Origin: Margaritispora aquatica | Lineage: Eukaryota > Ascomycota > Leotiomycetes > Helotiales > Discinellaceae | DNA: 64,000 nt | Assembly: GCA_007644065.1 (NCBI GenBank) | Contig: VJWN01000029.1 | Location: 62,001-126,000, forward strand | Reading direction: 5' to 3' | Part shown: positions 1 through 64,000 of the stretch, one piece after another | How the letters are laid out: every line of letters begins with the position of its first letter | How positions within the stretch are numbered: the first letter of the stretch is position 1 | The notes under the pieces: generated by a model | What the model saw: only the letters and a program-made list of their open reading frames with translations | Told to the model about the DNA's origin: nothing | The model's database searches: none | Translations under genes and position numbers: made by a program

Positions 1-1040
1 GAGGTGGCATCGCCACTCCCAGGATCCACAAGTCGACGGCGCTGGTTATAGTCAAATGGAGAATAACGCGTGTCAAGCCGCCCATCCATGCTATCTTCGA
101 AATATCTAGGCTTAGGTCTTCCATGCTCATCTCTTTCAGTTGCGCGAGCCCAGGAAGGGGGTTGATATCTGTTGGTTGGCATTGCCATCCTCCAGTACTG
201 GGTCGGTGGATAGCGTGTATCCAGTCGTCCGTCTTTGTAAGCGTCATAATTTCTTGGCTTGGGATTTCCGTACTGATCCCTTTCAGTAGCATGAGCCCAG
301 GGCTAATTGTGAAGTCAGTATATTTGTCTTTCAAGATCTTGAAGCTTCGGAAGAGGTAAAAGCTGCTGTGTATCAAGACAGGATTATGCTGTAGGATCAT
401 GTGATTTTTAGATATTGCAATGGAAATAACATACCGGTGGACGGTACTGAGGCTGCTGATACTTGCTCGTTGTCGTTGCCAGACGCCAACGCCGATATGG
501 AAACGTGTCATACCGGTTATCCAAACGTCCATCGGTGTTTTGGTCAACTGGCCATCGTGGCTTTGGAGTGCCATCCGGATACCGCTCCGTCCCACGAGCC
601 CAGTAAGGAAGCTCGACTTGACTTTTGCTCATAGGCTGGATGGGAGCGCCATCAAGTTCATCAGTCTCACCATCAGGATTTGTTGCAATCTTGGAGTTCT
701 TAGGAAAGAACGGCTCAGGATTGCGTCGAGTCTTTGGAATGGCTCGACTGACGCGTTTGGTCGTGCACCAAGGATCGTACCACGGTCCTGGGAAAGGATT
801 GTTACGTGGACGGGGGGACTGGATCCATTTCTGTGATTGAGGGAGCAACTCTCCCTCTCCTGTTCCTTCCTGGCCGTTATCTTCGTCTTCATTGATGTCA
901 AAATGTTCGTCCTCAGATGAGAAGAATGGGATTTCAATGCCCATTTCTTCGGCCTTCTGAATCTCATTCTGAGTGAGGGATTTGCCGCTTTGAAGCTTGA
1001 AAATTAAGTGCATCTGAAATGGTTCGATGTCGGTAGCCAT
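1..1040 (-). CDS. Partial gene for a protein with three ~50-residue tandem repeats
   Basis: I do not recognise the family. Model: exon 1 is 1040-435, the intron is 434-303 (donor GTATGT, acceptor AATTAG), exon 2 runs from 302 past the left edge. The join is phase 0 and both exons are open. The N-terminal ~130 residues are acidic, then basic, with no signal peptide or membrane segment. Then comes a repeat beginning [YPS]WAR-x-TER, continuing P-KPR and DGRLD-RY. Copy 1 ends exon 1; copies 2 and 3 follow one another in exon 2 (about 302-154 and 153-1) without an intron between them. The shared core is WA-x2-TER-x4-G-x-PKPR, then DGRLD[NT]RY. The C-terminus and any further repeats lie outside the window. 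Coding status is well supported by protein-level repeat conservation; function is unknown. Confidence 0.72.
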
Positions 1041-3211
1041 GGTGAACTTCGTACGTACAAGACCTAGGGAGAATGCTGATCTTGGTTGATGATGGAGAAT
1101 GGAATAGAATTGAGAATGATCATATGTTTAAAGGTAGATCAAGTGCATGCTCTGGTATATATAACAGTGCTCTGGAGAGCTCGGGAAGCATTGCTGTCCT
1201 TCCTAGAAGACTTTTGCTCTCGATCACCGATCATCGATAGTCCAACTCCAGCTGTTCCCAACTTGCATTGGATTTTGCACTTCGCACATATTCCTCCAAT
1301 CTTGACTCTTGAGTCCTTGCCATTCTGATATTGTGGCTACCTGTGCTTCAATGACTTCAGCCCTTTGATATATGCATCTGCATCTCAGGGCCATTCAAAC
1401 CAGTGTTCGCAGCCGACTTGCTATCCATTTAAATATGGCTCATCTGTATGCAGTGTCTTTTTCCATCGAAAAGTCATATTGCAAGTGGTCTGTACCAACT
1501 CAAATACGAGAAATCGGCTGCAAGTACGAGCCCATGATTCGGATTGGCGATGGTGCATGAGCACGGAATGAATCGTTGATGATCAAAAATTTGCGGTACA
1601 ATAGATACAGTGGTTTATTCATTGCTGTCCAATGTTAGTGAGAGCTTGCACTCATGGCTTGAAATGAGAAGCTGTCAAATCTGCTTGTTCGCTACTCGGC
1701 CTTCAATCATCAACCTACTTTTGCTCAAGTTCCAAGCCTTCATAACATCATTTTGTCTCTTCGCTGGCGATATTGGTCAAATAAACGGCTTAGAATATCA
1801 TGGTGGCTAACTGAGGGACAAGGAAGGCAGACATACACTATCAGATTCTGCAACTTTGTCATAGCTTGCTCCAGTGTTCATCTGCATTATTTCCCCGCGT
1901 GAGCCACATTCGACGGTTGATGGATAGGTTTCACATTAGGAGAAATTTGACGACTTTGGCGGAAGCCACACCGTTGAATGTCTCTTGGCTCAATCGGGAC
2001 GGTGAACGGTAGTGGCTGGCACAATTTGACTCAGTATTGGCCCCCATTCACGAACTGGTCCATCCTCCAATCACCGTACCGGGTCAGAATTTCCAGCATG
2101 GACAGTGTAACACAAAAGAAGAGACTTGTATGGTCCTAGCACGAAGTGCAAAGGAAAGGCCTTGCCAGGTATGTCCTAATTGTGCTATTTTCAGTCCGAC
2201 ATACTATCGAGATAATATAAAGGTGGCGAAGAATAAGCATGAGCATTAAGAGGCGTAGCTGAAGGCCCATACTTCCATGTTTTCGAGTCTCGTAGGCATT
2301 TCATAATACATGTAAATGACGACGCAGACGAGACCATATCATCCGAAGATGACGTAAAGTATCCAATCGCCATGACTTCCCCTTTTGTGCTCCGAAAGCT
2401 CCGAATTGCTGCACCATATCGCCTTTATCCAGAAGACGGCCCTGCCGCAAGGCGGTGACACAATGTGTTGGTCAAATGCATGCTCTTTGGGTAGACACGA
2501 TACATTGGATGGCGGATTGACGGCTGAAATGCGTGGTCTGCATTCCTGTCTGTAAGCACATCATGTGATATCAGCAGCTGAATGGAAGATCAACCATGTA
2601 CCTTTACGCATACGGCTATCGGTATTCCTCTTTAGTCTAATGTCATATGTCCAACTTCTGCCCTAGAGCAGATTGATTGAGAGCAGGACGAAAATGATGG
2701 AGATACTAAGTGAGTCAAGGTAGCGCTGCGAAAGCTTGACAGAACTGTTCAGTATTAGCCAGCTAGTAGATTGATGGTAATGTTTTCAGGATACATGAAT
2801 CTCAATATACTTTAGAGAACAGAACTAGAGGTTTTATTGGGGGGTTGAATATCATAATTGTTAAGTTCAACTTGTCTTGGAGATTGGAATGAGAGATTTG
2901 TGGAGTAGGATCACATGTAGTCATGTGATCTCGGGCCGTGCCGTGAGCCACAACCCGAGAGCTCCTTATCACGTGGTTACTTCAAAGTACTGGACCTTGG
3001 GTACATTAACTTACCTAAGTTTACTTTAGTCTATGACAACAATTGTGGAGAGAAGAGAAATATGAAGTTTATTCTATGGATTATCTAAATCTTTTGCAAA
3101 AATAGTGGGGCTGCTTTATCCTAACACACATAACTCCAAAAACCATGCCAAAGCCTCTCAGCAATCTAAAAAATACACATGTAAAAAGGGCCACCTTATA
3201 ATCTACCAGCT
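1041..3211. other. Intergenic, no gene recognised
   Basis: About 2.2 kb. Short ORFs in all frames, the longest about 80 codons, with no recognisable motif, splice-consistent extension or signal peptide. The left part must hold the promoter of the repeat-protein gene that starts at 1040. Confidence 0.6.
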
Positions 3212-4603
3212 TTACACCTTGGCCCAGAGGCCTTTCTCAGTGGTTGCCTTTGCAACAAAGGCTCCAAAACCGCCAACAAGGACAAGAACACCACTGAAGA
3301 TGGCGACCTCATTGTAGCCTTGGAAGTGACTGACGAATACTCCATTAATCGGTGGACCAATCAACACTGGGATAGCAATGACACAGAAGCCCATTCCCTA
3401 TATCTATATTAGTAATCGAGACCATGAAAAGAACAAAACGCTTGACACATACCATGTATGTTCCAATGTCGGCTGCATTTTTGGGGATTTGAGCTAAGCA
3501 CACACTCATCCCACTGACGATGGCACCGGAGCAAAACCCATAGAGGACGGCAAACACAATCATACTAGCGTTGCTATTGAGCGATTGCATACACAGGATC
3601 AAGATGCCAGAAGTAATCCCAGCAAGAGCCAGTGCGTTGTAACGGCCGAGCTTGTCGCCTAGCACGCCGGGGATGACTCGACCAAAGAATGAGGCACCGT
3701 TGAGGATGGAAAGAAGATAGGAGGACAGTTGCACACCCATGCCCTTTGATAAAGCAAAGGTTGGAAGATAGAAGATAGGTAAGAACATTCCCATAATCAT
3801 AAGCGAAACAGCAAGGAGTAGAAGCACAAATGTCTTCTCCTTGAAAGCAGCTAGGAGGAAGAATTTGCCTTTCCGAGGTGGAAGTCGCGCCCTGATAGCA
3901 ATACATGAGGGTAGGATGAGTGCAGCCATAATAAACCCAAGGATCCGAATTGTCCAGGCAAATCCAAGAGTTGGATGAGCTAGCATCTTGGACAACGCAA
4001 TTGGGAACACGACTCCGCCGATTGAGGATCCGCCAATCGCGAGTCCCATAGCCGCTCCTCGATTCTTGTTGAAATACTGTCCAGTTGCCGCCATGCAGGG
4101 TGCCATTGTCATGCCCATGGTAATACCACCCAGCACACCCTGTGCCAGCATGAATTGCCAATAGGTCTTGCAGAGCGAAGTCATGAAAATCGAGAAGAGG
4201 TATACGATTGCCGGTGGCCACATCACATTCGCGCCATATTGATCGAACAGTGGTCCTCCAAAGATGTTGCCAAGAAAGAGGAAGAAGATCTGGAGAGACC
4301 CAATCCAAGAGATTGCCGAAGGGGTTTCGGCTGCGAGCTGGTGGAGCATATAGTACTCTTGCAAGACACTAAACAACGGTCAGAAGGGTCGTAAAAAGGG
4401 ACAGAGATTTCATACCCAAAGGCATTTGCATAACCGAATGTAGAAAACAAGACTCCTGCAGCTCCTGCAGCTACCGACCAAGCTCTGAATCCGCCTTCTG
4501 GAAAGTCAGGTTGGGGCGAATCCACAACTGGCTGGCTTGGCTTTTCAAGTGAGCCATCGAAATCGCTGTCCGTCGACTGTGAGTGGACCTCCTTTTCTGC
4601 CAT
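3212..4603 (-). CDS. MFS transporter, monocarboxylate (MCT)-like
   Basis: Three exons: 4603-4416, 4368-3453 and 3397-3212; both introns have GTATG donors and TAG acceptors. They encode 429 residues. A hydrophilic acidic N-terminus (~45 residues) ends in GGFRAW, then the first membrane span runs into NAFGV-LQEYY. That is the usual opening of fungal monocarboxylate-porter-like (SLC16-type) MFS proteins. About twelve hydrophobic segments follow, with GAAMGLAIGGSSIGG in the N-half and a loop after span 6. Members sit in the plasma or vacuolar membrane and move small organic acids or riboflavin; the substrate here cannot be read. The start at 4603 fits the family better than the in-frame ATG at 4615. 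It shares its upstream region head to head with the Zn2Cys6 regulator, so local regulation is possible. Confidence 0.9.
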
Positions 4604-5435
4604 TGTGTCAAGCAATAGAAAACTTTAAAATTCAGCGACTAAGAGAAAATGGAACCAGTATTGAAGTCAAGAACGAAGCAGTGATTGATAACCTTCTCGA
4701 AAGAAACCTCAAGTGCTTTATATCCTGCATTTCCGTTATGAAAAAGGCGACACTTGTCGCTCTCGAAAGCAGCCGGTCTTCTTTGCATAGATTGAGACGC
4801 GAAAAGATCGCGAATAACGGTGATAAACCTTAAATCCACTGGACGTAGCGAATTCAGACAGCGAGAGCGAGGCCTAAGAAGTCACCTGACTCAGATGGGG
4901 TATGAGTAAGATTCGGTTTCATAATTGTTCCGGGGGATTTGTCTGCGCCTTATTCAAAAGGATGAGTATCATGAAGGAAAAATGAAAAAGAAAAGTTAGA
5001 AAAGTGCGAGCATCATTCAGCGAGTTCGAAGGTCGTGAGAGAAAAGGTGGATACTCCGTCTCAAGTCTGTCGCTTATTCGCTCTCGGTTCACGCGCTTCG
5101 CGGATTTAAGCGCCACAACCTTCGGTCTTCTCCTCTCGACCGAAGTCTGACGAGACATCACCGCTCGGCCTTTTCCACCATCTTCGCTCTTGGATCTTGT
5201 CAACAATCTTTCCATCTGATTAGATCTTCATAGCCTTCTCATATGTTCTACACCAGCTTTGCTTATGCATGAATAATCCGAATCAACATTTGATCTAGAT
5301 CGCTACAGCTTGCCGGCCTATAACACGACATCTTCAATTCACCGAGAGTGGACACAGCATACTTTCGCGGGATTCTGATTATTAAGTTCAGTCATTCAAG
5401 TCTAACCTCGTGCTGGTCGAGGTTATTGCTTCACT
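4604..5435. promoter_or_regulatory. Shared divergent promoter region
   Basis: About 830 bp between the start codons of a transporter (leftward) and a Zn2Cys6 transcription factor (rightward). ORFs inside it, such as the one on the minus strand at 4919-5215, show no recognisable features. The head-to-head layout suggests shared cis-elements, but I identified no specific binding site. Confidence 0.5.
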
Positions 5436-8021
5436 ATGGCGGACGAGTCCAATATTGGTGGCACTCTTGTTACGCCCGAGGCGACATATTCCAGCTCCGG
5501 ACAACCCCCTCGGAAGCGAAGACGCCCAGCCTTATCCTGTGAGCAATGCCGGAAAAGGAAGATAAAGTGTGATAGAAACTATCCTTGCAATCACTGCACA
5601 CAAAGCAAATCAGCTACTTGTACATACAGTTCGGACAACGCCACAGCTCATGCTCTCGAGGTTGCTAGCACGGGTGGGGAAACAACATTCCCCTCGCGAC
5701 CCAAGAAACAACCTTCAAGTATCGCATCCAGCACTCAGCGTTCTTCCATCGCTACATCTCCACGAGTCACCACTGCATCTGATGGCTTGCAAAGCACCTA
5801 TCAATCTCCTCACACGGATTTAGATCTTGATGAAGGCTTAAGTCGGCAAGCTCTACTTGAGCGGATTCGCGTGCTCGAAAGGGGCGTTACCAAGTCTCCA
5901 AAAGCTTCACAGACTCTTTTTCTAAAGGACGACTTTACTGAGCCCAAAGAATTGTTCTTTCATGGGCTCGAGCGTGCCCAGCTCGCTCCTGAGACGTTCG
6001 AAGGCAAAAATCTCAGAGGGACAGTCTCCAAGACTAGGTTCTTCGGTCAGAGTCACTGGATGTACTCTTTCGGAGCTGTATGTCTATTGTCTAAATTCGA
6101 AGCTACAATTAGCTAACTCTTGCAGTTCGAACGCATTGCGTGTGTGACAGTTGACCCAAACAAATCCGAGGCTGCTTTCAATACAAGCCTTGACGTGACT
6201 GATGTTAAAGACCTACTTGAAAAGTGCAAGGCTATGGCTCGAGCTGCTAAAGCTGACCCTCACAAACAATGGCTGCGCAACCCTAACTATAGGGAATCGA
6301 TTCCTCCAAAAGAAGTAGCCGACAAGCTTGTTAAACTATATTTTCGAACATCCGAGTCAATTCATCGCATTCTACACATTCCCACATTCGAGAGAGAATA
6401 CATGCTGTACTGGGGCAATCCGGATGCTGCAAGTACCGTCTTTGTGATGAAGCTAATGCTGGTCATGTCAATTGGCGCATGTTTCTACCAAGGGGCAGAT
6501 TCTGAAGAGTACCACAATCGAGCATTAAAGTGGATTTTTGCAGCGCAGTCATGGCTCTCTACCCCTTTCGAGAAAGCTCGTTTACATATATCTGGCGTAC
6601 AAATACATTGCCTGGTCCTGATTGCACGCTTAGACAATGCTGTTGCAGGAGATCTTATCTGGATTTCAGCCGGTGCACTCCTTCGCACAGCATTCCAGAT
6701 GGGCTTCCACCGAGATCCGAAGCATCTTCCACCAATGTCACAGTTACATACCGAGCTGCGACGCCGTCTCTGGGCTACCATTCTAGAAATAAATGTTCAA
6801 TCAGCACTTGACTCGGGCATGCCTCCCCTCCTAACTATGGATGACTATGACACGGAACCTCCAGCCAATATCGATGACATTGACATTAAAGAAGATAGTC
6901 AAGCACGTGCTGTTTCTAGACCTAGTGATGTCTTCACACAGACTTCGATACAGCTCATGCTTGGAAAGAGCCTAGGTCCTCGATTGGAAGTGATTCGGCA
7001 CTCCAACAGTGTGCGTCGGGATACCACTTATGAAGAAGCCTTAGCTGTTAGCACCGATATCACCAAAGCTCTGAAAGAAAACAACACATTCATCAGTCGC
7101 ATCAACTCCACCTCAATGGCAACACCACGACCTGTATCACAACTTGACAGAAATATACTTGACCTCTCCGTACGCCGATTTCTTCTTACTGTGCATCGTC
7201 CATTCGCCGCAAAAAGCGATCCAAGATATTATTTTTCTCGAAAAGTGTGCTTAGACTCCAGCATGACTATTCTATCCTACCCTTCATCCGATGAGAGCGA
7301 AATGGTGGCCTCTCCAGGATACCGCGACGATTATACATGGCTGAAGACCATGTCTGGTGGGTTCCAAAAAGGCTTCATCGTCCACGCTGCAATGATCATC
7401 TTCAACGAACTGCTTACGCAAATCGAGGAAGACGATGGGAGCTCAGCGACATCGACAGCTGCCACAAGGGAAACACTCAAGCAAGCCTTGCGGGACATTA
7501 TTGAGCTTGCAGCCGAGCGCATCAAGATTGTCGAAAATAACGTCAAAGGTCACCTCTTTATCTCGATTGTCCTAGCACAAGTAGAAGCCATGGAAGCAGG
7601 CATAAATCCTGAGCAAGCTGTCGTTAATGCCGCGAAAAAGAGTCTCGCTTTTTGCCTGGAATTGCTGAAAGATCGTATTCGCAAGTCGATGAACGAGCAG
7701 GAATATGCAGCTATCGTGGATCGTATGGCGCCTCACCCTATGGTGCATGGAAGTCACGCAAATATTGATGCCACCGGGCCGGGACCTAAAGGGATTTTGA
7801 GCTCAGGGACGGGAATGCACAGTCCGGCTCCGGCTCCGGTTCCAGCCCCGGCAACCAGTTTGGCAAATGGATTTAATTTTGGCTTTGGGATGGGTATGGG
7901 AAGTCAGGATTGGGGGAATGATTTCGGCATGCAGGATTGGAATGGTAGTGGTGTTGATACGGACTTCACGATGCCGGATTCGTGGTTGCTTTCGGGGTGG
8001 GAGGATGGGAATATCTTTTGA
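5436..8021 (+). CDS. Zn2Cys6 fungal transcription factor
   Basis: Two exons, 5436-6077 and 6126-8021, joined across a 48-nt intron (donor GTATGT, acceptor TTGCAG) in phase 0; 845 residues. The binuclear zinc cluster has cysteines at 35, 38, 45, 51, 54 and 62 (C-x2-C-x6-C-x5-C-x2-C-x7-C), preceded by a basic PRKRRR. A short heptad-like stretch (ALLERIRVLERG) may dimerise. The middle homology (fungal_trans) domain covers roughly residues 280-600; landmarks are the helix before HRILHIPTFEREY (~295-306) and AFQMGFHRDP (~403-412). The tail after ~780 is Pro/Ala then Gly/Met/Trp/Asp-rich, ending in an acidic-aromatic stretch plausible as an activation region. It is a nuclear DNA-binding regulator; the divergent transporter is the natural candidate target. 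Confidence 0.93.
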
Positions 8022-9000
8022 TGTGAATGTGGTGGTTGATGTTTGTGATTATGGATCACGGATGATATGATGGCTGTGAGGTTATGGGTGGGTATATACA
8101 TGGTGAGGAGGGGCGTTATGTGGAACACAGGCATGATCGAGTATGATCAAGGTGGATGGGCGATGGAGTTTCGAGGTGTGCAAGCTATGTCTTGGGTAGG
8201 CAATTGGCTGCTTGGTTCGAAATCTGCCGTTTCTTTTCGCAATCATCTCTTTGTACAACAATGAAAACATTGCAACTCTACTCAGTTCACAATATCGCAT
8301 TCTTGCAACATGGACAATCAGTCAATTGAGGCAACTGCGGAAGAAAACAATGTTCTGTTCACTGAACTTCCAAATATAGGTTTCATTATTTAGATTCTGT
8401 GATTTAATCGCCACGAGTATCCGAAATTGTTGTAATTATCGAAAGCATTAGAGATTATGGGTTTGAGAATAGTCTCTTTTCAATCATCGCCCCATCTTAC
8501 TTGGAACTCCATCGATATCTTGACTGAATCTTAATATTGGTCTGATTTTATTGGTCCAATCAGTTGGATTAGTATGCTGAACGATCAGGAGTCGAGCTTG
8601 AGGTTCAGGCCTCGAAGCAATCACTAAACAGTACCAATCCATGAATAGCGACGTATGAAGTATCCTCCAGTGGAGTGTCTTAATCAATGATCAATTCCAA
8701 AAGTACATATCACATGGCAAGTCGTGAATCAAGGTGCGTATTTTTTCGTTCAAGAACTTTCTAGGTCTATCATCTATGGTGAAGTGACTTGAATGTTTTA
8801 TGGTTTGTGGTCTATAAGAAGCTCAAATTTTCGGAATCTGTCGTCATGCTCGTAGAAAGTATTTAATATACTCAAATAAGAGAACTTCAACCATCCAGCT
8901 ATCACCAAAGTATACTTGCTTCCAAAAGCTCAACGGCATCAATACACCCAAACCACGAGGCAAAAAAAAGATCATCGATACCCACCCACTCACCTACAAA
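8022..9000. other. Intergenic, no gene recognised
   Basis: About 980 bp of terminator and promoter sequence between the transcription factor and the first Met-Cys family gene. Overlapping short ORFs near 8022-8300 are shadows of the gene's 3' end. A purine/A-rich leader precedes the ATG at 9001. Confidence 0.55.
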
Positions 9001-9264
9001 ATGTGTAACTGGGTCCGCTACTTCTGCGCCAAAACAGGCTGCAACAAAGCTGTCCCGCCAGTCATGAAGATCTTGAGTTTCTGTCGCAACCCTCCCTCAA
9101 GCCAGGGATGCTGCGTAATGGGAGATCCGGGCTTCTACTGCACTGAAGAGTCTTCGTCGTATTGTGAGCCGTGTGCGGTGCAGGTAGCGAGAGAAGCTGC
9201 TGCGGCGGAGGCAGCGGCTAGAGCGAGAGCGGCGGAAAACCGTGAGAGAGCTATTGAGGGATGA
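9001..9264 (+). CDS. Met-Cys family protein, copy 1 (small, cysteine-rich)
   Basis: 87 residues in the unspliced reading. No known domain. It begins MCNW and has cysteines at 2, 9, 14, 28, 37, 38, 47, 55 and 58, ending in an YCEPC pair. Cys2, Cys9, Cys14, Cys55 and Cys58 line up exactly with the copy at 11691. No signal peptide, so a cytosolic or nuclear metal-binding role is possible (inference). After Cys58 comes an Ala/Arg/Glu helix. A possible alternative end: a 49-nt GT..AG intron at 9242-9290 keeps frame and adds exon 9291-9403, an Arg/Glu/Gln-rich tail, giving 117 residues. The putative intron lacks a clear branch site and pyrimidine tract, so I list the unspliced form. Confidence 0.65.
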   Translation: MCNWVRYFCAKTGCNKAVPPVMKILSFCRNPPSSQGCCVMGDPGFYCTEESSSYCEPCAVQVAREAAAAEAAARARAAENRERAIEG

Positions 9265-9403
9265 GGGATAGGGAGAAGGGTGGAAGAGAGGCAATGGAGG
9301 ATGGAGTGGTGGTGAGAGGGAGAGGCAGAGAGAGAGACAGCGTCAGCGAGAAAGGGAGGAGGAAAGAGTGCGTGAGCGTAGGAGGGAGAAGAATCGTCGT
9401 TGA

Positions 9404-10233
9404 TTCTTGGTGATAAGAGGGCTTTGTAAAAAAGAGAAAAAAGAATTTAGAGTGAGTGAGAGACGTTGCGGTGTGGTGTGGGGATTTGAATTCGAATTTG
9501 AATTTGGACATAGTCTTTTCTCAATTCCTCACGCGTGGATACAAATCTATGTTCCAAAAAAGGTAGAGATGGAGTGATCGCACCTCCGTCTTTCGTAAGA
9601 GCTAATGCCCATAAACCATTTATCTATGCCTTCTAAAAGTTTATCTCTGGTAAGGAGCTAGCTTCAAGTGAAAAGTCATGTGCTAGAGTCAGGTGAGTTC
9701 AGGGTGCATAATTTAGTCGAGAAACCAGTAGACTCATCCCTCACTTAACACAATCACATCAAACCATGGCTTAATAGTTCTCTGAGTTCTTAAACGTGCT
9801 GACTCTGAATTTAAACTGGACAAAAATTTGGTATTCTAGTATGCATGACTAAGTATGTAATCTTTGGAACTGGAAATTCTCGTCATGATCGTCGATATTA
9901 GGTTAAGGATGTTTGGTTGGAACTAATGTTCTTGATGTAGAATCACTATTGTATTAAGGACCATGAAACGTGAGAATGACCATGATGAGGTTGCAAACTT
10001 TGCGTGATTGTGATGTTCACCACTGTCTCTAATAAAACTGTCCTACGCTGGAACTCAAGTATTTTCAACCATGTTGAAGCAGTGCAAACACGCAGTCAAT
10101 GAAACATCACCAAGCTTGACTTAACGATCGCCTAAAGCTGCATACCAAAATTGAACGAGAAATTGATCCAGGAAGCAGAGTACCTTCAGCTTACCCCTCC
10201 CCAATCCATCGAACGCCATTCAAACTCAAAAAG
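9404..10233. other. Intergenic within the Met-Cys array
   Basis: About 830 bp, mostly AT-rich, with no ORF worth naming. It separates the first and second family copies; I see no obvious repeat shared with the other spacers. Confidence 0.5.
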
Positions 10234-10883
10234 ATGTGCCAATACACCAAAAATTGTTGCATAGCCCAGGAATACAATGTTATACCTCACGGTTACGAAC
10301 CATTCGAATCTCCTGAGCTCTGCGCAAAGTCGAAATACACAAGGAAGATTTGTAAAACAGAAGGAGAAGGACTTACACAAAGACCAAGACGTGGGGATTT
10401 TTGCCAGAAGCGTAAAAACAAAGCTATCATCACATGGGCGAAAGACCACAACACAATTCACGAGAGACGAGGCCGAGATGAAGACTTCTGGGGAAAGCGG
10501 AGGAGAAATTACTTGAAGCTCTTTGGGATGTGGAGTTCAAGCGTTTGCGTGGAGCAAAAGACTTACAAATGTTGATCGCAGACTTAGGAGCTCGATCTCA
10601 ACTCAATAAGCGAGACAAAAGTGGAGAGAGTAATCAACGCTTTGCTTATGATTCAAATCTAGGATCACGTAGTCCATCGACGGCCTCGACAAGACCTGGA
10701 TGCATGAAGCAAGGACACGGCTCGAGGTTCGAACATGGAAGAAGACCATCGGTACATTTTGCAGAATCTGAGAGGACTGGAAGACCTTACAGGAGTGAAC
10801 AGCAACCACGTCCACCAAATTTTACAAGAAAAGAGAAGGCAGGGAGAGCATATGAGGAACAAAATTTAGAAGGTAGATTCTAG
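10234..10883 (+). pseudogene. Met-Cys family protein, copy 2 (frameshifted)
   Basis: The first frame (10234-10575) begins MCQY and keeps Cys2, Cys8, Cys9, Cys30, Cys40 and Cys57; the position-14 cysteine is Tyr and the last is Arg. Near 10489-10498, just after DEDFWG, the family reading passes to another frame, open from about 10482 to 10883. There the next residues are EEKLLEALWD, matching the W-x-EAEQQ-x-DTLW block of copy 3. Supplying one base in GGGGAAAGCGG restores the match. After the shift the protein is basic and Ser/Arg/Pro-rich like copy 3. In frame 1 the protein would stop 25 codons later. It is either a decayed gene or a sequencing indel. No signal peptide. Confidence 0.65.
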
Positions 10884-11690
10884 ATCTATACCGAGGGTGT
10901 TATCTTCGATGTCAGTAGGAATAGTCTCTGAGTCGTCTCTGAGTCACCAATCTATAGGTAAAGAGCATAGGTATTCATACAAAGGTGGAGGCGACGCAGG
11001 AGATCTCTTATACAACAGCAGCGGTATAGTAGATGTTACGAGAAATCGACGGAAGGCGATGCAAAGGACTGGAAGTTTGCCGCGAACAAAAATACAATAA
11101 TGCTTATCAAATATTTCTCATATTTTGCTATTGAAATGCTATTGATTGACATATAATTTGAAATACTTACAATATTTTAGTTGACTAAACTGTAGATACA
11201 TGAGATATTTACAGGAAGGAATTTGTAATATGATTACCAGACATATGACTTTACAGTAATTCTTACTTAATGATACAATAGACCAACGTTTCTCATTCAC
11301 AATCCATTATTTTCTGTTGCCACTCATTGTTGGAAGTTATTCCTAAAATCAACAAGACATATGATTCATTTCCAGTGTTGTGATTCAAAGGGAGATTACC
11401 ATTGTGTGATTAGAACAGCTCGCTCATTCGTGCTAGGGCTTCATAAAAAGCGTGGTATCTTGCTTCTTAAATTATTTTTAAATATTGATCAACAACGCAA
11501 AAAAAAAACAACACTATCCAACAACATCTTAATCACCAAACCAACAAAGTTTAACAAGAACGATTCCCTATATCAAGTAAGTTTAAGAACGGTGGCAATT
11601 CATTTTTGCATCTCTTCCATTCCACTAAGGTCTATCCCTTGACTAAGAAATGCATCTAACCACTTACCAGCACCATCCACCAGAAGCAAG
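10884..11690. other. Intergenic within the Met-Cys array
   Basis: About 800 bp. A 67-codon ORF at 10897-11100 follows directly on the broken copy 2 and may be decayed C-terminal coding sequence, but no alignment proves it. The rest is AT-rich and holds the promoter of copy 3. Confidence 0.45.
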
Positions 11691-12458
11691 ATGTGCAACT
11701 ACAAGTTAAACTGCTGCGCAAAGGAAGGTTGCATAGAAGCTCCAAACAATGTCGATAGATTCGAAGGATTGAGATACTGTGATATCTATGAACGTACTAA
11801 TGAGCTCTGTTTTGCAAAAGATTGGCTGAACTCCAGGAAGTATCCAGGCTTCTGCAAAGCTTGTATACTCTCCGCCACGGCTAGGTGGGCAGTAGGCAAA
11901 GACCACCTGAAGAGAACCCTTGGCACAGAAAGATTTTGGGCAGAGGCAGAGCAGCAAGGAATTGACACGCTCTGGGAGGAGAGTCCTCATAAAGTAGACA
12001 GACAACAGCCATATAGGTATGGATCAGGTCCTCTACCTCCAACTCTCTCTCGGCCTCAAAGAGGCTATGGAAAGTTTGAGGATCATCCACAAAAAGATTA
12101 TGACTTCATGCAAAGCATGGGCCGTGGTTCGAGATCCGAGCCACCAAGAAGACTACCTGGACGATACGCGGCTCATCAGGAGCCAGAGATGCCTCGCTTG
12201 AGTCATAGACAACCATCACCAAGTTACTCTTCAAGATCTGGACATCCAGGGACGAGATATGGGCAGCGCTGTTCGGTAGACGATGATGAGCTCTCAGATA
12301 TCTCCGGTTATCCATCCACAACAGCGTCGTCACAGTACGGTAGAGGAACCAGAATGCAACCCAAGGACTCACGGCAATCGCAGTATGCGTCCTCAATTGG
12401 CAGTTCAGAGCGATATTCGAATTATGGGGATGGATATGGATATGATCTAGATTACTAG
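11691..12458 (+). CDS. Met-Cys family protein, copy 3 (intact, long form)
   Basis: 255 residues, single exon, no recognised domain. The N-terminal ~60 residues hold cysteines at 2, 8, 9, 14, 30, 40, 55 and 58 (MCNYKLNCCAKEGC, then YC, LC and FCKAC). After this comes a helical block with RFWAEAEQQGIDTLW. Then follows a long basic, Ser/Tyr/Arg/Pro/Gly-rich tail of low complexity ending YGYDLDY, probably disordered. Lack of a signal peptide or membrane span argues for an intracellular protein; eight clustered cysteines suggest zinc or another metal (inference). It is the best template for the array because both its cysteine head and its tail are in one frame. Function unknown. Confidence 0.75.
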   Translation: MCNYKLNCCAKEGCIEAPNNVDRFEGLRYCDIYERTNELCFAKDWLNSRKYPGFCKACILSATARWAVGKDHLKRTLGTERFWAEAEQQGIDTLWEESPHKVDRQQPYRYGSGPLPPTLSRPQRGYGKFEDHPQKDYDFMQSMGRGSRSEPPRRLPGRYAAHQEPEMPRLSHRQPSPSYSSRSGHPGTRYGQRCSVDDDELSDISGYPSTTASSQYGRGTRMQPKDSRQSQYASSIGSSERYSNYGDGYGYDLDY

Positions 12459-13225
12459 CTACTTGTGGGAGCGGATTAAATGCATGTCATGGGAGCGAGT
12501 AAGGAGGCTTGAGACATTGGGAATGCTGGGTATGGTTTGAGACGAATATTGAAATTGTATAGATGGATTGACGCGAGGAGAGGAGAAACATTTGCTTTTA
12601 GATGCGACTCGTGGTTTATCTATAGACAAAATATACTTTTTTGCTTTTCAAATATTTAATTTTGATCATGAGTGAGATTTTAGCGTAGACGCAGAATCTG
12701 GTGAATATATAGAATATAACTACATACCAATTGAGTAGCGGTACAATCTTTTTTACAGAGATCAAACTCCACGAAAAACGGTTTCAATACAACGCTGATG
12801 GACCTTTTAGATTTTGGATAGCCAAAACCACCCAAACATACTCAGTTCAGGATGAGGAATACTAGATTTATTCTTCCGTCAATGCAAAAGCTGGTATGAT
12901 CAGCGGAAAGAAAATATGGAAATGCTTCGCTTCATGATTCACTACTCTGTTTCATCTAAAATCTAAAATCAAATGTGATCTATTCGAGTGATTGTGTTGA
13001 TGTTCATGAATGAAAATTGGAATGATCATTGTCAATGGCGTTGCTATATAAGTTATTCGCGGTAATTCTTAGATTCTGAGAGGTCTATAAAGCTTAATCT
13101 TTTCAAGTTTAAGATTCTTGCGCTTCATATCTACAAGACAAAATAGGCAATACCAACACATTCAACAAAAATAGCACGAACCTAATCATTAAATCATCCA
13201 TCATTAAACCTAGAGATAAGAAACA
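12459..13225. other. Intergenic within the Met-Cys array
   Basis: About 770 bp, AT-rich, no credible ORF. It contains the 3' end of copy 3 and the promoter of copy 4. Confidence 0.5.
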
Positions 13226-13734
13226 ATGTGCTTGGAAGTGTTGTACCAATGCGCCAGGGAAAATTGCCTGCAGACTCCATACGGCTTCCCAACCTCGGAC
13301 TTTTCCTGGCGCTGCGCAGACAAGCACAATCGTGGCCAGAATGTCAATACGGAGAACCAACCTATGAGCGGAAGTCCACTACGCCCAGAAAGGTTTTCTG
13401 CGAGTTATGCATCAGCATGAACACAATAAGCAGAGGAGGAACGATTGAGGACACATCAACGCAGCGACACTTCCAGCAGCTCCACTACCCGAGTTATAGG
13501 AATATGACGGCTAAAGCCTTTCGAAAGCTAGATATGTCGAGAGATCGATATTTTGAAATGAACCATGCCGGCGTGGGAGATGAGCAGCAGAGTTCAAGAC
13601 CAAGATATGGGAGTGGTGGGCAACATCAAGAGGATGGTGGGAGGCGAGCGAGAAGAGTGTCTCGAGGACGTCAACCATTCCTTAGTAAGAATGATCCGCG
13701 CAGGATAGAAGGGGAAGCAAGGAGAGCAATGTAA
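13226..13734 (+). pseudogene. Met-Cys family protein, copy 4 (frameshifted)
   Basis: The first frame begins MCLEVLYQCAREN with cysteines at 2, 9, 14 and 30, as in copy 3, then runs out of homology at 13334-13337. The other frame (open to 13734) carries the continuation, including a VFCELC pair equivalent to FCKAC of copy 3. Supplying one base in CGTGGCCAG puts the next cysteine exactly at position 40, the family spacing. The tail is Arg/Gly/Gln-rich. The stop at 13732-13734 overlaps a perfect donor (GTAAGT at 13731). Splicing to the AG at 13809-13810 would add 43 codons, so the true 3' end is uncertain. Either a pseudogene or a sequence error. Confidence 0.6.
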
Positions 13735-14436
13735 GTATTCAGAGATGATGGGTATGGCTTTGGAGATATATAAGGCGCGGGCAAACGCGGGAAGAGAAAA
13801 GAACTAACAGGTTGAACGCTCGGATGGAGTTTGAGTTATGGTCGATCAATGCTTTAGGGCATATGTATTTTGGAATTCTAGTATATGGAAATGAAAACGA
13901 CTGTATAATGACGTTCTATTATGTTGTGAGCAATTACTATTGAGATGAACTTGTCGATTCATCAAGTAAAGCAGCTCACATAGCTATAATCAAGTGAAGT
14001 CAACACGAACATCATCAGCCTCTCCAGGTTCAGAGTTCTACAGAAGCATTTTATAGGTAATTTCAAGGGAACTATATTTGATCGTGTGAGTGAATACAGT
14101 CGTTTTGTGATTTCCAATTCTGCTCTCTGCTCAGGTTACTGAAGGTTGTATGAGAGACGAGATAAATATGACATACTCCGTATGCCACAAATCATTGAGC
14201 TTCCTTGGTCACAAACAGCATTTATATTGGAAGTAGAAGAGCGTTTCTGTAGCGATCCACTATGTGTATACTCAAGAATGCTGTATTGTCTTTCTTTTCT
14301 TAATTCCAAGAGTAGGTTAACTATTAAAGCAGGCGAACTAATCAACACAAATATCGTCCTTCTAAGCCAACTAAATACGATCCAAATCTACCCTTACCCG
14401 TCCCCCCAAAACCACCAATTTAAAATCTCCACATCA
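13735..14436. other. Intergenic, convergent gene ends
   Basis: About 700 bp between the last Met-Cys copy (rightward) and a secreted protein gene (leftward). It may include a small second exon of copy 4 at 13811-13941. Nothing else recognised. Confidence 0.4.
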
Positions 14437-14909
14437 TCAATAATTATAGCATCGAATCGAGTTGATATTCTGCGCGTTGAAAAGGCAATTATACTCATAA
14501 TGCGCGGCCTGGTTGTACCCGCCGTACTGAATGGAAGTGTAATCACCAGCACAATTCTGGCTGTAGTACAGAAGACACACGCACCAACTGCCAGCATAGC
14601 AGTCAGAGATGAGCATGGAGTTTCCCCAGTTGTAATTGTAGCAGTTGTTGCCATCGCCGTCCATGGGCTGAGACCAGTAGTATTTGAGCTCGCCCTGGAT
14701 GGATCCTTGTGTTAGTTGCTAACTTTGTGCGTGTGGTAGAAAGGAGAGGAGAGGGAGAAGAGGGAGGTGGAATGGCTTACGTTGTAGTTATTGCAATAGT
14801 GATCGCTGTAATAGTTGATCTTGAGCTGCTGGCCGCTTGATAGCGTGGCTAGTGTGAGCCAGATTGTCACCATTCGTGAAGCGGCTGCCATAGTCTTGAA
14901 GAAACGCAT
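14437..14909 (-). CDS. Small secreted cysteine-rich protein (effector-like)
   Basis: Two exons, 14909-14781 and 14694-14437, joined in phase 0 across an 86-nt intron. The donor is GTAAGC, a branch-like CAACTAACA is present, and the acceptor is ATCCAG; the nearer ACAAG would break frame and lies only 4 nt past the branch site. 128 residues. Residues 1-26 form a signal peptide (hydrophobic core MVTIWLTLATL, Ala/Ser/Gly before QQ). The mature protein is small, Tyr/Asn-rich and has eight cysteines: HYC, NNC, SDC, WCVC, QNC, YNC and IRC. That even number suits four disulfides. No known family recognised. Size, secretion and cysteine content match fungal effector or antimicrobial-type proteins, which is inference only. 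Confidence 0.75.
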
Positions 14910-16212
14910 TGTGAATTCGATTCTTCTCTTGACGCATTAGTGAATTGCATTGGGTGCAGGAGTGTGTACTCGTATCAAGAACGCAGGTGATTCAGCAATG
15001 TTCGGTGGATGAGAAAGTGTGAGGCTGGTGACTCCTAAAGTTGATGTCTTCTTCTTAATCGGATTAATCGTTGAGTTTACTGCTCTTGGGAAGTCTGCAA
15101 CAATAGACAAGATGAAGAGACGACTTCTTGATATAATATGTGAGAACTTGCTGAACTTTCTTTATTTGGCTTACTGTTACACGAACTAACAAGCGAGCTT
15201 TATACAAGAATCCAACACTTGCGCCGCTTTATGTTTTCTGTCTGGGATAGCCGACGTGAGCTTGATCACCAAATCTCAAATAGGAAGCTCTGAACTGGAG
15301 ATATGCAGAAAGTAATCAAGTTTACCTTTCATATGTATGAAGTTCCTCTCAGCGCCTAGATTTTAGCGAACTGTTTCCCGTCGCTTATGTAGTAATGCTG
15401 ACCACTTCGCCGAGCACCCATGTTAGTCTCTCTTTTTCAGCTTCAGAGGTCTTCGGGCTGTGGATTGATGACTCAAGATTACTGATCTTGGAAAGCTATG
15501 GGTGCAATGCTATAGAATTCTCGTCCATATTGGGACATTCAAGTATTCTTCGGCTGACGTTCTCTGCCCCGCTACGACTTCTGTCCGAGCGTTGTAGTAG
15601 GTCCACTTCCAAATTAGGGCATTCGCTTCTTTCCGCTCCACGCGTGGCTCTCAGTCCTATTTTTTATTTCTCGCTTATGTTAAGAGTCGAGACATTGGGA
15701 AGTCTGCATTGAAATTCTCACCGACGAGCTACCAGATGTCTGTATGACAGCTGACGGTGAGATAGTCGGTGCATCTATTCTTTTCTGCACCCATGTCATC
15801 GAGCGATAATCCTCTATTTACTAGTCTTACATTAGAGGCCTTGAAGCCGTTGGACAAGGTAGCTCACTTAAAGAGCAGAGGAATCACAGTCTTAATAGCT
15901 GTGTCTAGGCTTTTAAAAACCCAGCGTTTAATTATTTCATATTAAATACCTTCCTAGATAGTCCATAGACCCATGCGAAGGAAATGTGCTTATGCGGCTA
16001 ACACCGAGGAGATGTGAGGTAAATTTGGGTTCCGAAGCAAATGGCTGTTTATCTGATGGCTGCTTTACCTCTGGTGTTCGTCCCGTTTCCTTAGCATGTG
16101 AGGCATGCAAGTCCTCACTTGAAATTCATATATCTCCTCCGCTCAACCACCTAGCACTTGTCATCTCATCCTTCACCAACCATTCCCAGACTTCTCCACC
16201 TCCACTTCAAAC
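14910..16212. other. Intergenic, divergent promoters
   Basis: About 1.3 kb between two divergently transcribed secreted-protein genes. A 105-codon ORF at 15395-15712 has no recognisable feature. No repeat or RNA gene seen. Confidence 0.5.
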
Positions 16213-17158
16213 ATGTTCTTCACACCACTCATCGCGGTGCTTCTCGGTCTCCCCCTCCTGGCCACCAGCACGCCGTTCACGCTACCCATTTTCGCCAACT
16301 CCTCGGCTTCAACTGATCTGGTCACTTCCAGCGCCCTCGAAATTCACAACCGCGTCCTCGCCTCTTTGCCCGTCTCCCAAATCACTACCTCGGAGCACCT
16401 GAACGAGTACATTCTCGCGCACGGTGCCGAGCTTCGTGCCTCCAACACCGCCGTCTACGTGAGCGATATCCAGAGCTGGGTCTCGCTTGGCGACGTCTCG
16501 GATCATGGACAAGGTAATGCCACCTCAGCCGAGCTCGAAAGTAGAGAGAGCTGCACGACGCTATACGTGCGCGCAGTCGTGTACTCGCATGCCTTCTGGG
16601 CGCCGTGGCATGCGGTGTCGTCGTGCATCAAGACTGGAGCGGCGCCGGCGGGAGGGAGCGTTTCGGTGCAGTATACAGATACTGTGAGCATCGCTTTCAA
16701 TGCTGGGTAAGTAGGGGTTTTATTTCTTGCTAAACACATGTTTCTTTCGGACAGATAGATTCAAATGTCAAATGTCAAATGTCAAATTTCAAATTTCAAA
16801 TTTCAAATTTTAATTTCAAGCCTCGAACCTCAAACAAACTAACCTTCCTCTCCTTCCTAGATTCAGCCCCAGCACTCTCCAAGGCGCCATGAGCGCCTCC
16901 ATCGGCTTCGACGTCGCGTTCGAGTACTCGGACTCGGCGGCTTACACGTGCAACGCGCAAGGCAACGACGGGGCACAAGTGTGGGCACGGCACCGCACCT
17001 CCTGGAGCCGAGTCTCGTACAAAGAGTGCAACACGTGCACGAAGTGCGGCACCATCAAGTATGGGTGGGCCACGGCGACAGCAGTGAGGAGTCGTGTCGA
17101 TTTGCACCAGTATGGGTGCAGTACGTTGAAAGGGGGTGCCAGGTTGAAGGGTTGTTAG
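16213..17158 (+). CDS. Secreted cysteine-containing protein, unknown function
   Basis: Two exons, 16213-16706 and 16861-17158, spliced G|GTAAGT..TTCCTAG in phase 2; 263 residues. Residues 1-20 form a signal peptide (LIAVLLGLPLLATSTP). An Asn/Ser/Thr-rich stretch with candidate N-glycosylation sites follows, then a helical region. From ESC (~residue 112) onward is a compact domain with all eight cysteines: ESC, SSC, YTC, the ECNTCTKC cluster, YGC and the C-terminal KGC. The domain is rich in aromatic and Ser/Thr beta-strand-like segments such as DVAFEYSDSAAYTC and RTSWSRVSYKEC. I do not recognise the family. The gene is GC-richer than its surroundings. Confidence 0.8.
16754..16818. repeat. 7-bp tandem repeat inside an intron
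   Basis: About eight copies of TCAAATG/TCAAATT in a row within the 154-nt intron of the secreted-protein gene at 16213. The copies split into a TCAAATG block followed by a TCAAATT block, as in a young microsatellite expansion. Confidence 0.85.
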
Positions 17159-18321
17159 GTGGTGTTGCGGGGGAGGGTATGGGGAGGATTGAATGGAGAA
17201 GACGTAAAGGCGCATGATGTGGAGGGAAGTGGACAGACAGGATTTAGTAACATAGGTAAGATGGCGAGAGTGGGGATGGTGGATAGAGAGAGTGAGGAGG
17301 AGCTTGAACGTAGTGTTGATGTATGTGTTCTAACCTGAAAATAATGTAGATTCGGGCTATTGACGGAAACAATATCTAGTTATGTCTGCTATCGAGGGTT
17401 CTCACTTACACTCACATTTACTTACTTTCTTGCTACATTTCTCGTGATCTCTTACTAGTTGGCTGCAAAAATCAAGGTAGCTGATCGTTACTAATTGCTA
17501 TCTAGATCAAACCATCAGCTTGAAGCAAAGGGAATAATTTTGGCTGATCAATCTTGTAGGCTAGCCAATAGTACAGAGTATAACAATCATCTTAGTTATC
17601 ATTAATATAAAAGTATAAAATCAAGGTATAAACGTTTCAAACTTTACACTCCAAGAATAAAAATATCTGGTTCGGTGTCAAAGACAGACTCGGCTAATTA
17701 AGACGCTTTATCTCTATTAAATACTGAACTTTTAGGAATTCTAAACTTAGCAATACCCATTAAAATATGTATCTCTAACTTCAAAAACCCTCGAGCTTAG
17801 AAGCGAGCCTATCAACATAAGACAACGACGCTAATATACCGCTATAAATTAAATTTCAAGCTAATAGGCTTCTTGGCATAATTCATAATCTTGATTTAGC
17901 TGACTAGCTAACTTGTATGTTGATCACTCTAACTCTATCTTAAGCTAATCAAATATTGGTCTATAGATATGCAGCAAGCTTGGGATGGTAGAGTACTATT
18001 GTCATCGTCCAATGCGCGACTTCATTTGCGGGCTTACCATGCTCTGAAACTCTGCGTATGTTTGATATGAGATTGAGAATGCGAATGGTGAATGGCAATA
18101 CTGGCATCGGACTAACGCTGCTGAATATTTCGCCGGGATTTCAACAAGTGGGAGCACACTGGAATCTGAGAAGACGGAACGTTCGAAGTTGTGACAGTGG
18201 GAGGACATTCTTTTTGATATTGATGCTTAGTATAATTACAAATAGCTCATCATACAAAGTAGTACAAAGGTACAAAGCATTATATATATCTTAGTCTCAC
18301 ATGACCACCACCACCACATAC
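17159..18321. other. Intergenic with AT-rich block (possible RIP-decayed repeat)
   Basis: From about 17400 to 17960 the sequence is markedly AT- and TpA-rich with no ORF, in contrast to the coding flanks. This is what RIP-mutated transposon remnants look like in Pezizomycotina, but I could not identify a parent element. Confidence 0.45.
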
Positions 18322-19767
18322 TCACAACGCAGCCACAATCTCCTTTGCAACTCTCTCTCCACTCCTGATAGCACCATCCATATATCCGACCCAGTAATCA
18401 CTCGTCTCCGTACCGGCCCAGTGGATTCCTCCCACTGGCGTCCTCAGCGCCTTACCATACTGGCTCAACACCATGGGTCCAACAACCGCAACAGGTCCTC
18501 CGCGGGACCACTCCTCATTATCCCATCTCTGGATGATGACCTGGGTGGCATCCTTGGCCTTCGCGCCGAAATAGGTCACGAATTGCGCCAGAACGGCGGC
18601 CTTGACTTCAGCTTCGGTCTTGTCGTCAAAGGCGCGCATCTCGTCAGCTTCGATGAAACCCATCATGGCCCCATAGGAAGCATTCTCGGGACTGTTGTCG
18701 TACGTGGAGCGGATGATACCTGCGTCTGACACGACTTGGCCGGAGAGGTTGGCTGCGCGCCAGAAGGGTGTGGGGTAGATGGCGATAGCCTTGCCGAGCG
18801 CGCCCATGTGCATGCGTTGGGTGAGCTGGTCGCGGGACGCTGGCAGGATGGGGTCGTAGATGATACGGGCTGCAAGGGGAGGGGACATAGCGACAACGAC
18901 CTTGGTGGCGACGATGATGGCGGTGTCAGCCCAGACGGTGTACTTGCTACCTATCTTCTGGATCTTGCGAACAGGAGCGTTAAGGCGGATGCGTGCGGCG
19001 CCTAGTTTTTCTGCGAGCTTGGTGGCGAGGAGTTGAGTTCCGCCGGTGACACGCTGGGCTTGGGCGCCGTTGGCAGTCTCGGTGAGACGCTCGAGCGTAC
19101 CGGGGTTGGTGGCGTTTCCGGAGGAAGCGATGTAGGAGATAACGTAGAGCATGGAGAGCTCGGTTGACTCGGCGGAGAAGATGGATGTTGTTGCTACATC
19201 GAGGAGGAAGCGGGCTGCTTTGAGGGGGGTAGCAGTGTCGAGCCAGCTGCCAAATGTCATGCTGTCCCATTGAGGCGCACTGGGATGTTCCCATGGCGCG
19301 TTGACGTTGATTTCTGCGGCCCAGCTGTCGAGCATGTATTGTGCTGTGCCGACTTGAACGAGGGCTTCGTACTCGATGGGAGGAGCAGCACCAGTTGGTC
19401 CACCCAATTCGTAGGTCGTGAGGAGACCCTCTTCGTACAGAAGGTAGCTTCCATTGTCGTAGGTGTTGTACAGACCAAGACCGAGACTCTTTGCAAGTGC
19501 CAAAACTCGATCCTGGGTTGGGCCGACGAACTCGGCTCCAACTTCTGTGACGCCTCCATTTGCCAGCTGGGCATTAAGAACACGACCTCCTGTGCGGTTG
19601 CGTGCTTCTAGAATGATCACTGACTTGCCTGCTGCAACGAGGTCTCTAGCAGCTGCAAGTCCACTCAGTCCACCACCAATGATGGCGACATCGACAACTT
19701 GAGCACTTGCAATGCAGAAGTGACTAAATGCAAGGACTGAAGCGGCAATGACGGAATTGAAAAACAT
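18322..19767 (-). CDS. Secreted flavin monoamine oxidase-like protein
   Basis: 481 residues, single exon. I chose the ATG at 19767, not the in-frame one at 19827, because it starts a clean signal peptide (MFFNSVIAASVLAFSHFCIA). The FAD-binding dinucleotide motif follows at once: VAIIGGGLSGLAAARDL (GGGLSG at 31-36), an acidic strand end LEARNRTGGR, and the C-terminal FAD loop WAGTETSDYWVGYMDGA (~450-466). These place it in the flavin-containing amine oxidoreductase family, which oxidises amines to imine/aldehyde with H2O2 and ammonia. In animal MAO a cysteine covalently holds FAD; the matching stretch here reads EEWSRGGPVAVVGP with glycine, so FAD should be non-covalent. The signal peptide is less usual, since many fungal MAO-N proteins are peroxisomal; secretion or vesicular location is inferred. 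Confidence 0.9.
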   Translation of the reverse strand: MFFNSVIAASVLAFSHFCIASAQVVDVAIIGGGLSGLAAARDLVAAGKSVIILEARNRTGGRVLNAQLANGGVTEVGAEFVGPTQDRVLALAKSLGLGLYNTYDNGSYLLYEEGLLTTYELGGPTGAAPPIEYEALVQVGTAQYMLDSWAAEINVNAPWEHPSAPQWDSMTFGSWLDTATPLKAARFLLDVATTSIFSAESTELSMLYVISYIASSGNATNPGTLERLTETANGAQAQRVTGGTQLLATKLAEKLGAARIRLNAPVRKIQKIGSKYTVWADTAIIVATKVVVAMSPPLAARIIYDPILPASRDQLTQRMHMGALGKAIAIYPTPFWRAANLSGQVVSDAGIIRSTYDNSPENASYGAMMGFIEADEMRAFDDKTEAEVKAAVLAQFVTYFGAKAKDATQVIIQRWDNEEWSRGGPVAVVGPMVLSQYGKALRTPVGGIHWAGTETSDYWVGYMDGAIRSGERVAKEIVAAL

Positions 19768-21397
19768 GCTGGGCAGAAAACGACACCGAGAATTAAACAA
19801 ATGAGTGTGAGGTGAGACAAACGTCACTAATGGTGGGCTGTGGCTTCAGTTAATATAGCACTGGCTATCTTTTGATCCATGGACTTCCTGGAAGCCTGGA
19901 AGCCGTTGTCATCAACAAGCGAAATCCTGCACGGGACTGATGGCGTCTCTTCCTGCATTGATGCTGTGCCGCAAAAGAAACATCTGATTCTCTCATCACG
20001 AATCATTTTTTCTCGTGGCGGGCGAAAACACCAGGGTGTTGATGACAAGAAAGTGACAAGAAAGTGAGACGAGATGATGTTGCTCACGAAAAGTCACTAG
20101 TTCTGGACAAACTACCTGCTCAGGAGGAGGGGTAAAGGCGCGGGTAAGCACAGGATGCATAATGGCCAATTCCAAGCCCTGCCGAACGGATCTCGTGGCG
20201 TCCAACGCTTCCAACCGGAACCTTGCCCTTGATATCAGCCAAGATTTGGTCTCAAAGTCGTTACCGTGTCCCGAGCCGCCACGGCATATGTCTGCAATGA
20301 GAAGTTGATCCGTTTCCCGGATCATTCGATTATCCCCCCCTTTCTTCTCCAAATTCTGACAACGAGCTCTTGACTTGAGTGAATTCTTTCTCCGCTTGAT
20401 CAGAGCTGCCGCGTTTTCTGCAACGGGTGTGAGCGCCGCGATCTGATCCCGAGTGTTTGGTTCCCCGCCATCAGTCCCAGTGAGTCTCGGGGATGCCCTT
20501 GTACCTTTGTATCAATCGTATGGGCTGATGCGTTCTGTATATGCAATGTGCTGAGTTTTCATCTCCACCACGAGAGATGACTGTGGTATTGCCATATTTG
20601 CAACAGAATTGGCCGAGGTGATTGGTGTTTGTTTCGATATTCCATTGTTCCTCGGCGTTCTCTTACACGAAAAGACCGCAATCTTTCAGGCATTGTGCAG
20701 CTTGCCCTTGGTTGTCATCTGTGCTTAATGTTATTTGATCGGAAGGGGACAATAAGTCACAAATCCAAATGTTAGATCAAGGAAAACCAGAATGATTCAA
20801 TCACCTCCTGCTGTTGCATAATTTCGAGGTGCGCTGCTGCAGAAGCCAATAAATGTAGGCCGGATTGAAGGTATAATTCCGACATTAACAGAAGTGGAAA
20901 GTGCCCAAAAGGAGTTTCATTGAGTACGGACTCTTCACAGAGCGCACAGTTAGCAATGGCTATGGTGGCACGATCATGTGCTCATGATTCTGACTACCTG
21001 CCAAGCATGTCAGATCCCACCTTTGGTGCATAAGACGTGAGATCTGACATCCAAATGGAGCGTCATTATGAGAATCGTCTAGTCGGGCTCAGTTTGGACA
21101 TAATTCTTTCCCAATTCAGCTCAGCGCGCTTGATAGTCGTAATGTCGAATCCTTTAGGTGTGATTGATGATGCGAAGGAAGCAGAACTACGGTAGAACTG
21201 GATTTTTGGTGGAGCAGCGTGATGAAAAGCAGAGAGAGAGAGAGAGGAAAACCTAAAAACCTTGGGAGTGAGATTTGATTACTCATCGCCCGCTTGGGCT
21301 AGATTGATGTTCATGGTGGGACACAGAGCAGAAAAGTATGTACATTGAAGTTGGATTAAAACATGTTATAAGTGCTTGACCGTGTGATACACATCCT
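19768..21397. other. Intergenic, nothing recognised
   Basis: About 1.6 kb. A 118-codon ORF (19996-20352, minus) shows no motif or homologous pattern. A short AG dinucleotide run lies near 21230-21246. Confidence 0.5.
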
Positions 21398-22850
21398 TTA
21401 TACACACTGGGAGAACCAGTCGTTGTAGAAAGTGCACACACTTCCAGCGGCACAAACTGTTGAGCCAACGTAATTGAGACCTCCGCACTGTCCGTACTTC
21501 GCAACCACAGACGCGGTTGAGGCAGCGCTCGATGTTGTTGTCGTGGAAGTAGTGCTCTTGATGCTGCTTGACGAGCTTGATGTTTTAGTGCTGGTTGCTA
21601 GGGTTGTGCTAGTTCTCAGCGAGGTGCTGCTCTTCAGCGATGAGGTGCTTGAACTGGTTGCCTTGGTGGTCGAAGCAGATGACGATGATAGTCTAGTTGA
21701 GGACGACGATGAGGAAAGTTTCGTCGTTGATGATAGTTTGCTAGATGTAGATGTTCGTAGACTGCTCGAAGTTACAGAGCTCGTGCCGCCGCTAATGGGA
21801 CGTTGAAAGCAATTGGTTCCGGAGCAGGTGAGATCGAACCAAGCGAGGACGACGGCTGCGTTTGTTTGGATATCGTGAGTTACACCCGCAGCACTCGTGG
21901 CCTGGAAAGTGCTTCCATAGACGTAAGTAGCTAAGATATATGTTAGCCTGAAGGTCTTGGTTCTGAAAACTGTCTGTCACAAATGCTGTGTAGCGTTAAA
22001 TCAAATACTTACTCCATCCTGCGTTGGGAGTGTCAGTTAGAGTGCTAACAGGACTCGAAGGCAGTCCAAGAACTGCCGTCCACTCCTTAATCTCCTCCTG
22101 CAAGTTCTGGGGATAGACAACAGCGTCTGCCGTGCCGTGAAACACCTGCATCTTTGGCCTATAACCAGTATATCCAGGATATGCAGCGTCAACGAGGGCC
22201 TTCCACTCCGCACCAGTCTTGATGTTCGTTCCCAATGCGCAAGTGCCACTCCACACATCCACACCACCGGCCGGATCCGCGAAACAGCCATATGGTACAC
22301 CGGCCCATGCTGAGCCCGCTGCAAAGACATCCGGATATGTTCCCAGAAGTTGGTTTGTCATCATGGCGCCAGAAGATGTTCCCATTGAGAAGACTCGGCT
22401 AGGATCTGCGTTATAGTTGGCGAGAACGTAGTTGACCATTGAAACTATGCCTTGTGAATCGCCGCCACCATTGTGAGTGAGGGTCGCATTCGAAGAAAGA
22501 TCCCAGCATTTGTCGACAGTGTTTGGGGAGTCTGGAAAGATCATAATGTAACCATAGGTATCAGCCAATGTGGCCAGTCTGGACTTGTATTAGATTATTG
22601 AAGTTTCATAAGTGGATTGCGATGTAACTTACTGTGTGCCAGTGAAAGCAGCTTGGGCTGAACCATGGCACCAATGTGGATTCACAAGAATAGGAGGTTT
22701 GGTCTGGAGGACTGTAGGGACATAGAGGTAGAAACCAACATTTGATGGGTTGGAACCGAAGTTGGTGATCTGAATCAGAGAATTTGCGGCTCCATTGACG
22801 ACAGACACCAAAGCCGAGAAGGCCAAGATGGCCACCTGGGAACGATACAT
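21398..22850 (-). CDS. Secreted CE1 esterase (feruloyl/acetylxylan type) with C-terminal CBM1
   Basis: Three exons, 22850-22633, 22578-22013 and 21930-21398; introns GTAAGT..TCCAG and GTAAGT..CTTAG; 438 residues. Signal peptide at 1-20. The catalytic domain has the nucleophile motif GTSSG (Ser141), FHGTAD (Asp224) and GVTHD (His280), an alpha/beta-hydrolase order typical of carbohydrate esterase family 1, poly(3-hydroxybutyrate)-depolymerase-like members. A ~110-residue Ser/Thr linker with many SSS and STS runs follows. The last ~35 residues are a cellulose-binding CBM1 (YGQCGG, then [13 protein letters not shown]). The ORFs in this stretch are fragments of one spliced gene. Role: removing acetyl or feruloyl groups from plant xylan outside the cell; which of the two cannot be told by eye. 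Confidence 0.93.
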
Positions 22851-25050
22851 GACGAAAATGATAGGAAAGACAAGTTGAGAAAAAAACAGCTCCTAAACCC
22901 TTTCTCCAACCACAAATAATGAGGAGGGCATATACAAATAGCAGCGCGCACTCTCAATTTCCACCGTAAGCCACACATGGCGTTTATGTTTTCAGCTTCC
23001 ATACTCAAAGCAGATCTCGCGACTTCATCCTCCGTGAATACCAAACCGAAGACGGGAAAGACAATTGCAATGGCCACAATTATGAAGCGAAGAGGGGTAG
23101 ATGTGGATTTTGAGTGTATAATCATTGATTTGATATTTTCCACAACTTGGATTGGATTAATTTGGCTGAATCAGGCAATTCGGGAGAGGTGCCGCATCTT
23201 GCGATCCATCAGAACTCGTGGCATCTTCATATCTGCCGGCAAACATACGGAGGATAAAGCTCTCCATCGAACTGCACTGGCAGCACTGGTTGAGCAGAAA
23301 GACGACCCTTATAAAGAATAAATAACAACGGAATATTTGCGGTGATTCAATGGGAAATCTTCTTCTCACATATTAGACGACGACAAGCGAGGATTGATAA
23401 AGATCAGAATATCGATGTTGAAGGAAGACCAAGAGACAAAGACAGGCCGACCGAGAGATCACATGATGAACAGGATTAAAGATGATCCGATCCGATACTA
23501 GAAGTGGACGGGAGAGGTGGGGTTAAGGTAGGTCATGTGATGATCAGCTAAGCCGGATTGGGGCTTTGGCAGGACTAAGGGTCCTTACTATCACTGTCGT
23601 TCAACACCACCAACAAACCAACAAACCAACATATCAACACATCAACATACCAACACGCCAACACTTCACCCACTCTACCTTCGCACTTGTACACCACCTC
23701 CCATTATCTTTACAAAACTCCACAATCGTCAACCCGTTAACCCATCAAACTTTTCTAAATGAGGAAGACGGACACTTCCGTTTATCGGAATTGGAAAAAA
23801 AAAAAAGCCCGATAATACCATCAACCCACGGATATACCCCTCTTCGACACCACTCTTCGAATAGAATACGAGACCCATTCGTTGAGCCAAAATTCCATGC
23901 AACAGTTAGCCGGCATTGAATCAACTAGTCTTGCTACCGCCAATGCCTTGAAGAACTTGCAAAAGAGAGGCTTGACAGGTTGGGTCTGCCAGCCTCGTCC
24001 TTCTTGACTCCCCAATATCATTTTTCCAGACGAACACATCTACCGTAACCTCGGCATATCTGTGATTCATAGGATATACATGGAAGACCAATATTTGCAG
24101 AAAACTATGGTGTTGTTGCTGCTTATGGATCTCGATACGAAATATCTGCTTTCGATACCGTTGACCGAGAAATTCAACGCCTGACTGTGACGAGGCAAGA
24201 CAGCCTTGCCACCTTCCATCACCGATCTCATGGGCACTTTGTGTCGGCAGATCTGGTAGACGTCTAGAATAGCACTCTGACCTGGCAGAGAGTTATTCCT
24301 CGAGTGTATCCTCAATTGTGGAGGAATTTGATGCACCAATCATGCACCTCCAACCTAACGGGAAGTACTAACAAAGTCAGCATCAATCACACAGTTGATA
24401 TCATCCCAGAAATCATACCGTAGTCTCGCAGACCATCTTCTCATTTCTACATGGGTCTATTCTCCGACTAAGGTCCTCTTCCTCTAGCCACATACGTCAA
24501 GGGGACGCTGAAACTAACATGACGTCCCAAAGCATTTGCTAGAACGGTTCTGACGAAAACTGGACTGGAACGATATAGCCTGGAATCCCAATTTCAAGCT
24601 GTTTGTGTGAAAATCCTCTGCTGTTTCTGCCTTCGGAATATCTTCTGACTGACATTTCCATACCCTGATCGCCTTGTGGCTCTGGTTCTCCTGTTCTGGA
24701 CTTCTCCTATGGTTGGCTTCTCTGCTTCTCGGCTTGAGATATCTCCTATGTCTTCTGGATTGTATGCTTGCACAAGGGTGCGACTTCATGTGGCCTTGTG
24801 TGGTTTTCATATCATTTCTGTCATTTAAATCTTATCTGTGTGTCCATTCTCATGTCTGCTCTTTCTTCGACTATGAGAGACCAATCAAGCCTAGATGGAC
24901 TTGAAAAACGTATGGGATACCTGTCCATGCCGGCTGGCTGCGGCGAGCAAGCGGGAAAAAAAAAAAAGAAAATCTGACTCAATGGCAAAGAAAGAAACAT
25001 TGAGTACTCGACCATCCTGCAGGGTACCACACGAGGACAGCCCAATACTG
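22851..25050. other. Intergenic, nothing recognised
   Basis: About 2.2 kb. Several ORFs of 70-117 codons are of low complexity or overlap without splice support. Near 24950-24970 there is an A-run. Confidence 0.45.
23604..23665. repeat. Degenerate CCAACA-type tandem repeat
   Basis: A run of imperfect 8-9 bp units such as CAACAAAC, CAACATAT, CAACACAT and CAACACGC, about seven units. Probably a decaying microsatellite. Confidence 0.7.
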
Positions 25051-25887
25051 TTACAGTAGGGGATTCTCGGATGTCTCCGAGGCAGAGCTGGATCCATATC
25101 GCTGGTAAAGTCCCTCTTCAAGATCAATATCTGAATTGTCCTCGGTGTTTGTGGTATTTCTAGTAATGATTCCCATATGGCCAAAATGTGCAAAGTCTTC
25201 AGGATTCCCAGAGCGAAAATCACAACCAGCTTGTCCTCTGGAAGAAGCATCTGATCGGGTCGAGTTTGGATCCACTGTACCTGCTTCCGAGGGATTTATT
25301 TGACAACCCTGGCCTGCTCGTACAAGTCCACTGATCGTTCGTGCGGGTTCCGACTGAAATCTTGCCCTCACCCAAGGAATCACAGATACGGACAGGAGAA
25401 GGGACATTGCAACTGTAACTGGAATCCATGGCGGCACCTCATCCAGTGATGGTCGGGGAGACCAGAAGGTAAAGAAACCTGTGGCAAAGTATATTCCGAT
25501 AACTATCGGAGCATTTCTGAATCTCATCAATTGAAGTTCGATTTGAATTTGCTGTTTGCAGCTACCTACTTAACGATGTTCTTTCGGTTGAGTACTCCAA
25601 AACAGATAGTGGACAGAAACCAGATCCCCAGATCGCTTGCCACTGTCAGCTCGGCAAGCGTTGAACGGGAGAGTGACTTACAACTTCAGATAGTTCCCCA
25701 GTTCAAGTGCTGGGGAACAGATGATCGGTGCGAGTGCAGATGATCCGATCATCAAGCCACAAGCCATTGCCTCGAACTTACTCATGTGGTTCTGTACGAG
25801 CTTCAATGTATTGCAAAGAACAGTCATACTACCAAATCTATCGGTGTACCCAACACGAAGAGTACTTGGAATTTGGGTGGTTGCCAT
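25051..25887 (-). CDS. Putative small membrane protein
   Basis: Tentative two-exon model, 25887-25682 and 25561-25051 (donor GTAAGT, acceptor GGTAG), 238 residues. Exon 1 has one hydrophobic stretch (MACGLMIGSSALAPIICSPAL). Exon 2 begins with two more spans, IVIGIYFATGFFTFW and WIPVTVAMSLLLSVSVIPW. A hydrophilic Ser/Asp/Glu-rich tail follows, ending SETSENPLL. No family recognised. The model rests on hydrophobic pattern, codon-like composition and a frame-preserving intron; the acceptor is not unique and a further small exon could lie between. Confidence 0.42.
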
Positions 25888-27306
25888 TCTGAAGAATTGA
25901 GGATGGTGTTCTGGAAGATTTGAGAACGATATTTTATCAACAAGCTGTTTCTTGCTTCTTGCTAAAGCCTTGGATAAGTTGACGATGAAGTGGTTAGTGT
26001 TGGAGTTGTGGGAGTTGGAAGTCCTGAGATGACGTTAAACAAGCTGATGTGCTCAAAGCTTGAGCAAAATATATCTTGGGTTTGGCCAAATGGTGCTAGT
26101 ACATTTTGAAGCGCGAGGTTTTGGAAGCTCAATGTATCTGAATTGGCATTGCCATTCATCGTTGGGACTTGTTCAATGCCTTGGCTTAGATCAGGCCGGT
26201 GTCTGCATAAGGCATTCTCTTCGGCTTGACAGGAGTTCCTCGAATGAACGTTTGCAACAGCCTGACATACCGCAAGTTGTCAACACACCGGTCAAGGTCC
26301 CACATAATAAATAAACATGATGCCCTTACCATAGGCTTGATCAGACTTCCCTGTGCCTATCAAAAGCGGGTTGGATGCTAGCGATAGCGAGTTGCTGTGA
26401 TCATATCCATCCCCCTTGGAACTTGGTGGTGGTTCATGTCTAGTCAGCCTCACCTGCTGCCTGTTCCATTGACCAATCCAAAATCCCCTTGTCGGTGAGA
26501 GTTTCTCTTATTTCTACCCAACCTGTATCACCCGGGCGTCCCCTACAGCCTCGTTCACTTGGATCATTCCTTCAATTCTTGCGGTTGCGGCCCAACAATC
26601 AACTCTGCCTTGGGCATCGCGTTTCGAAGAGAGAGCTCGTATCTGCATAGATCCAAAAGCCTTGGTCAACTACTGCCAAACCTCTTCAGAAGCCAATTTC
26701 TGCTGCCAAAGACAAGGTCTTGGCCAGTCCTACGCCCGATCAAGTCGTGATGGTTGCTTGCACAAGGCTGTCGATGGCTGTCGATTGCCCATTTTCGCTC
26801 AGTGTGGAGACATCACGACTTACGACTTCCTATCAAAATGGCTCTTAAAGTCATTCACATAGTAGGATATTAACAGAAGTTTGCACGCGTATTGTTTCGA
26901 GCGCTCAAGTGCAAGGTCGCTCAGTTCTGCTCAATCAGACTTAAAATCACAATGAAAAGCATTTTCCATATTGAAGTTCTACAACCAACCCGACCGATTA
27001 GGTATTACTACCATTTCGATCACTCATCTCAAAGCACGGATCAAACCGTTGATCTGATTTCCAGAAAATGCACGTCTCGGACTATCGCGACCTGCTGGGA
27101 AATTCTCATAGCAGTGCCCTGCTCGACTCTATGTCGCGCCTTCATTATCCGCGCTGAGGAGAGGGCAAATAATGTCCGTTGAACTCCCTTGACTATTTTC
27201 TGACCTGCTGTGACTGATCTGGCAATAGGGCATCGGTCCTACTTTCCATCTACAAGCAGCAGACGAAGGGCATTTCTTGTGGATTTCAGATCCACCGCCA
27301 GCTCTT
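25888..27306. other. Intergenic, divergent
   Basis: About 1.4 kb between two putative membrane-protein genes pointing away from each other. Short ORFs only, none with a recognisable feature. Confidence 0.45.
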
Positions 27307-27609
27307 ATGCTTGGCGCTTGTCTTGCTCTTGGATGTGCTGTTTCTTCTTTCGTATATCGTCGCCATGAAATCGACAGATTTCAAACGCCAATTTTCATTC
27401 TCGTCTTGGCCACCGCTTTGCTCTCTGGCATAAAACTCGGTCTGGGCGCAAATTTCATTATGCTGGGCTTGATTCCTGCTGCTATGTGTGGTGCCATGGT
27501 TTTGAGCGTGCTGGTTCATGCATTTGGGATGAGGTGTTGTAAGCGACCTAAATCAGTAGTCCTTCATTATAGGCAGGGCGAGAAAGGAGAGCTTCTAGGT
27601 CAAGTTTAG
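27307..27609 (+). CDS. Putative small three-span membrane protein
   Basis: 100 residues from the ATG at 27307; the frame is open a little further upstream, so an earlier exon is possible. Three hydrophobic segments: MLGACLALGCAVSSFVY, FILVLATALLSGIKLG and IPAAMCGAMVLSVLVHAF. A basic/Cys cytosolic tail (MRCCKRPKS) follows. No family recognised. Support is limited to length, continuous hydrophobic pattern and an ATG; expression data would be needed to accept it. Confidence 0.4.
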   Translation: MLGACLALGCAVSSFVYRRHEIDRFQTPIFILVLATALLSGIKLGLGANFIMLGLIPAAMCGAMVLSVLVHAFGMRCCKRPKSVVLHYRQGEKGELLGQV

Positions 27610-29212
27610 GCCACTAAGATTTTTTGGAGCACGACATCTTCTTACCTGGACTCCATTCCACTACGTTGCTTTCATGTTTCCACGAATCAAGGACTCGGTC
27701 ACATTCATAGCGAGCACACAGCAATCATCGCGCCGTCGCAAACTACATACAATAGGCATTATGATCACATACTGAAAACGGGTAATCTCTCTTCTCGCGC
27801 ACTTAAGGGCAGGAGAGGCACCCAATACGTTAGCAGCAACGCGCTTAGCACATTACCGACCTTATCGCATCGACTGGAATCACCTCATTCATTAGCATCA
27901 TACGCTCATTTACGACTAGAATACCATTTGGCCACTATGGGAGAGTGTGAAAATCGAAGTTAGGAAATTATTCGCAAGAGCGAAGCGCGCTGCTTGTATA
28001 TCCATGCTCACATACCTACTTGTTTCTTTAGTAACCGCAAAACCTCCCGTCGCTGGCTCTTAAATCGAGAAGCTTGGATGGCTGAGATTGGAGGTTTGCG
28101 CTATTTAGAGGACTGGAGGTGGGTTATGGGACAAACGTTACTGCTTGGATCTGGGAACCGTTGAGCGCAACAAGTGATCACGAGGACTAAATTGAAGTAG
28201 TGTAATTTTTTTTTCAGGATTCTGGGTTGGCCTTTTAGAATATGGAGTTTGGATTTGACTGGGACCCTTCTTATCTTTCTCTTGGTGCTGTTTGGATTTA
28301 GGACTTGGAAGTGGGATTCTGACGTTGGCACAGAGCTTCAATGCTGGTAAGGGGAACGAACATATAGCAAAACGGTCTATATCCAAAGTTAGTTTGATAT
28401 GAATTTGTGATATTGATGGGATAGGGATATCTTCGGATTTGTGGGCGGTTTCCAACATTCTTACTTACCTGGACACTAGAACATAAATACCTGGATGTTT
28501 TAAAAACCCATCGCGCAGCATACAACCTTGTAACGAACAATACCATAGCTTTTCTATAAATTTTGTTTGTGGTTCTCGCTACTACAGATATGCATGTGGG
28601 TTCTGAGGTACCCTTGAGTTTGGAGTTCTGAGCGGATTGCATTGGTTTTCGCTTTTAATGGGGTTTTGTTTATTGACTGTTTATAGGTTATTTGTGGTTT
28701 ACAACGTGGAGAGATTGCTTTGACGGTTTTCAAGCTAATTGTCTATCTTTCGCTGTTCTTCACCATTGTTCACCTAATTTTCACCTATTGTCTTGAATGG
28801 ATCGCTTGCTTTGAGGTTTTTCCAAGCAGTTCACGTCCTGTCCAGCTCTTGTTCACCTAATGTTCACCCACTGTTCACTTACTGTCTTAACAATGAATTG
28901 TTTTCATATTCAATTTGTATTAAGCGTCCAGTGAATCAGCAAAAGACAATAGCTTACGAGTGAATACTATTTTGGAAGTCTGTTGTTTACCCAAAAATGA
29001 ATTTCGTTTGAAAAGATATATATATAGCACTTAGCTTTCCTACAGTCAGCAAACATTTCAACATCGGAATATCATTTGCAACAGAAACTGGTTTTCTGCA
29101 ATCTACACTGAACATCAACATCAGCACATATTTCAAAGCCATTGAGTCAGATTCCACCTCTAACTCCAGGTCTGAAATAACAGAGTCTCTAATACATTTC
29201 GCGGTCACGAAA
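27610..29212. other. Intergenic upstream of the HAD hydrolase gene
   Basis: About 1.6 kb, no gene recognised. It includes the TTCAC-repeat block described separately. Confidence 0.5.
28757..28887. repeat. Clustered TTCACC motifs with ~11-bp spacing
   Basis: Two short arrays of TGTTCACCTAA-like units, three units each, both ending in ..TGTC, about 330-450 bp upstream of the HAD hydrolase start. The unit spacing is close to one helical turn, which would suit a repeated protein-binding site. Confidence 0.6.
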
Positions 29213-30367
29213 ATGTTACCTTCCAACAGAAATCCACAACTCTCCTACGAGGGTAGTGGCACCATCGCCTTCGCCTTCGATATCGATGGTGTCCTAGTCC
29301 GCAGCAAGGATCCCATTGCCGGTGCCTCGCAAACCATCGCCTCTCTCCAATCCTCCGGCCTCCCATTCATGTTCCTCACTAATGGCGGCGGCAAAACCGA
29401 GATCGATCACGTTGCACTCCTAACGTCCCGCCTCAAGCTCGAAGCCCCTCTCTCCGCAGAGCAATTCGTGCAATCCCACACACCGTTTCGGGATCTCGTG
29501 CCCGAATTCGGCCACAAAACCATCTTGGTATTGGGAGGTGTGGGAAATGCTGTTAGGGATCTCGCGCACCATTATGGCTTCAGCAAAGTCGTCACCGCTT
29601 CGGATTGCGTCAAAGTAGAAGGCACACACATCTACCCCTTCCTGGAGATGACGGCCTCGCAGCACTTGGCTCAAGGCCGAGAGGGCAACCACACCCGCGA
29701 CGCAGTCGATACCACTGCCGACGGGAAGCTCAAGATCGCCGCCATCGTGGTCCTCTCGTCCCCTCGGGACCTAGGGCTCGAGCTAACGCTGATCTTGGAT
29801 CTACTGCTTTCGGAGCAAGGGGTGCTCGGTACGATGTCGAAGGATAATGGGAAGGCGTGTCTGAAGAACCGAGGATATCTCCAAGATGGGCAGCCGAAGG
29901 TGTATTTCTGCAATCCGGATCTCGTGTGGCCCACCAGCTATCCGCAGCCGCGCATCGCGCAAGGCATGTTCAAGGCGTATCTCGAGGGCGGGTGGAAGGC
30001 GCTTACTGGCGGAGCGGAGCTAGTGTCGCAGTTGGTGGTGTGCGGCAAGCCGACGGAGCGCACGTACGCGTATGCGGAGAAGACGCTGTTGGCGTGGCAT
30101 GCGAAGCGCAATGGGAGCGAGGGCGCGAAGAAGATCAAGACGGTGTATATGGTTGGCGATAATCCCGAGTCGGATATCCGGGGCGCGAATTCGTTCGTTA
30201 GTCCTACTGGGATCCGGTGGAAGAGCATCTTGGTCTGTACGGGGATCCATGCTGCCGGGACGGTGCCTGCGTATGTGCCGGATGCGGTGGTTAGGGATGT
30301 GAAGGAGGCGGTGGAGTGGGCTTTGCGCGATGCGGAGAATGAGGAGAAATATGCTATTTCTGAGTGA
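29213..30367 (+). CDS. HAD-superfamily hydrolase, subfamily IIA (CECR5/YKR070W type)
   Basis: 384 residues, one exon. The phosphatase nucleophile loop is FDIDGVLV (Asp23, with Asp25 as acid/base). FLTNGGGKTE follows as motif II of the class-IIA NagD-like branch. Later come CGKPTERTY, with the motif III lysine, and VGDNPESDIRGA (315-326), the metal-binding motif IV. Spacing and C-terminal GIHAAGTVP-type segment match the eukaryotic CECR5 group (yeast YKR070W), often mitochondrial; the N-terminus here is short and only weakly presequence-like. Likely activity is phosphomonoester hydrolysis with an unknown natural substrate. The gene is clearly GC-richer than its AT-rich flanks. Confidence 0.92.
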   Translation: MLPSNRNPQLSYEGSGTIAFAFDIDGVLVRSKDPIAGASQTIASLQSSGLPFMFLTNGGGKTEIDHVALLTSRLKLEAPLSAEQFVQSHTPFRDLVPEFGHKTILVLGGVGNAVRDLAHHYGFSKVVTASDCVKVEGTHIYPFLEMTASQHLAQGREGNHTRDAVDTTADGKLKIAAIVVLSSPRDLGLELTLILDLLLSEQGVLGTMSKDNGKACLKNRGYLQDGQPKVYFCNPDLVWPTSYPQPRIAQGMFKAYLEGGWKALTGGAELVSQLVVCGKPTERTYAYAEKTLLAWHAKRNGSEGAKKIKTVYMVGDNPESDIRGANSFVSPTGIRWKSILVCTGIHAAGTVPAYVPDAVVRDVKEAVEWALRDAENEEKYAISE

Positions 30368-30736
30368 TGGATTGATTCTTGATTGCTAGGTTTTGGCACA
30401 TAGATTATCTCATTTGGTGGTGGTGGAGGAGTAAAATGGTACTTAGATTCGCATTGGCGTTGGCGTTCCTGGGATCATCAACTAAGCTTGACTTGGAGTT
30501 ATTCCTACATTGGGAGATAGAGAAGGTAATATGATTAATCTTAGACTTTCTTTACATTTCGCGACTGAGCTTTATGGAAAATATGGCAAGTGATTTTGTT
30601 GCTTCGTAAATGAGGTTTCGTCAAATCAACCCCTTTTATTTTAAACGAGAATTCGAAAACGGGACTATTCTCCAGGAAATGTGACATTGTGTGATAAATA
30701 TCCTGAGCTGGGAAATACGACGCAACTTCTAGAGTA
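30368..30736. other. Intergenic up to the left inverted repeat
   Basis: About 370 bp of 3' flank of the HAD gene ending at the TA dinucleotide (30735-30736) that abuts the terminal inverted repeat. No feature otherwise. Confidence 0.5.
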
Positions 30737-30775
30737 ACGTCCATCCATGCGTAACGAGAAACCACCCGTGCCGAG
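30737..30775 (+). repeat. Left terminal inverted repeat
   Basis: About 39 bp, inverted copy at 35215-35253; 33 bp perfect from the outer edge. Followed by a T-run and an AT-rich arm. Confidence 0.85.
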
Positions 30776-31821
30776 AATTTTTTTTAGGTACTTCACCTTC
30801 AAACTTAAAAAAAATTGAACTTATATAGGCGACCCCTATTTTTTTTATATTAGCTATATTCTATAGTCAATTTTAAACATATTAAGACTCTTTACTAAAA
30901 GAAAAAATTTGTATATGCTTTTCTTAGCTTGATTTATAGCATGCCTTCGCTTGAAGTTTATAACACAGTTCCTTTCCTAAACCTCTACCCTATCAATTCT
31001 CTTACTTCTACTTTCTATGTAGATGTTACCTGAGTTATATATCTCTGGTTCTATGGCTAAAAGCATTTTCAAGCCTTGTGGCGGCTATACTATGTAGATG
31101 TATCTAAACTCGTTACGTAGATTAGTACTTTTACTAAGGTAGCGAACCATTTTTAGAATAGCGTGCTGAAAGTTACATAAGGTTATCTGAATATCTAGGT
31201 AATTTCGAAATTGGAAAACTGACACGTAACTCTAATTTACAGCCCTAATTTTTAGGCAACTTTCAGTGGAGCCTTTTCTGGCGGACTTTCGATTTAAAAG
31301 GGTACACACTTCAGGCTGACAAGCCTGTTATCACATTCTCTTCTGCCCTTCACAAGAAGCTCGACGGATTACTCATGATTGTTCCAGCAGACGGCCAATA
31401 TCCCCGTGTCTGGTCACAGCCGTGCTGAAATGCCTTAGCACAAGATATTCGGGGTCATTACTGCTTTCCAAGACATCTTCTAGTAATGATTGTTTAACAG
31501 AAATTCCATTCTGATCGGCTTAAATGCAATTTAGAATTCTTGCGTATCTCATAAAGACAAAAGGGATAATTTAACTTCGAAAGGTCGGCGATGGGGCGAC
31601 AGCCGGTCAGGTGCTGCAAACGTGAAAATCACTGCGGGCGAGCCAGATACAAGCGTTACCTCGCTAAATTGAACTTTGCAAACCTAGTACATTCCGCTTC
31701 AAATGACTTTCGAAGTCATTGGTCAAGACAATGTTGGGGGTCGCAAAGGATGCACCGAATGATTGAATTGGCACAGGTCATGACTCCATAAGGGAATTAT
31801 CTTGTGATATCTGAAAATTTT

Positions 31822-32124
31822 CAACATCTGTGCCCTAAGACATAGCCGACGCAGCAGGTCGTCAAGGGAAAGAGGAACAGGCACTTGCATAGCGGGACCC
31901 GGCACGGCCCGGCCCCGCTATACAAGTCCAATGTGTTTGTTCCCACTGTGACAACATCGCCTGTATTGTGGATCTTATCGAGCTTGGGGTTAAAGAGTCC
32001 GACGTCTGCCGGACGCCACTTTAGGTCTGTATAGTCGAAGTCGTTGTTTTTTTCGTACACCACACCTGTTGCCGTCCTCTTCACAGTCAGAATTGTTGAC
32101 TGATTGCCTGAGCGATCAAACTCA
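31822..32124 (-). pseudogene. Broken ORF inside the TIR unit
   Basis: Open on the minus strand from about 32124 to 31822. The upstream part reads protein-like (WRPADVGLFNPKLD, GDVVTVGTNT) with no ATG in a good position. The downstream part runs into the 45-bp GC-rich palindrome, after which it loses protein character. No family recognised. It lies just 3' of the HET gene on the same strand. Confidence 0.3.
31883..31927. repeat. 45-bp near-perfect GC-rich palindrome
   Basis: The arms ACTTGCATAGCGGGACC and (reverse-complemented) ACTTGTATAGCGGGGCC match at 15 of 17 positions around a CGG-rich centre. It can form a strong hairpin and interrupts a protein-like reading frame, as a tiny inserted inverted-repeat element would. 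Confidence 0.8.
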
Positions 32125-32197
32125 TCAACTTATCGCGTATCTGTGGTGGTATGACTGATTGAGAATCTTTCCGGCTGCCGTTCCCAGTCCCGGGTAT

Positions 32198-34048
32198 TCA
32201 GATTAAAGTGATCCAGTCTGGATATCCGAAAGCGGTCTTTAACGTCATGAATGGCTGTAGATAACAAGGACCAAGCAGTGTATACTCCTCTGGTCCTCCT
32301 CTTAAGATGAAAGGGACTACGCAGCCTTGAAAGATGCAGAGAGTTGCATTTGGGTGTTGTTCCAGCAGAACAGCCTTATCGAAAAAGCCAAATAACCCTG
32401 AAGAGGTTGCAAATGGGGCTCCGCCATGGAGGCGTGAAACCTCCAGTGTGCAGAACAAGTCGAGCAATGTGTCCAGGCGTTCCAAGTTCGTTTTATCCAG
32501 TGCACGACCTAGTAGAGCGGTGTATAGGAGTGCCTCAAGATTGTTGCCATCATCGTTACTTTCCTCATCCCATCCTTTTGAATGGAAGAGCGTTTGGCAC
32601 CAGACTCCCATCGCTGTAAATCCACAGTCCGTATCCTTTGCATGAGCGACCGCATCTCCGACTAAAGCCCGAATGCAGGTATAAGGGAAATTTTTATCTA
32701 GAGGCCGGAGAATGTCTCGTTCCCAATCCTCAAAGAGAGCCTTGGCAGATTGGCGGTCTCTGGCCTCCTTCTCTGCTGGCCGCCCAACATCCGTTACATG
32801 CCCGACTAGGTAGCCTTTTATCATGATAGACTTTTCATCGCAAGAGAAGAATATTTTCGCCCGCGTGTCATCAGGAAGTCGGAGTAAAGGCATCCTGGGG
32901 TCAAAGTAACGGGCCAAATTCCATAATCTGTTCCCCCGCCATGTTGGCACCCATGAGGGTACATCTAAAACCGTTTGATAATTTGCACCGTATAATATAC
33001 TAAGATCTTGGGTCGACTTTAGGAGGTAGACAGCAAGCCTCGTTAAAACCTCCTCCGGCTCCCTTTGATAGTCCACTGTCAGGCTCGTTTCTTGCTGCAT
33101 TTCCTCAGCTTGGCCAGCAAGGCCCAAGAGTGCGTATAAGTAATCCCGTTGATCGGTCGCCGCTTGACCGCTTGAAAGCAGGAGCAGACTAAGAAGGCGA
33201 TCTGGAAGAGGCGCGCGGGAAAAGTCCTGCCGGTATTCTACGTCCTGGAAATAACGTCGACAGAAAGTGACCGCTTTGAGGTGAATTTCGTACCATCGTT
33301 TCATTGCTGATATAAAATGCGGGGGATCCTTCATGTTTCCGATAGCCAAGAAGCCTTCTATCAGAATATCCCACGAGAACGTTATCTGGCCGCAGACGAA
33401 AGTAACCTCTCGGGCAACTGCAGCTTCCTGCAGCACCCAAACACGCGTGAACCACACGCTTTCCAGTAACTCGGCAATCTGCATATAGCAAGAAAAACCG
33501 TCATGGTGTAGTATTATGCTGTTGTAGGACATTTCATTTGCGCGGGAGAGCTCGACGGCTCTGTGAAGAAAGTTCCGAATCGAGTCCGGGGTAAGGTGAG
33601 GGTATGTCGAATCGGGCCATTCTCCAAGCCAAACTAAAGTACCTTGCGCATGCCTGTAGATATCGATCATCTGCCGGACTTGCTCGCTTCTCTCGGACAA
33701 ATCTCCCTGGTTGATACAAACGGCATCGACCCAAAGATGGCGATGTTGTTCTGGATGTCTCAATTGCCGCAAGCCAGCAGCGAGGTTTTCCGTGATGGCA
33801 AGAACACCTCCTGGTAGGTAAAGAGTCTCGGGAAACACATTAGCTCCCCAACAATAAGATAGCGCTTCATATGACGGTTTGTCAGACAGCTTTGCGGTGA
33901 AGAGCTCGCAATGGAGGGTAACTGGGTCTGACGAGGCTGGCGGCGATATGGTGAGGATTCTGATTTCGTCTTTGGGATCGATGGGTTGGTATTGATATAA
34001 AGCGCTGAGAGTTAGTACGCCATCGGTGGTGGTAGCTGGTGCAGCCAT
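32198..34048 (-). CDS. HET-domain protein (heterokaryon incompatibility type)
   Basis: 616 residues, one intact exon. I start at the ATG at 34048 (MAAPATTTDGV); an in-frame ATG at 34159 would add 37 residues that do not look conserved. The HET domain (~58-210) shows all hallmarks: YEALSYCWG (60-68), LWVDAVCINQ (~105-114), then the EQVRQM..IY helix, LVWLGE, and WFTRVWVLQE (~199-208). The long C-terminal region resembles the usual variable part of HET proteins. Such proteins trigger vegetative incompatibility and cell death when non-self partners meet, or act in immune-like signalling, in the cytosol. The gene lies entirely inside the TIR-bounded unit, with no frameshift or premature stop, unlike its AT-rich flanks. 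Confidence 0.92.
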   Translation of the reverse strand: MAAPATTTDGVLTLSALYQYQPIDPKDEIRILTISPPASSDPVTLHCELFTAKLSDKPSYEALSYCWGANVFPETLYLPGGVLAITENLAAGLRQLRHPEQHRHLWVDAVCINQGDLSERSEQVRQMIDIYRHAQGTLVWLGEWPDSTYPHLTPDSIRNFLHRAVELSRANEMSYNSIILHHDGFSCYMQIAELLESVWFTRVWVLQEAAVAREVTFVCGQITFSWDILIEGFLAIGNMKDPPHFISAMKRWYEIHLKAVTFCRRYFQDVEYRQDFSRAPLPDRLLSLLLLSSGQAATDQRDYLYALLGLAGQAEEMQQETSLTVDYQREPEEVLTRLAVYLLKSTQDLSILYGANYQTVLDVPSWVPTWRGNRLWNLARYFDPRMPLLRLPDDTRAKIFFSCDEKSIMIKGYLVGHVTDVGRPAEKEARDRQSAKALFEDWERDILRPLDKNFPYTCIRALVGDAVAHAKDTDCGFTAMGVWCQTLFHSKGWDEESNDDGNNLEALLYTALLGRALDKTNLERLDTLLDLFCTLEVSRLHGGAPFATSSGLFGFFDKAVLLEQHPNATLCIFQGCVVPFILRGGPEEYTLLGPCYLQPFMTLKTAFGYPDWITLI

Positions 34049-35214
34049 CGCTTGGGGTTTCGAGGTTAAGTGCTTGAGAAGGAAACTGAAGTGCAGGTGC
34101 CAGAGGATGCGAGATACTGTAAGTCGGAATGGAAGGACACATGCAGGTGTTACGAACATATGCCCACCACAAAGAACGTGTTAACGGACAACCAGAATAG
34201 CAAATTTTCTGAGATTTTCTTAAATATTCAGAAAGCCGGTACAGTTTGAGAAAGAATATCTCTAGTAAGTTAAAACTTTTTGAGTAGGCCAGCAGGCGGC
34301 AAGTTCGTCGGGAAGCCCCAAGTTTTTATTACAGTGTCCGCAAATCAGCCACTTATTTCAGCGCCGAAGAGACACAGTAACCTTAGTCGATAAAAGATGA
34401 TTTCTAACATAGAAGGGCCAAAGCTAACCAGTAAATCGCATGATGTAATGACCAAATGGTCTAAGTACTGTAGGCAGGTGATCTGGGTCGTTACCATATG
34501 AGAGAAGCTGTGGATCTGCCTAACATGCTAATTGTTTCCCAGGACTGGGTTAAAGCGGGCAAGATTGCAGCGATCGCCAGCCGATCTCACACTTAGCCTC
34601 TTTAATATCGCATCGTATGTTCGAGACTCTCCTGGTAGATCGCTCTCTATAAGAGCTCGACTAGTACGATTAGTTATAGTAACCTATCGATTGATAGATG
34701 AACGAGGGAATAGTAGAGGACGGGTACGACGACTTCTACTAGCCAACCAAAATAATTACGTAATATTCTATCGAAAGCTCTAGAAGATCGTTTCTACTTT
34801 TACCACTATTTTATAATTTACCGATATATAGTAAAATATTAAGGAATACCGTATATACGAGTAGCGTAACTAAAACTATCCTATTAGCTAAGCTATAAAC
34901 TCGCTAATTTACTTAGCGTACTTCTTACCCCTCTCCCTTCTATCCGGATAAACTCGGCGACCCGATTCTCTTGTGCTTTGTGTCTTGACACTTGGGGAAT
35001 ATATTCTTCTTGGGATTAAGTTTCTTGCTAGAGCGCCGAATGCTAATGCGACTTCCCGACGTCGTCGACGGTACGACCTATTGGCTTGCTACAACGTAAC
35101 ATTTTACCACTATAAATCGAATACTGATTGAGAATTGGTTATAGAATATAATAAGATTAATTACAATAATATATCTTAAAGGTAGCCCGAGTACAGACTT
35201 TCACCTTTTTTTTT
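34049..35214. other. Right arm of the TIR unit
   Basis: Promoter side of the HET gene, then from about 34600 a TpA-rich stretch with no credible gene. The ORF at 34532-34783 is Arg/Leu-rich without recognisable similarity. Confidence 0.5.
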
Positions 35215-35253
35215 CTCGCTACGGGTGGTTTCTCGTTACGCATGGATGGACGT
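35215..35253 (-). repeat. Right terminal inverted repeat
   Basis: Inverted partner of 30737-30775; the outer edge abuts TA. The inner side is a T-run and AAGGTGAAAG-type sequence on the minus strand. Confidence 0.85.
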
Positions 35254-35255
35254 TA

Positions 35256-38200
35256 TGAGAGTTTGTTTTTGGAGCTAGAGTAGACGAATGGAGTGATTAT
35301 TATATATGCATTCTAGCTAGCTTAACGTATCTATTGAGTATGGAAGGAGGTGATCATGGTCCAAAATTGCCATCACTCTTTGCTAATCTCAGTATATAGC
35401 GATTTATCCTAGCAATTGCGGGGACTGGGAATGTGCTTCTTTGTGTGTTATATTAGAACAAGAATATTGATCCAGAAAATGACAATGATATCAAAGCAAG
35501 CACGTGAACAGGGACCAGCAGAAAGCCTTTGTTTGAACGCTTCACATCCTTGCACAGTATCGTGATATAATTTGATCAATCGATGATAATCCATTTTCGT
35601 TTGCATAGACGAAATGAAAGTTTGGAATTTGAATCAAAATCTAGCCCTCGAAAGCCAGTATTTTCTCAATCCAACTTCGCCTGTCACATTGAGATCTCAC
35701 GTGATGCCTGCAGCCAGATTGATAATGATCTCTCCGCTCTTAATACCCGAGATCAGCAGATCGTTAATTCTCGCCGTCAATTTTCAGGACTTGAATATGC
35801 CGACCTCGGTGAAATTAAGCCCCAGACTCATGAAGTGATTTCTGACAAGTACGGTAGCAATACCACTAGCAGTGCGAGGGTTAAGGTCAACAACCAATGT
35901 TTTCCCGTTGACGTCAGACATTACATCAATGGCCTGATGCTGATATTGGTGGCTTGGAGGATTGCTAGCCTCTCGAAAAACCCAATTTGAATAGCAGCAG
36001 CACAATTCTCGCATTAGCATACCTCATGGTAGAACGAATACAGTTAGCATCACGCATTTCAAAAGTCAACGCAATCGTCGCGTTTCATCAAGAACTGTTG
36101 AAAATGTAATTGAGAAAGATCGCGATTGGCTTTGTGGTATAGTCCCTGACGGCGATGCTGAAGTAAATGGCTCATCATGATCCTCAATTAAATATGACAC
36201 CCTGGCTAAAAACAATCACAAAATTTGCCATATTAGGGATCTGTCGTGTTTCATCCTAGTTACCACAACTGTGGGACTTTATTTGACTTGTCCATCTTTC
36301 CATCTCACTGTTGACAGCCGGACAGGGGCATGAAAATGCTCTCTACCAAAGATGGTTCGTCGCAAGTCTTGAGAAACAACTGCAAGCTTTCACCGAGAAG
36401 TATATTCAAGATCGGTCTTCGATACATATAGGCATGAACCGTCTACAGCTACCGAGATAGACTTTCTCAACGGGTACGTGTTGGATCTTGGGTTGAGACG
36501 GTATTGACTTGAGGTCAACAAAATGCTTGTAGGTATGGCGAAAGCAAGTCGAGAGGCCGTGGGTGCAGGATATGGTAGAGATATTTTTCATCTAGGTGTG
36601 AAGGCAAATTGCAGTCCTTTGACGGGGAGTATTTGAAAAGGTAATTCCTCGCGTAAGCGAGGCAACATTTATAGTCAGAGTGGCTACTGGCCAGTGATAC
36701 AGCAGCTGAACCAGTTCGGAAACATGTCTTTCTGCTGGGCCAATCGGGCAAGCTATTAAAATAAGAAAGCAATTCGGCTAGAAGTCTGACTTTACTATCT
36801 AACGAGCTGATTTGTTGAAAGATTCTTTCTAAATTTACCAGAGTCGAACCTAGAAGAGCCATTCCCACCACATTTCTACTCGTGAACACTAGTCAATTGG
36901 CAACAAGTCAAATATTACAATAACCTTAGCCTCTTGAGAGATCCTTGATTAGGAGTTAGTGGTTAAGGTGGTCAGATTTGAGTGTTGCTTCAGGGGCTCG
37001 GGGGACGGCCTGAATCCACTATATCAGAATGACGTTTTTATTGTTGAATGGAGTGTTTTTTGGTGTGGACTCCTTGGTAGCTGATCGATTTAGAGAGATT
37101 TAGTCAGAATGTTTGAAACTTGCACTTTTGAAATTGGTGTCAACGTCATATCATTTGATTTAAGGGATAGTTTCCAGGTCTTGAGACTTATTTCGAGATT
37201 ATCTTGGATAATCCTGCCTTGCCCATGCAGGGCTTTAGTAATAAACGTAGAGTTGATAGATATGTTTCATACTATCTTACGCCTTGTTTGTTGTTTTACT
37301 TTACGTCAGAGCCCTTGATACAAACAATGCCCGCGAGATGGGTAAGAGATATCTGAGGAATACGTAAGACTAAAACTAATTAGCTCGAGGAAATGTACTG
37401 CCTTATCAGCACTGACAGACACTAAGCGAAGAGCGTAGATTGACATCAGCCATTTGGCTCAAATTCTCGTTTTGCTGATAGCTGACTTGCTTGCTTATAG
37501 GCTACTCTGTTCGTAAGTGCAAAAGAAACCTACCCCATATACGAGCTAGATTCAAGCATATACATCCCACCACAGGAATTTCCTTGTCAGTGGCGTCACT
37601 TTTGGGAAATCGCGACCAAATCATTCCTTGTGAACCAGTTGAAAGAGAATAAGAAAGATAACACAGGCGAAATTGAAGGCCGAAGAAGAAGATAACAGTC
37701 AATAACGTGGGTCTTCTGGGTCTAGTAGTGAGTTTCGGAGATCTGCGGAAAAGTCTTTGGGGGTGGTATGTGCAGATATGGTCTCAAAGAAGTGTGTTCT
37801 GAGGATATTGATAACCCAAAAAACCCAAATGTTTCAAATTTAATATGAAACCAAACCATTCACTAATTCAATCGAGATTCGTCCGAAACATGGCAGCTTC
37901 GCCGTGCAAAATAAACGAGACAAACTGTCTTACTCTACCCACGAAGAATTCCCTCAAAAGCAAAATATTCATTAATCGAACCACTCAACGGAACTTTTAA
38001 GCCATGGTTTCACAACAAATACGGTTCGTTAATCAGCCACCAGATCAACTTAAACCGATATCTCACTGAAATTCTGCATGTCACCCACGCAGAGATCAGT
38101 CAAGGTCTCGCAATAGCAGAAAAGTCGTAAGACTTCTGGTATGTTGCCTAAGGCATGATTGTTTACTTATGGTAGGAAACAATTATATCCCATTGATCCC

Positions 38201-38260
38201 ATATGTAGCGATTTTCTTTCAATCCCTCTCATTCCTCGTCCCGTGTGTCCACAGTACAAT
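35256..38260. other. Long intergenic stretch
   Basis: About 3 kb without a supported gene apart from the doubtful transporter relic noted separately. ORFs at 35583-35990 (+), 36406-36889 (-) and 37502-37702 (-) have no recognisable motif or splice support. Confidence 0.45.
35784..35960 (-). pseudogene. Possible MFS transporter relic
   Basis: A minus-strand stretch reads KTLVVDLNPRTASGIATVLV, which resembles the late-membrane-span signature of fungal QDR-type drug:H+ antiporters (a VDLNP..A segment followed by VR). The surrounding sequence does not keep MFS character and a stop follows. If real it is a decayed fragment; the match is short and from memory of the family pattern. Confidence 0.25.
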
Positions 38261-40448
38261 ATGGCTGTTCACGAAACAACACCGCTTCTTGGAAGCCAAA
38301 AGGATGTCGGCTGTGAGAGTGGGCTCGAACCGCGAGAGGAAAACGTCGATGCAAAGTTGCGTAGAGCACAGGTTATTAGTCTCATCACAACACTCTCTGG
38401 TACGTGAAGACTACAAAATAACACCTGGAAAATGTATCAAGAGCTAGAAAGCTGATCATCTGAACAAACAGGTGTGCTACTTGCATATGCAGACGGTGCT
38501 ATTGCGCTGTCAATCCACGAGCCTGTTGCCTCTCACTTCGATTGTCTGGAATACTCGTCGTGGCTGATAACAGGCTTCACAATCGGATATTGTGTAACGC
38601 TACCTATGGTAAGCTTCCTCTTCGATATAATCCCTCTCGAGAACTTATCTGACAGCTTTCAGTATGGTCAACTTAGTGATGCTTATGGACGACAAGGACC
38701 TCTCATCTTCGCATATTGCATTTTTTGCCTCGGGAATTTTATAACGTGAGGCATCTTATCTGACGAGACAGTTATTGCTCGTCGAGGATTCCTATAAACT
38801 GTGCTGACACAACTCAGGGGTATTGGGCGCTCCTATGTAGAGGTTATTGCTGGGCAGGTGATTGCAGGATTTGGTGGATCAGGCATGATCTCACTAGTAT
38901 CAATTATTATCATTGGTTGTCTTCCTTGAATATATCTCTCGGTAGTATATTAAATTACTAACTGCTTCTAGATATCGCACCTCCTTCCGAAGTCGCCATC
39001 TGGAGAAGTTATGTCAGCGTAGTGTTGGTCCTCGGGCAGTCGATAGGTGGTCCAATTGGTGGATTGCTCGTCGAGACTGTAGGATGGAGATGGTATGAAA
39101 CCAAGTGTTTGTACAGAACGCAGCTGATTTCTCAACAAGGGCATTCCTGGGACAAGTTCCGATAGGTATAATCTGCTGTATCGCCACGCATTTGAGCCTG
39201 AAAGCAATCCCCAAAACCGTTGCAGCGGAAGGGCAAGCAACATCTGAAAGTGATGCCGTTGAAGTGGAGAAGCCAACAATATGGACTTTTGACTTTCCAG
39301 GTGCCATCACCCTCGGCATTGCCATCACATCGCTCCTCGTGGTTATCGATATGAAGGACAAATTCGCCTGGGATAGTCCACTTATGACGACCGCTGTAGT
39401 GGCCGGATCTCTATGCACAATTTTGTTCTTGGCGTCTGAATCCTTTGGCAAGAAAAAGCCATTGATACCATTGCCTTTGCTCAAGACTGAAGTGGGAATC
39501 TTTTGCTTGACGCAATTCCTTATGATGAGTGGTCGTTTTGGGGTAAGTGTGCATTGATTACATTTGTTTTTTTCTTTTCTTGAAATATGGGAAACTTACA
39601 AGGACACAGTTTCTTGCTCATCTTGCGCCTTATTTCGTGCGCACCCAAGGAGCTTCAGATGCTCAAGCAGGCTCATATATCATTCCATCGAGTGTGGGCA
39701 ATGCCATTGGTGCACTGATCGCTGGCCGGACACTACAAAAGTACGTCTAGCTCGCTTGATGAATTGGCCTTGGCCGAACTGACACATGAACAGATTCAGG
39801 AGCTACAAGAAGCTATCCTTACTCTCACTCGTCGGAAGCATAGCGTCATCCGCAATTATTCTTTTGAGGTGGTCTAACAACATCAGTCCCTGGGAGTCAT
39901 TTGAGGTGTTTTTCCCTGGTGTTTTTATCGGAATGATGCTCTCGCTTCAGTTTATGGGCCTTTCACTCATGGCGCCGAAAAGCCAGATGTCGACGGCCGT
40001 TAGTCTTTATTACATGACCCAACAGATAGGTATAGCTATTGGAGTAAGCTATGCATCGACGCTTATGAGCAATGAATACGAGGGGGCTCTGACCAGAGCA
40101 CTAGCTGATGTTCCTAACCACATTGCAGTGAGTAGACCGAGCTCTCTTTCATTGTTTATCTCTCCCTGCCATCTGTCATTGCGTGCTTGTAGTTTCATGG
40201 CACTAAACATGTGTGTATCAAACAGATTATTAAAGAGTTGATTCTCGACTCCTCTTATATCATGACATTACCAGAAAGCCTTAGATTATTGGTCTGGGAG
40301 TGTTACCGTCAGAGCTTTTGGGTCGTCCCTGGTAAGTCTTCCTTCATCCTGTCGGACTACTTTAGCTGATAGTTTGAAAGCTTTGTACGTTGGAAGTCAT
40401 GTTGCATGTATTATACCAATGCTATCTACCACTGACCGGCTTTTGTAA
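38261..40448 (+). CDS. MFS transporter, DHA2 (14-span) type, vacuolar amino-acid/multidrug-like
   Basis: Ten exons: 38261-38399, 38472-38608, 38663-38745, 38818-38915, 38972-39092, 39140-39542, 39610-39740, 39794-40127, 40226-40331 and 40366-40448. All introns are GT..AG, 34-98 nt as modelled, and the sum is exactly 545 codons (544 residues). The N-terminus has an acidic dileucine-type sorting signal (ETTPLL) common in vacuolar VBA-like carriers. MFS motif A is YGQLSDAYGRQGPL (93-106). IGGPIGGLLVETVGWRW is the DHA2 motif C region at the end of span 5. The family exports drugs or imports basic amino acids into the vacuole by proton antiport; the substrate is unknown. Exon-by-exon frame agreement makes the model strong despite the fragmented ORFs. 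Confidence 0.9.
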
Positions 40449-40979
40449 TGATGAACGACATGAGATATTATGTATACGAAAGGAAACTTCGATTCGATAG
40501 ATCTAAGTACAAACTGCTTAGAGGTTTTCATGGATATTTGGGCGCGATTTCAGTTTCATCTAGCAGGTCCTTTCTAGCAAGGGATCTAGCAATAAATAAA
40601 AAGACATCGCCTGGAAACCTTCAACGAAGCTTAATGAGCCATGACCATGTCTTTTCTTCGATTTGGGGACAAGTTTTCAAGCCTTCCTCGACTGTGAGCT
40701 ATAATTTCCAAAGTACGGTTTATTATTCTTTGTTCTTCGCATTTTCTAAAGCATTTGAGGTTACCGAGGCCCGATCTAGTGACGACGGCCACAACGGACC
40801 TAGTACAACTACTAAACTAGTTCCGGCAAGCACCCACAACCCAAGGTGCTTTAAAATTTCAAATTCTGAATTTCTAAAATCCTTTGCACAAACATTCAAT
40901 CACACATTTCTCTCCTTTCGCAATTACCAACGGACATTTATATCATCATATGATATCGTACCATATCATATAAAAGAAG
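40449..40979. other. Intergenic with start-proximal inverted repeat
   Basis: About 530 bp. At 40948-40971, 8 bp before the next start codon, ATATGATAT and ATATCATAT form a 9-bp inverted repeat around CGTACC. It could be a leader hairpin or a binding site. Confidence 0.5.
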
Positions 40980-42266
40980 ATGGTTCAATTAACTACCAAT
41001 CTAATGGATGGTACTGCTGGCCTGAGTAGTCTTGCAGAATCGAGAAAATACAAAGAAAAAGACTGGGCTTTGGTCTGGACTGGTACTGGTCCTCTCAAGT
41101 CTCGCGAGATTGCGAATACGAAGAGCACGTCTGAGTATGAGATGAACCTTGGTGACTTCTGTCTTAAGGGGTTTGAAGTGGGAAAAGGCGACCTGACAGA
41201 AGCTCCCATTTGCGGAGATGATTTGTTAAAGAATAGCAACACTCCAATCGATACTTACTCGCAGCTCTCTGTGAAGAGAAGGTAAGTCATTACATCTATC
41301 ACCGGAAGATATGAACTGATGTCTAAAAGTACTGAAATGTTTCCCTTTTTCAATCTACCTCCCGAACTGCGAGACCTGATCTATGCTGCAATTCTCTTTC
41401 CAGTGAGAGGCCTTCATTGGGACGGAGATAAGCCTGCTCTTCCACTAGTATTATGGCGTTACCACGAATCTAAATCACCGGATCTCGAAAAGTATTACAG
41501 TAGAGATTACGAGAGCGCTCTAAAAGTCACAGCACCAAGTTCGTATGCTGAGTCATCCGAGACGAGCACAGGCTCTCTAACACCTAGAGATCCGGAAGAA
41601 ATCCTTGCCAGAGAGAAGAAAGCCAAGGAAACATTTGAACGGAACAAGCGAAGATATTTTCGTAGGTCGATAGTATATCCACATCGAACTGGCTCATACG
41701 ATTTGATGTACGCGCACATCTCGAGTTGGCGTGACGCACAATTTGTACAAGATCTCTCGCATGTCAGTCGTCAGTTCAGACAGGAGATTGGTCTCGTTTT
41801 GTGGTCGAGGGTCGAACTCATAGTCTTCAAATGTAGCGGTCTGCCTCAATTAGTTCCCTGTCTCCAGGATAAGCCACTATTATGCAAGAACCTGAAGGTT
41901 CTTGATCTTGCGCTTGACGGAAGAGATTGTGACAAGGACGTAAATGACAGCGACCATCCAACGAATCAGTTGCGTTTCATCGCAAACACACTAGAACTAG
42001 ATTGCCTTAAGATCCTTCTCTATATTGATGAACGAATGCTGACAAGGCCTCGGACTCATCGTGACTGGGCATGGCTATTGCCAATCAGGGCAATCACTGT
42101 TAGGGAGGAATTCCTTTTCGCGCTTGACTGTGTTGAATTGCATTACGAGGACAGTTCGGAGGGAAGCGATATGGACTTGGAACCCGCTCCGGAGTTGGAA
42201 CGCTTAAGGGATAAGACAGAAGAGAGGATGTTTGAGTATTTCATGCCGACTTCCATTTGTCAATAG
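40980..42266 (+). CDS. 2EXR/F-box-like family protein, copy 1 (intact)
   Basis: Two exons, 40980-41281 and 41330-42266 (GTAAGT..AAAAG), phase 2; 412 residues. Residues 1-100 are hydrophilic. At the exon junction the fungal 2EXR/F-box-like motif starts: FPFFNLPPELRDLIYAAILF (105-124). Further on are VSRQFRQEIGLVLWSRVEL and LELDCLKILLYIDE, blocks shared with the two broken copies. These proteins are abundant in Pezizomycotina. The motif resembles the first helices of an F-box, so binding in an SCF-like complex has been imagined, but function is unknown. No signal peptide or membrane segment. Confidence 0.82.
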
Positions 42267-43140
42267 AAGAGCTGAATGTGGCATTGTGGAAGGGTTGTGG
42301 TATACTCTATGTTCAATAGTTGTTGAGAGCTTGTTAATCAGCCACTCTTTGTTACTTCAGAACATATGAAGCATATTACCTGGGAATGGAAGATATCGAT
42401 GTGAAGTAGCAGTGAGAAACCCATTGAGAATGAAATATCTTCATGTAGCTTTCATGTCTATATATCAATCCCAATGGTTGTAGCTACTCAACATATGCTC
42501 GCATTAGTATGACAGATTAAATGGGTGACTTTGTGTCGTCATTGAGTGTTCTAGCTCGAATGTGAATCCATTACAAGCATACGCATTTTCAACGATCTTA
42601 CAAAATACTTTCAATAGAAAAATGCGTGCAACAAAAACAAAACGAAAATGCCTGTGGACGAATTCTTCAAGTTAACAAAACTATGTTTGTATTCCTTAAG
42701 TGCGAGTATTGTTTCGGCAGTGCTCGCCATTAGATTATTTCAAGAGTGTGCGCATAATATTTCATAAGCCAAAAACGGCTAAAGGTTGACAGATGACTCT
42801 TAGTTGGAAAATGATTGCACAACAACTTAGATGACTTCTGAGAATTGGATACAAAAGAAAAGTTCAATGAAACTTTTCACGAGCCTGCTGGTATTGTTTG
42901 CGATTTCGTTGTCCCGTTGCCGAAACTGGTATAAATTCACTTTCTCGCGTCTCCAAACTTGTTCCTTTTATCCCTCGCCAACTTTGATGAAGACAAATAT
43001 TTTCTGCACCTAATTCAAGTCTACAAAATTCAAGCTCTTTTCCAGACTCTTTTGCATCTCCAAGTCAACCATCTTTGGAATTCTACTACTTCAGATCCGA
43101 ACAGTCACACTTGATCGCTGCGCGACGTCAAAACTTCAAA
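42267..43140. other. Intergenic between 2EXR-like copies 1 and 2
   Basis: About 870 bp, AT-rich, no supported gene. Confidence 0.5.
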
Positions 43141-44398
43141 ATGTCTATCAAACCTGAAAATACGCCATGCGCAGGATGGGCTGCCGAAAAACGCATCGTC
43201 ACATATAGAACCGGTCATGGCGATTTCATCTTTCGCCGCTTCTGCGAGGAACCGCCCGAGGAGCCTCAAGGATATACAGCGCAATGGCTCAACAGGAGAT
43301 TAGACCTATGGACTGGTTTAATAGATATGAGAGGGAGGAGGATCCTGACATCGTAGAGGAACGTCGTAAGAGGTATGCGCTCTAACTTGCGGCGAAGGGT
43401 TGCAAGGTGCTGATGGATTGATCTGCAGAATTGACCCATTCCCATACGAGAAGCTCCCGCCTGAGATCCGTTTCCGCATCATCAAGCTTCTCATCGCGCC
43501 ATTCTACAACTACGATGAGGAAACCAACAAGAGCTACATCAGTGTCGAGTTATCTTTCTTCAAGCGCAAGCACAAAGACGACAAATACTTCATGCACAGC
43601 TACAAGAAGTTCATCAAGACGATGGGTCTTAAAGCCAAGGACTACACACACCAGACACATGGCCAAGGCGAAGCACTGTTCAATGAGGCTAAGAAATCTT
43701 ATCTGTTTTCCAAGCGCTCCCATCCTTTCCGGCCTTTCAAGTACGATTTTAAAGTCGTAGCGCCAGAGACGACGAATGAATTCGGTAGAGAGCTCGAGCT
43801 GGTTGATAAGCTGGATTGGACTGCCTACAAGCGTTTGAAGGACCTGGGCAATGTTAGTTGTGGCTTCCGCTCGGAGCTAGGACGGGTCTTCTGGACACGC
43901 GTGCACATGCCTTTCAATCACCTCGATGACGCTCGGCTCCTCCCTCGTTTTCTACAACATCGACCCGCTGTCACGCATGGTATTCGCACAATATTCCTTG
44001 AAGTGGACTGCACGCGCTGCGATCGGGAGTACGGTCGCGACTTCGCCAAGATGATGAAGTTCCTAGGTGATAAGCTGTAGTTAGAGCTGTTCGAGATGGG
44101 CATTACGATAAATGAGAGCATGATTGGGCGCTTTGTGGGAGATACGTGCATCACGGGCGATCCGGAGTGGCTTTTGCAGGCGCGAAAGGTGGTTACCAGG
44201 AAATTTGAGTTGCAGGAGACGTTGATTAAGGCGTTGTTGGGTTGGGATAAGAAGGTTGAGGAGAGAGGTGTGTATACCAAGCGCTTGGTGGAGGAGTGGT
44301 TCCCAAAGATCAGGGAGATTATTCTACCGCATTGTTTGTACAAGGAGCCTGTACGTGTTGAGACTGGAAAATTTTTGAAAGACAAGGAGATTCCATGA
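43141..44398 (+). pseudogene. 2EXR/F-box-like family protein, copy 2 (frameshift and stop)
   Basis: The reading begins MSIKPEN.., with RIVTYRTGHGDFIF matching SVVSYNDGYGDFSF of copy 3. Homology then moves to another frame between about 43272 and 43286, continuing QQEIRPMDWFNRYEREED up to a GTATGC donor at 43371. After a 60-nt intron the exon from 43432 carries DPFPYEKLPPEIRFRIIKLL in one frame. An in-frame TAG at 44078-44080 cuts it, after which the same frame runs open to 44398 with the expected C-terminal block. Two independent lesions imply a pseudogene, although readthrough plus a sequencing indel cannot be excluded. Confidence 0.7.
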
Positions 44399-45110
44399 TG
44401 GTGTGGAGTGTAAAGTGTGCAGTGGTTGATGGTTGATGATGGGTTGTGTTTGTGGATCTGGCTCCAACTCTGATCTGGCCTGGGAGGAAGTGCTTGTTAT
44501 AGGGTTGATTTGAAAACTGGGGATTCAAGACGGTTTATGCTACTGAATACAATGAATATCAGTTCTCAAATGGTTCAGATGCTAGTGACGTGTGCTCTTG
44601 AATCTCTTTGTCTGTAGATACCTTGGTTCAAAGTTGACATGTCGTTGAAGCTACACGCGGGATATGTCATGTGACACATGGACTACGAAATGGATATTCC
44701 TCTCTTCAGCCGTTCAGAACAGTGAAAGCAAAATCGCCACGCCTAAGGTATCTATAGGTAAATATTTCGTTCGTGATCATGGTTGGAAAGATTTGTGCTT
44801 ATGCATCAGGCCAGTTAATCACGGCTTGTAAATGAGAAGCATATTGGGTGTAGGATAATCCAGAAATCCATTGTCAATGACCTAAGGTAGGCTGGGATTT
44901 CATTCCTGGTTGGTAGCGAATGGAGAATCGAAATGATTCTCAATTAGTAAAGACACTCTAAATTATAATACCCAATACCCTCCAAAAGAAACTTGTACCA
45001 GAAGAATAGCCCCTGAAGTCGTCCCAAATCCATTTCTGCACTCCTTTCAACCTTCAAACTCTACAGTACCTCTCCTCCTCCATCCTCCAGATCCCAGTCG
45101 TCCCCGGAAC
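44399..45110. other. Intergenic, left part of a duplicated segment
   Basis: About 700 bp. From about 44590 it resembles 48170 onward (see the repeat entries). No gene recognised. Confidence 0.5.
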
Positions 45111-47350
45111 TTACGCACAGCCACAGAACAACCTCATCGTGTTAGTGTTGAATATAGTTGTACAAGTAGAAGTCTCAGTGGAAGGGAGACTGCCCCCCTG
45201 AACTTGACAGTTTGGTTGCATGAAATATTGGATGCTGCAGGTTGCAATGGCACCATCTGTTCCGCAGTAGGTCCCGGCCGTAAACGCGCCCACTGTAATG
45301 CTGTTGGCTGGAACTGGAGTGCAGACGTTCTCGGTAAGGACTATGTTGGGTCCGCTACCGGATGGCACATTACAACCGGGGTCGGCGAAGGCATGGACAA
45401 TGACTGAAGCAGCAGAGGGCGCGGGTGGAGTAACAGCGGATGTAGTACAGCTTAGCAGATATGTTTGTTAGCTGAGGTTCTCGCAGGGGTTTCGAAAAAT
45501 GAGATTAGAGAGATCACTTACGCAGCTGTTGCGGTGACTGTAGAAACCGACACAGATGTAATAGTCACGGTCGGAGCTGGAGGGGCAGCTGTAGCGGTGG
45601 CGAGCACACAGCCGCACATCGAGGCGACACTAGATGTGGCATACAGGTCTCCGTTCTTCTTCGTGACGCAATCAAAGCCTGCTACAACTGGTGTAGGAGC
45701 TGCAGCGAAAGAGGAACAGAAGGAGGTAGCCTCGACGGCTGACTTGGCAAAGCATCTCTCGAGGTTGTTGCCGTTCTTGCAGCTAGCAGCAGAAGCGGCC
45801 TGTAACTGGGCAAATGCCACGAGGAGGCTGGAAGTGAGGATCGAGGACTTCATGTCGGTGATGGGGTAGTATCGGACACTGGTTGAGGATGGGTGTGGAG
45901 TGAGTTTAGAATGAAAATCAGGATGGAATGAGGATTGGATAAAAAAGTGATGGTAGAAGGCATACCAGCTCTTTTATAAACTACAAAGTCTCGAAAGCAA
46001 AGAAAACCAATTGCATACTACTCGCTTTTTCAAAGGTCTCAAGCTTCCAGAGACATCTGGCAAAGGCATACATCAAAGAAAGAGATGAGATCCTTGTAAG
46101 TCGTTGTGCGTACAAGTATATTTCCGACTTGTGCAAAGACAACGAGGGATTGGTGTTTTTTTGCAAGTATGCAATGTGAACCCCAGTTTCTTTGGCATAA
46201 GGCCTCGCTGGCAGCTTAGGGTTCAGATCTCAGAATTTAAGACTAATGGAAAGGCCGTGTCAAAACTCATCAGCTGGCATATCCTGGCCTTTTTCAGCAG
46301 GCTGAAATCTCAACCCTAGGTCCTCTGCCTGCTGTGGACAGTCAAAGCACCTGATGTGCTGAGGTTCAGACTTTAGACCTGTGAAAAACGAGGATGTGGT
46401 AGAAATGTTTCTGAAAGAGAAGCGAAACTTTTGGAAAGCAAAGCAAATAAAGATTTTGTGGACCGAACACTTCTTGGCATCGATCAAAAATTTTAATAAA
46501 AAGAATGCCGATGATAGTAAACTATTGTATGTTAGTATAGACAACCTCGACTAAAAATAAACAAGAGAGAAATGTAAAATCGAAACTTCCAAGTAGTGGA
46601 GAGGATAGGAAGCTTCTCAGTCGCTGTAGCACAATTCTGGTCATGTGCTGCTTTGCATAACTCCACGGTAGTCCTAATACGAACATCTGCATTTGGAACC
46701 AACTCCAAAAAACAAAGGAAAAACCGGTCTGGAGCATAATTAGATCTATTGGTTTCGTATGGCTTAATACTGTGCTCTAGACTATATTTGGTCACTTCTC
46801 TTTCCTTTTCACAAAAACTCAGGGGAATCCTCCATTGTGGCTTTCTCGCTAATCACTGCGGCGTTTCCGGAACCTGAAACTTGAAAACCAGACACTAACA
46901 CCTCCGGAAAAAAACACCAGAAAAAAGCACAATTGCAGTCAGACGACAGAATAAGGCGTCTAGTTGGTGGAGAGGTAAGTCAGCCAAGGTACACGTATGC
47001 GAATCAGGCGTATTATAGCTGGAGTCTCATGCCATACTACTTGCTTTTCTTTCTTAAGAGTCTGAAGTTTGGGCCATAGCCCATGCGAATAACGTCACTG
47101 TAGACATACTAGGATTTAGACTTCAGTCTTTTGAAGAAAAGTAAGTACCAGTCTGATAATCCGTTGTTGCGGTTCGTTGGACAATGTATTGAGATTGGTA
47201 TCTCGAGCTCTTGCTTTTTAGTATGTCATATTAAAAGCATATGCGAGATTGCTGTGTTCTTGAATCATGGAGTCTGAAATAGAGTCTCGGATTATATTTA
47301 CTTGTTAAGTTACTGAAAGCCAATGTTTATGAAAAGGGGACCATTGTTCA
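44590..47350 (+). repeat. Segmental duplication, copy A
   Basis: Direct, diverged copy of about 48170-50960 at an offset of roughly 3.6-3.7 kb. Shared landmarks include GCTCTTGAATC and CATGTCGTTGA-type sequence before the gene, the secreted-protein gene itself, its promoter (ACTACTCGxTTTT), a TTGGTGGAGAG segment (46958 versus 50691) and TGGAxTCTGAA..TATATTTxTT (47268 versus 50875). Ends are approximate. Confidence 0.65.
45111..45853 (-). CDS. Secreted cysteine-rich two-domain protein, copy A
   Basis: Two exons, 45853-45522 and 45450-45111 (GTAAGT..TAAG), phase 2; 223 residues. Signal peptide MKSSILTSSLLVAFAQLQAASA. N-terminal domain with six cysteines: SC, ERC, FC, DC and the CGC pair, in the pattern CFAKS..FCSSF..DCVTKKNGDLYATSSVAS. 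A Thr/Val/Ser/Pro linker (TVTITSVSVSTVTAT) joins a C-terminal domain with more cysteines, ending TMRLFCGCA. No recognised function; the layout matches secreted, wall-associated or effector-like proteins of filamentous ascomycetes. The copy at 48657 is its paralogue. Confidence 0.8.
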
Positions 47351-48656
47351 AGATAGGACTGAGAAATATATATACATTAGAGTAGATAATAAGTAGTCCA
47401 ATGAAGCGAGTATGAATGTATCAATTACAGATTGATAAGTTGTTTTTAAAGGACTGGGGGCTAGTTAAGGTATTCAGATTTCAATTGATAGCATGGCATT
47501 CCTGATATGTAAGACCTTATATCGCTAGCAGTTGAAATCGCTCATATCTCACAAGCCCCAATGTCTTGTAATGTATATCAGTAATCGATGCTGACGAAAG
47601 GTGATGAGTTATACGGTAGTCTCGGGAGCTCTGTACAGTAATAAGATAAGTTCTATATTGATCCTTTTATATACCTATAATGCAATAAGGACACATTATA
47701 ATAGAATTAATTATATGATTATTAGAAGATTAAATGACTAATGTCACAAGGTACTCCCTTCAATATCGCAGAGCCTCAAGCTGGTCAATGGTAGTTAAGG
47801 TACTGCAAGGTAAGATATCCAGCTGCTGATACCCATACACACACTCTCTCGGCTAAGACCAGACCACGCAGTCATATTCCCGCATGAGCCTCGCAGGCCT
47901 GGATCGAAGTATGAATAAATCCAACCAAACCATATCGTTGGTGATTCAATCTTTACGATTCTTTTTTGCCAGTGAAGTATGATCCATGCCCTGGTTCCGT
48001 AAACCGAAACTTCGCCATTGATCCCTCCATACGAGAGACTGAATTGGTTGTTTCATCAAGTTTAAACCCTTTTTTGTGGCACTATCTTATTGGACATCGA
48101 AACGCAGTTGATCTTACTGAGCACAATTGATATCAATGCTCCGAAAGGTTTAGATTCTTGTAGCGTTTGCTCTTGAATCGCTTATATGTCGTTGAGCCCA
48201 CACGAAGGGCATATCATTTGACACAGGAATTGCTAAACAGAAATCCCGAGCTTCTACTGATCAATCATAGCAACTAAAACAAAATTCACCCAACGCGAAT
48301 CTGGTTCTCGATTATGGCTGATGAGATATTTTCCTATACGTTGGACGAGTCAACCACCTTTTGTAAGTGCCATCTATGAAAGGCATAGAAAGAGAACCCC
48401 CCCTCCACTTCAATCCCCCCCCTTTGTATATGGCCTAGAATCCTATTGGTTGCTGGAAGTGAATAGAGAATGTAACTTATTTATTCTCAATTGGTAAATA
48501 CATTCTAAACTATTCTATACCGTACCCCTCCAATGACCTCGTACTAAAAAATTGTCCTTGAAGTTTGTATGTAATCTATTGCTACATACACTAGCTTCAT
48601 TGCTAGTTGCCACCTTTATAACCCTTATATATTTTGTCCTCAATCGACTTTAAACC
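45854..48656. other. Intergenic, mostly duplicated segment
   Basis: About 2.8 kb. The first 1.5 kb belongs to duplication copy A; from about 48170 copy B begins. The ORFs at 46260-46795 (minus) have no recognisable feature. No gene supported. Confidence 0.5.
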
Positions 48657-49552
48657 CTAACACCCGCACGTCAACTTTGTCGAGGCTGCAGAGCGCGCAA
48701 GTCGACATATACCATCCGGGGTGGCTGGGATGACTTCTGCAATATTAGAGCAGTTTGCCAACGAATACAATATTATCCTGCAGGTTGCACTGACAACATC
48801 CTGTGAACAATATGACCCCGATTGAAAACTGGATATCTTATAGGAGGCGCTTAATCCGTTAATGCAGACATCCTCGATGAGCGTTCTGGTGGGTGCGTTA
48901 GTGATTGGCAGAAAGCAGTCGACGTCCATGGAGGATGAGTAAACGATCGTGGCAGCCGAAGGCGTAGCGGGCGGAGCTACAGTTGATGTGGTTGCAATAG
49001 AGGAGGAGGTTGCAATAGAGGAAGAGGTCGTAACAGAGGAGGTTGCAATGGTAGAGGAGGAGATGATTAACGAGCAGTCTGGCGTGATTGTAACGCTGTG
49101 CGGATTTGTTCTTAGCTGGGGATCTTATACTGAACTTTTAACAAAAGAGATTTAATTACTTACGTAGATGCGTCAGCTGATTGGGTAATTGTGATAACCG
49201 AAACGGATGTGGATGCCACTGCCGTAATATACGCTGTAACCACTGAGACGGAAACACTTATGGCACAAGTTGACGTAGGCGCTGGTAGAGTGGCAGTAAC
49301 TATGCAGTCACAGATCGAGGCGACACTAGATGTCGCATACAAATCTCCGTTCTCCTTGGTAACGCAGTCAAAACCTCCTACGAACCGTGTAGGGGCTGTA
49401 ACGAAAGATGAGCAGAAGGAATTAGCTCCGTCGACTGAATTGGCAAAGCATCTCTCTAGGTCGTTACTATTGTTGTTACAGATAGCGGCAGAAGCGGATT
49501 GTAGGTAGGAGAAAGCTACAAAGAGGCTAGAAATAAGGTTGGAGCTCTTCAT
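48657..49552 (-). CDS. Secreted cysteine-rich two-domain protein, copy B
   Basis: Two exons, 49552-49164 and 49110-48657 (GTAAGT..TAAG), phase 2; 280 residues. I start at the ATG at 49552, homologous to the copy A start, not at the upstream in-frame ATG. Signal peptide MKSSNLISSLFVAFSYLQSASA. The N-terminal domain keeps all six cysteines and most residues of copy A, down to CVTKENGDLYATSSVAS. The linker is much longer, with repeated IATSSS-type units encoded by an 18-bp minisatellite. The C-terminal domain is strongly diverged but keeps the cysteine order, ending KLTCGC. Longer by 57 residues than copy A, mainly through the linker. Function unknown. Confidence 0.78.
48986..49065. repeat. 18-bp coding minisatellite
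   Basis: About four imperfect units of GTTGCAATAGAGGAGGAG in the linker of secreted protein B. They encode Ile-Ala-Thr-Ser-Ser-Ser-type repeats on the minus strand. Absent from copy A. Confidence 0.75.
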
Positions 49553-52000
49553 ATTGACGATAGAGTATACCAGACAATAATTAAGGATGAGTGTCAAGTT
49601 TAGGAAAGATAGCGAAAGCCATGCCAGCCAGCACTTAGCTTACACAAACTCCTAAGCCTAGAAAGGGAGGGAAAAATATTCTAACTACTCGTCTTTGCCC
49701 AAAGAGTGGATTTCCAAGGGACAAATGGTAGAGACGCACATCTGGTTGTGAGTGAGACTTTCGCATAGCGCTCCCTAGAGAAGATCTGATGAATTATTTG
49801 AGGTTGACTGAGGAATTGATTCAGTTGTCTGAAGAATTAGAACTCCTCCAGAAATGTATCTCTTTAAGTGAAAGGCCTGGAAGCCAAAAGAGCCAACCAT
49901 ATTAAAAGCTTGGCTCTTGGTACTGCAGATGCGAGAACCCCCGAATTATCGCCCTATCGGAAGTTTTGTGAGTCGAGCACTTCTTGAGTAGTTACTGAAG
50001 CTCTTGAAGAACACTAATATTAGTAGTGAAGTGACATATATTGGTTTCCGTAAACTTGTCTAAGGTAAAATATAAGAAATACTGTCCAAGTGCTTTAGCA
50101 ATGGATAATTTAGAAGTTGGATTAAGACAGATGAAAGTATTTGATCACGCGCTTGCTGGAATCCGGTCGTTACCTACCTAGGTACTCACGTTACCCAGCT
50201 CTGGATACTGATGACTACATATGGATACAAGCTTTAAAAACAAAGAAAAGTCCATTTTCAATCAGTGATTGATCTGCTTTGTGAGACTTCACAACCTGAA
50301 GAGTATTAGGTCAAATTCTTTCTTGTTGCAGATCTCAAGGGGTCATCATTAAGGCATGCTCGCTAGGCACAACGTGTCCGTTAGAGGTCACGTGCTTTTA
50401 TGCATGATATTCGGTTATTTTGATTCTCTTCTTAATCTCACTGCATTCCTTATGATATGAGAGCATTCCTTATGAAGTGCTGATCTATTTGTATATATAG
50501 AGCTCTCTACTGCGGTAGATGCTCTTCAGACTCTTCAATCCTATCTATTTCACACACTGCTTCTTCACGTGATTCACCCAACTATCATCCCTCACAACGT
50601 ATCCTCGCAACTTGAGACATCAAGTCCAGATACCTAAACATTTCCGAAAATACACCAAAAAAAAAACAGATGATGGGACAAGAAATCAATTTGGTGGAGA
50701 GAGGATTCTGTCATGGTATACGTATACAACTTAGGTGCACAAGAGCTTAAATATACAATTTTACCAAGTATATAATAACTTCACAATTTCTTTTGCTATT
50801 CGCTGCACAATTAATTGAGGTCGATCTGTGTATACAGTTCGTTATAATATTTTATGCAAGGCACACACTGGTGGAATTCTGAATTACTAGGCCAGAAATA
50901 ATGTCTCAGGTTATATTTGTTTTTTGAGTCACCAACAGCCGTTGTGCATCTGGAAATGAATCCAATTTTCCCGAAATATGTTGGTAATAAATACAGTTCG
51001 ATCGAAGTGGCAATTATGGATGATCAAAAATCGTAAAGCAGTCTACGAGTTTATAATGTGCCCAAACACTTGTATGCTCTATTTAAAGGCGAAACGACAT
51101 GAGTTTGGTCATTTGGACCAAAATTAGAGAGATAACTGCGCCATACAAGATCCAACCCTCACCATCCTGACATTAGACTGCTAAGAAGCACCAATGATGA
51201 GTGCTAAGCCATCTGGAAAGACAGGGCAGAGGGTACTTGTGCCAAGCGCGGTGGTCGTGCAGAGGGTGGTCGCAGCAACCCGTCCACCCGCCTTGTTATC
51301 CATACATAAAGTTCATATGGGATTCTTTTGCTGGTTCAAATCATAAGTATAAATGCTGTGGAATGATCCCTTGCATGCTTCGAAGATAATTCTCTTGGTT
51401 TTTGGTGTCCGCGTTTGAAAGTGTTGTCGAGTTACTGTCCAACTGCCCATCGACCATCTGATCCTAGGATTACAAGTTCCTCCAAGAGAACGCTCTGCCT
51501 GAATTTACATCTGGGCATGAACTTAGTTTTGTACTCAGTAGGAAGGTTGCCAAAATGTCCGCCTTGTTGATCATCCTTACCGAGTTTTGTCCAGGAGTCC
51601 GTTTCTGCTCCCCCGCAGGGTTTTTGAATTGCTGGAGCAGATTTTGGAACCCATCTGTCAAATAACACGTGACTCATAGTTCAGCCTCATGCCGTAATTT
51701 ACCTGGACTAATCCCGGTAGACTAAACGCCGCTTAGGGTCTTTTCCCAAAGTTCAACGTCGCTTATTATTTTCCCATGTATTTTGAGAAATCGACGTCGT
51801 ATTTGTATAAACATATAGCTTCACACTACAGCGAATCAATTCAGATTAGACATCATCAAAATCAACGTTATTGCCAATAAATAAAATGCATTTCGCGATT
51901 CTTTTACTTCAATTCAAAAAAAACTATGCAACAAGTGGTCCCGAGACGCAAGCTTCTGCCCAACCACGCCAATCTGTATCACTCGCGAAGTAAACTAGCC
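49553..52000. other. Intergenic
   Basis: About 2.4 kb. The first ~1.4 kb belongs to duplication copy B. The ORFs at 51201-51389 and 51432-51677 show no recognisable motif. Confidence 0.5.
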
Positions 52001-52438
52001 TTAACCAATGACAATTTTGACCTTGAGATCATTCCCACTAGCCACCCCGTAGTTAAGAGAATACTTTCGGCCATCGCGGGTGACTTCGTAGGAAGGAAGA
52101 TTCTTCCAACGAACAGCGACGCGATCAGCATTTTGAGTACCGCCCCATTCCTTCTCGTAGTACTCTGGGTTGATTTTGACGCCAGTCTGAGAATTATCCA
52201 ACTTGGTCACGATATCGCCCCACGGCTTGTAATTGTGTACACCAAGGGTGACGATAAAGTTCTCGCCAGTCTCGGCGACGAAACGGAGGGAGCCGCTGGT
52301 ACCGCTGGCGCCCATGTTGAGGATGTGTGCGCCCTTGACTTCGTCCCAGGCGCCATTGCTAAAGACGGTCTTTTCGACGAGACGGAAGAACGCATTTGTG
52401 TTGGTCTGGTAGACCTGTGCAGTGATGGTGTAGGCCAT
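52001..52438 (-). CDS. Fungal fruit-body lectin
   Basis: 145 residues, single exon, intact. I start at 52438 (MAYTITAQVYQT); an in-frame ATG five codons upstream is less likely. It is a full-length match to the fungal fruit-body lectin family (Pfam PF07367): the N-terminal VYQTNTNAFFRLVEKTV, then GTSGSLRF, VTLGVHNYKPW, GVKINPEYY and the C-terminal NDLKVKIVIG. The family is an actinoporin-like beta-sandwich, cytosolic and without signal peptide, binding Gal-beta1,3-GalNAc and, at a second site, GlcNAc. Members are thought to protect fungi from nematodes and insects by binding gut glycans. The SGS and HNY segments correspond to known sugar-contact regions of the family. Confidence 0.95.
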   Translation of the reverse strand: MAYTITAQVYQTNTNAFFRLVEKTVFSNGAWDEVKGAHILNMGASGTSGSLRFVAETGENFIVTLGVHNYKPWGDIVTKLDNSQTGVKINPEYYEKEWGGTQNADRVAVRWKNLPSYEVTRDGRKYSLNYGVASGNDLKVKIVIG

Positions 52439-55400
52439 TCTATACAAGTTCATAAGTCGGATGGTGTATATGTAGGGGGATGAAGAGTAGTGGTACCTTT
52501 CTTGCTTGCGGGGGTGAGCTGGTGAGATGGAGAGATGGAGTTTTGAAGGAACAGGAGGTCATAAACGAGGTCTGTATATACTCTCGAGAAGCGAGAAGCG
52601 AAAAGAGGGGGAATGATGCCAAGCATAGTTCCTCATTAAAAGCGAGTTTATTTGCCAGCTCTAGCACAGCGGATGTGGAAGACCGCTGTCCTTAAGAAAA
52701 TGAAAGTGCATATTCTCAACGCTGTCTGAAGTCAGTAGTGATGCAGGAAGCCACGGAAAAGGAAGGGAAATGCCAATCCCACGATGTTTTTGCATGACAG
52801 AACAATACCATAGGCTAGAGCTCGGTTGCTAGCATTGAACCATTTGTCAACGCATAATGTGATGGAACTTAGATGAGACCACATCCTAAGCAGCCATCGC
52901 TCTTTCTGTGATGACTAGATGCAAGGCTTCGGTGTCAAGTGAGGAGAAGAGGAGAAGATAGAGCTGATGCATATGAGCTCAGCGCCAAAGAGCTGCATAT
53001 ATGCGCCTTCGAGCCCATCGTTTGGTAGAAGAGACTGAGGTCTTAGTTTTACGAGTTATTTTGTGTCCACTGAAACTGATAAATTTTAAAATGCTACTAA
53101 GAAACTAAATAATCGTTAGGTAGGGCATGGTGCTAGGTACAATAGATATCCATGTACCTCATTAGGCAAAGTTTGTATTATTTCGGGGTACTTTCTGCGT
53201 TTTAGGAGAGCCGCCTCTACAAACCGATTCCATTGATATGGAGGAGTATTAGAAATACGATGAGTTTTTAAGTAGGGGTTTGTGATATATAGGTAGATAA
53301 TGGCGAGGGAGCTGGTGGTGGAGTGAAAGTGCCGTACTTTGATCTCAAATATGACAGATCGACCTTTATTTCTAAATAGGTTAACTTTCACTTAAATCTA
53401 ACATCTGATTACGGATACAAAGAAACTTGATCAAAGAACTGAAATCGTCAGTTCAGACTCATGCTGACAAGATGTAGGCATGTGACAATTGAGGGGTTGG
53501 CTTTCCGTGCATCCAACATGGTGAATGGAGAGTAAGGGAAGATTGATTAGCACCACGTCAGACATAGCCTCTAGCACTGAAGGTATGATTCATGTAGTCG
53601 CATAATCAGAGGCGGGGACGCTGTTGTGGGTGTGGAGGTAGGGAATATGCGAGAGTCTCAAAAAGGGGGTGAGTATAACGTGCCGAGAGCTAGGATGAGG
53701 AAATTCTTACTTTAACCTATTACTATGCTACCTTTTTCCCGGGTCTCTTGACGAGAGATCGTTACCCAAAGTAGAAAAGAGTGTCAAGTCATAGTTATGG
53801 GCGTGCAAAAGGTTGATTTAAGTTTAACAGAAGCTCAGCTTTTATAGCTGGAATTGAGGCTACCTAGATAGGCAGCCACTAAACGCAAAAATATAACTCG
53901 CCTGCTTTCTAAAGTAAAGATGTTAAGAGATCTAGCAATATAATGACAGCGCGGTACTCAAAACAAAAGCACAAAATAAAGGGATAGCAAAAACGTATGA
54001 CGAAATACACGATCATCATCAACATATTTAAAAACTACACACCAAGCCTATAGGACTATTAAAGTGCTTAGAGTGCTTAGATAAATCGCTTCGGGTACCT
54101 GCCTACTTTACGAGTTAGGCGAGTCGACTGAGCCGAGGGTGATTAGCGCCTGAGCAAGGGCAGCGAGCTTACTAACCCCATACGGCGCTCAAAAAAGAGA
54201 AAATTAATCCATGACACCCAAAGAGTGTATCACCGATGAGACTGTGCGAAAGTTGGAACAGAAAGAACACTCCTTCATCAGACGATTTATTATTCTCACG
54301 TAGTCTCTTGGTTGTTGAAGAATCAGTGTCAAACCTCAACCATTATGTAGCGTCTCCTAGCCCAAGGCGTCTCTGCTATGACATGGGAGAGTACAAATCT
54401 TCCCACTTCCCTGCGTGCACGGACTTATATATTGGACATCTGATTCTTTTGGGGGTTGAGTTGATGTTCACGAAATTATTGGTCTCGCAATCGAGGAATA
54501 TATGCTTTTGGTATACAGCTCCCTTGGAATTAAGTCGGTTTATTTTGCCAATTTAGACTGGCTTTATCATATTAAACGTGAGAATACAAGAATTTATGCT
54601 ATTTATTACGTTGGCCAATTTTCTTTTCACTAGTGATGTCTCCAAGTGCTTTTTTAAAGAACATGAACTCAAACGAAGGAGTTCCTTTGGTCGCAGTAAA
54701 GTCTACTAGCAACAACTGCTTTTAAACAGTGCTTTAAAATACCCCACGTAAGCAAGGTTGAGCAAAACATTCAGCTGGGTTTGCTTGAAACATGGTGATT
54801 GATGTGATAGCTACAACAAAGGCTTTTGTTTTGGCTGTGGAGAGTGACTGAAGTGCAAGCTTGTAGAAATTTACTGCGAGTATTCCTGTAAAATAAAGCT
54901 ACTTGATCCTAGGTCTTTGTATCTAAGTTCAATTCTCAAGGCTTAAAAGCAATAGCTCTTTAACCTTCCTCACTATATAGATTTCATGTGCATTCAAGAA
55001 GTGAAGGTTCTATCTAACCCTATGGACAGAATTTGAACGGACTTTCTCATATTTTATTGTAAAGATTTTGAAGATCGTTCTAACTTTTGAAGCTACCATC
55101 AAACAAATTGAGAAATCACTCGGAAGTTCTATAGAGGAAAAATCTTGCAAGTATAGTACTACTTCTTGATATTTCTCCCTGAGGCTGTCGCCTCAAACCT
55201 GGTCATGTGATTCTACACAACATATGGAGCTCAGAGAATCTTTCACACTAGAAGCTGAACTGAACGAAAGACTTCTGTATTGAATTGAAGATTCACTTTT
55301 CGTTAATCCGAATCTCTTTGTTTACTTCTGTAAAACTTCGCAAACTAGCTTGATGAGCTTCAGCAATTTTCCAACCACCTCTTGCGCAACCCCGATTGTA

Positions 55401-55454
55401 TCTGCTGCAATATCTATCAGGTATTCATAAAACTAAAATCATCAGATCTGCAAG
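52439..55454. other. Long intergenic stretch
   Basis: About 3 kb with no supported gene; the ORF at 53116-53391 (minus) and the one at 54236-54556 have no recognisable features. It includes a repeat-like block near 53700-54230. Confidence 0.45.
53700..54230. other. Possible decayed transposon block
   Basis: A/T-rich, gene-free, with alternating GC-rich patches (GAGTTAGGCGAGTCGACTGA) and short direct repeats (GTGCTTAGAGTGCTTAG). It resembles an old LTR or other repeat remnant, but no LTR pair, primer site or transposase is visible. Confidence 0.3.
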
Positions 55455-56925
55455 ATGGCTAGAATCCTAGAATCAGATGATATGCAAAGCATGGCAATCA
55501 ATACATTAAGTTTGGATGGATTAGCAGAACTGCAAGCCGGTACGTTCTGACAAAATTGAGGTTTCCATCTGCTTGCGTACCTCGACTGACGTTAGCTGCA
55601 GGAGCTGCGAAGGAACTTGCAGACTCTACCGGTGGCGACACTTCAGAGCTAGCTCAGATTATGCATCCTGATTTCTCTGATCTGGCAAGCACAACCGAAA
55701 ATTCAGTGGTATCATACAATGATGGTTATGGAGACTTCTCTTTTGGCCGCTTGATTGACCGCCGGAGATTTCACAAGGCTCTGACAATCAAAGATATCGA
55801 TGACGAAGACGCGTTATTGTTCTGGGCTGAAGAGAAAGAAGCAGCATTTTTCAAAGAAATGGGAGAGTTTACTAGGTAAATTAAGCAAAACGTCCTTTCT
55901 GTAACTTCTTTGGAGAACTTGCTGACTGAGACTACTAGATCTGAAGCTTTTCCTTTCTTTGAATTCCGATTGAGGTTAGACGTAAGATCTTCAAAATTCT
56001 GGTGGCTCCATTCTGCAAGTATGATCACACCAAAGATCGAGATTTCATCAAAATTGAATTGTACGGAACCCTCTCTAAACATCTTCAACTAATTGGCGAA
56101 GGCCCCCGAGACTTTGACAAATTCTTTAAGCAATACCAGTGCTTTTGGGACGTGAAGGATCGTTACGAGATGCCGACCGGGGAAGATTATACGCTCCTTA
56201 AAATGGCATATGAAAGACAAGAAGAGATCTCTAGGCGCCAACAAACCCCTCATCCACATCGTGCACTGGGATATACCATCCAAACTGGTTTAGTTCTTCG
56301 TGATGGACAGTACGATTGTCTTCGGGATAACAATGATTGGTTTTTCTTGGAATGGTTCCGTCAATGTTCCAACGTCAGTAAAGATTTCCGGGAAGAGCTT
56401 GGTTCCGCTTTCTGGTCCGTGGTTCACATCATTACGGATTGTCCCTACTTCATCAAGTTTGGATACGTCGCTAGCTTCATGTCAGAACGACCAGCAACCT
56501 TGAAAGGAATCAAGTCACTGTGCTTTACTTTAAATTTCGAAAACGGTGTGGATTTGCAAGATTTCGATGGCTTTTGTGAAGGCGTCGGACGCCTGGGTTT
56601 GGAGTGTTTGCAAATCACGATAGACATCCGAGAAGACGAGCTTGACTACATGGCCCAAGGTGTTGACGAATATGCAGAACTCCTTGCAATCCGGTCTTTA
56701 AAAGTATACGAAAGCTTCGATATCAAGCTTTCTGTATTTTCTTCCATGGAGAACATGGAGCTGCAGAGCTTCGGCGTGGATGTAAACGTCGAAGAGACAT
56801 ACAAGTTGCTGAAGACTTTAGAGAAGAAGTACGAACCCATCATGCGGGAGCTTTTGCTACCTGATACACTTCGTCCAGTGTCTACAGAAGTCACAGACTA
56901 CATCCGTTCACGCCTCGAATCTTAG
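55455..56925 (+). pseudogene. 2EXR/F-box-like family protein, copy 3 (frameshifted)
   Basis: Exons 55455-55539, 55602-55875 and 55939-56925 join with GT..AG introns. The N-terminal part has SVVSYNDGYGDFSFGRL and an acidic helix. Exon 3 starts with EAFPFFE, the family motif, in one frame. One base short at about 55961-55966, the rest of the motif (PIEVRRKIFKILVAPFC) and ~300 further residues continue in another frame. That second frame is open to the stop at 56925 and carries FREELGSAFWSVVHI and LGLECLQITIDIRE like copy 1. A single missing base in GAATTCCG explains it. Because more than 300 codons downstream stay open, the lesion is either very recent or a sequencing error. Confidence 0.68.
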
Positions 56926-57299
56926 GATAGACTCGAGGAGGCGAAGATCATTTCACAAGCATAAATGGCGGAAGGAATGTTGATTGCTGCGGAGATATGA
57001 GAGACGCGCTCGAGGATGCTTCTATAGAAGCATTTCTTGTGAACATCATCACCAATGACGGGCCGTCAAGATGCATTGATATTCTGGATTTTGAACAACT
57101 ACATCAGCCCAAAGACCGATAGTTGAATGGAGACACATTGCGTGGTTTCGATCACAAGCCTTCAAATGACGCTGTGACTGTCGAACAAGCTACCTGCAGC
57201 TCTTACTTCTTTCTTATCTGGTCTAGCATCTAAGTGGATGTCCAATAAATTACACGATTCTATCCGCCTCTAAACAGACTCGATGCACAATCCAAACAC
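56926..57299. other. Short intergenic, convergent gene ends
   Basis: About 370 bp between the 3' ends of the 2EXR-like gene and the carboxypeptidase gene. Nothing recognised. Confidence 0.55.
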
Positions 57300-58943
57300 T
57301 TACTTCAAGGGCTTCTTCTCCAACCAAGCCTTAAACAGATGCAACGCCTCCTTCGGCTTATCCCACGGCACCATGTGTCCCGCTCCATTGATCCTCACGT
57401 ACCTCAACAGTCCACTCTCCCACCATAATCCTCCCTCCCAGACCTGCTTGTTGTTCTCTTGCTGATACCGGAAATCAGGCATGCCGCTCCACTTCAATGA
57501 ACCGAAGACACGCTCGTTACCGACGAAATTGCAGATCCAGTCGTAGGTGCCGACGTAGATAAGAACTCGGATACCGGAGTCGAGGAGGGCGGCCACGAAG
57601 GGACGAGTGTCGATGATGTAGTCGCTTACTTTTTGGAACTCGCGACCGACTTTGTTGCTGCAGCCCTGGAACTTAGGGGCTGCTTCGTCAACGCCGAAGG
57701 CGTGGCGTACTTTGTCTGGAAGAAAGTTAGCACGGAATAGATTGGAAACTGGGTGAGACATACCAGTGCGCAAGAACTTGGTGACAGAGTTCATGATTGG
57801 GTAGCACAGATAGCCATCGCAAGGCTTGCTGACATCGTAGTAATTTAAGCCAGACCTGACATAAGGCATCTCAAGTTCATCGCCACAGAAGCTAGCTGAG
57901 GCTTCGCAGATAAGAGGATCGGGATAATCGTGGCATGCTGCAAGTAGATACTCGCATCTCTCGACTGCGTTGGACATTTGGCTACAGACAGTCTCGTTCA
58001 ACAGTGGACCGATGCCTGTCACGTTGGTGCAGGAGATGTCGTAGGAAGAAGTGGCTTGCTTCTTGTCACTGAAAATACCATTCCCGATGAGCACTGATTC
58101 AAGTGGGATTTGCTCGTCGAGGGTGGAGATGGCATTCATCTCGTTGATGTGCTCAGCGAAGACGGGGATGTAATGTCCTCCATAACTTTCACCTGCGATC
58201 GAGAATGGGAGAGATTTCGAGTCTGGGAATGCTTTGTACCAGAGTTTCCTAGCAATCCGTTAACAAGAGCTCAAGTATTTGATATCCATGCATGAGTGGA
58301 AAGGAAACTTACATGAAAGCATAAATGTCTTTGCTTGCTGCAAAAGTACCGCCCTCACCGCCTGGTGCAGAAGTGTTGGTTGAATATGAGAATCCAACGC
58401 CAATCGGCTGGTCCAAGAAGAATACACTGGCAGCATTGATCCAGCTATCTGGATTCTCTCTTGCGGAGTCTCCTCCATCGTTAACAGTGCACGGCCCCAG
58501 CTCCATAAACAGACCGAGCATGCTTGAGCAGCCAGGACCTCCATTGAGCCATAGAACCAAAGGATCGGTTTCTGGATTGGTGCGGGATTGGAAGAAAGCA
58601 AAGTAGAAGTGCTTTTCTCCCGACTTGAGGTATCCTGAACGTGAGATTAGGCAACCGACCATGGACGAGTGAGAGTGGGATAAGAGATCTTACCTGTATA
58701 TCCTGATGTTGCACCTGGGCAAACATCAGCTAGACTGGTGCCGTCTCCTTTGGTGTTTACGTCTCCAACATTATGAGCTGTGATGTGAAGGCTGTGTTCG
58801 GGATGAGACTCATGTGTGAGTATCCTAACTCCTGGTGATGATAGATCCCCATCTCCCAGTCCGGACACAATTGGGAGCTGAGAGAAGAGAGAAGCTGATG
58901 CGCTACTGGCAAGCAAAAGCCATGTGGCTAAATTCGATATCAT
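57300..58943 (-). CDS. Secreted serine carboxypeptidase (S10 family)
   Basis: Four exons, 58943-58694, 58634-58313, 58248-57764 and 57715-57300; introns GTAAGA..TTCAG, GTAAGT..GCTAG and GTATGT..TCCAG; 490 residues. Signal peptide about 1-18. WLNGGPGCSSMLG is the substrate carboxylate/oxyanion loop. The catalytic triad is Ser212 in GESYGG, Asp411 in YVGTYDWICN and His466 in GAGHMVPWD. It removes C-terminal residues from peptides at acid pH in the vacuole or outside the cell; cysteines match the S10 disulfide layout. The last intron (48 nt) has length divisible by three and no stop, so an unspliced form would carry 16 extra residues next to the DKVRHAFGV segment. Confidence 0.94.
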
Positions 58944-60081
58944 ATTGTATGGTTATGGATGGTTTGTGAATGATTCAGATGGCTTGAGACATGTAGCAGT
59001 TGGTGGGAGGTCGTTGACGATTACATAATGCCAGCGCACGAGTCATGTATTTGAAACTCAGAAGTCATACTGACTAAGGACCACGGACAATATCCAAATG
59101 CCTTGGTGACAACCCCCCTCTAAAGCATGTATGGCACAAACACACAAACGAACCTCCAACAATTTAATGTAGACCACCAACAAGCCGTTGATCACGAGTG
59201 GAATATGGGTAGAGAGAGGCTCGCCAAAGCCCCTGAAGGTATATCCGAGAACACAGGGATGAAAGTATCAAATCAGCTGTGAATTAGCCTTCTAGGAAAA
59301 GCTTTTACGAGTAGCTGAATATGGCTAACGACCAGCAAAAGGAGCAAGTTCTTCGCTTTGATGGAGCTTATGGCCAGTGCATCCGGAGGAGCCTCATTAC
59401 TGAAAGAGGTGCGGGCAAGCTCATTGCCGGACGAGAATCTTGGGTGGAAGGTCTGCTCAACCAGGTCACTGAAGTTACATCAGAGCTTGCACGGATCAGA
59501 TTTGTGCATGAAACTCTTCCTCTCGCACTCGCTACCCCCAGGATGTATATAACGCAATAAGGTAATCTCATCATGTGATCATTTTCCAAAGACGAGTTGA
59601 TCACGTGCTAGGCAAAAGCTCAAAATCCAAATCTTGATAGCAGCACGGTTCAGCTTGTGTTTGTATTTAATCTCAGGGCGTAGTTCGGAATGAAATGGAA
59701 ATCTCGTCAGTACTAGTCACAAACATTGACGTGCTCTTGAAAATTTCAAGCCTGTGTTGTTTATTCGAGCTACCGTTTTGACATAATTTCAGAAGCCATA
59801 GAATGCCGAGAAGGTTGAGATGAGGGCTTTCTTTACTGCCGCGTTGGGTTTCCTCTCAGTATCATATGACTATATTCTAAATTCATTTCGCTTACTGTTG
59901 CTTAACGCCCACAAAATTTATTCAGCTTGATACAATTCTAGTTTCCAACCACAAGACCATACCTTCCTACGCCACATCTTGCTACCTTTTCTCCTAATTT
60001 TCTAGACTCCCTCCTTTCGAATACTCTTCTTCCTTTCTCCTCCTCCATGTCCTCCCACTTCCTCCCCATCCCCCTTCAACT
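58944..60081. other. Intergenic
   Basis: About 1.1 kb. A 79-codon ORF with ATG at 59321-59560 is plausible by length only; no motif seen. The rest is promoter and a C/T-rich stretch near 60000-60080. Confidence 0.45.
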
Positions 60082-60466
60082 TTAAGCTGCCAATCTCTTC
60101 CCGAAATAAACCCCACACACCACGGCCGCAACCACGATAGCCGCACACACAAGCCACACCCTACGTGACTTGCGTGCTTTCTTGTACCATGGCCAGTTGG
60201 CGCGCTCGACCCATTCGGGCGGCGAGTAGCCCGGTAGGGTCTCGACTGGTGCTTGTGGTGCGGAGGCGGGAGAGGTGGTGTAGGTGGGTGAGGGATAGGA
60301 AGGGTAGTTTGGGAGCGGGATATCGGTGCTAGTCGCGGGGGTGTAGGCGGGTGCGAGAGGCTTCGGTGTTGTGGGCTGTGGCTGCGTGATGGGTGAGCCG
60401 TGTGCAGTGTTTGGATTTGAATGGAGGGAGGGTTAGTTTACGTACTGTTTTTTTCCAGAATGGCAT
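60082..60466 (-). CDS. Small Pro-rich, tail-anchored membrane protein
   Basis: Two exons, 60466-60446 (MPFWKKT) and 60381-60082; intron GTACGT..CACGCAG with a CTAAC branch-like site; 106 residues, phase 0. The first ~60 residues are Pro/Thr/Ser/Tyr-rich with short repeats (TPATSTD, SYPSPTY). PPEWVERANWPWYKKARKSR follows, and a single C-terminal membrane span VWLVCAAIVVAAVVCGVYF ends in GKRLAA. This is tail-anchor topology with a basic flank on both sides of the span. The large exon has no ATG of its own, so the gene shows only once the 7-codon first exon is found. Family unknown. Confidence 0.68.
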
Positions 60467-61980
60467 TTTGATGTGGTGGAGACGAGGAGCACTAGGTTAT
60501 GATATGATGTGCTATGGCGTGGTGAGATGTTTGACAAGATTGTTCTCACGTTTGCACTTTATCTCGTGAAATATCTCTTGAGCAAGTGTCAATAGCTCGA
60601 GGTTGTGGGAACAGACAACTTATTGTAAGTAAAAATGAATGCGACTATTGTATCACTACTTGGTACAGGCCAGCACTTGATATTTGTACGAGGTGCAACC
60701 GAGGTGTGCAGTCCAAACAAGCTTCACCAAAACGTCAACCCGTTCGGGTCATCATCCGCTATCATCCCATCTGCCCAACACAACACCAAAAGTATCATCA
60801 CCCGTGAAAAGGGGGCTGTGTACTGTATCGTCAAATTACACGACGGCCATATCTGGCGAATAACCAACAAAATTCGGCTGTGCAGTGTACCTCGGAAGGA
60901 TAAATGCAAAGTCATGTGACTGGGTGTTGGACAATTGGACAAATGACTGGTAATTTCGAGCTAGATCAAATCACCAGATATCTTGGAAATGCTTGGAGAA
61001 TTGCTAGCTTGTGTGGTGGCGTGCATTGCAGAAGCTCTTGGTAAAAGATGGTGTACCTGATTGGGTTGTTGTTGAGTGAGATACATCTTCGGTGCTTCAA
61101 CATCTGATGGTTCGTTCTGTACCGTCTTTATGCCAAAATTTCGGGATTGACCACCGAATCTGTCACGAGTGCCAGTATTTCTACCAAGCCAAGCTGTGAA
61201 TAGTATCGCGTGGGTCCAAAAGCAGGTGGCTGCATACCAAAGTTGTACATGATAAACTGTGAGTGGAGTAGCTTAACAACATGGCTGTGCTAGAGGTAGA
61301 AGCAACTCACATCAACGGCAAGAAAGCAATGAGAATGAAACGTTTTGCAAAAAGAGGCAGTTCCCGGCATTCTGGTACGAAATAGTATGAAGTGATATGG
61401 TGACTTGAAGAACACATCGAAATTCAAATCAACCCAAACTTATCAGCCTTCTGGAGACAGTTTCAACAGAAAAACACAACACTCCTGCATAGTAACCATA
61501 GCCAATCTTCGGAAAGCTCGCCACTCGAAGGGCACTATGCCATCTTGCTTGCTGCTCCTACTCGTTTGTCCCTTCGGAACTTCCACCTCTCCTCAGATAT
61601 TGCTGAAAGAACAATGACAAGATAAGCAAAAAGTCAGGAACAGGATGCTTAGCTAACTTCCATTTCAGAAAAGAGCGTCTAGTGGTATACTTCAGCTCGA
61701 GACCATCGTCACTTGACGTTGCCAAGTCTGCTAATCAGAGATGCCAAGCAAATGTGATATATACGAGCGTTATGCCGAGATGATTGTAGACGTCGAGGGG
61801 AAACAAAACGGATTGCATGAAGACTTTGGCGCATTGTCCTTGTCTATAGAGACTTGTCATAACAAGAAATGGCGAGGGTCTCGTGGTTGATGGTGGGTGG
61901 TGGGTGGTGGTGATGTCGTGTTTGAGGATGAAATCCGGGGTATTGGCGTGGCCCGAAAATGACGAAAACCGTGGGTTTGG

Positions 61981-62016
61981 TCTGGTGGTGGTGGTGGTGG
62001 TGGTGGTGGTGGTGGA
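61981..62016. repeat. (TGG)n trinucleotide microsatellite
   Basis: About eleven consecutive TGG units, preceded at 61890-61915 by a shorter GGTGGGTGGT run. Confidence 0.9.
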
Positions 62017-62145
62017 TAGAAATGGAAGATAAATAGGAGGATAGGAATGTAAACAATGGATGGAAATGAGGATATACTCTGGTTGTTGTATTAAAAATCC
62101 GAAATTGATTTGAAATATCTTCAAAGTGTCCATCCAAGTTTTTGG

Positions 62146-62205
62146 ATGTTTTGAATAGTTGAAATAGTTGAAATAGTTTGAATGATTTGAATGATTTGAA
62201 TGTGT
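62146..62205. repeat. TTGAATGA / GTTGAAATA tandem units
   Basis: Two abutting short arrays, GTTGAAATA-like units then TTGAATGA-like units. They are upstream of the p14 gene on the other strand sense; no function seen. Confidence 0.65.
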
Positions 62206-62429
62206 CAAAAGTCTCCAAGTCCCTAATGAATGACCTAAAATCGCCATTCCCCACGCCAATCCCAATGCGGTCAAGCGTCATCTCCATCCTTCTCAAAGTC
62301 TCCCCCATCGACAATCAAACGTGCACGCTGCCTTCCAAAGTGCCCCCCCTCGGAATTTCCATCTCGCCGTCGCGCATTTCTCCCTCCCATCAACAACTTC
62401 AATTATCATCATAAACCCGTAGCCAAGCT

Positions 62430-63052
62430 ATGAGTCGAGGCGGTAAACTTGCTCCCGAGGTCAATCGGTAAGTGCCAATCAATCTCGCCTGGTTGACGAA
62501 GAAGAAGAGAGAGGCAGCAGACTGACCATGTGCCCTAGAGCTTTATTCGTCAAGAATTTAAGGTCCGTTTAAACATCCCGAGACATCACGGCAGATGAGG
62601 AGAAGGAAGGAAAGATATCTATAAAGGACTGCGCTGACTGGGAATAGCTACAACGTCACACCAGAAGAACTCTTCGACCTGTTTGGAAAGTTTGGAGCAA
62701 TTCGGTATGTCGGATCACTCCCTCCGCGAGACCACGGCCACAACCACGAGACAATACTAATCACACCATCAACAGTCAAATCCGTCAGGGTATTGCGAAT
62801 AACACCAAGGGCACCGCGTTCGTCGTTTACGAGGATGTCATGGATGCGAAAATGGCATGCGATAAATTGAATGGATTCAACTTCCAGAATCGATATCTCG
62901 TTGGTATGCAGATCCTCCCACTTCTGCCACGTCCAACGTTGACATCAGCAGTATTATATCACCAGCCAGACAAGATGGCCAAGTCGAAAGAGGACCTCGA
63001 AACTCGCAAGGATAATTTAGAGCAGCTCAAAAAGAAGCACGGTATCGAATAA
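62430..63052 (+). CDS. Splicing factor SF3b subunit p14 (branch-site RNA-binding protein)
   Basis: Five exons: 62430-62467, 62539-62562, 62648-62704, 62776-62903 and 62949-63052; 116 residues, about the family length. A single RRM: RNP2 is LFVKNL and RNP1 is KGTAFVVYED. The N-terminal APEVNRALFVKNL and the GKFGAIRQIRQG and NRYLVAVLYHQPDKM segments are diagnostic of p14 (SF3B6/SF3B14). p14 contacts the branch adenosine and SF3B1 within the U2 snRNP in the nucleus. The exon 2 donor is the rare GTCCGT. The last intron (45 nt, 62904-62948) is a multiple of three without a stop, so retention would insert 15 residues inside the RRM. A 93-codon open extension follows the stop in frame. Confidence 0.94.
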
Positions 63053-63334
63053 CAAATAGACGGGCTTGCGGATTGGACCAAGGATGCGAATACAAGTCCA
63101 TCGACTCGAATCGCATCAACAATTCCCCCCACACAGCCTTCTGTAGGCCCGTCTGCGCATGTGTCCAGCAGGAAGGACAGTGTTCGTGTTATTGATACAA
63201 TGAAAGGGAAACCGGCGAAAATGGGGCTTGGGCGTCAACAACATCAAATTTCAGCATCGAGTGCCGCTACGAAAGCCGGCAGTACTCCGTCATCTTCTTT
63301 CTTTACTTTCGTTAAGGGTCTGCTTCAGAGATAA
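63053..63334 (+). other. Open in-frame extension downstream of the p14 stop codon
   Basis: After the TAA at 63050-63052 the same frame stays open for 93 codons until TAA at 63332-63334. It has coding-like composition: DGLADWTKDANTSPSTRI, then a Ser/Thr/Lys-rich stretch ending FVKGLLQR. The base context after the stop is CAA ATA. It may be read through, spliced to by an alternative donor, a remnant of a longer ancestral C-terminus, or chance. Confidence 0.4.
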
Positions 63335-64000
63335 GGCGTTTTTGGGAGGCTGGTCACACAACAAACAATTTATGGGGTTTCCCCTCTGCCTACGATTATG
63401 GGCTGTGACGGATGGACGACTGGTTTGGCTGACTGGGTTGGTCTGAATGTGCTGATAGCAAGTAGCGGGTGGTTGCTACTCTTTTTCCTTTGACACTCTC
63501 CTCTATTATGGCTGGATTAGCTATCGATGAGTTGAGCATGACTGCAAATTGATACACAAATGTTGCTGCTTTTGCACACATAGATATACAGATCATCTGT
63601 TCGAGGCTTGATCATACGAGCAGCGACAGATACTTGGACCAATGATGAATGAGATAAATCTCTTTGGCAAGTGCCAGATATACAAGGTAAGGCAATTCTC
63701 TAGGTGCAGGGAGTGAGGTACATGATCACAATGATGTACCTCTCCCACCATTCAAGCCACATTCCCCAACCACCCATCCTACCATCCACAAGCCAAGGTC
63801 CACGCCGATTAGGTACTTAGCTACCACAGACAGATATGAGTATGTCAGCTGGAGACATCAAATACCCCACGTGCGTTTGATGCAGCCCTCCACTCCACTG
63901 CACCTCATTCTTATCGCGGCTAGTTGAGAAAGTTCGGAGGTTTCACTGCAGCTTTAGTTTTAGGAGCTTATTGGTGGGAGCTGTATTTGAGTCGAGTTGA
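63335..64000. other. Right-end intergenic stretch
   Basis: About 670 bp with no supported gene; the ORF at 63396-63596 (minus) has no recognisable feature. Confidence 0.5.

What the first reader, a model, noticed from the sequence alone, without database searches (positions are those of the whole stretch)
9001..13941. Array of four paralogues of an unnamed Met-Cys family with a fixed N-terminal cysteine grid
Four same-strand genes in 5 kb start Met-Cys and share cysteine positions: 2, 8/9, 14, 30, 40 and a final C-x2-C around 55-62. Spacing is exact at 30 and 40 in copies 2, 3 and (after one base) 4. Sequence between cysteines has diverged almost completely and the tails differ in length and composition. 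There is no signal peptide. This is rapid diversification around a putative metal-binding or disulfide head, and I know no named family with this grid.
Basis: partly seen in the sequence, partly recalled or inferred. Interest (0 to 1): 0.8.

Follow-up and report, generated by a model that had tools for sequence, protein, structure and literature searches.

The report
Decaying orphan array of cysteine-headed genes
A fungal genome carries four neighbouring, very diverged copies of a gene for which no relative was found in the searches made, each starting with a similar pattern of cysteines that may hold metal; two copies look broken, so this is a fast-turning-over orphan family rather than a new kind of system.

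Summary
Four plus-strand ORFs start Met-Cys at 9001, 10234, 11691 and 13226. Copy 3 (255 aa, intact) is the hub: its head matches copies 1, 2 and 4 better (scores 53, 79, 46) than any of 61 other Met-Cys ORFs in 314 kb (best 35). Copies 2 and 3 are firm paralogues; 1 and 4 are probable. The grid is less uniform than stated: copy 1 has 28 and 37/38, not 30/40; copy 2 lacks C14 and one cysteine of C-x2-C; copy 4 has C40 and C-x2-C only in another frame. Copies 2 and 4 are frame-broken without consensus intron signals at the breaks, so decay accompanies divergence. No Pfam, PDB or viral-contig relative was found, none among 5.8 billion proteins for copies 1 and 3, and none elsewhere in the own genome at that tool's sensitivity. 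AlphaFold gave no usable model. Best reading: a lineage-restricted tandem family of non-secreted proteins with an eight-cysteine, possibly zinc-binding head and a disordered tail, one member clearly intact, the array partly decaying. A Met-Cys protein of similar architecture, not demonstrably related, lies elsewhere in the genome. Function and expression are untested.

The parts
9001..9264 (+). Copy 1: 87-aa ORF, Cys at 2, 9, 14, 28, 37, 38, 47, 55, 58, then an Ala/Glu/Arg-rich stretch
   Evidence: matches copy 3 (score 53; 1 of 2000 shuffles as high; best of 61 controls against copy 3 is 35). Another frame downstream, about 9310-9400, is Arg/Glu-rich and open, so the true 3' end is uncertain.
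10234..10575 (+). Copy 2, first frame: Cys at 2, 8, 9, 30, 40, 57 in the head; similarity to copy 3 ends near 10500
   Evidence: the one own-genome match of copy 3 outside itself (E 0.0076; reverse search E 0.021).
10503..10883 (+). Copy 2, second frame: open stretch that by eye takes up where the first frame's similarity to copy 3 ends; marks the frame break
   Evidence: local similarity of this piece to part of the copy 3 tail, 3 of 1000 shuffles as high (both are rich in Gly, Arg, Ser, Pro, so this is weak); no match to the 5' splice or branch patterns tried in 10234-10900.
11691..12458 (+). Copy 3: the intact 255-aa member; Cys at 2, 8, 9, 14, 30, 40, 55, 58 and a 195-residue tail rich in disorder-promoting residues
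   Evidence: ORF longer than the longest in any of 300 shuffles of the region (maximum 195 aa).
13226..13420 (+). Copy 4, first frame: Cys at 2, 9, 14, 30; what follows the fourth cysteine is probably out of frame
   Evidence: match of its first 39 residues to copy 3 scores 46, 3 of 2000 shuffles as high.
13330..13734 (+). Copy 4, second frame: holds the cysteines corresponding to C40 (13342) and C-x2-C (13399, 13408) and a basic tail
   Evidence: as a whole no similarity to copy 3 above shuffles (449 of 1000).

Best explanation
This is a tandem array made by duplication of one lineage-restricted fungal gene. Shown: four same-strand Met-Cys ORFs within 5 kb, linked through copy 3 by in-frame protein similarity and cysteine position; copy 3 open over 255 codons; copies 2 and 4 interrupted by shifts of frame in this assembly. 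Inferred: the encoded protein stays in the cytosol or nucleus (no signal-peptide-like start), where its seven or eight thiols (2, 8/9, 14, about 30, about 40, 55, 58) fold round one or two zinc ions; a helical stretch follows C58 and then a disordered tail serves as a flexible, probably interaction-mediating arm. Duplication followed by fast divergence leaves the head as the last recognisable part, and copies that drop out of use lose frame and ligands (copy 2 lost C14 and one cysteine of C-x2-C). Copy 3, and perhaps the short copy 1, is the working gene.
For: Copy 3 against copies 1, 2, 4 scores 53, 79, 46, while the best of 61 control Met-Cys ORFs in 314,000 bases scores 35. Shuffles that reach the observed score: 0 of 2000 for copies 2-3, 1 of 2000 for 1-3, 3 of 2000 for 3-4. 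For all three pairs the stated in-frame reading is the best of 36 frame combinations (82, 56 and 46). In 83 aligned codons of copies 2 and 3, identity is 0.54, 0.52 and 0.40 at codon positions 1, 2 and 3, and 12 of 27 identical residues use different codons: conservation at the protein level. Copy 3's ORF exceeds the longest ORF of all 300 shuffles. All four starts have A at -3. The two copies without a frame break inside the head (1 and 3) keep every grid position, with shifts in copy 1; copy 2, whose frame is broken further on, does not. The frame breaks in 2 and 4 come with no match to the splice patterns tried at the breaks.
Against: Copies 1-2 (983 of 2000 shuffles as high) and 2-4 (472 of 2000) show no direct similarity; with cysteines fixed, 41 of 2000 shuffles reach the 3-4 score and 12 the 1-3 score. 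For copies 1-3 and 4-3 the second-best frame pairing is the same register shifted by one base (45 and 35), so cysteine codons carry part of the signal. Own-genome searches with copy 1 and with copy 4's two pieces find only themselves. In leave-one-out profile searches of 6544 ORFs, copy 3 is recovered (E 0.00032), copy 4 ranks first among non-model ORFs but at E 0.39, copy 1 is fourth at E 1.6, and copy 2 is not in the 12 rows listed. Codon usage does not separate these frames from other frames. No relative outside this locus was found, so selection cannot be measured. Zinc binding has no direct support: no PDB sequence match and a low-confidence model. The frame breaks could be assembly errors.
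Confidence: 0.5

Rival explanations
1. The array is a divergent outlier of a wider class of fungal Met-Cys-headed proteins, of which the 460-aa protein at L015:2198-3577 (own genome, contig C2) is another branch: Met-Cys, C-x-H, then C, C, C-x4-C and a long tail.
For: L015's protein has the same order of parts (Met-Cys, a run of cysteines within 60 residues, long tail) and one full-length relative, P0001, 30% identical; P0001 has an Ala/Glu/Arg-rich stretch right after its last head cysteine, as copy 1 has (by eye). I recall many unnamed Pezizomycotina proteins of this type; that rests on memory, not on a call.
Against: Profile-profile comparison of the two heads gives probability 0.2% over 5 columns; among 6544 ORFs neither profile finds the other's members, only its own at a significant E-value; spacings differ (2, 12, 22, 36, 49, 54 with His14 against 2, 9, 14, 30, 40, 55, 58). 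These profiles are shallow (4 and 2 sequences).
Confidence: 0.25
2. The whole array is relic: remnants of a gene family that no longer makes protein, copy 3 being open only because it decayed last.
For: Two of four copies have broken frames; copy 2 has lost grid cysteines; codon usage does not mark any copy's frame as coding; no relative outside the array was found to show maintenance.
Against: Copy 3 is open for 255 codons, longer than the longest ORF in any of 300 shuffles, and keeps all eight cysteines.
Confidence: 0.2
3. Disulfide-rich proteins that leave the cell by an unconventional route and act outside it.
For: Cysteine-rich, fast-diverging, lineage-restricted tandem genes are typical of secreted small cysteine-rich proteins (general knowledge); a separate small cysteine-rich gene with a hydrophobic start lies next door at 14437-14909.
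Against: No strongly hydrophobic start in any copy by a simple scale; Met-Cys with further head cysteines from residue 8 or 9 leaves no room for a leader.
Confidence: 0.08
4. Chance: unrelated ORFs that happen to start Met-Cys and to be cysteine-rich.
For: Two of six copy pairs show no similarity; a loose Met-Cys pattern at the DNA level occurs 5 times in the window with 1.26 expected, and 1 of 100 shuffles reached 5.
Against: Each of copy 3's three scores is above all 61 control ORFs; the only own-genome match of copy 3 outside itself is its neighbour copy 2.
Confidence: 0.05

Closest known systems
L015/P0001 type of Met-Cys-headed fungal protein (unnamed; own genome C2:132198-133577 and one public protein)
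   Same: Starts Met-Cys, cysteine-rich first 60 residues, no Pfam family, long tail
   Different: C-x-H at 12-14 and C-x4-C at the end of the head; other spacing; no significant profile match; tail conserved between L015 and P0001
Fungal Zn2Cys6 cluster (Pfam PF00172; spacing recalled)
   Same: Several cysteines near the N-terminus that could hold two zinc ions
   Different: No C-x2-C-x6-C pattern; no match to it at E 1
Small secreted cysteine-rich proteins of fungi
   Same: Short, cysteine-rich, no relatives found, fast diverging
   Different: No signal-peptide-like start (hydropathy only)
Metallothioneins (motifs recalled)
   Same: High cysteine content in a short head
   Different: No C-x-C repeats; cysteines spread over 58 residues among ordinary residues

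Membership tests
Single paralogous family (the array itself) | Head similarity to copy 3 above unrelated Met-Cys ORFs | tested here: met
   53, 79, 46 against a best of 35 in 61 controls
Single paralogous family (the array itself) | All pairs of copies mutually similar | tested here: not met
   Copies 1-2 and 2-4 no better than shuffles; 1-4 intermediate (31 of 2000). Divergent paralogues need not meet this; copy 3 links the others
Fixed grid 2, 8/9, 14, 30, 40, C-x2-C (as in the finding) | Every position present in every copy in frame | tested here: not met
   Copy 1 has 28 and 37/38; copy 2 lacks 14 and C-x2-C; copy 4 lacks 40 and C-x2-C in its first frame
L015/P0001 Met-Cys C-x-H type | Significant profile match of the heads | tested here: not met
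   hhalign probability 0.2%; neither hmmsearch finds the other's members significantly
Zn2Cys6 cluster | Pfam model match | tested here: not met
   Six pieces scanned at E 1: 0 families for four; one weak unrelated hit each for 13226-13417 and 10530-10880
Secreted small cysteine-rich protein | N-terminal signal peptide | tested here: not met
   Hydropathy only: highest 9-residue mean in the first 33 residues 1.49, 0.63, 0.28 and 1.16 for copies 1 to 4; no dedicated predictor was available
Zinc-binding domain | Metal bound by the cysteines | not testable with these tools
   AlphaFold model with mean pLDDT 48
Cys/Arg N-degron substrate | Met-Cys at the N-terminus | tested here: met
   All four copies as ORFs; removal of Met not tested
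Cys/Arg N-degron substrate | N-terminal cysteine dioxygenase (PCO_ADO) in the genome | tested here: inconclusive
   No match, but none of the 14 control genomes rang, so absence is not shown; an arginyltransferase match (ATE_C, two pieces) is present

The most novel reading that the evidence does not exclude
The fixed second-position cysteine is the functional point: after removal of the first methionine it is the N-terminal residue, and in these proteins it serves as a regulated N-degron or as a metal ligand through its amine and thiol, with the rest of the grid presenting it. The array would then be a set of rapidly replaced, redox- or metal-sensing short-lived proteins. My evidence does not exclude this; the genome has an arginyltransferase match but no detected N-terminal cysteine dioxygenase (inconclusive).
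Probability: 0.06. Interest if true: 0.75.

Novelty: new member of a known kind. Interest (0 to 1): 0.33.

Why it matters
Orphan genes are hard to study because there is often nothing to compare them with. Here four neighbouring copies at different stages of divergence and decay suggest what is kept longest, namely the spaced cysteines of the head. If zinc binding were shown, it would be a small head without a Pfam model. If not, it remains an ordinary case of lineage-restricted gene turnover.

Tried and rejected
Led nowhere: Pfam at E 1 on six pieces (two weak off-target hits, InvE_AD and HTH_92, both far below their cut-offs); protein search with copy 3 (143 candidates, none at E 10) and with copy 1 (31 candidates, none); the third and last protein search went to L015's protein (1 hit, P0001; only the 7995 candidates sharing most words were scored), so copies 2 and 4 were never searched there. 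PDB profile search found 0; viral contigs gave 1 pattern match, not confirmed. AlphaFold on the array (mean pLDDT 48) and on the L015/P0001 head (mean pLDDT 33) was too poor for a fold search, so none was run. Codon-usage scoring did not discriminate. The bacterial-type promoter scan is not informative in a fungus. Direct-repeat search of 8500-14100 gave six two-copy families of 21-30 nt at 72-81% identity and no inverted repeats: no sign of a recent duplication. RIP-type base ratios in the array are close to those of the whole window (TA/AT 0.59 to 0.89 in the copies against 0.73). An intron as cause of the frame breaks was considered and disfavoured: with one strict 5' splice pattern and one branch pattern, copy 2 had no match of either; copy 4 had one 5' match, well downstream of its break, and no branch match; copy 1's region had four 5' matches and no branch match. 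Looser or non-consensus introns are not excluded. A fifth array member was not found: own-genome matches were only copies 2 and 3 to each other. L028, a weak match of L015's head (E 0.04), shows transporter-like ORFs and none starting Met-Cys in the list; dropped.

Papers: eight searches, two of which listed nothing; the rest were seen as listings with the starts of abstracts, only part of the papers that matched (5 of 11; 8 of 191). No paper was opened. Nothing in those listings mentions this grid; this does not show that nothing is in print.
Full report
Setting. The window is part of contig C22 (bases 62001-126000 of 385,972) of an unnamed 42.4-Mb genome in 49 contigs. Neighbouring ORFs match Fungal_trans, Amino_oxidase, Hydrolase_6, HET, Peptidase_S10 and MFS_1, from which I infer a filamentous fungus; I could not name the species.

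Observation. Four plus-strand ORFs start Met-Cys at 9001, 10234, 11691 and 13226. Their cysteine positions coincide with those of copy 3 more than chance gives (P 0.0048, 0.00039 and 0.00051 for copies 1, 2 and 4). A loose DNA form of the pattern occurs five times in the window where 1.26 are expected; three of the five are array copies. In 314 kb (window plus 250 kb taken by place) there are 61 other Met-Cys ORFs of 39 aa or more; counting C8/9, C14 and a cysteine at 28-30, one of these has two of the three and none has all three.

Are they one family? Copy 3 is the hub. Its local alignment scores with copies 1, 2 and 4 are 53, 79 and 46; the best of 61 controls is 35. Against 2000 shuffles that keep Met-Cys, 1, 0 and 3 shuffles reach these scores; with all cysteines also kept in place, 12, 0 and 41 do. 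So copies 2 and 3 share more than cysteines, copy 1 probably does, and copy 4's extra similarity is marginal. Copies 1-2 and 2-4 show none, and 1-4 is intermediate (31 of 2000). For the three copy 3 pairs the best of 36 frame pairings is the stated frame; for copies 1 and 4 the runner-up (45, 35) is the same register shifted by one base. Leave-one-out profiles recover copy 3 clearly (E 0.00032), copy 4 and copy 1 only weakly (E 0.39 and 1.6), and do not list copy 2. I take paralogy as firm for 2-3 and probable for 1 and 4. No DNA repeat longer than 30 nt joins the copies, so the duplications are not recent.

Is it coding, and intact? Copy 3's 255-codon ORF is longer than the longest ORF in any of 300 shuffles of the region (maximum 195). 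Copies 2 and 3 differ most at third codon positions (identity 0.54, 0.52, 0.40). Codon usage alone does not help. Copy 2's similarity to copy 3 runs in one frame to about 10500, and a second open frame continues to 10883. Copy 4's first four cysteines lie in one frame and the cysteines that correspond to C40 and C-x2-C in another. The splice patterns tried do not match at either break. Copy 1 ends after 87 codons, but an Arg/Glu-rich open frame lies downstream in another frame, so its end is uncertain. Two of four copies therefore look broken in this assembly, and copy 2 has also lost C14 and one C-x2-C cysteine.

Relatives. None in Pfam, PDB sequences or viral contigs; none among 5.8 billion proteins for copy 3 or copy 1. 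Copies 2 and 4 were not searched there. In the own genome copy 3 and copy 2 find each other (E 0.0076 and 0.021) and nothing else; copies 1 and 4 and the second-frame pieces find only themselves. That tool scores only candidates of a loose first look, and it did not join copies 1 and 4 to copy 3 either, so distant members may be missed.

A possible wider class. In the stretches taken by place, L015:2198-3577 encodes a 460-aa Met-Cys protein with head cysteines at 2, 12, 22, 36, 49 and 54 and His14. It has one public relative among those scored, P0001, 30% identical over full length, and no Pfam family. Its architecture is like the array's. Profile comparison gives no support for common descent (probability 0.2%), though both profiles are shallow. 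So 'works like' is open and 'is a member of the same family' is not shown.

How it may work. With no strongly hydrophobic start the head most likely sits in a reducing compartment, where cysteines at such spacing more often hold zinc than form disulfides; this step is inference from general knowledge. Eight thiols in copy 3 could hold two zinc ions. The low-confidence model shows helices at 5-11, 27-42 and 54-89, not to be relied on. The tail is rich in disorder-promoting residues (0.67 over residues 61-255). I give the whole explanation 0.5, the paralogy part of it considerably more and the zinc part less.

Verdict. A real but modest finding: a lineage-restricted tandem array, partly decaying, around a cysteine head that no searched library names.

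Noticed in passing
L015:2198-3577 (own genome C2:132198-133577, + strand): Intact 460-aa Met-Cys protein with a C-x-H head; one public relative found (P0001, 30% over full length), no Pfam family.
   Followed up: partly
window 14437-14909, - strand: Probable two-exon gene (intron from about 14780 with GTAAGC, CTAAC and an AG) for a small cysteine-rich protein with a hydrophobic start; an exon 2 piece has no Pfam match.
   Followed up: partly
window about 9310-9400, + strand: Open Arg/Glu-rich frame just after copy 1's stop, in another frame; could be a lost tail or an unrecognised exon.
   Followed up: no
window 32201-34180, - strand: HET-domain (heterokaryon incompatibility) gene, 660-aa open frame.
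   Followed up: no
own genome C46:311659-312332, + strand: Arginyltransferase (ATE_C) match in two pieces, the larger read through four stop codons, perhaps an intron; no PCO_ADO match found, with an uninformative control.
   Followed up: no
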